A stretch of 40,762 bases of DNA from Limisphaerales bacterium. Lineage in GTDB: Bacteria; Verrucomicrobiota; Verrucomicrobiia; Limisphaerales; BOG-1460. The notes beneath the pieces are model-generated. The model ran no database searches. It was not told the origin of the DNA and saw nothing but the letters and a program-made list of their open reading frames with translations. The DNA lies in assembly GCA_003159675.1 (NCBI GenBank), contig PLQC01000033.1:1-40762 (forward strand), in the 5' to 3' direction. Position numbers and translations under genes: made by a program. Of this stretch, positions 1 to 40,762 are shown piece by piece; positions within the stretch are counted from its first letter, which is position 1; every line of letters begins with the position of its first letter.

Positions 1-500
1 AAAGAACCCTGCAAGAAGAGTGTCGGCGGGTGAGGCAATTGTTGAATGTTAAGATGTGACCCCATTTTACCATTTTATTGCGTGTGTCGTAGTGAAAATC
101 ATTTAGGATTACCACACGACATTGGATTCATCTCGACCAAGGCAGCGACAGTACGCTTCGATCGAGGATGTCCGATTTCTGAAAGTTAGACTGGGAAATG
201 ACGAACGGCTTTTGAATGTAGTACATTATTACTCGGTATTGCCAGCCCTTGCAGTTTCGCAATTCATTTCGGCAGTTTCTGTATATTGGATATGTAGGAG
301 CTGGGATTCTCAGCCGAATTGACAGTTTGTGAAAGGGTCGATTCGCGCGGGCACGGAAATGGATTGAAACCTTACCGTCCCCGTTGCACGCCTGAACGTT
401 CAGAGACCCGCGCCGTCATGCCGGTTGCGAAAGGAAGTCCAGCCGTCCTGCCGTCACGGGCCTGCTCGCAACGGCAACATCAGTCTGCCCGTGGTGGCCA
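1..500. other. Low-GC left edge without a convincing gene
   Basis: The first few hundred bases are clearly more AT-rich than the rest of the window: a hand count of bases 181-240 gives about 37 % G+C, against well over 60 % in most neighbouring lines. The only open frames are short, start at non-ATG codons and match nothing I recognise. The stretch may be a remnant of transferred DNA or the edge of a mobile element that continues outside the window. No terminal repeats can be judged from one side. Confidence 0.4.
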
Positions 501-689
501 TCGGCAGAGCAGGTGAGGACCGCTGGCGCTGTCTGGGAACTCTGGTTCTCCCGCCTGGGCGGGATCAGGAAACTCCGAATTGAATGCGCGCAAGTGAAGA
601 ATGCTTCGCGTGGGCGGCCGGGGTCGTGCCGTCACGCCCCCGGCTGCCCCCGCTGCGCAGTTTGGAGAAGATGGGCGCGGGAAGAAGTT

Positions 690-830
690 GGTGAGCACGC
701 CACTTTGAATTGGCGGAGCCATCCCGCAAGGCCAATCTCCGCCGTTTCACAACGGCGGCTGCGGAGGCTCGGCTCATCGGAAGCCCTCAATCCCCAATTG
801 AGCGCGCTTTGGGACCAGGAACCCTCCCGG
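690..830 (+). repeat. Dispersed repeat family R1, copy 1
   Basis: A stretch of about 140 bases that recurs in the opposite orientation at about 18505-18648. Shared landmarks, in order, are a GAATTGGCGGA block, a strong hairpin at 739-758 (arms CCGCCGTT and AACGGCGG around a TCAC loop), a GGCTCGG block and a GGGACCA block. It lies between genes and does not look coding. Confidence 0.7.
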
Positions 831-839
831 CGAAGGAGC

Positions 840-898
840 GCGGACAACTATGTCCGCGAGGTCGGTCGGGTGGGTTCGCGCGGACGAGGACGTCCGCG
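840..898. repeat. Two tandem hairpins downstream of the amidase gene
   Basis: Two small hairpins share the same arm sequence: GCGGAC/GTCCGC at 840-845/852-857 and the same arms extended by one pair at 879-885/892-898. They lie just past the stop codon of the minus-strand amidase gene and could slow or end its transcription, although no T-run follows. The arms resemble pieces of the other intergenic repeats in this window. Confidence 0.45.
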
Positions 899-926
899 GC
901 CCGGGCGACCCGCGCATCCATGCGGC

Positions 927-1817
<891 letters not shown>

Positions 1818-1887
1818 CGGTCACCCGATCTTGCCGGTGTTTGTTTGCGGGGGTCTTGCTGGAATGCCTGGGCGACGACGCCAGGGT

Positions 1888-2898
1888 TCATTTTGCTTTG
1901 GCGTGGATGCGGGCGGTCTCCTCGAGCAATTGGGCCGCGCTCTTGGCGGCGGGCGCGGGGGCGTGCAGGGTTTGGCCGAAGAGGTCGCGGATGTATTTAC
2001 CGAGCGTTTCGTTCGTGGGGCCGTAGCCGGTGTGGTAGATGTAGTGTTCGAGGTCGTACAGGAGTTCGTCGGCCGTCGTGTATCGGCTGGACAAGTCGCG
2101 GGCGAGCGTGTGGTGAAGGATTTCATTCAGGCGATCGTCGATCCGATCGTCCAGCTTCCGGAAGTCCGGGAGGGGCATGTTCATGATGAGTTGGCGGGAT
2201 TCCTCGGCCGAACTGCCTTTGAAAAGATTCCTGCCGAGCAGGAGGTGGAGCAGGACGACTCCTGCGGAAAAGAGATCGGACCGCTTGTCGGTGATCTGGA
2301 AGTCGGCCTGTTCCGGGCTCATGTAATCGGATTTGCCGGCCACGACTTCGCCTTCCTGGTCCGTGAGAAAGCCGCGGGCCTTGGCGATGCCGAAGTCGGT
2401 CAGCTTCACGTCGCCTTCGAAGGCGATCATGATGTTTTTGAAGCTGACATCGCGATGCACGATGCCGAGCGGGCGTCCGTTCTTGTCGGTCTTGGCATGC
2501 GCGTAAGCGAGGCCGCGGGCGACGCGGCTGACGATGAAGACGGCGAGTTCTTTTGGCAATTGGCGGCGTTTGTCATGGATCTGCTGTTCGAACTGTTCGA
2601 GGTTCACGCCGCGGATCAACTCCATGGCGATGAAGCAGATGCCGTTGGTTTCGCCCAAGTGATAGGTCTGGACAATGTTGGTGTGGATGAGGTCGGCGAC
2701 GAGCTTGGCTTCGCCGATGAAGTTGTCGATGAATTGCTTCTGGTCGGCGTAGGTCTGGCGGATGACTTTGATGGCGACGCGTTTTACGAACTGGCGGGTT
2801 CCGTGCTGTTCGGCTTCGTACACCACGCCCATGCCGCCTTCGAAAATTTTGCGGACAATCTCGTAGCGGAACTCGTTCTGGATGGTGAAGAGAGCCAC
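1888..2898 (-). CDS. Serine/threonine protein kinase, soluble Hanks type
   Basis: A 336-residue protein made up almost entirely of a eukaryotic-like kinase domain. Visible motifs are the glycine-rich loop GGMGVVYEAE (21-30), the ATP-binding Lys44 in VAIKVI, the likely helix-C Glu63, the catalytic loop HRD (148-150) with Asn155, DFG (168-170) and a SPEQ activation-loop end (194-197). All residues needed for activity are present. There is no transmembrane segment and no PASTA or other sensor domain, so it is probably a cytoplasmic kinase that receives its signal from a partner. It is divergent from the HU-like gene, with about 195 bases between the two starts. Its target cannot be read from the sequence. 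Confidence 0.9.
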   Translation of the reverse strand: MALFTIQNEFRYEIVRKIFEGGMGVVYEAEQHGTRQFVKRVAIKVIRQTYADQKQFIDNFIGEAKLVADLIHTNIVQTYHLGETNGICFIAMELIRGVNLEQFEQQIHDKRRQLPKELAVFIVSRVARGLAYAHAKTDKNGRPLGIVHRDVSFKNIMIAFEGDVKLTDFGIAKARGFLTDQEGEVVAGKSDYMSPEQADFQITDKRSDLFSAGVVLLHLLLGRNLFKGSSAEESRQLIMNMPLPDFRKLDDRIDDRLNEILHHTLARDLSSRYTTADELLYDLEHYIYHTGYGPTNETLGKYIRDLFGQTLHAPAPAAKSAAQLLEETARIHAKAK

Positions 2899-2996
2899 GG
2901 GCCGATCTTTGCCAAACGGGTCTTGAAGTCAAGCCTGACATTTCCGGGGCGGGCAAGAATCCCCTTGTTTTTCATGGAGTTTCTTTCATTTTCTGC

Positions 2997-3024
2997 TTGC
3001 ACGAGAATGCTGAAGGGCTTTAAT
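2997..3024 (+). promoter_or_regulatory. Candidate sigma-70 promoter of the HU-like gene
   Basis: TTGCAC (2997-3002) and TTTAAT (3019-3024) are separated by 16 bases, a close match to the -35/-10 consensus. They lie about 70 bases upstream of the HU-like start codon. The transcript would carry a short A-rich leader without an obvious Shine-Dalgarno sequence. Confidence 0.4.
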
Positions 3025-3093
3025 ACGAAGCCAAGTCGAATGACTTTTGGACAAAACCGAAAACAAACAACCAACAGACAACACACACAGACT

Positions 3094-3381
3094 ATGGCAA
3101 AATCACTCTCGAAATCACAGATCTGCTCTGCGCTGGCCGAGAAGATTGGAGTCACGAAGAAGCAGTCCACCCAATATCTCGAAGAACTCGCGCAGCTTGC
3201 CTACAAGAACGCGAAGAACACATTTACGCTTCCGGGCCTGGGCAAACTCAAATTGAAAAACCGCGCGGCGCGCGTCGGGCGCAACCCGGCGACCGGCGAG
3301 CAGATCCAGATTCCGGCCAAGCGCGTGGTGAAGTTCCAGGTGGCCAAGGCGGCCAAGGACGCGATCCTCGGCGCCAAGTAA
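3094..3381 (+). CDS. HU/IHF-family DNA-binding protein
   Basis: A small basic protein of 95 residues with the fold signature of the HU/IHF family: a helical start resembling LSKSQICSALAEK, then FTLPGLGKLKLKNRAARVGRNPATGE leading into the DNA-bending arm, where RNPATGE and IPAKRVVKF are the family's hallmark. It should bind and bend DNA as a nucleoid protein. A larger frame runs through from upstream, but the first 95-residue ATG gives the standard HU length and follows a promoter-like sequence. It stands alone, with its own promoter and a strong terminator, which suits a highly expressed single gene. Whether it is HU, IHF or a lineage-specific paralogue cannot be decided by eye. Confidence 0.92.
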   Translation: MAKSLSKSQICSALAEKIGVTKKQSTQYLEELAQLAYKNAKNTFTLPGLGKLKLKNRAARVGRNPATGEQIQIPAKRVVKFQVAKAAKDAILGAK

Positions 3382-3397
3382 CCGGCAGATTTTTTTG

Positions 3398-3431
3398 AAG
3401 GCACTCTGATTTTCTCAGGGTGCCTTTTTTG
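3398..3431 (+). terminator. Rho-independent terminator of the HU-like gene
   Basis: Seventeen bases after the stop codon, AAGGCACTCTGA and TCAGGGTGCCTT form a stem of about 11-12 pairs with one mismatch around a TTTTC loop, followed by a run of six T. This is a classical intrinsic terminator and the clearest in the window. Confidence 0.9.
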
Positions 3432-3507
3432 TTTCAATATTCGCCTCGACGTCCTGGTTCGTGTCTCCCCGATTCGCGGACCGGAGGAAGGACGGGGCCG
3501 ATTTAGC

Positions 3508-4512
3508 ATGAAAATCGCCGTTGTCGGGGCGGGAGCCTTGGGGGGATATTACGGTGCGAAGTTATGCCGCGCGGGGCAGGAAGTGCATTTCCTGCTGCGT
3601 TCGGATTACGAAGCCGTCCGGCGCAATGGCGTTTCCGTTGCCAGCCCGGAGGGGGATGTCAACGCGCGGCCGCGATGCGCGCGAACCCCTGAGGACATTG
3701 GCCCGTCCGACGTGGTCCTGATCGGTCTCAAGACGACGGCCAACGGGGAATTTCCAAAACTGCTGCCGCCGCTTGTCGGTCCCGCCACCGCCGTGGTCAC
3801 TTTGCAAAACGGACTGGGCAACGAGGAAGCGTTGGCCCGGCTATTTCCTCCGGGACAGATCCTGGCCGGCCTTTGCTTCGTGTGTCTCAACCGGATCGAG
3901 CCGGGGGTCATTCACCACACCGGATACGGAATGGTTGTGTTGGGCGAATTCCAGCGCGGGCCGGAGCCGCGGACACACGAGATCGCGGCGTTGTTCCGCA
4001 ACGCCGGAGTGAACTGCAAAGTGACGGAGGACCTCGCTCGCGCCCACTGGGAAAAACTGGTCTGGAACATTCCCTTCAACGGCCTGGGTGTCGCCTCCGC
4101 CGCCGGTTTTGACGCTTTCATCCCTGAGCCGTCCGCGTCGCAAAAACCGCGTGACCGCGGGTCAGTCCACATCCCTGACTCGATCGGTCCCTGCCTGACG
4201 ACCGACAGGCTGCTCGCCGACCCATGCTGGGAAGGTTTGGTTTTGGAACTGATGCTCGAAGTTATCCGCGCCGCGAATGCTTTGGGCTTTCACATTCCCG
4301 AGTCACTCGCGGAAAAGCAAATCGATCGTACGCGCGCGATGGGGGAGTACAAGGCTTCGACGCTGATTGATTTCGAACAGGGTCGGCCGTTGGAACTGGA
4401 AGGTCTTTTCCTTGAACCGCTGCGCCGCGCGAAGACAGCGGGGGTGTCTGTGCCAAAGCTTGGAATTCTCTGCGGCGTTTTACAGAGATTGAGTCGGCGA
4501 AATCCCGGCTAG
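3508..4512 (+). CDS. 2-dehydropantoate 2-reductase family protein
   Basis: A 334-residue ketopantoate-reductase-like enzyme. The N-terminal Rossmann fold starts with the NADPH-binding motif GAGALGGYYGA (7-17), the middle carries TLQNGLGNEE (98-107), and HWEKLVWN (180-187) contains the conserved lysine. The family reduces 2-dehydropantoate to pantoate for coenzyme A synthesis, but it includes paralogues of unknown substrate, so no symbol is given. Residues about 201-228 look like an insertion between the normally adjacent SAAG and CLTTDRLL segments. The insertion is rich in Pro, Ser and charged residues and keeps the frame. A GGAGGAAGGA stretch lies upstream of the ATG but somewhat far from it. 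The 3' end overlaps the convergent small gene by 4 bases. Confidence 0.85.
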   Translation: MKIAVVGAGALGGYYGAKLCRAGQEVHFLLRSDYEAVRRNGVSVASPEGDVNARPRCARTPEDIGPSDVVLIGLKTTANGEFPKLLPPLVGPATAVVTLQNGLGNEEALARLFPPGQILAGLCFVCLNRIEPGVIHHTGYGMVVLGEFQRGPEPRTHEIAALFRNAGVNCKVTEDLARAHWEKLVWNIPFNGLGVASAAGFDAFIPEPSASQKPRDRGSVHIPDSIGPCLTTDRLLADPCWEGLVLELMLEVIRAANALGFHIPESLAEKQIDRTRAMGEYKASTLIDFEQGRPLELEGLFLEPLRRAKTAGVSVPKLGILCGVLQRLSRRNPG

Positions 4513-4826
4513 TTCCAATGGTAGGTAAGGGCACCCGTTGCCGAGGCGCCTGTCCATCTTTTGGAACCCACGTCCATTCCTGAGGCGGTCGCTGTCGCCG
4601 GTGGCGTTAGCGTTAATGCCGGAGACGGTTTCCGCGCCGCTTTCGGCCTGGGCGATCCTGTGACTTCCTGGATCAACCCGAAGCGCAGGTTTTCCCTGGC
4701 TGGCCGGCGGTTTGCGCGGATTTGTTTGACTTGCAGACGAAACAGATAACCCACGAACCAAAGCACGAGCAGGGCGATCGCGCCCAGGACGAGATCGTCA
4801 GATGATATGTAATAGTTATTTGGCAC
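4509..4826 (-). CDS. Hypothetical single-span membrane protein
   Basis: I do not recognise this 105-residue protein. It opens with a short polar stretch and one hydrophobic helix (about 12-30, VLGAIALLVLWFVGYLF), followed by a basic segment (QVKQIRANRRPARENLR) that should stay in the cytoplasm, then a Pro/Ala/Thr-rich tail. The start is a GTG codon without a clear ribosome-binding site. The helix and positive-inside pattern argue that it is real; the low-complexity tail and the convergent overlap with the reductase gene argue for caution. Confidence 0.45.
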   Translation of the reverse strand: MPNNYYISSDDLVLGAIALLVLWFVGYLFRLQVKQIRANRRPARENLRFGLIQEVTGSPRPKAARKPSPALTLTPPATATASGMDVGSKRWTGASATGALTYHWN

Positions 4827-5058
4827 AAATCGGCGGGCTGTTCAGGGCCGCCGGTTTGTTCCAAGCAAGAGCTGTTCCGAGTTGGGCGGTGCGAGATGGC
4901 GTGTGGGAATTAAACAACCCGGACAGCGGTCGTCAAGGAGGTGGGGGTGGGGAACCCCGCTGAAGAAACGATCCGCCGTCCGGGTCAAAACTCACCGGAC
5001 TCCCCAAGTCTGATTCAAATGTTGGACATGCAGGGGCGGGAAGTCAAGCGGGAGAAAT

Positions 5059-5210
5059 GCCGGGAGCGGGGCTGTATGCGAAGCATCAGCCGCAGCGGGT
5101 CGGCAGGTCGCTGACACCCGGGAGCCTCTTCCGCGTGTGAAATGGTTTGGCGTGCTGTGGCTGGTCCTCCGCGGACATAGCCGCGGTCCGGTATGCGTGT
5201 TGACCCGGAA
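5059..5210 (+). repeat. Dispersed repeat family R2, copy A
   Basis: About 150 bases that recur at 7369-7530 in the same orientation and at 40598-40745 in reverse. The landmarks are TATGCGAAGCATCAGCCGCAG, a CCCGGGAGCCT block, a GTGAAATGGTTTGGCG block, the hairpin-forming GGCTGGTCC...AGCCGCGGTCCGG, and TGCGTGTTGACCC. It lies in the 510-base gap upstream of gltX. The rest of the gap (4827-5058) shows nothing I can name. Confidence 0.85.
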
Positions 5211-5223
5211 CAGGCTCCCGGGT

Positions 5224-5289
5224 GGAACGCCGGATTCATCCGTCAGGCGGGCAAACCACCCATGTGGGTGCGGATTCATCCGGCGTTCC
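5224..5289. repeat. Long inverted repeat upstream of gltX
   Basis: The arms GGAACGCCGGAT (5224-5235) and ATCCGGCGTTCC (5278-5289) are perfect complements of 12 bases. The loop contains a smaller hairpin around ACCCATGTGGGT, and CGGATTCATC occurs twice. The element begins where repeat R2 copy A ends and stops 47 bases before the gltX start codon. It could form a large stem-loop in the gltX leader. Confidence 0.65.
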
Positions 5290-5336
5290 GGGGATGCTGC
5301 TTGAGCCGGGGCGGTTTTTCATCTTGAATACCGTTC

Positions 5337-6683
5337 ATGAAAGTACGCGTTCGATTTGCGCCGAGCCCGACGGGTTTTCTTCACATTGGGGGGGCGCGCA
5401 CGGCATTGTTCAACTGGCTCTATGCGCGGCACACCGGCGGCACGTTTGTTTTGCGCATCGAAGACACCGACGTGGCCCGGAACACGCAGGCGGCTGTGAA
5501 CGTGATTCTGGACGGGCTGCGCTGGCTGGGTCTGGAATGGGACGAAGGCCCGATTACAGGTGATGCGACGGGACCGGACAAGGGCGATTGCGGCCCGTAT
5601 TTCCAAAGCCATCGCAAGGCGAATTATCGCGCGCGCGTCGAGGCCCTGCTGTCGCGCGGTCTTGCCTACGAGCACGAAGGGGCTGTCAAATTCAAGATGA
5701 CCCGCGAACCGGTCGTCATCCACGATGCGGTGGTGGGGGACGTCCGGCGCGAGTTGACGGATCGGGAGGCGGCGGATCCGGATTTTGTCATCGTGCGATC
5801 CGACGGTGAGCCGGTGTTTCATCTGGTGAACGTCGTGGATGACCTGGAAATGAACATTACGCACGTCATCCGCGGCGAGGATCACCTCAGCAACACGGCG
5901 AAGCACATCGCGCTGTTCCGTGCGTTCGGTGTTCCGTCCCCGCAGTATGCGCACATTCCGCTGATCCTGAATCCCGACGGCACCAAGATGAGCAAGCGGG
6001 ACCAGGGCGCGTTGATGACGGCTTACATGGACGGCGGGTTCGTGCCCGAGGCGGTGGTGAATTATCTTTGTCTCTTGAGCTGGTCGCCGAAGGACAACCG
6101 TGAAAAACTGCCGCTGGCCGAGGTGGTCGAGCGGTTCGATCTGCCGCAGATTCTGCGGGCCAATGCGAGGTTCGACCGCGACAAGCTCCTTTGGCTGCAA
6201 GGGGAGTACGCCCGCGAATTCGGCGATGACCGGTTCTATGAGCTGTCCATTCACGCCCTGGGCAGGGCGGGGTTCGATACCAACCTGTTTCCGGTGGATT
6301 ACGTCAAGGCCGCCCTGGACACCTGCAAGGGAAAGATCAAACTGTTCAATGAGCTTCCGGGTTACGCCGGCTTTTATTTCAAGGATGAGTTTGATTACAC
6401 CCCCGACGGCGTGAAAAAGGATTTCATCCCGGAGAATAAACCGCGGCTGCAAAAGCTGCGCGATGCCTTCGCCGGACTGAGCCCGTTCATCGCCGTTGAC
6501 CTGGAGATCGCTCTCAAGAGGGTGGCCGGTGAACTGGGTGTGAAAGCCGGCGTGTTGGTCCATCCCGCGCGGCTGGCGTGCACGGGAAACACGGCTGGGC
6601 CGAGCCTGTACCACCTGTTGGAAGTGCTTGGCAAAGATCGCGTGCTGCTGCGGCTGGATCGCGCGCTGGCCCGTATGGGTTGA
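5337..6683 (+). CDS. gltX: Glutamate-tRNA ligase
   Basis: A class I aminoacyl-tRNA synthetase of 448 residues that attaches glutamate to tRNA-Glu. The N-terminus reads VRFAPSPTGFLHIGGARTAL, holding the HIGH-type motif as HIGG (16-19), and KMSKR lies at 217-221 in GTKMSKRDQG. The catalytic domain is followed by an all-helical anticodon-binding region to about residue 446. It is somewhat shorter than the usual 470-490 residues; the part after residue 105 (RGLAYEHEGAVKFK) is trimmed and has no zinc-binding cysteines. A family member that also charges tRNA-Gln for later amidation is possible. The ATG is favoured because it begins the conserved strand directly. There is no strong Shine-Dalgarno sequence, and a large stem-loop precedes the gene. 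Confidence 0.95.
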   Translation: MKVRVRFAPSPTGFLHIGGARTALFNWLYARHTGGTFVLRIEDTDVARNTQAAVNVILDGLRWLGLEWDEGPITGDATGPDKGDCGPYFQSHRKANYRARVEALLSRGLAYEHEGAVKFKMTREPVVIHDAVVGDVRRELTDREAADPDFVIVRSDGEPVFHLVNVVDDLEMNITHVIRGEDHLSNTAKHIALFRAFGVPSPQYAHIPLILNPDGTKMSKRDQGALMTAYMDGGFVPEAVVNYLCLLSWSPKDNREKLPLAEVVERFDLPQILRANARFDRDKLLWLQGEYAREFGDDRFYELSIHALGRAGFDTNLFPVDYVKAALDTCKGKIKLFNELPGYAGFYFKDEFDYTPDGVKKDFIPENKPRLQKLRDAFAGLSPFIAVDLEIALKRVAGELGVKAGVLVHPARLACTGNTAGPSLYHLLEVLGKDRVLLRLDRALARMG

Positions 6684-6706
6684 ATCCACGTCCCGCCACC
6701 GGCTTT

Positions 6707-7216
6707 CTAATCGGCGGCCGCAAGAGTCTGATTCTTTGCCCGCGATTCCCGGGCCAGTTTTTCTTTGAATTGGGCAAACGCCTTTTGAAGCCGGACATCG
6801 GCCGTGGCCAGGATTTGCACAGCCAGGAGACCCGCATTTTTCGCGGCGCCGATGCCGACGGTTGCGACCGGCACGCCGGGGGGCATCTGCACGATGGAGA
6901 GCAACGAGTCCAGGCCTTTCAACGATTTGCTTTCGATGGGAACGCCGATGACGGGCAGGGTGGTAAACGCCGCGGTCACCCCGGGCAGATGAGCGGCGCC
7001 GCCGGCGCCGGCGATGATGACACGGATCCCGCGTTGCGCCGCCGTGGTGGCGTAGGCCTCCAGATCCTTCGGTGTGCGGTGCGCGGAGATGACGTTCGCT
7101 TCGCACGCGAGTTGAAATTCGGCACAGACGTCGGCGGCGGCCTTCATGGTGGGCCAGTCCGAGTCGCTGCCCATGAGGATGGCGACGACGGGCGCTGCGG
7201 GTTTGGTTGCTTTCAT
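6707..7216 (-). CDS. purE: N5-carboxyaminoimidazole ribonucleotide mutase
   Basis: A 169-residue PurE protein of de novo purine synthesis. It rearranges N5-CAIR to CAIR. The class signature is intact: [10 protein letters not shown] near the N-terminus, [10 protein letters not shown] in the middle and [12 protein letters not shown], which build the nucleotide pocket. The frame extends upstream into repeat R2, but the ATG at 7216 gives the standard length and removes repeat-derived residues. It converges with gltX, with only 23 bases between the stop codons. purK is not in the window. Confidence 0.95.
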
Positions 7217-7368
7217 AAAAAGTCGTGTAAAACCGCACCGGATATAGAGGAAGCCTCGCGTTTTGGAAAACAAAAAGTGACCGGATCCCCATTCCTGGGC
7301 ATCCCGAGGGCGCATTGAACTCCGCGTTGAATCGCAGGGCCTCGTGAGGGTGCGGTTGGGTGTGAGGG

Positions 7369-7530
7369 GCAGGAGCGCGGCGGTATGCGAAGCATCAGCC
7401 GCAGCGGGTTGGCAGCTCGATGGCGCCCGGGAGCCTGTTCCGGGTTTGAAATGGCTTGGCGCGCTGCGGCTGGTCTTCGACACAGCCGCGGTCCGGTGTG
7501 CGTGTTGGCCCTCACTTCCAATCCCACCAC
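7369..7530 (+). repeat. Dispersed repeat family R2, copy B
   Basis: Second copy of the R2 family, closely matching 5059-5210, again starting with a GGAGCG block and TATGCGAAGCATCAGCCGCAG. It fills most of the 371-base gap between the divergent purE and pgsA genes, so promoters of both genes must lie in or next to it. Nothing else recognisable is in the gap. Confidence 0.85.
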
Positions 7531-7587
7531 CCTCGGTCCGGAGTTGACGCCCGAACGGGAATGCGCATGATTTCGTCGAGACAAGCA

Positions 7588-8178
7588 ATGACCACGGCCA
7601 ACAAAATCACCATCATGCGGATTTTACTGATCCCATTTTTCGTGGTGGAGGTGCTTTATTACATGAAGACGGGCAACGAGGTGCACCGTCTTCTGGCCAT
7701 TCTCGCATTCGCGGTGGCGGCGATTTGCGACGGCGTGGACGGTTATGTTGCGCGGCGCTACAATCAGCGCAGCGAGCTGGGTGCGATCCTCGATCCGCTC
7801 GCGGACAAGCTGTTGCTCATTTCCGGGATCATTTTGTTCAGCTTCAACAGTCCGTATCTGCGCTGCATTCCCTTGTGGCTGACCGGAACGATCATCGGGC
7901 GCGACCTCCTGGTGCTCATCGGTCTCCTGGTCATCCATATCACCGTCGGCAAGGTGCATGTCCAACCGCGGTTTTTGGGGAAAGTGGCGACCGTATTGCA
8001 GATGCTGTGCCTCGGCTGGATCCTGATGAAATGGGACGGTGGGTGGGCCGAAGGCTGGTTCCGGATTTGGACTGTGGGTGCGGCGCTGTGCACCGGCGTT
8101 TCCGGACTGCTTTACGTGTCGGATGGCGTGCGCCAGCTCAGTTCCCATCCCACCAGCTCGCCCACGGTGAAACAATGA
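7588..8178 (+). CDS. pgsA: CDP-diacylglycerol-glycerol-3-phosphate 3-phosphatidyltransferase
   Basis: A 196-residue integral membrane enzyme of the CDP-alcohol phosphatidyltransferase family. The family motif with its four aspartates is complete: [11 protein letters not shown], then [12 protein letters not shown]. It makes phosphatidylglycerophosphate from CDP-diacylglycerol and glycerol 3-phosphate, the committed step to phosphatidylglycerol. The N-terminus [18 protein letters not shown] matches the usual PgsA opening, so the ATG at 7588 is preferred over earlier in-frame starts that would read through repeat R2. Several hydrophobic helices follow. It lies upstream of rex on the same strand with a strong hairpin between them, so the two may be separate units. 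Confidence 0.92.
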
Positions 8179-8218
8179 ACCCTCCACGGCGAAAAAACCT
8201 GAACTCAAGAAAAGCTAA

Positions 8219-8251
8219 GGGCGGCCCCCGGTACCCAGCCTTGGGCCGCCC
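8219..8251. terminator. Strong GC-rich stem-loop between pgsA and rex
   Basis: GGGCGGCCC (8219-8227) and GGGCCGCCC (8243-8251) form a perfect 9-base stem with a 15-base loop, 40 bases after the pgsA stop codon. There is no T-run, so it may be a weak terminator, a processing site or an RNA-stabilising hairpin. Confidence 0.45.
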
Positions 8252-8424
8252 CACCCGTGCAGAACCTGCTGCACAAGCAGGGAGAGCATCGTTCGAGATC
8301 CGTGTTTTCACAATCCGGGGGCGCGCTGAAAACCGCCCGGGGGAAACACCGGGACACAGCCAGGCGCCGGGGGCGGGCCGCTTCTGCTTGCGCGCAGGCC
8401 GGGTTTGAATTATGCCTCTGCGCC

Positions 8425-9057
8425 TTGAAAAGACCCGATCGCACACCCATCCCGCGCAAGACGATTTATCGTTTGTCGGTTTATCTGCGCTGTCTGGCGC
8501 GTTTGAAAGACAAACACATTCAGACCGTTTCCAGCGAGGCACTCGCCAAGGTGGCCGGTGTGAAACCGACCCAGCTCCGGAAAGACCTGGCCTGCTTCGG
8601 GCAGTTCGGCACGCGCGGACTCGGTTATGACGTGGCCGAGCTGTCCGGGATGATTTCCGACGAGCTGGGCACCACCCGTTTGCAGCCCGTCGTTCTGGTC
8701 GGTGTTGGCAGCCTCGGACTGGCGCTCCTTTCGTATCGCGGTTTCGAGAAGGAGGGGTTTGAGTTGCTGGCGGCGTTCGACGCCGAGCCGACGCGGCGGC
8801 GGGACAAGAAGATCTCCCAGCCGGTTTACGGGATGGAGGAACTCGAGGCGTTCGCGCAGAAGTCAGGTGTCAAGATGGCCATCCTCACCGTGCCGGCCGC
8901 CGTCGCGCAGGAAGTGGCAAATCGCCTGGTCCGCGCCGGCATCACGGGCATCCTGAACTTTGCACCGATCGTTCTCTCGGTTCCTGAGGAGGTGATGGTC
9001 AACAACGTCAACCTCGCCATCGAACTCGAGAACCTCAGTTACTTCATCCAGGAGTAA
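8425..9057 (+). CDS. rex: Redox-sensing transcriptional repressor Rex
   Basis: A Rex-family repressor that senses the NADH/NAD+ ratio. It has an N-terminal winged helix (TIYRLSVYLRCLARL, then AGVKPTQLRKDLACFGQFGTRG) and a C-terminal Rossmann domain with VVLVGVGSLGLALL, ending in the domain-swap helix ENLSYFIQE. The open frame extends further upstream, but that extension is Arg/Ala-rich and unlike Rex. The TTG at 8425 gives 210 residues, the normal family length, and a first residue just before PRKTIYRL. No convincing Shine-Dalgarno sequence is visible. Rex proteins usually repress fermentative and respiratory genes when NADH is low; here the next genes are a membrane redox complex whose promoter carries a Rex-site-like sequence. 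Confidence 0.93.
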   Translation: MKRPDRTPIPRKTIYRLSVYLRCLARLKDKHIQTVSSEALAKVAGVKPTQLRKDLACFGQFGTRGLGYDVAELSGMISDELGTTRLQPVVLVGVGSLGLALLSYRGFEKEGFELLAAFDAEPTRRRDKKISQPVYGMEELEAFAQKSGVKMAILTVPAAVAQEVANRLVRAGITGILNFAPIVLSVPEEVMVNNVNLAIELENLSYFIQE

Positions 9058-9073
9058 CGGTTCCCCCCGGCGT

Positions 9074-9454
9074 TCAGGCCGGGTGCAGCGACGCTTTCCG
9101 CTTCCGCGCCTTCTTGGCCGGCTTTGGAGCCTTCGCCGGCTCGGCGGCTTCGGGCGCCGCCGGATCCGCCAGGTATAAATACCGGCCGCAACTGTCGCAG
9201 AGCTGGATGTCGCGGTCGTGCATCAGGGTCATGATCACGGCCATGGGCAGGCGCATATGGCAGCCGGTGCAGACCTGATCGCGCACCATGGCCATCCCTC
9301 TTTTCCCGCGCGCAATCAGGCGGTCGTAGTGACTGAGGATCGGCTGTGGGATTTTGGCGCGAACCTTCGCGGCAGATGCCTCGGCGTTCTCGACTTTGAC
9401 GTCGCCGAATTCGAGCGATTGAAGTCTGACAAGGTTTTGGAGTAGTTCATTCAT
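9074..9454 (-). CDS. C4-type zinc-ribbon protein
   Basis: A 126-residue protein with a short helical N-terminus, a zinc ribbon built from CTGC (CTGCHMRLP) and CDSC (CDSCGRYLYL), and an Ala/Pro/Lys-rich tail. The ribbon resembles the C-terminal part of the bacterial CT398/zf-RING_7 family, whose longer members have a coiled coil before the ribbon; here the coil is largely missing. The function is not established. It follows the hydrogenase-related operon by 43 bases on the same strand and could be its last gene, or could use its own promoter in that gap. It is convergent with rex, 16 bases apart. Confidence 0.75.
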   Translation of the reverse strand: MNELLQNLVRLQSLEFGDVKVENAEASAAKVRAKIPQPILSHYDRLIARGKRGMAMVRDQVCTGCHMRLPMAVIMTLMHDRDIQLCDSCGRYLYLADPAAPEAAEPAKAPKPAKKARKRKASLHPA

Positions 9455-9496
9455 ATAAACCGCCCATACTTATGGTCATCCCATATTTGGCGAATT

Positions 9497-10264
9497 TCAG
9501 CAAGACGAATCGATGCGACCCAGCAGCCGCAACAATCCGTCCAGGATCGTGATGGGATGCGGTGGACAACCGGGAATGTAGAGGTCCACGGGAAAGAGGC
9601 CGTCGGCGCCGTTCCGTTGTTCGGGGTGGCCGGCGTAAGGGCCGCCGGAGATGGCGCAGGCGCCCAGGGCGATGACCAGCCTGGGCGGCGGCACAGCCTC
9701 GTAGGTGGCGCGCAAGGCTGAATCCATGTTGCAGGTGACCGGGCCGGTGACGAGCAGGCCGTCGGCATGACGGGGTGACGCCACGAACTGGATGCCGAAT
9801 CGGCCCAAATCAAACACGACGGTGTTGAGCACGTTCACATCGGCCTCGCAGCCGTTGCATCCGCCGGCGCTGACCTGGCGCAGTTTGAGCGAGCGGCCGA
9901 AGAGCTTGCGCGTTTTTTGTTCCAGTGCCTGCGCCAGTTGAAAGGGTTCCGGACCGAGGACCAGCGCCTCACGGCGTGAAACAGCGAGACGGTGTTCCGG
10001 CGTCATGCGAATGGCGCCTTCGGGACAGGCGCGCTCGCACTCGGGACAGAACAGACAGCGTCCCAGATCCAGCCGCACCCCCTTGTCGCCGATCGTGATC
10101 GCCTCCGTCGGGCAGGCGTCGGCGCACGACCGGCAGCCCTCCGGGCATTTGGTGGAATCGATTTCCGGCCGCCCGCGCATGCGGTCGGGCAGTACCGGCG
10201 GTTGATCGGGAAAACCGACCGTGCGGTACTTCTGGTGAACGCGGGCCAGCAACGGTTTCAGCAT
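9497..10264 (-). CDS. Fused ferredoxin and small subunit of hydrogenase-related complex (HyfH/HyfI-like)
   Basis: A 255-residue iron-sulfur protein. Residues 35-90 form a two-cluster ferredoxin: Cys40, 44, 47 and 51, then Cys70, 73, 76 and 80. The first motif is C-x3-C-x2-C-x3-C instead of the usual C-x2-C. Residues 125-250 are a HyfI/HycG/NuoB-type small subunit with GGCNGCEAD (Cys136, 139), TGPVTC, GACAISGG (Cys203) and IPGCPPHP (Cys233), the ligands of the cluster next to the active site. In E. coli these two parts are separate proteins (HyfH and HyfI). The fusion suggests a fixed electron path from the ferredoxin clusters to the proximal cluster. A GAGGTG sequence precedes the ATG, and the gene starts 9 bases after the large-subunit gene ends. 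Confidence 0.88.
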   Translation of the reverse strand: MLKPLLARVHQKYRTVGFPDQPPVLPDRMRGRPEIDSTKCPEGCRSCADACPTEAITIGDKGVRLDLGRCLFCPECERACPEGAIRMTPEHRLAVSRREALVLGPEPFQLAQALEQKTRKLFGRSLKLRQVSAGGCNGCEADVNVLNTVVFDLGRFGIQFVASPRHADGLLVTGPVTCNMDSALRATYEAVPPPRLVIALGACAISGGPYAGHPEQRNGADGLFPVDLYIPGCPPHPITILDGLLRLLGRIDSSC

Positions 10265-10273
10265 GATGTCACC

Positions 10274-11797
10274 TCACAAGTCATGGCCGCAGTAGGACAG
10301 GTTGAAACTCTTGTTGCAGAGCGGGAAATCGGAGATCTGCTGGTTCCGCAGTGCCAGCGTCAACCCCATCCAATTATGGAAGGAGGGGTCCACCACCTTG
10401 TAATGCGCAAATCGTCCCGTCGCATCGGTGGTGGCCACGTGGCAGATCTCGCCGCGCCAGCCTTCGGTCAGCGACACGACCAGATGTTGAGGCGCGAGCG
10501 GTCCGATTTCCGCCCGGACCGGCCCGTGGGGCAGCGCCTGCAGTTGATCCGAGATGAACGCGAGCGACCGTTGGATTTCCATCCAGCGGACGTAGGCGCG
10601 CGCGAACACGGTTCCCGAGTGGTAGGAGGAGACGGGGATTTGCGCGAACCGGTAGAGGCCCGAGGGGAATTGTGCGCGAACATCCCGTTCGATTCCGCTC
10701 GCTCGAGCCGCCAGGCCGACCAGTCCCAACTCCAAAGCCGTCTCGCGCGAGACCGGCCCGGCATTTTCAAACCGGGACCGGACGGACGAGGAATTCCAGA
10801 GCAATTCGACCGCGCTCGTCACGTCCTGGCGCGCCTGCGCCAGCCGTTCCACCATTTGCGACTGCCGGGCCGGCTCCAGATCAAACAAGGCGCCCCCGGG
10901 CCGAATCAGTCCTCTTCCAAAACGGTTCCCGCAAAGCAGGGCCGTCAGATTCAGGAAATCCCCCCGGATGCGGCCGCAGTAGCTCGCCGTCGGCAGGTAA
11001 CCGACGTCGTCCGCGAGCGCTCCGAGGTCGCCGGTATGGTTGGCCAGCCGTTCCAATTCGAGCGCGATTGCCCTGAGGGCCTGGGCTCGAGCGGGGGCAT
11101 CGACGCCGGCCAGGGCTTCGACCGCCTCGCAATAGGCGAGGGTATGGCCGACGGTCGTATCGCCCGCCAGGGTCTCCATGAAGGGGATGGTGCGCTTGTT
11201 CGGGCCCCCCACGAGCGCGCGCTCCACGCCCCGATGCTGGTAGCCGAGAGCGATTTCGAGGTGATAGACCTGTTCGCCGTGACATTGAAAACGGAAGTGA
11301 CCGGGCTCGATGATTCCGGCGTGCACCGGTCCCACTGCCACCTCATGGACTTCATCACCGCCCATTGCAAAGAAATCGGTCACACCCGGTTGAATCGGGC
11401 TTTTCGCACTGCGGCCCCAGGCGTCATGTCCTTCGCGATAGGAATGGTGGTAGCGGACCGGTTTCAACCAGGGATGGCCGTCGGGATGGACGCCCCATTG
11501 CTCCGCCAGTTCGCGCTCGAACCCTTGCGCCTGTGCGCAGGAGGGCGTCAGCGCCGGGTAATGATCGGGCACCATCGCGGACCAAAGCGCGAGTTGGCCT
11601 TTGACATCACTGGCCATCACGGCAAACAGGCGCGTGTTCCCGTCGGCGGCGGGCTGGCCGAACAGCGCTGCGATGCGCGAGCCGCCTTCGCATGCCTGCA
11701 ACACGCGTTCCCTGAAGTCCGTGATCGTGGGGACGGGGATGTCCCCGAGCTGCACGGGTTCCCCATTGTGCAGGGCATTCGGAGCAGCGGCCTTCAT
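10274..11797 (-). CDS. Large subunit of hydrogenase-related complex without NiFe ligands (HyfG/HycE-like)
   Basis: A 507-residue protein with the two-part build of HycE/HyfG: a NuoC-like N-terminal domain (about 25-120) fused to a NuoD-like large subunit (about 140-507), including GGDEVHEVAVGPVHAGIIEPGHFRF and ALGYQHRGVER. In hydrogenases of group 4 the NiFe site is held by two CxxC motifs. Aligned by eye, the first reads LAGDTTVGH (about 210-218), with Ala and Thr in place of the cysteines. The second reads SFNLSYCGHDL at the very C-terminus, with Ser and Gly in place of the cysteines and one extra Cys between them. The protein cannot bind NiFe in the known way, so H2 chemistry is unlikely. 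This is the mark of Ehr-type complexes. It overlaps the upstream gene by ATGA. Confidence 0.9.
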   Translation of the reverse strand: MKAAAPNALHNGEPVQLGDIPVPTITDFRERVLQACEGGSRIAALFGQPAADGNTRLFAVMASDVKGQLALWSAMVPDHYPALTPSCAQAQGFERELAEQWGVHPDGHPWLKPVRYHHSYREGHDAWGRSAKSPIQPGVTDFFAMGGDEVHEVAVGPVHAGIIEPGHFRFQCHGEQVYHLEIALGYQHRGVERALVGGPNKRTIPFMETLAGDTTVGHTLAYCEAVEALAGVDAPARAQALRAIALELERLANHTGDLGALADDVGYLPTASYCGRIRGDFLNLTALLCGNRFGRGLIRPGGALFDLEPARQSQMVERLAQARQDVTSAVELLWNSSSVRSRFENAGPVSRETALELGLVGLAARASGIERDVRAQFPSGLYRFAQIPVSSYHSGTVFARAYVRWMEIQRSLAFISDQLQALPHGPVRAEIGPLAPQHLVVSLTEGWRGEICHVATTDATGRFAHYKVVDPSFHNWMGLTLALRNQQISDFPLCNKSFNLSYCGHDL

Positions 11798-13275
11798 GTA
11801 GCTCCTCCCAGGGTTCTGGCGATTTCCCGGAGCACGTTGTCGAGGGATTCAGGCACCGCCAGGCCGAGCCACAAAACCAGGAGGCCCAATACGACGGGGG
11901 GAGCGATTTGCCAGACGCGGTCGCGGCCCGGCCCGATCGGCTTCTCCGGTTCGCCCTGAGCCATGCCGAGGAAGGCCGTTGTCATCCCGATGAAAATCAC
12001 GGCCAACAACCCGAGGAACACAACACCCACCCACATACCCCAGGGTTGACCGGTGTCGAAGGCGGCTTTCAGGATCAACAACTTGCTCGTGAAGGTCCCG
12101 AATGGCGGCGTGCCGGTGATGGCGAGGAAGCCTGCGACCCAGAGCAGTCCCGTGGCCGGCGCCGCCCCCAACAACCCTTTCACCTGGGCGATGGTCTTGG
12201 TCCGATAGCGGGCCAGGATATTCCCCGAGAGCAAAAACAACATGGCTTTGGCGAGCGAATGATTCACGGCGTGGAACAGGGCGCCGAACGCGCCGGCGCT
12301 CCCCAGGCCGACGCCGACCGCCATGATGCCCATGTTCTCGACGCTCGAGTAGGCCAGCAAGCGTTTGTAATCCGTCTGGCCGAGGATGAACACCGCGCCG
12401 ATCACCAGGGACGTCAGCCCCAGCGCAATCCAGACGTCCCGTCCAAAATTTCCCAACCCGGCGGCGACACACACCTGTTGCGCGCGGAGCAGCCCCAAAA
12501 ACGCGCAGTTCAGGACCGCGCCGGAGAGCAAAGCGGAAACAACCGAGGGCGCCTCGCTATGGGCGTCGGGCAGCCAGGTGTGGAGGGGAGCCAGGCCCAT
12601 TTTCGTCCCGTAACCGACGAAGAACAGCAGGCAGGCGGCCTTGAGCCACGGGACCTGAAGGTCGCGGGCGTGCGCAACGAGTTCGGACAGCACGAGCGGA
12701 TAGGCGTCCACGCCGGGCTGGGTGGCCGCGATGCCCAGAAAGAAGTTGGCCAGCAAGGCCAGTGCAATTCCGACTGAGCAGATCAGGAGGTATTTCCACG
12801 TGGCTTCGAGCGAGCGGTGGTGTTTGTGGAAATAGATCAACGGCGCGCTGGTGAGGGTGGTCGCCTCGATCGCCACCCAGAGCAGGCCGAAGTGCTGGCT
12901 GACCGTCACCAGCGACATCGCGGCCAGGAACAGGAGCAAACATCCGATGAAGACCGTCTCGGGGGCGTTGTCGAACAGGAACCCTTCCTCGATGTCCGTC
13001 GTGTGCTTATTCGCTTCCTGGACGAGATAACCCATGGCGTAAAATGCCGCCGCCAGAAACAGAACGCTGATGATGCTCAGAAACAGGAGGCCCGCGGCAT
13101 CCAGCTTAAGCCAGCCGCCCAGAGCCGGGGCCGGGGTCCACTTCCAGCAGGCTGCGGTCAGCGCGGCGTGCGCGAGCGCGGTGACGAGGAGCAGCCCGCG
13201 ACGCAGGGCTGCGCCGGGCAAGGCGAATGCCGCCAGGCCGGCGAGTGCGGGAACAATGAGCAGGGCTAGAATCAT
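11794..13275 (-). CDS. Proton/ion-translocating membrane subunit (HyfF-like)
   Basis: A 493-residue polytopic membrane protein of the NuoL/NuoM/MrpD antiporter-like family, closest in gene order to HyfF. Many hydrophobic helices are visible, with the family's charged or polar motifs: KYLLICSVGIALAL, the lysine-bearing GTKMGLAPLHTWLPDAHSEAPS, DYKRLLAYSSVENMG and HAVNHSLAKAMLFL. These residues form the ion channel in related subunits. The start chosen is the ATG at 13275, two bases after the stop of the HyfE-like gene; the longer open frame would overlap that gene. It is translationally coupled to the large-subunit gene by a 4-base overlap. Confidence 0.9.
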   Translation of the reverse strand: MILALLIVPALAGLAAFALPGAALRRGLLLVTALAHAALTAACWKWTPAPALGGWLKLDAAGLLFLSIISVLFLAAAFYAMGYLVQEANKHTTDIEEGFLFDNAPETVFIGCLLLFLAAMSLVTVSQHFGLLWVAIEATTLTSAPLIYFHKHHRSLEATWKYLLICSVGIALALLANFFLGIAATQPGVDAYPLVLSELVAHARDLQVPWLKAACLLFFVGYGTKMGLAPLHTWLPDAHSEAPSVVSALLSGAVLNCAFLGLLRAQQVCVAAGLGNFGRDVWIALGLTSLVIGAVFILGQTDYKRLLAYSSVENMGIMAVGVGLGSAGAFGALFHAVNHSLAKAMLFLLSGNILARYRTKTIAQVKGLLGAAPATGLLWVAGFLAITGTPPFGTFTSKLLILKAAFDTGQPWGMWVGVVFLGLLAVIFIGMTTAFLGMAQGEPEKPIGPGRDRVWQIAPPVVLGLLVLWLGLAVPESLDNVLREIARTLGGAT

Positions 13276-13277
13276 GA

Positions 13278-13919
13278 TCAATCCTTCAACGAGCTCAACC
13301 GGTCGGTGTCGATATGATCGAACTCGCGGTTGATGTGGAAGATCGTAATGCCCATGACGAACACGGCGACAAAGACATCCAGCAACACGCCCGCCTCGAC
13401 GAGCAGGGACGCCTGGGGTGCGACGCCGACGCCGAAGGTATAGACGCCGTTTTCGAGCACCAAAAAGCCCAGGACTTGGCTCACCGCGCGTTTGCGGCTG
13501 ACGATGAGGAACAGTCCCGCGAAGATGGAGAAGATCGCCACCGGGGCCAGCCAGGCTGAGGCGATGGCTTCCGGCATGGGCAGCCGCGTGCACATCCAGA
13601 ACGACACAGCCAGGATCGAGACACCCGCCAGGAGCGAGGCGACGTATCCGACGAAAGGCTCGATTTCCCGGGCCACTTCGGCTTCGCGCACGGCCCGAAA
13701 CAGGAACCAGGGAAACACGATGCCTTTGAGCGCGACGGTCCCCACCGCCAGCCCTGCGTAACGCCAGGAAATCTCGTGAGCGTGTGCGAGGATTGGCAGG
13801 AGACCGAGCACGACGCCCTGCGCGGCCACGACGCGGATGGAGGAACCGACCCGGCTCGAGCCGAGCAGTTTCAGATTCGTCAGCACAACCAGAACGAGAA
13901 TGATGTTGGTGCCTTGCAT
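13278..13919 (-). CDS. Membrane subunit of hydrogenase-related complex (HyfE-like)
   Basis: A 213-residue protein with about six to seven hydrophobic helices. The C-terminal part has GFLVLENGVYTFG and HINREFDHIDTDRLSSLKD, which match the HyfE family, whose helices are related to NuoK/MrpC. It should sit between the antiporter-like subunits in the membrane arm. The order HyfC-HyfE-HyfF is the same as in the E. coli hyf operon, with hyfD missing. Ten bases separate it from the upstream gene. Confidence 0.85.
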   Translation of the reverse strand: MQGTNIILVLVVLTNLKLLGSSRVGSSIRVVAAQGVVLGLLPILAHAHEISWRYAGLAVGTVALKGIVFPWFLFRAVREAEVAREIEPFVGYVASLLAGVSILAVSFWMCTRLPMPEAIASAWLAPVAIFSIFAGLFLIVSRKRAVSQVLGFLVLENGVYTFGVGVAPQASLLVEAGVLLDVFVAVFVMGITIFHINREFDHIDTDRLSSLKD

Positions 13920-13929
13920 GCGGAGTCGC

Positions 13930-14844
13930 CTAATTCAATTTGAGCGCCAAAAGAAACGCGGTTGCGGCCAGCGCGCCGGCCCCGACGAGCAGTTGCGGCA
14001 CGATCATCAGCCGTAGCCGGGCCATGACCGATTCGATCACCCCGACGATCACCGCGACCCCAAACACGGCGCCCACGGCCAGGAGCAGGTTGAGCCGGGG
14101 ATCTCCCGTCCCGGGCAACACGATGCCGACCACCAGCGCCGACAGGAGCCACAGTTTCAACGCCGCGGAGTAAAAGATGAACGCCAGGTCCGGCCCGCCA
14201 TGGTCGAGCACCATGACTTCGTGGATCATCGTCAGTTCGAGATGGGTGTTCGGATCGTCCACCGGAATGCGCGAGTTTTCGGCCAGCAACACAATCATCA
14301 ATGCAAGAACCACCAGCCCCAGCGCCGGCCCGGAGTGGAGCCAATGGGCATTCGATACCTGCCCAAACATCGTTGAGAGCGAAAGCTGCCCGGTTTCTCG
14401 CACCAGTGTCGCCAGCGCGACGAACAATGCCGGTTCAGTCAGTGCGGAGAAAAAAACCTCCCTGCTGGCTCCCATTCCTTCAAAACTTGAACCCGTGTCG
14501 AGCGCCGCGACAACGGTAAAGAACCGCATCAATCCGAGAAGTCCAGCGAAGAGCAGGAAATCCGCCGGGAACGCGAGCGAGGCGGGGCATTTACCCAACG
14601 GCATCAGCAGCGTCGCCGTCAACGCCGCCGCCAGCCCAATCATTGGTCCGGCACGGAATAGCCAAGTCGTTGTGCGGCTGTAAACCGCGCCTTTTTGCAG
14701 GAGTTTCCACAAATCAAAATAAGTTTGAAGCAGCGGTTGACCATGTCGTCCCGCAAAAAACGCCTTGGTGCGGTTGATAACGCCAAGCAATAACGGCGAC
14801 AGCGTAAGCGCCAGCAACAGTGGAATGAAGGAAATGGCGTTCAT
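13930..14844 (-). CDS. Membrane anchor subunit (HyfC/HycD/NuoH-like)
   Basis: A 304-residue polytopic protein of the NuoH family that connects the soluble and membrane arms in complex I-like enzymes. Typical segments are NRTKAFFAGRHGQPLLQTYFDL near the N-terminus, FEGMGASREVFFSALTEPALF, and the conserved acidic loop NSRIPVDDPNTHLELTMIHE, which lies close to the quinone or catalytic cavity in relatives. It begins 3 bases after the HyfB-like gene ends. Its upstream half belongs to a stretch of lower GC content that covers most of the next gene. Confidence 0.92.
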   Translation of the reverse strand: MNAISFIPLLLALTLSPLLLGVINRTKAFFAGRHGQPLLQTYFDLWKLLQKGAVYSRTTTWLFRAGPMIGLAAALTATLLMPLGKCPASLAFPADFLLFAGLLGLMRFFTVVAALDTGSSFEGMGASREVFFSALTEPALFVALATLVRETGQLSLSTMFGQVSNAHWLHSGPALGLVVLALMIVLLAENSRIPVDDPNTHLELTMIHEVMVLDHGGPDLAFIFYSAALKLWLLSALVVGIVLPGTGDPRLNLLLAVGAVFGVAVIVGVIESVMARLRLMIVPQLLVGAGALAATAFLLALKLN

Positions 14845-14847
14845 GGC

Positions 14848-16839
14848 TCAACGTAATTTCCAAACCAGCAAAACAATCAGCGTCACCGCGATGTAGAGCA
14901 CGTAAAGCTGGACTTTGCCGTGTTGCACCCAGTGCAACCGGGAGAGCCATTCATTGATACGTTCAAACACGGGCCGGTACATTTGTTCATGAGAAATGTC
15001 AGGCGTGGTGGTCTTTAGCGCAGCTTCTTCAGGAAAAAGGCCGTGTGGTGGTGAAATTTTTTTCTTCGTGCCAAGCAACGGCCCGAATAAATCCGTCAGC
15101 GGCTGGGCGAACGATGAGGCGGTGTATTGCATCCGGGCGGTCGGCTGCGCATAACCGCATCCCCACGTGATGTCCGCTTCCACCCGACGGCGCGCAAGTA
15201 AATGGCGTCGCAACAAAATCAGCACAGCCAGCAGCGTCAGGAATAGAGCCGCCCCCAACACAATAAATGACAGCGGACTTGTTGTGGCGGCGAGGTTTCC
15301 GCTGACGGTCGCGGGTTGTAACTTCGTTATGTTTTCTAAAACCGTCTTCAAACTTCCGACGACAACCGGCGCGAACAAACCGATGAGAATGCACCCAACC
15401 GCCAGTATCAGCATGGGCAATCGCATGGTCCAATCCGCCTCGTGCGCGTGCGATGCGTGTTCACTGCGCGGTTCGCCGAGGAACACGATGCCAAATGCCT
15501 TGGTGAAACACGCCGCCGCCAGCCCGCCAATCAACGCCAGGCCGGCAATCAGCGCGAACAACGGCACGGCAATTGCACCGCCAGCCGAAATACCGCCCTT
15601 GAACGCACCTAGAAAAATCAGGAACTCACTCACGAAACCGTTCAAAGGTGGAAGCCCCGAAATAGCCACAGCGCCAATAAGAAAAGTCGCTGCTGTCCAT
15701 GGCATTCGTTTCAGCAGACCGCCGAGATGGTCAATTTCACGTGTTCCCGCACCATGCAACACCGCGCCGGCCCCAAGAAACAATAACCCTTTGAACAAGG
15801 CGTGATTGACCACATGCAACAATCCGCCGCCGAACCCGAGCACGATAAGCACAGGCGAACCCGTGCTCACGCCCAACAATCCGGCGCCAAGGCCCAAGGT
15901 GATGATGCCGATGTTTTCGACGCTGTGATACGCCAGCAACCGTTTCAGGTCATGTTGTGCCAGCGCAAACAACACGCCGAGCACACCCGAAGTCAACCCG
16001 ATGGCAATGAGTCCCCACCCCCACCACAACGGCGGCGCGCCCAGAAACGTGAACGTACGTAGCAATCCATAAATTCCCGTCTTGATCATCACTCCTGACA
16101 TTAGTGCCGATACGTGACTCGGCGCGGCGGGATGCGCCTCCGGCAACCACACGTGAAGCGGCATGAAACCGGCCTTGGTGCCGAATCCGATGACTGCCAG
16201 TAAAAAAAGAATGCTGGCCAGCCGCTGCGCCTGGACACCTTTCGCCGCCCAAACCGTGAAATCCATGGAACCAGTGTCGCGCGCCAGCAAAAGAAAAAAT
16301 GCCAACAGAAAAGCCGTGCCGAGATGTGTTGCAACCAGGTAAATCCAGCCGGCCTCGCGCACCGATTCGGATTCGTGCTCGAACGTCACCAGGAAGAACG
16401 ACGCCACAGCCATCACCTCCCAAGCGAACAGGAACAGCATCCCGTTGCGGGCCAGCAGAACCAATGTCATGCTCAGGACCAGCAGACAGTAAAACGACCA
16501 GACCGGTCCAAGACCGCGGCGTCCCTGCCACCTGCGCAAATAGCCCACCCCGTAGATGGCCGACAGCGCCGAAAGCAGGAGCGTCGGCAAAAGAAACCAC
16601 GCGGTGAGCGGATCGATCTCAATGAAAAACTCCCCCATTGGGATGGGCCAGGGCATGCGAAACCGTTCGACGAGGGAACTGCCCGCCATGACCTGCACCG
16701 CCGGAATGGAGCCGAGCACGGCCGCGACGACCACCGAACCTGCGCCCAGCCAGGAAACGATCGGGTCGTGATGGTTTATCAGCAACGTAACCACCGCGCC
16801 CAGGGCTAGAAAGGCCAGCGCGAACAGCATCCACGTCAC
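14848..16839 (-). CDS. Proton/ion-translocating membrane subunit (HyfB-like)
   Basis: A 663-residue antiporter-like protein of the NuoL/HyfB family with more than a dozen hydrophobic helices. Motifs include the glutamate-bearing LFLFAWEVMAVASFFLV, GTKAGFMPLHVWLPEAHPAAPS, DLKRLLAYHSVENIGI and HVVNHALFKGLLFLGAG. The start is GTG 16839: an AAGGAG sequence lies 8 bases upstream, while the next ATG at 16830 would be 17 bases away. The GTG overlaps the TGA of the HTH-EIIA gene as GTGA, so translation is probably coupled. The open frame extending further upstream is only a shadow of that gene. Roughly 14300-16400 has lower GC than both neighbours. Confidence 0.92.
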   Translation of the reverse strand: MTWMLFALAFLALGAVVTLLINHHDPIVSWLGAGSVVVAAVLGSIPAVQVMAGSSLVERFRMPWPIPMGEFFIEIDPLTAWFLLPTLLLSALSAIYGVGYLRRWQGRRGLGPVWSFYCLLVLSMTLVLLARNGMLFLFAWEVMAVASFFLVTFEHESESVREAGWIYLVATHLGTAFLLAFFLLLARDTGSMDFTVWAAKGVQAQRLASILFLLAVIGFGTKAGFMPLHVWLPEAHPAAPSHVSALMSGVMIKTGIYGLLRTFTFLGAPPLWWGWGLIAIGLTSGVLGVLFALAQHDLKRLLAYHSVENIGIITLGLGAGLLGVSTGSPVLIVLGFGGGLLHVVNHALFKGLLFLGAGAVLHGAGTREIDHLGGLLKRMPWTAATFLIGAVAISGLPPLNGFVSEFLIFLGAFKGGISAGGAIAVPLFALIAGLALIGGLAAACFTKAFGIVFLGEPRSEHASHAHEADWTMRLPMLILAVGCILIGLFAPVVVGSLKTVLENITKLQPATVSGNLAATTSPLSFIVLGAALFLTLLAVLILLRRHLLARRRVEADITWGCGYAQPTARMQYTASSFAQPLTDLFGPLLGTKKKISPPHGLFPEEAALKTTTPDISHEQMYRPVFERINEWLSRLHWVQHGKVQLYVLYIAVTLIVLLVWKLR

Positions 16840-17546
16840 TGCGCCGTCTCCTTTTCCACCACAGTTGCCGGAACACGCAGGCTGTCGCTGATGCGCCTGG
16901 CCGCGCCAAGAATCTCGTCCCGGCTGGCTTGTCGAACGATGAGGGATTTGAAATCGGGATCGCGCAAGGCGAACGCCAGGCGCGAAAGCAGGTGCAGATG
17001 CGCTTTGACGGTCGGACTGATGAGTGTGAACAGGGTTTGGACCGGCTGACCGTCCAGCGCTCCAAAATCCACCGGTGCCTCGAGAAAACACAAGGTCACC
17101 GCCGGCTCCGGAACATGGAGCACGATGGGATTCCGCACGTGCGGAATTGCAATGCCATCGCCAATGGCCGTTGATTCCAGCGCTTCGCGTGCGAGCAGAA
17201 CCTGGAGGAGGAATTCGCGATCCACCGCGTCGGGCAACTTGAGCACCTCAACCACATTTCTGAGCACAGATGGCTTGTTACTGCCTGTCAGGCGGTAAAA
17301 AACACCGCCTCTTTCCATGGCATCGGACAATTCCGGAAGCGGTCCGGAGCGATTCTCAGGCTCCTCGAAGATGCGGGGAGAGACATTGATCCGATTGGCG
17401 GTGGACCATTCGAGCAGCTCGGCTCGATTGAAGCGATATTGGCCGCTTAGGCGATAACCCGGCAGTTTTCGCTCGTCAATCCAGCGATACACCGTCTTTT
17501 CCGAGATGTTCAACAGCCCGGCGACATCTTTGACCGTAAGTTGCAT
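16836..17546 (-). CDS. HTH-EIIA regulator (excisionase-type helix-turn-helix fused to PTS EIIA domain)
   Basis: A 236-residue two-domain protein. Residues 1-50 form a MerR/excisionase-like helix-turn-helix (LTVKDVAGLLNISEKTVYRWI, then RFNRAELLEW). Residues about 77-235 form a PtsN/fructose-type EIIA domain with the phosphorylatable His136 in GIAIPHVRN. No other PTS domain is present, so it is likely a regulatory protein whose activity depends on phosphorylation by EI/HPr-type proteins or on binding partners. An ATG at 17597 would add 17 residues, but it lies upstream of the predicted transcription start, so the ATG at 17546, where the conserved domain begins, is preferred. It is the first gene of the hydrogenase-related operon and overlaps the next one by GTGA. 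Confidence 0.85.
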   Translation of the reverse strand: MQLTVKDVAGLLNISEKTVYRWIDERKLPGYRLSGQYRFNRAELLEWSTANRINVSPRIFEEPENRSGPLPELSDAMERGGVFYRLTGSNKPSVLRNVVEVLKLPDAVDREFLLQVLLAREALESTAIGDGIAIPHVRNPIVLHVPEPAVTLCFLEAPVDFGALDGQPVQTLFTLISPTVKAHLHLLSRLAFALRDPDFKSLIVRQASRDEILGAARRISDSLRVPATVVEKETAQ

Positions 17547-17577
17547 CAGATACGGATGTCCAGCGCTGAAATAGTCA

Positions 17578-17597
17578 CTATGGACATCTATGGACAT
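17578..17597. repeat. 10-base tandem direct repeat at the operon promoter
   Basis: CTATGGACAT occurs twice without a gap (17578-17587 and 17588-17597), around the predicted start of the leftward transcript and over the -35 of the rightward one. It could be a binding site for the operon's own helix-turn-helix regulator. This is inference from position only. Confidence 0.4.
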
Positions 17598-17609
17598 AAT
17601 TGTGATAAT
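17581..17609 (+). promoter_or_regulatory. Candidate promoter of the glycerophosphodiesterase gene
   Basis: TGGACA (17581-17586) and GATAAT (17604-17609) are 17 bases apart, each one base off consensus, and a TG lies one base before the -10. Transcription would start near 17616-17618, at the ATG itself, giving a leaderless or nearly leaderless message. That fits the lack of a ribosome-binding site. Confidence 0.45.
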
Positions 17610-17624
17610 GAATACAAATGTCAA
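17596..17624 (-). promoter_or_regulatory. Candidate promoter of the hydrogenase-related operon
   Basis: Reading leftward, a perfect TTGACA (-35, 17624-17619) is followed after 17 bases by AATTAT (17601-17596), which matches 4 of 6 bases of the -10 consensus. The transcript would start near 17589, about 43 bases before the ATG at 17546. Confidence 0.5.
17600..17617. promoter_or_regulatory. Rex-operator-like palindrome in the divergent promoter
   Basis: TTGTGATAATGAATACAA resembles the Rex consensus TTGTGAA-N4-TTCACAA: 10 of the 14 defined positions match, with a perfect left TTGTGA and a right ACAA. It fills the spacer between -35 and -10 of the leftward promoter, a classical repressor position, and covers the -10 of the rightward promoter. 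rex lies about 8.5 kb away on the far side of the operon. Confidence 0.4.
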
Positions 17625-18448
17625 GCAGGGCAAACTCAGGATCAAGTTCACCCGCGCTGGACCGGATTTCAATCGATCGCCCTTTAGTGATTTGCCATCG
17701 CGGTTACGGCGCCGTCGCGCCTGAGAATACACTGGTGTCCTTCGAGCTCGGGCTTGACGCGGGTGCCGATTTGATCGAACTGGACTATCGACACAGCCAG
17801 GACGGCGTGCCGGTGGTGATCCACGACAGCACGTTCGATCGGACGACGAATTCCCTCGAAGTCTGGGGTCGCCGTCGCGTGAGGGTCGCGAGCAAGACCG
17901 CGGAGAAAATTCGGGCGTTGGATGCGGGAAGCTGGTTTGGTGCACGCTTCGCGGGCGTCGGAGTGCCGCTGCTGACGGAGGCATTGGATTTCATTCTGGC
18001 CGGCGGCGGTGTGCCGCTGGTCGAGCACAAGTCGGGCGATGCGGCGGCCAGTGCGAAGCTGTTGCGCGAGGGCGGATGGATCAACCGGGTTGTGCTCATG
18101 TCGTTCGACTGGTCGTTCCTGCGTGAGTTTCATGAGATCGAGCCCGGGCAGGTGCTGGGTGCGCTCGGCCCGGCGGTGAGTCTGGCCGATGGCAGAAGGG
18201 CTTCCCGGTTTTCCAGGAACTGCGGTCGGGGGTGGCTGGACGAATTGGAGAAGACCGGGGCGGCCATCGTGATTTGGAGCCGCCGGGTTTCGAGGGACGC
18301 CATCCGGCTTGCGCACTCGCGCGGGCTGAGAGTCTGGGTTTACACCGTGGACCATCCAAAGCTCGCGGTTCGGTTGTGCGGGATCGGTGTGGACGGGATC
18401 ATCACGAACAAAATTGCCCGGATCCAACATGCGCTGGGCACGTGTTGA
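17618..18448 (+). CDS. Glycerophosphodiester phosphodiesterase
   Basis: A 276-residue GDPD-family protein with a TIM-barrel pattern. Active-site residues are visible in ICHRGYGAVAPENT (His27, Arg28, Glu36), IELDYRHSQDGVPVVIHD (Glu54, Asp56, His69) and VEHKS. The C-terminal VWVYTVD and GVDGIITNK are typical. It would cut glycerophosphodiesters from phospholipid turnover into glycerol 3-phosphate and an alcohol. No signal peptide is seen, so it is probably cytoplasmic, like UgpQ. It is divergent from the hydrogenase-related operon, with overlapping promoters. The ATG at 17618 has no ribosome-binding site and may start a leaderless message. Confidence 0.9.
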   Translation: MSSRANSGSSSPALDRISIDRPLVICHRGYGAVAPENTLVSFELGLDAGADLIELDYRHSQDGVPVVIHDSTFDRTTNSLEVWGRRRVRVASKTAEKIRALDAGSWFGARFAGVGVPLLTEALDFILAGGGVPLVEHKSGDAAASAKLLREGGWINRVVLMSFDWSFLREFHEIEPGQVLGALGPAVSLADGRRASRFSRNCGRGWLDELEKTGAAIVIWSRRVSRDAIRLAHSRGLRVWVYTVDHPKLAVRLCGIGVDGIITNKIARIQHALGTC

Positions 18449-18504
18449 TGTTTCAAAAGCGGCAGAGGGCTGCCGCAGGTCCAGGATGCTTTCGCGCCCG
18501 GCCA

Positions 18505-18648
18505 CGCCCCATCGCGGTTCATGGTCCCCATGCGCGCCCAATTTTTTTGGATCCGAGGCTTCCCACGAACCGAGCCACCATAGCCGCCATTGTGAAACGG
18601 CGGAGAAGGGCACTGCGGGAGGGGTCCGCCAATTCACATTGGCGGGTA
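18505..18648 (-). repeat. Dispersed repeat family R1, copy 2
   Basis: Reverse-oriented copy of the repeat at 690-830. The hairpin at 18584-18603 is kept: one base differs from copy 1, and on the minus-strand RNA that change leaves a G-U pair, so the stem is preserved. It lies between the phosphodiesterase gene and the arabinofuranosidase pseudogene. Confidence 0.7.
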
Positions 18649-18663
18649 CACCAGCCGGCGGCC

Positions 18664-19642
18664 TTATTGCCGTTCGGCCCCGACGAGCGCAGGCTTGGAA
18701 ATCGGCAGCCGCAGGATCGTCAGGGAATTTGAGGCAAACCGGTGGGAGAACTGCGGGGTGGTCCCATTGAAATCGGTTTCCATCGGGAGGATGCGGTCGG
18801 GCCGGTCCAGGGTGTTCTCGGCAGTCGCCTCGGTATTTCCAAGGGTGATGACCCTGCCCGTGCCGGTGAGATGAGTTGCGCCTTTGAGGGTGATGGATGC
18901 GGTCGCGGGCAGAGCGGTGGGATTCACGACTTTGATGACAGATTGTTCCCGGGTCGGACAGCTCGAGAATCAGCCGCCCTCGGGGTTCACTGTGGCGGGC
19001 GCGAAGGCCGATCGTATACTTCTTCCAGTCGCCGCCCACTTCCGGAAGAGTCGCCCGTTCGCAGAGCGTGCGGCCATCCTCGTTTTCCAATGAAACCACG
19101 ACTCCGAAATGCGCATTGGTTTCGGTGCGGGCATAGAACGACAGGTCGTACCATTCTCCGGCGCTGAAATTCATCCCCCGGAAACCGCCGTTCGCCACTC
19201 CGCAACGCCCGCCGCGCTTTTTGACGGTAAGACGCAACGAATGCGGATTTCGATCGTTCAACGGCGAGGCGGATTCCAGGGCGATGTCGCCTTCCGCTCC
19301 GTCCTCGGCAAGCAGCGACCATCCGGGGAGATCATTGGCAAACCATTTCTGCACCTTCCGGCCGAGCGGAGTATAAATATTAGTTCCATCCACGCGTCAG
19401 TCCTCGGGGATGGTGCTCGCTTCGAAATCGCGGTTCTGAACCAGTTCGGCATACAGGCCGCCTTCGCCCGCGTGGTTGATGTCTTCAAAGAAGATTCCCC
19501 ACAGGCTATCGGGGATGCGGTGGACCGGCCGTGTGACATCGATGGAGATCGAGGCCGGATCCGCTGCCGTCGCGGATGAACCGGCCAGGATGAACGTCAT
19601 CAGGCCTGTCGCGAGGGATCGGATCATGAACCGCGTGGCCAT
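18664..19642 (-). pseudogene. Decayed GH51-type alpha-L-arabinofuranosidase
   Basis: Pieces of one secreted glycosidase lie in order but cannot be translated as one protein. The first piece (start 19642) has a signal peptide (MIRSLATGLMTFILAG) and the GH51 N-terminus SLWGIFFEDINHAGEGGLYAELVQNRDFE, then a TGA stop at 19397-19399. In-frame reading beyond the stop continues for about 150 codons (VDGTNIYTPLG, WFANDLPGWSL, SAGEWYDLSFYARTE, RGRLILELSDPG). Near 18945 the frame jumps to the C-terminal piece (SVIKVVNPTALP to NSLTILRLPISKPALVG), ending at 18664. The whole catalytic barrel, several hundred residues, is missing at that junction. The nonsense codon and the internal deletion are separate lesions, so the gene is inactive. 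It would have removed arabinose side chains from plant polysaccharide. Confidence 0.8.
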
Positions 19643-19739
19643 GCGCGCAGTCTGCAATGACGCTGGGAACTGTGCAACTCCGGGCGGCGCTGGGCGCATC
19701 TTACTGGCCCTGAATGCAAACAAAGGCTGGAGCGCGGGG

Positions 19740-19944
19740 TTTAGAGCCTGTGTGAAAAACTGGAATGGGTGGCACGGGCCACTGGCCCGTTCCGTCCGGC
19801 GACCCTCCGGACGGGACGGGGAGGGGCGCTCCAGGGCAGATTCGCGTCGAAGTGTCTTCAGTCCTCCGGCTCTTCCGGTCGGCGAGTCGCCGACCGGAAC
19901 GGGCGAGTCGTCCGTTCCACCCATTTTTCACATAGCCTCTTTAC
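19740..19944. repeat. Imperfect inverted-repeat element between lnt and the pseudogene
   Basis: The two ends are imperfect complements: TTTAGAGCCTGTGTGAAAAA with AATGGGTGG and CCCGTTCCG at the left, and the reverse complement of the same blocks at the right (16 of 20 bases match in the outermost part). Inside is a perfect hairpin, CCGGTCGGCGA/TCGCCGACCGG. At about 205 bases with inverted ends it resembles a MITE. Its right end supplies the last codons and the stop of lnt. Confidence 0.6.
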
Positions 19945-21595
19945 GGCGCTTTCCCAGTCCTGCGCGAAGCGTTGCCGCCGCCGCCATCGCCGTGCATCCC
20001 CAGCCAAACCAATCCCCGTGTTGATTGTAGAACGTCGGCGGACGCTCTGCTCCCGGGGCCTGGAGCGGAATTTTCACCGTCATAAAGCCCGGGCCATAGA
20101 TGCTTCCGAGGGTGTCCGTCAAGACATCGCGTCGTCGGCCGCAGGGATCGAACCAGCAGGTCAGGCCGGTATTGGTGCAGCGGATGAGCGGAAGGCCGTT
20201 TTCGATCGCGCGAAACTGCGCGTTGGCGGCGTGCTGCCATTGGGCCGCGCCTTCGCCGAACCAGCCGTCGTTGGTCAGGTTCACAAGAAAGTCCGTGTCC
20301 GGCGCCGCCGCCTCGCGTCCGAGCTGCGGAAAGACGTCTTCGAAACAGATCAACGCGGAAGTCTTCGCCTCCCGATCCCGCAGTTCGAGTTGCACCGGGC
20401 GATTGCCGGGCGTGTAGCTGCCTTGAACGGGGGTGAACCATTTGATGAACGGCAGCCACTTTTCCAGCGGAATGTATTCGCCGAATATGACGAGGCTCCG
20501 CTTGCGATAGGTGGCCGCGTGGCGTCCTTGCGGGTCGAACAGGAACGCGGCGTTGTATACGTCGTAATCCTCCCTGCCCACAGCGGCCGGGCGCGGCTCC
20601 ACGTCGTCGGCGCCGAAAAGCATCCAGACGTGATGGGAGCGGATCAGATTTGTGATGGCGATATAACTCGGCTGGTCGAATTGGGGCACCGCGCCTTCGG
20701 GCCAGATCAGCAGATCGGTCTTCTCCGCCAGCGCGCGTTCGGAAAGTTCGATTTCCTGGAGAAACCGGTTTGTGTTTTCCCTGACGTCCCAGATCAGCGT
20801 CTGGGGAATGCTGGGTTGCACCAGCGTGACGCTCAACTCGCGCGAAGCGGCGGGCGTCTGCCGGAGCCGATGGAACCCGAACACAAAAAGCGCCACGATC
20901 GTCACGAACGGCAGGATGATTTCCCCCATCCAGGCCGAACGCAGGTTGGGCCGCCCCAATACGGCGGCGGCGGCGCACAGGAGCGAGACGGAAGTCCACA
21001 CCACCAAAAACGACACGCCGCAGACGCCGGTCAGCGAGGCGAACTGGATCAGGGGCAGGAGCCGGTGTTGCGACACGCCGAGCAGATTCCACGGGAACCC
21101 GCCCAGCAGCCGCGTCAGCAGCATTTCCAACGCAACCCAGCTCGCGCCGCACGAAAGCGCCCAGAGCATTCGCCCGCTCCAACCCCGGGCCGTCAGGCGC
21201 TCCGCCGCGGCCAGCCACGCATGCGCGCCGTCATCGGGATTTGAAATTTGAAATTTGAAATTTGAAATTTGAAAGGACGACAGCCACACCCAGGCGGCCG
21301 GGTAAAGCGCGAGATAGGCGGACAGCGCGATCCAGCCCAGGATTGGAAAGCCGGTCACCGGAATGAGGAGCAGCCATCGCAGCGATGTCAGATAATGCGC
21401 CAGTCCGGCGACGTAGCCGATGCGGAAGCTTTCGAGGCCGCGTTTGCCCCAGGCCGCCAGGAGCATCAGACCGGGCGCGATCCACGCGAACCCGGCAACG
21501 CCGGTTTGCGGGAAGGAAATGCCGAGCAATACACCCGCGGCGATGGCCGTGGGATAACGGCTTCGTTTGAAGGCCTGGACGGAGATGCGGTTCAA
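19928..21595 (-). CDS. lnt: Apolipoprotein N-acyltransferase
   Basis: A 555-residue inner-membrane enzyme that adds the third acyl chain to lipoproteins. Hydrophobic helices fill residues 1-240 and the periplasmic nitrilase-like domain follows. The catalytic triad is present: Glu300 in IWPEGAVP, Lys365 in YRKRSLVIFGEYIP and Cys417 in ALICFEDVFP. The start is TTG 21595, just before the first helix; no ATG offers a better choice. Residues about 107-119 (FQISNFKFQISN) are encoded by a heptanucleotide tandem repeat and are not part of the normal family sequence. The last residues (RRKEAM) come from the inverted-repeat element. It is divergent from the aldo/keto reductase gene. Confidence 0.92.
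   Translation of the reverse strand: MNRISVQAFKRSRYPTAIAAGVLLGISFPQTGVAGFAWIAPGLMLLAAWGKRGLESFRIGYVAGLAHYLTSLRWLLLIPVTGFPILGWIALSAYLALYPAAWVWLSSFQISNFKFQISNPDDGAHAWLAAAERLTARGWSGRMLWALSCGASWVALEMLLTRLLGGFPWNLLGVSQHRLLPLIQFASLTGVCGVSFLVVWTSVSLLCAAAAVLGRPNLRSAWMGEIILPFVTIVALFVFGFHRLRQTPAASRELSVTLVQPSIPQTLIWDVRENTNRFLQEIELSERALAEKTDLLIWPEGAVPQFDQPSYIAITNLIRSHHVWMLFGADDVEPRPAAVGREDYDVYNAAFLFDPQGRHAATYRKRSLVIFGEYIPLEKWLPFIKWFTPVQGSYTPGNRPVQLELRDREAKTSALICFEDVFPQLGREAAAPDTDFLVNLTNDGWFGEGAAQWQHAANAQFRAIENGLPLIRCTNTGLTCWFDPCGRRRDVLTDTLGSIYGPGFMTVKIPLQAPGAERPPTFYNQHGDWFGWGCTAMAAAATLRAGLGKRRKEAM
21239..21274. repeat. Heptanucleotide tandem repeat (five units) inside lnt
   Basis: ATTTGAA is repeated five times without error. 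Read on the minus strand it encodes alternating FQISNFK residues in a cytoplasmic or loop segment of Lnt. Seven is not a multiple of three, so gain or loss of one unit would shift the frame, and only steps of three units are neutral. Confidence 0.95.
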
Positions 21596-21685
21596 CCGGC
21601 GCAGCTTGCCTCAACGGCCTTGAAACGCAAGTATTCGCGATTGAGGGGACTGTCCTGATCTGGAATTCCTTTGGATGCATTTGGT

Positions 21686-21733
21686 GGTAGGGCCGCGCTG
21701 CGCGTGGCCGGACGACCGCAGGTCGTCCCTACC
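21686..21733. repeat. Dispersed repeat family R3, copy A
   Basis: A compact element bounded by GGTAGGG and CCCTACC, with an inner hairpin GGACGACC-GCAG-GTCGTCC. A related sequence with the same order of blocks lies at 32450-32500. It sits in the 201-base gap between the divergent lnt and aldo/keto reductase genes. Confidence 0.65.
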
Positions 21734-21796
21734 ATGAAAATTAACCCTTTGCGGAAACACTCTCCGGCTCCTAAACTGAAAACTCATTTTCAAAAG

Positions 21797-22741
21797 ATGA
21801 AAACCATACCGCTCGGAGTCAGTTCATTGACCGCCAGCCGGCTGGCATACGGCTGCTGGCGTCTGGGAGGAACGTGGAATCCGGCCGAAGTCACACCGCA
21901 GGGCCGGGACGCCGGACGCCGGGCGGCGATCGCGGCTTTCGAGGCGGATTACACCCTGTTCGACAACGCCGACATTTATTGCCGGGGCGAGGCCGAGCGA
22001 ATTTTGGGCGCGGCGTTGAAGGAGGTCTCCGGGATGCGCGAGGGGATCCGGATCCTGACCAAGTGCGGGGTGCGGCCTCCCGACTATCCGAAAGCCGGCT
22101 CGCCGCACTGTTGGGATTTCTCCGCCGAATACATCGTCAGCTCGTGCGAGGGCTCGCTCGAGCGCATGGGGATCGAGACCATCGACATTTACATGCTGCA
22201 TCGGCCCGATTACCTGGCCGACCCGCGGGAGATCGCGAGGGCCTTCGTCCAATTGCGCGATGCCGGCAAGGTGCGCTGGTTTGGCGTCAGCAATTTTCGT
22301 CCCTCCCTCGTGACGGCGTTGCAGGTCGCCTGTCCGATGCCGTTGATCCTGCACCAGGTGGAGATCAGCCTGGCGAAGCTCGATGCCTTCACGGATGGGA
22401 CGCTCGACCAATGCCTGATCGAGAAAATCACCCCTATGGCCTGGAGCCCGCTGGCGGGCGGTTCGATCGGCGATGGCGCCCGGCGGTTGTTGGCGGCGCA
22501 ACAGGCATATCGTCCGGAGCAGTTCCTGCCGGTCCTCGAGGAAATTGCGAAGTCACACGGCGTGGCCCGGACGGTGGTGGCGCTCGCGTGGCTCCTCAAG
22601 CATCCGAGCAACATCATGCCGATCATTGGCTCGACGAACCCCGACCACATCCGGGAAGCGGTGAAGGCGACGGAGGTGGAGCTGACTCGAGAGGAATGGT
22701 ATCAGCTCCTGAAGGCGGCGCGAAGCGAGCCGTTGCCCTGA
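21797..22741 (+). CDS. Aldo/keto reductase family oxidoreductase
   Basis: A 314-residue TIM-barrel reductase. The catalytic tetrad is complete: Asp56 and Tyr61 in FDNADIYCRGEAER, Lys89 in LTKCG and His135 in MLHRPD. The C-terminal NADPH-binding end IIGSTNPDHIREA is typical of the YdhF-like subgroup, which reduces carbonyl compounds with NADPH. The substrate cannot be read from the sequence. Upstream in-frame starts read through repeat R3, so the ATG at 21797 is chosen. Its stop codon abuts the ATG of the next gene (TGAATG), so the three genes to 25316 are likely one operon. Confidence 0.9.
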   Translation: MKTIPLGVSSLTASRLAYGCWRLGGTWNPAEVTPQGRDAGRRAAIAAFEADYTLFDNADIYCRGEAERILGAALKEVSGMREGIRILTKCGVRPPDYPKAGSPHCWDFSAEYIVSSCEGSLERMGIETIDIYMLHRPDYLADPREIARAFVQLRDAGKVRWFGVSNFRPSLVTALQVACPMPLILHQVEISLAKLDAFTDGTLDQCLIEKITPMAWSPLAGGSIGDGARRLLAAQQAYRPEQFLPVLEEIAKSHGVARTVVALAWLLKHPSNIMPIIGSTNPDHIREAVKATEVELTREEWYQLLKAARSEPLP

Positions 22742-23377
22742 ATGGAATCGTGTCGGCTGTTTGTTGCGATTTCACTTCCCGAGGAGGTCAAGGCCGGGAT
22801 TGAAAAGGCGCAGGCGGAATTGCGCCGCGCCCTGCCGGAGGAGTGTGTGCGCTGGACGAAGCGCGAACAGTTTCATTTGACGCTCAAATTCATGGGAAAC
22901 GTGCCCGCCGACAGGATCGAGTCGCTGCTTTTCGCCGTGCAAAGGGTCTGCCATGCCTTTCCGGCTCTGCGATTGCGCGCCGAACGAATCGGCGCTTTTC
23001 CGAACGTGAAATCGCCACGCGTGATTTGGGCGGGAGTGCATGACCGCGAAGGATTCCTGCCGAAGCTTCAACCGGTTGTCGATGCGGCAGTCAAGGAGTT
23101 CACGGCTGAAACAGCGGAAGGGGAATTCACCGGGCACGTGACATTGGGCCGCGCACGGGGCCTCAAATGTCCGCAGGCGCAAACGTTCGCAACACTGGCG
23201 GCCGGAATGGCGGAGCGGGATTTCGGCGAATGGATCGCCGGCAAGGTTGAAATCATTCGCAGCGAGCTTTCGCCGGGCGGCGCCCGTTACACCACGCTGG
23301 CCGCGATCCTCCTGGATGGCGGCGCGGCCCCGGGAGACGTGCGCAGGCAGGCATCACACGCGGGTTTCGATGAGTGA
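22742..23377 (+). CDS. thpR: RNA 2',3'-cyclic phosphodiesterase
   Basis: A 211-residue 2H phosphoesterase of the LigT/ThpR family. Both HxTx motifs that give the class its name are present: HLTL at 45-48 and HVTL at 132-135. The opening RLFVAISLPEEVK and the RVIWAGV strand are also typical. The enzyme opens 2',3'-cyclic phosphates at RNA ends. It begins directly after the aldo/keto reductase stop and overlaps the next gene by 8 bases. No functional link to those neighbours is known to me. Confidence 0.92.
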   Translation: MESCRLFVAISLPEEVKAGIEKAQAELRRALPEECVRWTKREQFHLTLKFMGNVPADRIESLLFAVQRVCHAFPALRLRAERIGAFPNVKSPRVIWAGVHDREGFLPKLQPVVDAAVKEFTAETAEGEFTGHVTLGRARGLKCPQAQTFATLAAGMAERDFGEWIAGKVEIIRSELSPGGARYTTLAAILLDGGAAPGDVRRQASHAGFDE

Positions 23378-25316
23378 AGCGTCCGACAAACGTTTCGAGG
23401 AATTTCTCAAGATCAGCGGCCAGTTCAAACTCGGCATGCTGGTCACGGAATCCTCGCATCCTGTCACGGCCACGCTCAGCGACGTGGCGGCACAGGACAT
23501 CGCGGCCGCGCTCGATCTTTTGTTCCAGGTGGATGCCGACGTCGTGGCGAAATACCGGGAGTTCGCCGAATCAGACCTGGCGGGCCGGATCAAGGAATCA
23601 GTCCTCACGGCGCTCCGGGAGGGCGGCAAGGTCTTTTTCACCGGTTGCGGATCCACCGGCCGGTTGAGCATCCAATTGGTTTCGATCTGGCGGGATTTCT
23701 GGCAACGCGAACGCTCGCGCGGGCTGGTCTGTTCGCCTCCGGCGGAGGACTGGGAAAACCGGGCGTTCAGCGTGATGGCCGGCGGCGATTTCGCCCTGAT
23801 CAAGTCAGTCGAAGGCTTCGAGGATTTCGCCGCGTTCGGCAAACAGCAGCTCGGCGATCTGGGCGTGACGGACAAGGACGTGGTGTTTGCGATCACCGAA
23901 GGGGGCGAGACGTCGTTCGTGATCGGCACGGCCTGGAAGGGCGTGGAAGTCGGGGCTAGGGTCTGGTTCGTTTACAACAATCCGGACGGCGTGCTCTGCC
24001 GGCACATCGAGCGCAGCGGCGAAGTCATCGGGGATCCGCGCATCGCGAAGATCAATTTGACGACGGGACCGATGGCGATCACCGGCTCGACGCGGATGCA
24101 GGCGACCACCATTCAGCTTTGCGTGCTACTGACGGTGCTGGAGATGGTGGTGCGAGATCTGATGAAGGAGCTGGAACCGGGCGGGCGCGCCAACCTGGAT
24201 TCGGGGAGTGTTCCCGGACAATTTCTCGAAAAGCTCATGGAGATGCACGCGACGTTGCGGTCGCTGCAGGTGCGTTCGCAGCTTGCGGGACTGGTGTCGC
24301 TCGAGGAATCGGTCTATCGCGCGGGACACAAGAACACGTATTACGCGGACGGGTTCGGCATCGACGTGCTGACCGACACGACGGAGCGGTCGCCGACTTA
24401 TTGCACGCCGCCGTTCAGAAGATTCGACGACACGGCGGCGGAGGAGTCGTGGTCGTTTCTGTTTGTGCCCGCGACGGACACGCCGCGGGCGTGGGAGAGA
24501 ATCCTCAAACGCCCGCCGCGATGCGTGGAATGGACCGAGGCCCGGGTTCTGGAACTGGTCGGCAGCCGGGACGCCGCGCGCTCGTGTCAAATCGTGCGCA
24601 GGATCAGTTGCGCGGAGTTGATGCGATTCAAACTGGGTCTGGACGGGCTCGAACACCGGGTGTTGAAAAGCGGAGACAGCGCCGTCGGCATTCTGGGGCA
24701 GGCGGAAAAGGAATCGCTGCTTTCGCCGGCCGGGTTTCACCGCGTTCAACTCGAAAGGGCGGGGGATTCCGGCGTCAGGGTCGGGTTGATTTATTTCGGC
24801 GACGCCGGTTCGCTCGAAAGCATCGGAGAGGCGTTCGCGGCAGCCTGCGAGCGGGGCGGGCATCACCGCGCAGCGCCAGCTTCAGGCCCCGGGCAAGCCG
24901 CGGGGATGCGTGTTCCATCCCCGACCGTGCTGATCCCGGCGCCCCGAACCGATTTCCTGCTGGACGGCATCACGCGGGTGGGGCTGAAGCTGACGTTGAA
25001 CGCGCTTTCCACCTGCACGATGGTCCGGCTGGGACGCGTGATGGGAAACACCATGATCTGGGTGGTCGCGAGCAATCTCAAGCTCATCGACCGCGCAACG
25101 CGTTACATCGAGCGATTAACCGGGTTGACCTACGAACAATCCAACCGGTTGCTTTTTGAAGTGATCGAATACATCGAGCCGCGGATGAAGGCCGACCGTT
25201 CCTATCCGCCGGTGGTGGGTTTGGCGGTGACGCGCGCCCGGCATCACCTCACAAACGAGGAGGCGGAACAGCGTTTCGCTCCAAGTCAGCTTGTTATCCG
25301 AAGTCAACTTTGTTAA
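23370..25316 (+). CDS. Two-part SIS-domain protein of the MurQ/GCKR family
   Basis: A 648-residue protein, about twice the length of MurQ. The first half holds a SIS domain with GKVFFTGCGSTGRLSIQL (86-103), VFAITEGGETSFVIG and TTGPMAITGSTRMQATT, all matching N-acetylmuramic acid 6-phosphate etherase and the mammalian glucokinase regulator GCKR. The C-terminal part (GRVMGNTMIWVVASNLKLIDRATRYIERLTG) again resembles the MurQ end. At the position of the MurQ catalytic glutamate (ASEC region) this protein has VSIWRDF, so etherase activity is doubtful; an acidic VEGFED stretch is kept. A sugar-phosphate-binding regulator like GCKR or a diverged etherase are both possible. The ATG at 23370 lies inside the end of thpR. 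Confidence 0.8.
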   Translation: MSEASDKRFEEFLKISGQFKLGMLVTESSHPVTATLSDVAAQDIAAALDLLFQVDADVVAKYREFAESDLAGRIKESVLTALREGGKVFFTGCGSTGRLSIQLVSIWRDFWQRERSRGLVCSPPAEDWENRAFSVMAGGDFALIKSVEGFEDFAAFGKQQLGDLGVTDKDVVFAITEGGETSFVIGTAWKGVEVGARVWFVYNNPDGVLCRHIERSGEVIGDPRIAKINLTTGPMAITGSTRMQATTIQLCVLLTVLEMVVRDLMKELEPGGRANLDSGSVPGQFLEKLMEMHATLRSLQVRSQLAGLVSLEESVYRAGHKNTYYADGFGIDVLTDTTERSPTYCTPPFRRFDDTAAEESWSFLFVPATDTPRAWERILKRPPRCVEWTEARVLELVGSRDAARSCQIVRRISCAELMRFKLGLDGLEHRVLKSGDSAVGILGQAEKESLLSPAGFHRVQLERAGDSGVRVGLIYFGDAGSLESIGEAFAAACERGGHHRAAPASGPGQAAGMRVPSPTVLIPAPRTDFLLDGITRVGLKLTLNALSTCTMVRLGRVMGNTMIWVVASNLKLIDRATRYIERLTGLTYEQSNRLLFEVIEYIEPRMKADRSYPPVVGLAVTRARHHLTNEEAEQRFAPSQLVIRSQLC

Positions 25317-25407
25317 GCCTTACGCCAGGGAATGATCGGTTAGACCAGATGGGCCTGAAATGAGGTTCAACCGTCTCGCGACATACGAGACATCACAGGA
25401 GAAAACG

Positions 25408-27009
25408 ATGAAGCTTCATCGACAGAAATGGGTCATGTTGTTTGCGCTGCTGCTCGGATTGAATGCCGTGCATGCGCAGCAGTTGCGCCACGTGCAGGTC
25501 CGCACCGCCAATGGCGTGCTGGAAGGCGTGGTCAGCGCCGACGGGAAGGTGCGCACCTTCAAGGGCATTCCTTATGCCGCGCCGCCGGTCGGCCCGTTGC
25601 GGTGGAAGGCGCCTCAGCCGGCCCCGTCCTGGACCGGTGTCCGGAGAGCCGTCGACTACGGGCCGCGCAGCATGCAGGGACGCATCTTCGATGACATGAT
25701 TTTCCACGACGATGGGCCCAGGGAAGACTGCCTGTATCTCAATATTTGGATGCCGGCCGATCCCACTCAGGTCAAGCTGCCGGTGATGGTATGGATCTAC
25801 GGAGGAGGATTCGTCGCGGGCTCTTCCTCCGAACCCCGCCAGGACGGGGGAAACCTATCGAAGAAGGGCGTCATGGTAGTCAGCTTCAACTACCGGCTGG
25901 GTGTGTTTGGCTTCTTCGCGCATCCCGAGCTCACCAAAGAGTCGGGACACAATGCGTCGGGCAATTACGGGCTTCTGGACCAGGTCGCCGCGCTCGAATG
26001 GATCCAGAAGAACATCGCCGCGTTTGGCGGAGACCCCGATAATGTCACGATCTTCGGAGAATCGGCCGGTTCGTTCTCGGTCAGTGCGCTGATGGCGTCG
26101 CCCCTGGCGCGAGGCCTGTTCCGCCGCGCAATCGGCGAGAGTGGCGCGTTCTTCGGCGCCACCCTGTCGTCGAACTCGCGCGTCGAAGCCGAAAAAGCAG
26201 GCGTGAAATTCGCGGAGTCGGCGTTTGGGACAGCTTCTATCGAGGCGCTGCGGGCCAAGCCCGCCAAAGAAGTGCTCGATGCGGCGCTGAAGCAGCCGCG
26301 GCAGGATTTCTCGCCGGACATCGACGGCTACTTCCTGCCGGCGGACTGTCGTTCCATCTACGCCGCTGGGAAGCAAAGCCACGTCCCGCTTCTGGCCGGA
26401 TGGAATAAAGACGAAGGAAGCTTCCGGTCCTTCTTTGCCGAGGACGAGCCGACCGTCGAAAACTATGTCGCGCGCGCCAAGGCCCGGTTCGGCAGCAACG
26501 CGGAAGCTTTTCTGAAGGTCTATCCAGCGACGACGGATGCCCAGGCAAAGCGGGCGGCGCAGGATTTCGCCGGGGACCAGTTCATCGCGTACTCCACCTG
26601 GGAATGGCTCGAAATGCAGCTCAGGACCGGCGAGTCTCCGGTGTTCCGGTACGAGTTCGATCAGACCCTTCCACTGCCCGCGAACGCAAAGCCGGGCACG
26701 GAGCCGACGGCGCCGCACGCCTCCGAAATCGAGTTCGTATTCCGGGTGCTCTCCTCGAAGAATTTGCCATGGCGGCCTGAGGACCGCGAGGTCTCGGAAC
26801 TCATGTCCTCCTGCTGGGCCAATTTCGCAAAGACAGGCGATCCGAACGGCCCGGACCTGCCGCGATGGCCAGCTTACAACAGCCGGGGCGGTTACCAGGT
26901 GATGCATCTCGGGGCCAACCCTGGCTCCGCTCCAGACGAGCACCGCGGCCGCTACGAATTTCTCGACCCCATTCTTACGCAACGTGAGGCACAAAACGCG
27001 ACACGGTAA
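25408..27009 (+). CDS. Secreted type-B carboxylesterase
   Basis: A 533-residue alpha/beta-hydrolase of the carboxylesterase type B (para-nitrobenzyl esterase) family. Residues 1-23 form a signal peptide (KWVMLFALLLGLNAVHAQ), so it is exported. The oxyanion segment YGGGFVAGSS (131-140) and the nucleophile Ser219 in FGESAGS are plain; a histidine in TAPHASEIEFVF is the likely catalytic base. The ATG at 25408 has AGGAG 8 bases upstream and directly starts the signal peptide. It would hydrolyse carboxylic esters; the natural substrate is unknown. It stands alone, 91 bases after the SIS gene. Confidence 0.92.
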   Translation: MKLHRQKWVMLFALLLGLNAVHAQQLRHVQVRTANGVLEGVVSADGKVRTFKGIPYAAPPVGPLRWKAPQPAPSWTGVRRAVDYGPRSMQGRIFDDMIFHDDGPREDCLYLNIWMPADPTQVKLPVMVWIYGGGFVAGSSSEPRQDGGNLSKKGVMVVSFNYRLGVFGFFAHPELTKESGHNASGNYGLLDQVAALEWIQKNIAAFGGDPDNVTIFGESAGSFSVSALMASPLARGLFRRAIGESGAFFGATLSSNSRVEAEKAGVKFAESAFGTASIEALRAKPAKEVLDAALKQPRQDFSPDIDGYFLPADCRSIYAAGKQSHVPLLAGWNKDEGSFRSFFAEDEPTVENYVARAKARFGSNAEAFLKVYPATTDAQAKRAAQDFAGDQFIAYSTWEWLEMQLRTGESPVFRYEFDQTLPLPANAKPGTEPTAPHASEIEFVFRVLSSKNLPWRPEDREVSELMSSCWANFAKTGDPNGPDLPRWPAYNSRGGYQVMHLGANPGSAPDEHRGRYEFLDPILTQREAQNATR

Positions 27010-27167
27010 ACGGGTCGGTTCCGGGAGGGCGTTCGATTCGCCAAATCAAAACAAAGCCCATGGTTGGAGATTGTCATGCATCGTTGGAACGGACAGCCCC
27101 GAGCAAGGCACGGTTGAAATGCGTGGTGACTGTCAATACCTCTTTGCCGAACGTGGCGTTTACGGTG

Positions 27168-27206
27168 CTGCGGCTGGTCCGCAGCGGACACAGCCGCGGT
27201 CCACAG
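27168..27206 (+). repeat. Partial R2-type repeat in the esterase-permease gap
   Basis: GCTGCGGCTGGTCCGCAGC followed by GGACACAGCCGCGGTCC matches the hairpin core of repeat family R2, without its flanks. It lies in the 342-base gap 27010-27351. Elsewhere in that gap I see only short GC-rich palindromes and no gene. Confidence 0.55.
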
Positions 27207-27351
27207 CCTTGCGGACCACGACCGTGTGCGTAGCACCAGTCGTTGCGTCCGGAACAATCCCGCCCCGAACGCGCCTTGACTCTTTCCGTCGCTGACTCAT
27301 GCTGCTGGGCGGCCGCGTTGCGCCGCGCAAGGCACCGGCTGTTGGACCGGT

Positions 27352-28515
27352 TTGAAAACGCTGCACCGATACCTGCTTCGACAAGTCGTCGCCTCCCTGG
27401 CGATGACGGTGCTGGTGTGCACTCTGGTGCTGCTGCTCGGGAGCGTGTTGCGGGAACTGCTGCCGTTGCTCGTCAGCCACCAGGCCACCTTCGGCCTGTT
27501 CGTAAAGGCGGTGGGTCTGCTCATTCCCTTCGTGGGCGCGTTCGCCCTGCCGATCGGCATGCTCACGGCCACCCTGCTGGTCTTCGGCCGGTTCAGCGCC
27601 GACCAGGAACTGACGGCCGCGCGCGCCAGCGGCATCAGCCTGCTGTCGCTCATCATGCCGGTCCTGCTCCTGAGCCTGGTGCTCTGCGCCCTCAGCGCCG
27701 CCGTGAACCTGGACATCGCGCCCCGATGCCGTGTCGCCTACAACAACCTGCGCGTCGATCTCAGGGCGGTGATGTTGTCCAACCTCCGCCTGCCGGAAGG
27801 CCAGCCCATCGACGATTTTCCGGGTTACATCGTTTACGCAGGCAGAAACCGGAACCAGAACCTGCAGGACGTGCTGCTGTTCCAGCTCAGCAAGGATGAA
27901 ACCAACATCGAAATGACCGTTCGCGCCCCGCGCGGCCGCATCGAAGTGGACGCTCCCAACCAAAAACTGATTCTGCATCTCTACGACGCAACCATTGTCT
28001 ATGTTTCCGGCGGCGTCGCGGGTGTTTCCGGCGAGGCGACGTTCGAACTCAACCTGAGCGGAGTGGGGAAAAGGTCCGAAAAGCCCGGCATCAGCGACAT
28101 GACGTTCCTCCAATTGCGCGATGCGATTCGGGATTTGGATCGCCGGATGAACCTGCCCACACCCAGGCTTCCACCGGAGGCCTTGCGCGCCTTCAGGCGC
28201 AACTTGCAGCAGCAGCGCAACGACATCACGGAACCCATCCGGGTGCAACTCCACCGGCAGGTGGCCTTTTCGTTCGCATGCTTCAGTTTCACCCTCGTGG
28301 GCATTCCGCTCGGAATATGCGTCCAACGGCGCGAAACCAATATCGGAGTTGCCATCGCCCTCGGTTTGGTGGCGGTTTACTATGCTCTCCTCATCGTCGC
28401 CAGTTCCCAGTCCAATAGGGCCGACCTGGCCCCGCACCTGTGGATGTGGGCGCCGAATTTCCTCTTTCAGGCGCTCGGCGCGGTGTTGCTCTGGCGCGCA
28501 AACCGGGGATTTTAA
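27352..28515 (+). CDS. LptF/LptG-family permease (YjgP/YjgQ)
   Basis: A 387-residue inner-membrane protein of the LptF/LptG family: three helices at the N-terminus (YLLRQVVASLAMTVLVCTLVLLL and following), a periplasmic beta-rich domain (about 120-270) and three more helices at the C-terminus (SFACFSFTLVGIPLGICVQRRE and following). In the Lpt machine two such proteins with the LptB ATPase pull lipopolysaccharide from the inner membrane. Only one is here, so LptF and LptG cannot be told apart by context, and the partner must be elsewhere. The start is TTG 27352 just before the first helix. The presence of this family supports a Gram-negative envelope. Confidence 0.9.
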   Translation: MKTLHRYLLRQVVASLAMTVLVCTLVLLLGSVLRELLPLLVSHQATFGLFVKAVGLLIPFVGAFALPIGMLTATLLVFGRFSADQELTAARASGISLLSLIMPVLLLSLVLCALSAAVNLDIAPRCRVAYNNLRVDLRAVMLSNLRLPEGQPIDDFPGYIVYAGRNRNQNLQDVLLFQLSKDETNIEMTVRAPRGRIEVDAPNQKLILHLYDATIVYVSGGVAGVSGEATFELNLSGVGKRSEKPGISDMTFLQLRDAIRDLDRRMNLPTPRLPPEALRAFRRNLQQQRNDITEPIRVQLHRQVAFSFACFSFTLVGIPLGICVQRRETNIGVAIALGLVAVYYALLIVASSQSNRADLAPHLWMWAPNFLFQALGAVLLWRANRGF

Positions 28516-28537
28516 CTGGAAGCAGCGCGGATGCGTT

Positions 28538-29317
28538 TTAAAACTTCCGCCGAAACACCTTGTGGACCGCCGCCTGGTCCACCGGCTTGACGATCAATTC
28601 ATCGATGTTCACGTGCGCCGGCCGGCCGGCCACCCAGACCAGAATCTCCGCAATGTCTTCCGCCGTGAGCGGCTTTACGCCCTCGTAAACACTTTTGGCG
28701 CGGGGAGCATCGCCCTTGAATCGCACCAATGAAAACTCCGTTTCCGCCAGCCCGGGGTCCACGGTGCCGACGCGGATGCCGGTGCCATTCAACTCGAGGC
28801 GCAGCGCGCGGGTGATCTGCAATTCACCGGCCTTTGCCGCACAATACGCCGCGCCGCCCTCGTACGCCGTATGGCCGGCGACCGATCCAATGTTGAGGAT
28901 GCTGCCGCCGGCGTCATGAGGGATGAGCGGCAGCACCGCACGAGTCATGCGAAGGATGCCCAGCACGTTGCTCTGGAACATCGCCTCCCAGTCCTCATCC
29001 TTGCCGGACGCGATTGGGTCCAGCCCCTGCGCGCCTCCGGCGTTGTTGATCAGAACGTCCACGCGATCGGTCCGACCGCGGGCCCAATCCACGAACTCCT
29101 TCACGCTGGCGGTGCTGGCGACATCCAGGGAATGAAACTCCGCGGCGGGGGCGCCCGCCGCCTGCGCCGCGACGGAGACCTCTTTCAAGCGTTCCACGCG
29201 GCGGGCGCCGAGCAGAAGCCTCGAGCCTTCCGCGGCAAAAGCCCGTGCCGCCGCAGCGCCAAATCCGCTCGACGCGCCGGTGATCAAGATCCATTTGTTT
29301 TTGAGTCGCGCATTCAT
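28538..29317 (-). CDS. Short-chain dehydrogenase/reductase (YdfG-like)
   Basis: A 259-residue classical SDR. The cofactor motif TGASSGFG (13-20) is followed by an Arg pair (GARR) that favours NADP, the NNAG segment, Ser145 in NIGSVAG and the catalytic YxxxK (Tyr158, Lys162). The pattern DPGLAETEFSLVRFKGD is like YdfG, an NADP-dependent 3-hydroxy acid dehydrogenase active on serine and threonine analogues. ATG 29317 gives the usual length; a GTG at 29335 would overlap the upstream stop as GTGA and add six residues. It is convergent with the LptF/G gene and likely the last gene of a small operon. Confidence 0.92.
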   Translation of the reverse strand: MNARLKNKWILITGASSGFGAAAARAFAAEGSRLLLGARRVERLKEVSVAAQAAGAPAAEFHSLDVASTASVKEFVDWARGRTDRVDVLINNAGGAQGLDPIASGKDEDWEAMFQSNVLGILRMTRAVLPLIPHDAGGSILNIGSVAGHTAYEGGAAYCAAKAGELQITRALRLELNGTGIRVGTVDPGLAETEFSLVRFKGDAPRAKSVYEGVKPLTAEDIAEILVWVAGRPAHVNIDELIVKPVDQAAVHKVFRRKF

Positions 29318-29331
29318 ATTCAATTCAACAC

Positions 29332-29799
29332 TCACTCCCGCTGAAATGCCGCGTCCGATGCCCGCGACAGAACGATGGTTTCATTCGAGTGCCACGGTCG
29401 TTCCGATTTGTCGATAGTCAAGACGCGAGGCAGCAGTTGGATTTCGTGGCCGAACAGTTCGAAGACAATCGTGCCGGGCAGAGACGTGGTGTCCGTGAAA
29501 ACGCATTTGCCGAAAGGCACATCCCAGGGCACGGGTCGCGGTTCGCCGAACGCAACCGGTCCGGTGCTGCCCCCGGCCGGGAGCGCCTGTCCTTGGAAGG
29601 CAATCAGGACGTTGGTGATCGTCAGCCTCGGCTGGTCGATCAGAATGGCAGGTGCACCGGACACATCGTTTGTGAAAACGACCCTCCACGGTCCCTGTCG
29701 CGTGCGACGATGCTCGATCCCGGTGTAAGCGACGCTGTAAACCACCAGGGCGATGCCAAAGGCCGCCGCAACATGTTTCAGAATTCCATCGGGCTTCAT
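29332..29799 (-). CDS. Hypothetical protein with N-terminal membrane anchor
   Basis: I do not recognise this 155-residue protein. A hydrophobic helix near the N-terminus (HVAAAFGIALVVYSVAYTGI, residues 9-28) is followed by a soluble domain rich in beta strands (WRVVFTNDVSG, PRLTITNVLIAFQG, TIVFELFGHEIQLLPRVLTI), probably on the outer side of the membrane. There are no obvious catalytic residues or metal motifs. It lies between a tiny membrane protein gene and the SDR gene on the same strand, so the three may be cotranscribed. Confidence 0.65.
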   Translation of the reverse strand: MKPDGILKHVAAAFGIALVVYSVAYTGIEHRRTRQGPWRVVFTNDVSGAPAILIDQPRLTITNVLIAFQGQALPAGGSTGPVAFGEPRPVPWDVPFGKCVFTDTTSLPGTIVFELFGHEIQLLPRVLTIDKSERPWHSNETIVLSRASDAAFQRE

Positions 29800-29862
29800 T
29801 CCGCGACTGCCGGTTCGGAAAAGGTCACGGGGTTCGGCGGGGAAACCAGTTTGTATGCAGGC

Positions 29863-30006
29863 TTACAGATCGCCTTTAGGACCGCCCGGCGGCCGCGAGA
29901 AGTATTCGTCTTTCACCCAGACAAACAGCGCCGGTCCGAAGCAGAGCAGCACGCCGACCGGGACGGCCAAAAAGCCCCAAATGTTCGTGTCAACGGAGTC
30001 GATCAT
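29863..30006 (-). CDS. Tiny single-span membrane protein
   Basis: An open frame of 47 codons reads MIDSVDTNIWGFLAVPVG, a hydrophobic helix through LLCFGPALFVW, and a polar tail VKDEYFSRPPGGPKGDL. The sequence has an acidic start, one clean transmembrane helix and a charged end, which is unlikely by chance in GC-rich DNA. It begins just after the tRNA gene on the same strand and 63 bases before the hypothetical gene that follows. The function is unknown. A possible ribosome-binding site (AAGG) is weak and distant. Confidence 0.55.
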   Translation of the reverse strand: MIDSVDTNIWGFLAVPVGVLLCFGPALFVWVKDEYFSRPPGGPKGDL

Positions 30007-30030
30007 GTATATTACAGTGCCTTGAAAAAC

Positions 30031-30106
30031 TGGTGGAGCCGAGGGGATTCGAACCCCTGACCTACTGATTGCGAACCAGTCGCTCTACCAACTGAGCTAC
30101 GACCCC
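30031..30106 (-). tRNA. tRNA-Ala (anticodon CGC)
   Basis: A 76-base tRNA with an encoded CCA end. The 7-pair acceptor stem GGGGTCG/CGGCTCC holds G3-U70, the alanine identity pair, with A at position 73. The D arm (GCTCAGTTGGTAGAGC), the anticodon stem ACTGG/TCAGT around TTCGCAA, and the T arm with GGTTCGAATCC are all regular. The anticodon CGC reads GCG codons, which are common in this high-GC sequence. Confidence 0.97.
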
Positions 30107-30171
30107 GACCCATGGCCGTGAAGATTACCCGGCGGCCGCAAAATCGCAAGGCCCGTTTTCTTTGGAAATGC

Positions 30172-30813
30172 TCACGGTCCGCGGCGCGGGAATCCGTCGG
30201 CGGGGCGGACATTCAGGGAGCGCTCGAGCAGGGCCTTCTCGCGCGGGCCGAAGGAGAGCTTCGCCGCCTCCGCCTGGCCGGCGGGCGTCATTTTATTCCA
30301 GGATTTCTTCAAGGCGCCGATGACCTTGTCCTCGCCCGTTTTGGCGGCGAGATCGGCCAGTTGATGTTCGAGGAAGACGAGACACAGGGCGTCCTCCAGG
30401 ACCCGGCCTTCCGGATCGCCGGGAAAATCCTTTTTCAAGTTCAGGTTTTGCACCCGGTGAACGATGGGGTCCGGGTAACCGACCTCCCTCAGAATCTCGC
30501 CCGCCTTCTGCGCGTGGAACTGTTTGAGCGCCTCGCGCCAGCGCAAATAGCCGGCGCGCGTCATGGGGTAGGAATCGCGCGGAATCTTCCAACGGCAGAG
30601 GTGCTGCGAACGCGCCGCCAGCCGGAGTTCCTCGGAGGCGTCCGGGCGGAGTTTCAACACCCAATCGGTCAGCCGTCGGGCGTAAAGGGCCTCGCGCGGG
30701 TGCGCCACTCCGTGGACGACCTCCGCACACGGATCGCGGGAATTCTCCTCGTCGAAGCGCCGGATGGCCGCCGCAAACCACTCTGGATTCGCGCATGGGA
30801 AATCTGCGTTCAC
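30172..30813 (-). CDS. DUF4202 family protein
   Basis: A 213-residue cytoplasmic protein that matches the DUF4202 family as I remember it: an FDEENSRDP opening, HPREALYARRLTDWV, RSQHLCRWKIPRDSYP and EDALCLVFLEHQL. Several conserved His, Arg, Asp and Glu residues lie on predicted helices, reminiscent of HD-like metal sites, but no activity is known. It is divergent from the ClpX-like gene, with 76 bases between the starts; a shared promoter region there is likely but I cannot place it with confidence. Confidence 0.8.
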   Translation of the reverse strand: MNADFPCANPEWFAAAIRRFDEENSRDPCAEVVHGVAHPREALYARRLTDWVLKLRPDASEELRLAARSQHLCRWKIPRDSYPMTRAGYLRWREALKQFHAQKAGEILREVGYPDPIVHRVQNLNLKKDFPGDPEGRVLEDALCLVFLEHQLADLAAKTGEDKVIGALKKSWNKMTPAGQAEAAKLSFGPREKALLERSLNVRPADGFPRRGP

Positions 30814-30889
30814 GCTCTGGTCTTATGGCAAAAGTGGGTTATGATGACAAGAATGATCCCGGATAACCGGGATTGCAAGCGACCGAATC

Positions 30890-32440
30890 ATGAACGCGTC
30901 CACTCCACACGGACCTCTCCCGCCGGAGGAGTTTCAGCGGCACCTTTCGGATTTTGTCCGCCAGCATTTTCAAAGCGGAGAGACGGCGTCCCCCTCGACC
31001 CAGGCCGGCTTCGAACCGCCGCCACCGGGAGTTGAAACAAAGCCCGGCGCCTTCGAGTTCAAGCTCAAGCCCCGCGAGGTGAAGGAATATCTCGACCGCT
31101 TTGTGATCCGGCAGGATGAGGCCAAGAAGGTCTTGAGCGTGGCGCTCTGCGACCATTATCACCACGTGCGCATGGCCCTCGAAGGCGCGGAGAGCCCGAA
31201 CTACGCCAAACAAAACATCATTCTTGTCGGCCCCACCGGCGTCGGCAAAACCTATCTCATCCGCAGCGTCGCGGAATTGATCGGCGTGCCCTTTGTCAAA
31301 GCCGACGCCACAAAATTCTCGGAAACGGGCTACGTCGGCGGCGACGTCGAAGACATGGTGCGCGATCTGGTCCGCCTCGCGGAGGGCGACGTCGCCCGCG
31401 CCCAGTACGGAATCATTTACATCGATGAGATCGACAAAATCGCCGCGGCCGGCAACCTGGCCGTGCGCGACGTCAGCGGGCGCGGCGTCCAGACAAACCT
31501 TCTGAAGCTGATGGAGGAAACCGAGGTCCCGGTCCGATCGCCGACGGACATCGCTGGTCAGATCCAGGCCATGATGGAATCGCAGCGGGGGCGCAAATCG
31601 CCGGGCACGATCAACACGAAGCACATTCTCTTCATCGTCAGCGGTGCGTTTGACGGCCTGGAAAAAATCACCCGCAAACGGCTGCGCGAGGCCACCATCG
31701 GGTTCGCCGCTCGGGAACAACCGCCCGAAACTTCCGAGGAAGTGCTTGCCGCGGCGCAAACACGGGACTTCATCGAGTTCGGATTCGAGCCAGAGTTCAT
31801 CGGCCGGCTGCCCGTGCGCGTCGTCTGCCATTCACTGAACGCCGACGACCTTTTCCTGATTCTGAAAAATTCCGAGGGCAGCATCATCCGCCAGTACGAA
31901 GAGGATTTTGCGGCTTACGGGATCGAGGTGCTCTTTTCCGAAGAAGGCATGCGGCGCATTGCCGAACAGGCCGGCGGCGAGCAAACCGGCGCGCGCGGCC
32001 TGATGACGGTGTGTGAGCGCCTCTTTCGCGACCACAAATTCGAGTTGCCCTCTAGCACGGTGAAGCGGTTTGTCGTCACGGGCGACCTGGTGGAGAATCC
32101 GGCGGCGGAGCTCAAGGAAATCCTGGTTGATCCGGGTCTGGAAGAGCGCCAGGTCGCGCGCCAACTGGTCCAGGAATTTGCCCGCCGATTCCAGGAATCT
32201 CACGGAATCAACATCCGGTTCACCGAGGCCGCCACGGACCTGCTGGTGGACGAAGCGCTCGCGAAATCACAATCCATGCGCGACCTGTGCGCGACGCGGT
32301 TCAAGGATTTTCAGTTCGGCCTCAAGTTGATCACCCGGAATTCCGGTCCGCAGGAATTCATGATCGACCGTGACGCCGTGGAAGCGCCGGACAAGGTGCT
32401 GAGCGAGTGGGTCGTGGCGAGCTACCGGAAGACGGCGTAG
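30890..32440 (+). CDS. ClpX-like AAA+ unfoldase without zinc domain
   Basis: A 516-residue AAA+ ATPase. Walker A GPTGVGKT (114-121), pore loop GYVG (147-150), Walker B YIDEID (177-182), the IGF loop (270-272) used by ClpX to grip ClpP, the FIGRLP segment (303-308) and the sensor-2 TGARGL (366-371) are all present. The N-terminal four-cysteine zinc domain of ClpX, which binds adaptors, is missing; a Pro-rich stretch of about 55 residues takes its place. After the usual small domain there is an extra region of about 110 residues (400-516) that I cannot assign. The IGF loop argues for work with ClpP. It may be a specialised paralogue with other substrates. clpP is not in the window. Confidence 0.88.
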
Positions 32441-32449
32441 CGGCTCATG

Positions 32450-32500
32450 GGTAGGGACGCGCTGCCGCGCGTCCTGGCCGGCCCGCAGGTCGGCCCTGTC
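32450..32500. repeat. Dispersed repeat family R3, copy B
   Basis: GGTAGGGACGCGCTGCCGCGCG, then GGCCGGCCCGCAGGTCGGCCCT, follows the same block order as 21686-21733. It sits directly after the ClpX-like stop codon, in the 112-base gap to the convergent comB gene, and could act as a bidirectional transcription barrier. Confidence 0.55.
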
Positions 32501-32552
32501 AAAGGGTTGTTGAATGTTCGATGATTTGGATGCGGCATCGACGCGCCGTGAA

Positions 32553-33317
32553 TCACCCGTTCCGGATCATCCTGACCTTCGCGTCCGGACCCAGACCGGC
32601 GACAAAGGCAAATATGTCCCGCCGCAGGCAGAACGCCACGTCCTCCCGCAATTCGGGACGACCCAGCAACCGCCGCCCGTTGCGGGACTGGGATGCCGCT
32701 TCCGGCAATTCGCTTTGCGCCTGCTGGAACAGACGCCGGGCCATGAGAGCCGAATCGGAAACGTCGCCGGCGGCGAAGTCCTGCCACACCAGTTCACAAA
32801 GCGCACCTGAGGCCAATGCGTCCTCGTAGGCCGCCTGGTCGAAGGTTCCACTGCAAACGATCAGCAGGTTTTGCGGGCGGTCCTGTGCGATTTTGTCCGC
32901 GATGGCCTTCAGGTTGAGAAACGAGCCGATCAGAACCTCGCGCGCATGAGCGCAAGCGCGCAGGGCCCGGGTCCCGTTGGTGGTGGTCATCACAATGGTT
33001 TTACCGGAAACCGCCTCCCGCGTGAACTCGCGCGGGGAATTGCCCAGGTCAAAGTCCTGGCCGCCGGTGAGCCCGGCGCGGATCCGGACGCCGTCGCGTT
33101 CACCCGCGAGCAGCACGCCGGGATCCTGCCGACGGAGGACCAGCGCCTCCGGAATCTCGGCCACGGGAATGATCGCCGGAGCGCCATTCGCCAGGGCCGC
33201 CACCATGGAGCTCGTGGCGCGAAAGACGTCAAAGACCACGCACAAGGTATCGTCGAGATTGCGCCGCGAAAGCGCCGCGAAATCAGCCGGAGTGAAGAGC
33301 ACATCGAGGGTTTTCAT
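32553..33317 (-). CDS. comB: 2-phosphosulfolactate phosphatase family protein
   Basis: A 254-residue ComB-family protein with the motifs CVVFDVFRATSSMVAAL, LLAGERDGVRI, FDLGNSPREF and IVMTTTNGTRAL, followed by VLIGSFLNLKA. ComB removes phosphate from 2-phosphosulfolactate, a step of coenzyme M synthesis in archaea; bacterial members occur widely and may serve sulfolactate metabolism or another phosphatase role. No comA or comC is present, so the pathway is uncertain. The ATG at 33317 overlaps the TGA of the glycosylase gene as ATGA, which implies coupled translation. Confidence 0.88.
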   Translation of the reverse strand: MKTLDVLFTPADFAALSRRNLDDTLCVVFDVFRATSSMVAALANGAPAIIPVAEIPEALVLRRQDPGVLLAGERDGVRIRAGLTGGQDFDLGNSPREFTREAVSGKTIVMTTTNGTRALRACAHAREVLIGSFLNLKAIADKIAQDRPQNLLIVCSGTFDQAAYEDALASGALCELVWQDFAAGDVSDSALMARRLFQQAQSELPEAASQSRNGRRLLGRPELREDVAFCLRRDIFAFVAGLGPDAKVRMIRNG

Positions 33318-34258
33318 TGGATGAAGAGCGACCGCCGCGCATTTGTGCGCATGTAGTGAAACAGGTATTGCTGCGCGTAGCCGGCGTTCGGACCGAAGTG
33401 AGTTTCGGAAAATCTCCTTAACCGCGCCGCCTTCACGCGGCGTTTCGGGAAGTAAAGCCCCTGAAATGCCTTTACGACCCAGACATCCACGGGAAACGCC
33501 GATGGAAACCCATAGGCGAACAGCAGGACGCAATCGGCGATTTTCCTTCCCACGCCGGCCAGCTTCATCAGTTCCGCGCGCGCCGTTTCCAGCGTCAATT
33601 CGCGCAGGCGATCGAGATCGACTTCGCCTTCCGCCACCCGCCGGGCCGTGGCCAGCAGGTAAGGCGCGCGAAAACCCATTTTGCACGCCCGCAACCCGGA
33701 TTCCGACGCGCGCGCAAGGCGATCCGCCGACGGGAAGGCGCGGGCGGGCGGCCCGCCGGGCCGTCCTGGGATCGGCTCGCCGAATTGTTCGCAGAGTAAC
33801 GCGACGATCTGCCGGATCTGCACGATTTGTTTCGTGGAGGAGAGAATGAAGGACGCCAGGCATTCCCAGGGTTCCTGGCGCAACAGGCGCAGTCCCCGGC
33901 ATGAATCCACCGCCGCCCGCATCGGTTCATCGTCCGGAAACGTCTCGAGCACCGCGCCGAGGTCCAGATCGGTTTGAAGGTAATCCCTCAACCAGTTCCA
34001 GTCGGCGACCGGTTCGGCGGTCTCCGCCGTGATCGAACCTCCCTCCGAACTCAGCCGCAACCAGCGTTTCCCGATCACGCCGGTCCAGCAACGATCCTGA
34101 AATTCCCATCGAAAGACCTGGCCGGAGGTGAGCGTCGCAGCCAGATCATAGTCGAGGATCGGGAAGGTGCGGGCGCGCGGCGGCGCGGCGCACTCATCTG
34201 AGGTTGCGGCATTCAAAGAGTTGGAGGGTGTGGAACACACGGCCGCGATAGAGGACAT
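33314..34258 (-). CDS. 8-oxoguanine DNA glycosylase (OGG1-like)
   Basis: A 314-residue HhH-GPD base-excision enzyme of the OGG1 type. An N-terminal beta domain (LTSGQVFRWEF, then WTGVIGKRWLRL) precedes the helical domain with RQEPWECLASFILSSTKQIVQIRQ. The catalytic Lys239 lies in LAGVGRKIADCVLLFA and the acid Asp258 in FPVDVWVVK. It should remove 8-oxoguanine opposite cytosine and nick the strand. The usual bacterial MutM is a different fold. The start is uncertain: ATG 34258 overlaps the upstream gene by 65 bases, and TTG 34216 would overlap by 23. It forms an overlapping gene chain with the fusion gene and comB. Confidence 0.88.
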   Translation of the reverse strand: MSSIAAVCSTPSNSLNAATSDECAAPPRARTFPILDYDLAATLTSGQVFRWEFQDRCWTGVIGKRWLRLSSEGGSITAETAEPVADWNWLRDYLQTDLDLGAVLETFPDDEPMRAAVDSCRGLRLLRQEPWECLASFILSSTKQIVQIRQIVALLCEQFGEPIPGRPGGPPARAFPSADRLARASESGLRACKMGFRAPYLLATARRVAEGEVDLDRLRELTLETARAELMKLAGVGRKIADCVLLFAYGFPSAFPVDVWVVKAFQGLYFPKRRVKAARLRRFSETHFGPNAGYAQQYLFHYMRTNARRSLFIQ

Positions 34259-36533
34259 AATACAAACCCAGATCGGTCACGGAATCGAACTCCTTCGAGA
34301 GCACGGGAGGGGCCGCCGCGGGTTCCGGTGGGTGGCGGAGCAGGTTGGTTTGGCCAGCCAGCCACCTGCGAACCCAATCGTGCACCAGCGGAGGCCCGGA
34401 AATCTCGCGCACGAAGATGGCGTTCTGCCCGTCGTGCTGCTCCCGATAACCCGGCCAGAAATAGTACTGGTTGAGCGGCCGGTCCGACGAAAGAAAGAAA
34501 ACGAGCGGATGCCTGACCACGTTGGTTCTTGCTTCCGGCAGATAGAAACTGATGAGGCCGGTGATGCCGTAATGGGCGCCGATGATGAAAACCGGCTTAC
34601 CTTCCGCGAGCAACTTTTCCCTCGCCTGGTTTACCATCCCGGCCATGGCCCGGTAACCGCGCGCCCGGGTCAAGGGATCGGGTTTGGGGGGCAAGGGCCG
34701 GCCGGCGACTTTCTGGATCAGGTCGGTGTCGTGCAACAGCGACACCACGGCGAACCCGATGACGAGCCCGCCGATGAGCCATCCCTTGATGGCCCGGCTG
34801 CCCAGCCGCCACCGCGTGTCCCAGTAAATGGTCATCAGGCAGAAGAGGGGCAGCACGGAAGGCGCGATCCAGTTCGGCAGGACACCCGAGTGGAACGTGT
34901 AGAGCCCATAGCATAAAAACAGGGGCGCGCCCATGCTGAACAGGTAAACCAACCGCGGGTCGTTCCGGCTCCGCCGCCAGAAAAAGATCGAAGCCCAGAT
35001 CGTCGCCCCGAAGAAAATAGGATTCAGCAGCGCGGTCTCCTGGCCCATGAAGTCGAAGAAATAGCGCAGCGTCGGGTGCCAGACCCGGTCGATGCTCGCA
35101 TCCTCGGCGACATGGGTGACGGTAATCCACTGATGTTGTTGATTCCAGAGGATCACGGGCAGGGCGCAGGCCAGGTTGATGAGCAACGCGAGGTAAGGTC
35201 CGGGCCGGCGAAGCTGCGCGCGAGCCGGTCTCCACAGGCTGAAGAACACGATCCAGCAGAGCAGTTGAAACAGCTCCGTGTATTTGCTCAGGAAACCCAA
35301 CCCCATCCACAACCCCGTCCAGAGCCACCACCCGGTTCCAGCCTCCGGTTGCACGGCGCGCCACCCCGCCATCATCGCGGCGGTCCAGAATAGAATCGAC
35401 AACGGATCGATCGTCATCAAGATGGACCCGAGCGCCATCAGGGGAGTCGCCGTGATGATGAGCAGCAGGAAAAAGCCGGCGCGCGCGTTGACTTCACGCG
35501 CAAAGAAACGGAGCAACAAAAGACCCAGGATGCTCGCGATGACCGGGGAAAAAAAGCGGACCCCCAATTCCGTATCGCCCCAGAGATGCGTGCCAAGAAA
35601 CTGGGTATAGGCGATCAACGGCGGTTTGCTGTAATAGGAAAGCGCCAGGTGCTTCGACCACGTCCACTGATACGCTTCATCCTCGGTCAGCTCGATGACG
35701 CCGCTCGCAAGGTAAAAGAGGCGGAAGAGCAACAACACTCCGATCAGCACATAGCCGAGTCGGAGCCAATGGGTATCAGCCGAAATTTGAGGGTCGAGAG
35801 GCGCCTTTGGAGAGTCTTGAGCACTTGGTTTTGGGTTTCCAACTTCAACTTCTGGATTCTGCGTTCCGCATTCGGCATTTAGTAGCGACGGGAGTTTCTC
35901 CCACCACAGTGGAAACCACCGTCGCCCGGCCCATCGCCAGATCGCTTCGAACGCCCACAAGCCGGCGGCGGCATAGCCGGCTCCCAGGATGGCTCCGGCG
36001 AGAACGTCGCTGGGATAATGCACGCCATTGTAAACCCGCGAAAACGCGACGAGGCAGGCCAGAGGCAGCAGGAAACGCCAACTCCGGCGATAATAGACCA
36101 GGAAAATCATCGTGGCGGCAAACCAATTGGCCGCATGCGACGACGGCATGCTGTTGTAATCGCCCCGGCCGGGACCCGGGATCGGGCCGCGTTCCGGGCT
36201 TCCCATTGTCGGGGCCGCCGCCAGTCCCCCGCCGCTGCTGGCGGGCAAACGCGCGTCTGCGAGCGTGACGAACGGGCGCGGCCGGGCGACGGCGTGCTTG
36301 ATCGTGTTGCAAACGTAGGAATCCCCCGGCCAGACAATCAGGATCAGCATCAGGAGACAGAGGCGGCCCCGCGCTCCGCCCTTCCAGGCCAGGAACGCCG
36401 CCGCCGCCAGAACGGCGGGAATAAAAAACCGGTTCCCGCTGGCGAATGGCATGAGCAGATCGAAGAAGGAGTTGCTCAGCGTTTGATTGATGAAACGGAA
36501 CAGGTCCGTGTCGATTGCCTGGAGCCAATGCAC
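34194..36533 (-). CDS. PAP2 phosphatase fused to a PMT-type glycosyltransferase
   Basis: A 779-residue membrane protein with two different enzymes in one chain. Residues 1-215 are a PAP2 lipid phosphatase with all three motifs: KHAVARPRP, PSSHA and SRVYNGVHYPSDVLAG. Residues about 262-779 are a GT39/GT83-type transferase with its acidic loop ELTEDEAYQWTWSKHLALSYYSKPPLIAY and many helices, which uses polyprenyl-phosphate sugars. The linker between them (about 218-260, QNPEVEVGNPKPSAQDSPKAP) is partly encoded by a sequence that looks like an intergenic repeat. The phosphatase could recycle the undecaprenyl pyrophosphate carrier while the transferase uses lipid-linked sugar, for example in lipid A or glycan modification. 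GTG 36533 is preferred; a TTG at 36560 is also in frame. Confidence 0.85.
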   Translation of the reverse strand: MHWLQAIDTDLFRFINQTLSNSFFDLLMPFASGNRFFIPAVLAAAAFLAWKGGARGRLCLLMLILIVWPGDSYVCNTIKHAVARPRPFVTLADARLPASSGGGLAAAPTMGSPERGPIPGPGRGDYNSMPSSHAANWFAATMIFLVYYRRSWRFLLPLACLVAFSRVYNGVHYPSDVLAGAILGAGYAAAGLWAFEAIWRWAGRRWFPLWWEKLPSLLNAECGTQNPEVEVGNPKPSAQDSPKAPLDPQISADTHWLRLGYVLIGVLLLFRLFYLASGVIELTEDEAYQWTWSKHLALSYYSKPPLIAYTQFLGTHLWGDTELGVRFFSPVIASILGLLLLRFFAREVNARAGFFLLLIITATPLMALGSILMTIDPLSILFWTAAMMAGWRAVQPEAGTGWWLWTGLWMGLGFLSKYTELFQLLCWIVFFSLWRPARAQLRRPGPYLALLINLACALPVILWNQQHQWITVTHVAEDASIDRVWHPTLRYFFDFMGQETALLNPIFFGATIWASIFFWRRSRNDPRLVYLFSMGAPLFLCYGLYTFHSGVLPNWIAPSVLPLFCLMTIYWDTRWRLGSRAIKGWLIGGLVIGFAVVSLLHDTDLIQKVAGRPLPPKPDPLTRARGYRAMAGMVNQAREKLLAEGKPVFIIGAHYGITGLISFYLPEARTNVVRHPLVFFLSSDRPLNQYYFWPGYREQHDGQNAIFVREISGPPLVHDWVRRWLAGQTNLLRHPPEPAAAPPVLSKEFDSVTDLGLYYVLYRGRVFHTLQLFECRNLR
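35826..35880. repeat. Repeat-like linker DNA inside the fusion gene
   Basis: Read on the minus strand, this stretch runs AAATGCCGAATGCGGAACGC, then AGAATCCAGAAGTTGAAGTT and GGAAACCCAAAACCAAG. It is built of near-tandem GAATGCGGAAC and GAAGTTG steps and is far more AT-rich than both flanks. It resembles the simple intergenic sequences seen in verrucomicrobial genomes more than coding DNA, yet it is read in frame as the domain linker. Confidence 0.5.
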
Positions 36534-36582
36534 GGATCCCAGTCTAGCGGGAACGCGCAAAATGAAAACTCAATTGCGGTGA

Positions 36583-37119
36583 TCAATAAACCACCAGCGA
36601 GCGGACGCGCTGGCCTTTGAGGCGGTCGCGGCCGTTGAGGAATTTCAATTCAATCAGGAATGAGATTTCCAGGATTTGCGCGCCGAGTTTTTCCACGAGC
36701 GCCACGGCCGCGGCGGCCGTCCCGCCGGTGGCCAGCAAATCGTCGATCAGCAACACCCGGCTCCCGGGCTTCAATGCGTCCACGTGGACGGCGATGGTCG
36801 CGGTGCCATACTCGAGAGCGTATTCCTGCTCGTGGGTCCTGTAGGGGAGTTTCCCTTTCTTCCGCACGGGCACAAACCCGGCCTGCAACTTGACCGCCGC
36901 CGCGGCGGCAAAAATGAACCCGCGGGCGTCGATGCCTACGACCGCATCCACGGAGCCCGGTTTGAAACCATCGACGAGCAGATCCACGGCAGCGGCGAAG
37001 AGGCCCGCGTCGGCCAGGACGGGCGTGATGTCTTTGAATTGGATTCCCGGCTTCGGAAAGTCAGGGACATTCCGTATGGCGCGTTCGATGTCCGATAGTT
37101 TAGCAGTGGCGTTTGTCAT
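36583..37119 (-). CDS. apt: Adenine phosphoribosyltransferase
   Basis: A 178-residue purine salvage enzyme that joins adenine and PRPP to AMP. It shows the family opening IRNVPDFPKPGIQFKDITPVL, the base-binding VGIDARGFIFAAA, KLPYRTHEQEYALEYG and the PRPP motif VLLIDDLLATGGTAAA. Length and order are standard. It lies between the sigma factor and the PAP2 fusion on the same strand. The gap to the fusion gene is only about 50 bases, so read-through into that operon is possible. Confidence 0.97.
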   Translation of the reverse strand: MTNATAKLSDIERAIRNVPDFPKPGIQFKDITPVLADAGLFAAAVDLLVDGFKPGSVDAVVGIDARGFIFAAAAAVKLQAGFVPVRKKGKLPYRTHEQEYALEYGTATIAVHVDALKPGSRVLLIDDLLATGGTAAAAVALVEKLGAQILEISFLIELKFLNGRDRLKGQRVRSLVVY

Positions 37120-37180
37120 GTCGCGTGGTCGGGTTTTTGGGGAATGGTTCGCAAAAACCGGTCCGGCTGTAAATCAAAAC

Positions 37181-38275
37181 TCAGGTCTTGATCGCCTCGA
37201 TTTTTTCGATCATCTTCCGCAGCTTTCGCAAGGCAATGTTCTGGATCTGGCGGACGCGCTCCCGCGTGACCCCGAATTTTTCACCTACCTCCTCGAGGGT
37301 TTTTTCCGATCCACCGTCGAGCCCGAACCGGGAGCGCAGGATGGTGGCCTCGCGTGGATCGAGTGTCTTGACCATTTCCTGGAGCATCCGCTTCACGGTT
37401 TTCTCCTCGAGTTGCTCATACGGAGTGTTCGCGCTTTCGTCCTGGACGACCTCGGCGAAATTGTTCGAATCCTCGTCGCCGATCGGCGCATCGAGCGAAG
37501 CCGGGCGGATGGCCGCCATGCGCATCTGCGAGACGCGCGAGGCTGAAATCCCCAGCTCCTTGCCCAGTTCGTCGTCCGTGGGTTCGCGGCCCAATTCCTC
37601 CTGCATGCGCATGGCGGTGCGGCGCATCTTGGAAATCTTGTCCACCAGATGGACCGGCAGGCGGATCGTTTTGGACTGGTTGGCCAGGGCGCGCTTGATC
37701 GATTGCTTGATCCACCAGGATCCATAAGTGGAAAGCTTGCCGCCCTTGGAAGGATCGAACCGCTCCACGGCTTTCATCAAACCGATGTTGCCTTCGCTGA
37801 TGAGATCCAGGAGGGGCAGGCCGATGCCTTCATAGTCCCGCGCAATTTTGACCACAAGCCGCAGGTTCGCCTTGATCATCTGCTCGCGGGCCTTTCTGTC
37901 GCCCTTCTTGATACGCGCGGCCAGTTCGATCTCCTCCTGTGGCGTCAGAAGTTTGACCAGCCCGATTTCACGCAGGTAAAGTTTGATGGCGGTATCGCCG
38001 TCGTAACTCAACCGCTCCCGGCCGTGGATGGAGACTTCGTCGGACTTCGCTCCCGCCGCGGCAGGGGGTTCCGCCACTTGGGCCGGCAGCGCAATGTCCT
38101 TGTCCTCGACCGGGGGAAGTTCCGGTTTCAGAGCTTTCTCGCCGCCCTTGGAGGATTCCTTCTCCGGCAACGTCTTGCCCCGTCGCGGCCGGTTGGCGCG
38201 CCCCCGGGCGATCCGGGCGATCCCACGGCGGATTTTCCGGTCGGTGGGCTTTTGATGTTTAACTTTTGAAACCAT
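37181..38275 (-). CDS. RNA polymerase sigma-70 family factor (RpoD/SigA-like)
   Basis: A 364-residue sigma factor. After a basic, low-complexity N-terminus (1-90) come region 1.2 (DTAIKLYLREIGLVKLLTPQEE), region 2 (RLVVKIARDYEGIGLPLLDLISEGNIGLMKAVERFDPSKG and STYGSWWIKQSIKRAL), region 3 (IRLPVHLVDKISKMRR) and region 4 with the -35-binding helix-turn-helix (TLEEVGEKFGVTRERVRQIQ). The regions are close to primary sigma factors. It lacks a recognisable region 1.1, so it could be the housekeeping factor of this lineage or an RpoS-like group 2 factor; the sequence alone does not decide. It is separated from apt by 61 bases on the same strand. Confidence 0.93.
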   Translation of the reverse strand: MVSKVKHQKPTDRKIRRGIARIARGRANRPRRGKTLPEKESSKGGEKALKPELPPVEDKDIALPAQVAEPPAAAGAKSDEVSIHGRERLSYDGDTAIKLYLREIGLVKLLTPQEEIELAARIKKGDRKAREQMIKANLRLVVKIARDYEGIGLPLLDLISEGNIGLMKAVERFDPSKGGKLSTYGSWWIKQSIKRALANQSKTIRLPVHLVDKISKMRRTAMRMQEELGREPTDDELGKELGISASRVSQMRMAAIRPASLDAPIGDEDSNNFAEVVQDESANTPYEQLEEKTVKRMLQEMVKTLDPREATILRSRFGLDGGSEKTLEEVGEKFGVTRERVRQIQNIALRKLRKMIEKIEAIKT

Positions 38276-38422
38276 AAAAGGATCGGAATCAAGAGTTGGG
38301 ATTCAACCGCGGGTTCGCAAGAAAATTAACCGATCCAGCTCCCAATTCATATTTTCGCTCAATGACCGAATCTGGATCGAAACATGCATGGGATCTTGCA
38401 TCGTGGCCGCGCCGGAAGTGAA

Positions 38423-39127
38423 CTACGAGTTGCGGTTGCGAGCAATGGACAGCAAATAGAGAAGATTCAGGACTGCGCTGACCATGCCCGCGACATAAGT
38501 CAGGGCGGCGGCCCCCAGAACCTGCCGCACGGCCTCGGTTTCGTGGCCCTGGATGATGCCCAGACGGGAGAGTTGTTCCCTGGCACGCCGGCTGGCGTCA
38601 TATTCCACCGGCAGGGTGACGACCTGGAACAACGTCACCACGGCGAACGCCGCGACGGCGATCCAGATCAAGTGCGAAAACATGGCCGTGTGGCGGGTCC
38701 ATAACATGAACAAGCTGGCCATGAAAATCAACGAATACGCCTGCGACGCAAACTGGGTGACAGGCACGATGGCCATCCGGAATGTCATCGGGCCGTAAGC
38801 TGCCTGCTGCTGCAGTGCGTGACCGGTCTCATGAGCGGCCACACCCACCGCCGCAATCGACCGCCCGTTGTAATTGTCGGCAGACAGAAACAGGGCCCTT
38901 TTCGAGGGATCGTAATGGTCGGTCAAGCGGCCGCCTACCTCCTCCACCGGCACGTCCGTCAAGCCGGCATGGTCGAGGATCTTGCGGGCGGCTTCGGCGC
39001 CGCTCAACCCCGATTCGACACCGACTCGTGTGTATTTGCCATAAGCCGACGAGAGCTTGATCTGTGCGTAAATGCCGAGGATGAGCCCCGGTATCGCGAA
39101 GAGCAGCCATAGTGGATCCCACATCAT
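38423..39127 (-). CDS. YugP-type zinc metallopeptidase, membrane-bound
   Basis: A 234-residue protein with an N-terminal helix (LWLLFAIPGLILGIYAQIKL), a catalytic segment with the zinc motif HETGH (99-103) in AAVGVAAHETGHALQQ, and three further helices. A later acidic stretch (LPVEYDASRRA) supplies the likely third ligand. This is the neutral zinc metallopeptidase (YugP) family, found in many bacteria with no firmly known substrate. Two adjacent ATG codons are possible; the first (39127) is used. The open frame extends upstream, but those residues are not family-like. Confidence 0.9.
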   Translation of the reverse strand: MMWDPLWLLFAIPGLILGIYAQIKLSSAYGKYTRVGVESGLSGAEAARKILDHAGLTDVPVEEVGGRLTDHYDPSKRALFLSADNYNGRSIAAVGVAAHETGHALQQQAAYGPMTFRMAIVPVTQFASQAYSLIFMASLFMLWTRHTAMFSHLIWIAVAAFAVVTLFQVVTLPVEYDASRRAREQLSRLGIIQGHETEAVRQVLGAAALTYVAGMVSAVLNLLYLLSIARNRNS

Positions 39128-39316
39128 AACAAAACCAACTTTTCCATTCCGAGCCTCCCGAAAGTCCGGAACGGCCGGAAACCCTCCCAAGGCTCAAGTT
39201 CTGTGACAACATTGTGCACTGCCACGTTCAATGCGCCAGCGGAAGGCGTGCCACGACACAACGCCGCTTCTTTCAAGCTGATTTGCTCAAAACCCGGCGT
39301 CATCCCGCATTTACAG

Positions 39317-39335
39317 GCGGGACAGGAAGTCCCGC
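39317..39335. repeat. Hairpin between the aminopeptidase and YugP genes
   Basis: GCGGGAC and GTCCCGC form a perfect 7-base stem around AGGAA, in the 265-base gap between two minus-strand genes. No T-run follows on the transcribed strand. It may lower read-through from the aminopeptidase gene. Short frames in the gap contain no recognisable protein. Confidence 0.45.
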
Positions 39336-39392
39336 TTTCAGCACGGGGCGCGGCGCTTTGGCACACACTCGAAAACCGCGGCAGTTCCGCAA

Positions 39393-40526
39393 TCAGACTT
39401 CCAACACCTTTTCGAACCGGGTCAGATTCCGGAAACCGGTGTCTGTCACGAGGGCGACATCTTCCAATCGAACGCCGCCCAGACCGGGATAATAAAGACC
39501 CGGCTCGATGGTGACGACGTGGCCCGGCTTGAGAACTCCGCCCGAGTTGGTGCCGAGGCGCGGCGCCTCATGGATTTCCAGTCCCAGACCGTGTCCGGTG
39601 CCGTGAAAAAACCCCTCCATCCGGCCCGCCCGCTTCCCCGTCTTGTAGCCCTGCCGGTCAAAAAATTCCCGCACCGCTCCATGAACCTCGCGGGTGGGGA
39701 CACCGGCGCGGACTTTCTCGAACCCCAGTTTCTGGCCCTGAAGGACCGTGTCGTACAGTTTGCGGACGGCTTCACTGGCCCGGCCGCGGACGACGGTGCG
39801 TGTGATGTCGCCAAAGTAACCGGTCACTTGCGAGCGCGGAAAGATATCGAGGATGATCGGCTCGTGCGCGCGCAACGGGCCGTGGCCCGGCTCGTGCGGA
39901 TCGCATCCCTGCCTGCCGCCGGCGACAATCGTCCGGTTCGCCACACCACCGCGTTGAAGAATGGCGATGTCAATGACCGCGCGAAGCTTCTCCGAAGTGA
40001 GAGATTCGCCTTGATACACCAGGCGGCGGTCCTTCCCGATTTTGGAAGACTTGAGCGCCCGGATGCCTTCGGCCATGCCCGCCTCGGCCATGGCCAGCGC
40101 CGCCCTGATTTTCGCGACTTCGACCGGCGATTTTCGCTCGCGCTCGGGAAAAAAGGCTCCGTCGGCGGCGTTGACGCTCACGCCGAGCGTTCGCAATTTG
40201 ATGGCAAGACCGAGCGGGAAATCGTGCGGCACGAGAACGGAACGAACCCGCATCTCGCGCAGAATGCATCGGACGACCTCGGCGAAGCCTGCATTCCGGT
40301 CGCCGGCTTTCCGCAGTTTTTCCTGGTAACCGCCGAGCGAAAGCACGTGGCAATGCGCCGCCTGCCGGCGTGCGCGATCTATTTCGAGGTCGCTCATCAC
40401 GACGTAGTCCCTGCCGCGCACCCGGAGATAAATGAACGGGTCCGGCACGAACATGCCGACCGCGTAGAGCATGTTCGCGTCATGCTCGGTGTCGGCGACT
40501 ATCAACAGATTTTCAGTACGTTTCAC
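39393..40526 (-). CDS. M24 family aminopeptidase (Xaa-Pro peptidase type)
   Basis: A 377-residue creatinase-fold metallopeptidase. An N-terminal domain (1-125) precedes the pita-bread catalytic domain, with all five metal ligands visible: Asp227 in IILDIFPRS, Asp240 in GYFGDITRTV, His312 in HGTGHGLGLEIHE, Glu341 in TIEPGLYYPG and Glu355 in RLEDVALV. Members cut the bond before proline in peptides (aminopeptidase P or prolidase). It has no signal peptide and is cytoplasmic. The ATG at 40526 fits the start of the first strand. Upstream is repeat R2 copy C, so its promoter must lie close to or inside that repeat. Confidence 0.93.
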   Translation of the reverse strand: MKRTENLLIVADTEHDANMLYAVGMFVPDPFIYLRVRGRDYVVMSDLEIDRARRQAAHCHVLSLGGYQEKLRKAGDRNAGFAEVVRCILREMRVRSVLVPHDFPLGLAIKLRTLGVSVNAADGAFFPERERKSPVEVAKIRAALAMAEAGMAEGIRALKSSKIGKDRRLVYQGESLTSEKLRAVIDIAILQRGGVANRTIVAGGRQGCDPHEPGHGPLRAHEPIILDIFPRSQVTGYFGDITRTVVRGRASEAVRKLYDTVLQGQKLGFEKVRAGVPTREVHGAVREFFDRQGYKTGKRAGRMEGFFHGTGHGLGLEIHEAPRLGTNSGGVLKPGHVVTIEPGLYYPGLGGVRLEDVALVTDTGFRNLTRFEKVLEV

Positions 40527-40597
40527 GGCATTCGATCGGTTCCAGGTTGAGCGTCGCAGGTTCCCGATTGGAACTCAACGTCCGTCACCCGCAAGGG

Positions 40598-40745
40598 TGG
40601 GATTGGAAGTGCGGGTCAACACGCACACCGGATCGCGGCTGGGGCGAAGCCCAGCCGCAGCGCGCCAAGCCATTTCACACCCGGTAAAAGGTTCCCAGGC
40701 GCCATCGACCTGCTGACCCGCTGCGGCTGATGCTTCGCATCAGTG
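40598..40745 (-). repeat. Dispersed repeat family R2, copy C
   Basis: Read on the minus strand, this copy runs ATGCGAAGCATCAGCCGCAG, the GGTGTGAAATGGCTTGGCGC block, the hairpin core (GCTGCGGCTGGGC-TTC-GCCCCAGCCGCG) and TGCGTGTTGACCC, matching copies A and B closely. It fills most of the right end of the window beyond the aminopeptidase gene. Confidence 0.85.
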
Positions 40746-40762
40746 CTGTCCAGTTAAGAGGA

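Follow-up and report, generated by a model that had tools for sequence, protein, structure and literature searches.

A NiFe-less membrane complex of the Ehr family in a Limisphaerales bacterium, with a PTS-EIIA regulator as neighbour

What reaction could be carried out by a membrane complex that has the subunits of a group 4 hydrogenase, but whose large subunit is without NiFe ligands? We considered this question for an operon of a Limisphaerales bacterium, contained in a window of 40,762 nucleotides, the whole stretch of DNA that was analysed.

The operon and its place in the Ehr family

The operon consists of seven genes on the minus strand, a regulator and six hydrogenase-like subunit genes (Table 1). 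The initial annotation had listed six tightly spaced or overlapping genes in the order HyfB-C-E-F-G-(H/I), and all six were located in that order, close-packed or overlapping, between 16839 and 9497, the last as a ferredoxin-HyfI fusion. Its span of 9497-17546, however, takes in more than the hydrogenase-like genes, which stop at 16839: a seventh gene that it had overlooked (16836-17546) has its start codon at 17546 and encodes a protein with HTH and PTS-EIIA domains. The GTG start of ehrA overlaps the stop codon of this regulator gene. In NCBIfam, EhrA and EhrD matched hydrogenase 4 subunits B (6e-199) and F (1.2e-103), respectively; EhrS carries Fer4 domains, with the ferredoxin part N-terminal, and Pfam Oxidored_q6 (5.2e-29); and the top PDB matches of EhrB were HycD (85.7 bits) and MbhM (65 bits). 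The window operon contains neither a NuoEFG NADH module nor FDH, HycB or HyfA genes, and no extra electron-donor gene recurs beside the operon among 80 related loci. The Rex and zinc-ribbon genes adjoining the window operon are not conserved neighbours.

Table 1. Genes, EhrL motifs and putative promoter of the operon, in window coordinates
Feature	Position	Strand	Match or remark
Regulator, HTH_17 + PTS EIIA (PtsN-like), first gene of the operon	16836..17546	-	Pfam
EhrA, NuoL/HyfB-like antiporter subunit	14848..16839	-	Pfam Proton_antipo_M 7.5e-53
EhrB, NuoH/HycD/HyfC-like membrane anchor	13930..14844	-	Pfam NADHdh 5.8e-32
EhrC, HyfE-like membrane subunit	13278..13919	-	NCBIfam hydrogenase 4 membrane subunit 9e-23
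EhrD, HyfF-like antiporter subunit	11794..13275	-	Pfam Proton_antipo_M 1.7e-53
EhrL, large subunit, HycE/HyfG/NuoCD homologue without NiFe ligands	10274..11797	-	
EhrS, fusion of 2[4Fe-4S] ferredoxin (HyfH-like) and proximal [4Fe-4S] small subunit (HyfI/NuoB-like)	9497..10264	-	
EhrL residues 156-168, beta1-beta2 loop, GPVHAGIIEPGHF	11294..11332	-	
EhrL residues 211-218, AGDTTVGH, replacing CGxCxxxH	11144..11167	-	
EhrL residues 495-507, NKSFNLSYCGHDL, replacing the C-terminal DPCxxCxxR motif	10277..10315	-	
Putative sigma-70-like promoter, TTGACA-17-AATTAT	17596..17624	-	Just upstream of the regulator

As the Ehr family is defined in later papers citing Coppi 2005 and Marreiros 2013, its members have a group 4-like large subunit without Ni/Fe-coordinating residues and a six-subunit operon, ehrABCDLS, whose membrane subunits resemble NuoL, HyfE and NuoH; we found both in the window. 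In trees computed with the motif columns removed, EhrL grouped with the Ehr proteins of Geobacter in a single NiFe-less clade (support 100/99), which bears out both the Ehr-type assignment of the initial annotation and the outcome that it expected of such a tree. Geobacter argillaceus, whose EhrL is 59% identical, falls inside this clade, as do Geomonas sequences in a larger tree, and the clade lies outside the CxxC group 4 hydrogenases and outside NuoD, which forms a separate clade (100/100). A placement of EhrL with HycE/HyfG was rejected (p-AU 0.0007), and a joint grouping of Ehr with NuoD as its sister was not rejected by the AU test (p 0.25). Given the placement within the Ehr clade and the rejection of HycE/HyfG, the window complex therefore belongs, on sequence grounds, to the published Ehr family as a new member. 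Geobacter sulfurreducens Ehr (ehrABCDLS, GSU0739-0745) has the same subunit set, has likewise lost the four NiFe ligands and belongs to the same clade, and we noted no difference from the family that would exclude the window complex. Ehr is a widespread member of the complex I superfamily, with at least 572 relatives confirmed in our genome scan. The family itself being already published, what is new here is the regulator link, the pocket residue signature, the loss of both complex I quinone ligands and the co-occurrence counts for quinones, FDH and 2-oxoacid:ferredoxin oxidoreductase.

Former NiFe pocket, clusters and pump subunits

The four NiFe cysteines of HycE (C241, C244, C531 and C534) align with A211, T214, S501 and G504 of EhrL, confirming the earlier observation that both CxxC motifs are gone. 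Among about 115 aligned NiFe-less relatives, cysteine was never found at the last three ligand positions and only once at the first (sequence L043). Relatives with the same substitutions come from many phyla; the substitutions are therefore not an assembly error, and the open frames and intact gene order equally speak against a pseudogene.

An AlphaFold2 model of EhrL (pLDDT 88.7) has HycE as its top structural match (7z0s_E; Z 46.8, rmsd 2.6, 493 residues), the whole large-subunit fold being common to Ehr and the group 4a complexes formate hydrogenlyase and hydrogenase 4 (HycE, HyfG). The likeness to group 4a extends to a membrane anchor that is most HycD-like, to HyfB/E/F-like subunits, and to the proton-path residues E164, H254, R365, E407 and R448. 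E164 is invariant (117/117) and aligns with HycE E193 and MbhL E21, the proton-donating glutamate of the beta1-beta2 loop (PMC9474812, PMC7684303). In contrast to group 4a, and besides the missing NiFe ligands and the lack of FDH and HycB/HyfA genes, the canopy Asp is replaced by Asn499, and Pro477 of HycE by Trp447, which neighbours the canopy Arg. The former NiFe pocket has no metal ligands, and its predicted new lining is made up of the strictly conserved residues D213, T/S214, H218, W447, R448, K496, S497, N499 and S501. Trp447, in its position beside the canopy Arg, could also simply fill the old cavity, removing the substrate site.

The small subunit was said in the initial annotation to keep its cluster cysteines, and EhrS indeed retains four at the proximal cluster (C136, C139, C203 and C233), with the hydrogenase CxxC spacing, and eight of eight in its ferredoxin domain. 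These residues are strongly conserved in the lineage Ehr1; in the Ehr2 and C105-type sister lineages the ferredoxin part is without some clusters, suggesting that some members can do without the electron path. Both antiporter-like subunits retain Glu/Lys pump pairs, with conserved E142, K223, K254, H343, H347, K351, E406 and C562 in EhrA and E137, K225, H232 and K304 in EhrD; K223 is the TM7 Lys that is lost in HycC, where Leu208 takes its place (PMC9474812). The E-channel residues of EhrB (R107, E129, E137, E189, D196, E203 and E209) are likewise conserved. The earlier proposal that electrons enter through the fused ferredoxin part and drive two antiporter-like pump subunits is consistent with these conserved residues.

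Candidate donors and acceptors

A reduced low-potential carrier would pass electrons to the two ferredoxin-domain clusters of EhrS and on to its proximal [4Fe-4S] cluster, which borders the EhrL pocket; judging from its sequence, EhrS, with this last cluster fully ligated, is able to perform such a relay. A small organic or inorganic acceptor would then be reduced in the former NiFe pocket, with proton uptake via E164, and movements of the loops may be passed along the charge channel of EhrB as far as EhrA and EhrD; judging from their conserved residues, these two subunits would export H+ or Na+. The ferredoxin domain, together with genome co-occurrence, points weakly to ferredoxin as donor: the 2-oxoacid:ferredoxin oxidoreductase family occurs in 41 of the 42 Ehr-bearing genomes that were counted, but PF01855 is also found in 10 of 14 control genomes, which makes the association weak. 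That Ehr is a ferredoxin-driven ion pump reducing a small molecule, not necessarily a quinone, seems to us an evenly balanced proposition. A narrower reading, with a probability of roughly 0.28, would give the complex I superfamily a further chemistry: ferredoxin would drive the proton-coupled reduction of a small molecule, neither quinone nor sulfur, in a pocket free of metal (D213, H218, W447, K496, N499 and S501), and the PTS-EIIA regulator would act as the switch.

A quinone was the acceptor favoured in the initial annotation, which would make the complex a ferredoxin:menaquinone oxidoreductase pump that, like a shortened complex I, reduces menaquinone in the former NiFe cavity. With complex I (NuoB/C/D/H/I/L/M) the window complex shares its module architecture, the charge channel and a fused C/D-like large subunit without NiFe; EhrL superposes on the 49-kDa subunits (Z about 44), the C-terminus of EhrA is ND3-like, with a conserved loop Cys (C562, equivalent to HycC C537), and the unrejected joint grouping with NuoD fits as well. 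MqnC is encoded by the host, and MqnC or MenD by 23 of the 42 Ehr genomes. Contig C62 carries the host's own complex I genes; the window complex, unlike complex I, is without an NADH module. However, the Nqo4 quinone ligands His38 and Tyr87 align with Ile163 and Gly212 of EhrL, Asn499 replaces a canopy Asp that is conserved in complex I, and the anchor EhrB is nearest to HycD and MbhM rather than to NuoH. Moreover, MqnC and MenD are both missing from 19/42 Ehr genomes, and in 16 of those 19 the UbiA loci examined showed no UbiX-UbiA-UbiD cluster either. Menaquinone reduction is thus unlikely, and a quinone is not supported as the general Ehr acceptor; the wider wording of the initial annotation, "another small molecule", stands. 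The UbiA family alone, present in 38 of 41 genomes, did not discriminate. We also considered whether the Rectinema and Treponema Ehr genomes, which are missing MqnC and MenD, might be free of quinones altogether, an idea weakened by the UbiX-UbiA-UbiD cluster found in both.

We regard as quite improbable a formate-linked complex, in which FDH would feed electrons from formate to the pump. Ehr of G. sulfurreducens reaches a higher abundance on formate than under conditions that include hydrogen (PMC7894505), and fdhA, nuoE-like and nuoF-like genes lie beside Ehr in Riflemargulisbacteria and Saganbacteria (PMC6349859). Against this, the window operon has no FDH gene, the 80 related operons have no recurrent donor gene beside them, 13/42 Ehr genomes have no Fdh-alpha match, and the host FDH is encoded at a separate locus (contig C7) with CxxC group 4 hydrogenases. 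The genome comparisons accordingly argue against both quinones and formate dehydrogenase as obligatory Ehr partners.

Little weight can likewise be given to a redox-silent ion antiporter or pH-homeostasis machine whose peripheral arm is kept for structure or sensing. A role in pH homeostasis has been suggested for Methylacidiphilum (PMC6688271), and the PTS-EIIA regulator and the cluster losses in Ehr2 and C105 would agree with it, but the strong conservation of the cluster cysteines in Ehr1 would not. A sulfane sulfur (polysulfide) reductase similar to MBS (Mbx) of Pyrococcus furiosus is very improbable, although MBS is a ferredoxin-linked membrane complex likewise without a NiFe site and quinone ligands (PMC7684303). 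Its catalysis needs a proximal cluster with three Cys in a shortened motif, whereas EhrS has four with hydrogenase spacing; it is missing the loop Glu that Ehr keeps; MbsL, by description, retains two of the four NiFe cysteines and EhrL none; and its membrane arm is Mrp-type, with more small subunits (PMC7684303). Finally, we discount an active NiFe hydrogenase obscured by sequencing errors, for which no supporting evidence was found: more than 100 independent sequences carry the same substitutions, which rules out the recovery of the missing cysteines in a corrected sequence that the initial annotation had named as a possible refutation, and two other group 4 genes in the same genome retain intact CxxC motifs.

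If the acceptor of Ehr is neither a quinone nor protons nor sulfur, many uncultured anaerobes would possess an energy-conserving step that has gone unrecognised. With the list of residues, the link to the regulator and the co-occurrence counts, the function of Ehr becomes experimentally addressable in G. sulfurreducens, which makes Ehr proteins (PMC7894505).

The neighbouring regulator

The putative promoter upstream of the operon agrees with the consensus at 10 of 12 positions, a match that alone is no sign of function. The 236 aa regulator contains PTS_EIIA_2 (1.7e-25) and HTH_17 (2.4e-13) domains, and would make control of the operon depend on how far the PTS relay of the cell is phosphorylated. 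We found no description of an EIIA/PtsN-HTH link to hydrogenases in the open-access literature searched, which does not in itself prove novelty; the Ehr literature examined likewise described neither this regulator as a partner nor the residue signature of the pocket. The phospho-acceptor motif AIPHVRNP is intact in the window protein and kept in most of 42 aligned homologues. Gene order indicates that the HTH and PTS-EIIA protein is a usual neighbour of Ehr: across about nine phyla, 38 of 56 Ehr operons have it next to or among their genes.

Operon layout and the HTH-EIIA regulator

The window belongs to a draft genome totalling 4.1 Mb, in which it was placed on contig C83. We identified seven closely packed minus-strand genes, encoding a regulator followed by EhrA, EhrB, EhrC, EhrD, EhrL and EhrS, with overlapping pairs including regulator/EhrA (GTGA) and EhrD/EhrL (ATGA). 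The initial annotation was right about the six hydrogenase-like genes; its coordinates took in a seventh that it did not mention, reaching as far as the codon at which the regulator gene starts. The operon encodes a real, intact and conserved Ehr (energy-converting hydrogenase-related) complex, another member of an already known family, whose function is given as unknown in reports from Geobacter, Methylacidiphilum, Sulfobacillus, Nitrospira, ammonia-oxidising archaea and Cyanobacteria-sibling lineages. The nearest named relative of EhrL among the matches listed is from a Limisphaerales (Verrucomicrobiota) MAG (79% identity).

Features of the Ehr operon, its surroundings and compared loci
Feature	Position	Strand	Remark
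Rex (NADH/NAD+ sensing) repressor gene	8257-9057	+	not recurrent as Ehr neighbour in other loci compared
C4 zinc-ribbon gene	9074-9454	-	~40 bp downstream of EhrS; not recurrent, as for Rex
EhrS	ends 9497	-	last operon gene
EhrA	16839-14848	-	
HTH_17 + PTS_EIIA_2 regulator, 236 aa	17546-16836	-	first operon gene
Candidate sigma-70-like promoter	17624-17596	-	upstream of regulator gene
Glycerophosphodiester phosphodiesterase-family gene	17618-18448	+	divergent from operon; start codons ~70 bp apart
Second NiFe-less complex, host contig C105	L006 6195-16702		more eroded
Ehr2	L088 12302-19916		immediately downstream of Ehr1 operon
UbiX-UbiA-UbiD, Rectinema	L199 194-3134		
UbiX-UbiA-UbiD, Treponema	L200 4408-7344		
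UbiX-UbiA-UbiD, Kapaibacterium	L215 3926-7173		

Profile searches identified an HTH-EIIA copy adjacent to or within 38 of the 56 Ehr operons with usable upstream sequence, spanning about nine phyla, and only three copies elsewhere in the same loci. Most copies contain the phospho-acceptor motif AIPH(V/A)RNP or a near variant; where the copy is located between ehrA and ehrB, the motif is modified to [AG]x[AP]H. PTS control through this protein is suggested. A limited literature search found no description of this association of regulator and Ehr operon. Several Geobacter-type loci pair the regulator with an extra EhrA copy.

Remodelling of the EhrL pocket

Both CxxC motifs are absent from the large subunit, as initially proposed: HycE C241/C244/C531/C534 align with EhrL A211/T214/S501/G504. 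Among approximately 115 aligned NiFe-less relatives, cysteine occurs once at the first ligand position and never at the last three. The replacement motifs (GPVHAG[IV]IEPGHF, AGD[TS][TS]x[GA]H and NKSFNLSYxGxD) are strongly conserved, indicating purifying selection on a remodelled pocket rather than decay of the site. Two other group 4 large subunits in the same genome (contig C7) have intact CxxC motifs, indicating that the loss is specific to the Ehr complex.

In a mixture-model tree of the D-domain only, with all three motif regions removed, the window EhrL groups with Geobacter argillaceus and with members of many phyla in one NiFe-less clade (bootstrap/SH-aLRT 100/99), consistent with the initial assignment to Ehr and with a larger quick tree; NuoD forms a clade of its own. 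Forcing Ehr1 (the window type) with HycE/HyfG was rejected (p-AU 0.0007). Grouping all NiFe-less proteins with NuoD was not (p-AU 0.25), thus metal loss in complex I and Ehr is compatible with either one or two events.

The EhrL AlphaFold2 model (pLDDT 88.7) matches HycE over nearly its full length (Z 46.8, rmsd 2.6, 493 residues) and complex I subunits at Z ~44; confidence falls below 50 in the E164 loop and the last five residues, as expected of parts that normally touch other subunits. We mapped pocket residues from the FHL structure (PMC9474812) onto EhrL. The loop Glu193, missing in MBS (PMC7684303), is invariant (E164), and His284, Arg395, Glu437 and Arg478 are kept (H254, R365, E407, R448), whereas Asp529, termed strictly conserved (PMC9474812), is N499, and Pro477 is Trp (W447) in 115/116 sequences. 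At the positions of His38 and Tyr87, which bind quinone in complex I, EhrL has I163 and G212. The pocket predicted from these residues thus differs from those of hydrogenase, MBS and complex I, and retains a predicted proton donor.

Electron path, membrane arm and sister complexes

EhrS retains its cluster cysteines, as the initial annotation stated: eight in the ferredoxin part and four for the proximal cluster, the latter with the CxxC spacing of hydrogenases. The shortened motif with three Cys, which MBS needs for catalysis (PMC7684303), is absent. EhrA and EhrD retain the Glu and Lys of antiporter-like proton transfer, among them K223 of EhrA, a position occupied by Leu208 in HycC of formate hydrogenlyase. 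EhrB retains R107, E129, E137, E189, D196, E203 and E209, and among solved structures is closest to HycD (85.7 bits), then MbhM (65 bits), with a marginal match to the chloroplast complex I homologue (19 bits). Additional NuoL-like EhrA copies lie near 18 of the loci examined (L058, L062, L064, L067, L072, L074, L093, L096, L100, L116 and others).

The C105 complex comprises HyfC-E-F-G-I-like and two NuoL-like genes. In its small subunit the outer ferredoxin cluster is gone, as is one Cys of the proximal cluster (PGNPPPP). A relative with 80% identity (L132) also has PGN, in a seemingly shifted reading frame. The Ehr2 sister lineage (L088, L035-L037, L133-L156), with large subunits 37-39% identical, retains the proximal cluster and one of two ferredoxin clusters. 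Judged by their cysteines, Ehr1, Ehr2 and the C105 type form a series of growing cluster loss.

Candidate donors and acceptors

The best-supported mechanism is that Ehr would act as a ferredoxin-driven ion pump, with a small molecule as electron acceptor. The 2-oxoacid:ferredoxin oxidoreductase family (PF01855) was found in 41 of 42 genomes with window-type Ehr, a count that supports ferredoxin supply weakly, as 10/14 control genomes also matched. Full MqnC-type matches (375 bits or more) occurred in 19/42, and MenD above cut-off in four more. Neither was matched in 19/42, and Fdh-alpha likewise gave no match in 13/42; single absences count little, since the set consists mostly of incomplete MAGs, but the absences are numerous and recur within lineages (three Elusimicrobia). 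Quinone, named initially as a candidate acceptor, is possible in some hosts and unwarranted as a general assumption. Three of the 19 genomes without MqnC or MenD contain UbiX-UbiA-UbiD clusters, which could serve late quinone steps, possibly in an unusual or salvage route; the other 16 gave no sign of MqnC, MenD or UbiX-UbiA-UbiD at the loci examined.

In G. sulfurreducens, every Ehr subunit reached a higher abundance on formate than under hydrogen-containing conditions (PMC7894505), and in Nitrospira moscoviensis Ehr expression showed no increase with H2 (PMC12342949). In addition to Ehr, the host appears to carry genes for NiFe maturation: the contig C7 loci (L007/L008) with the two CxxC group 4 large subunits also contain a formate dehydrogenase-like gene, HypA/HypF-like genes, protease genes and a cytosolic hydrogenase.
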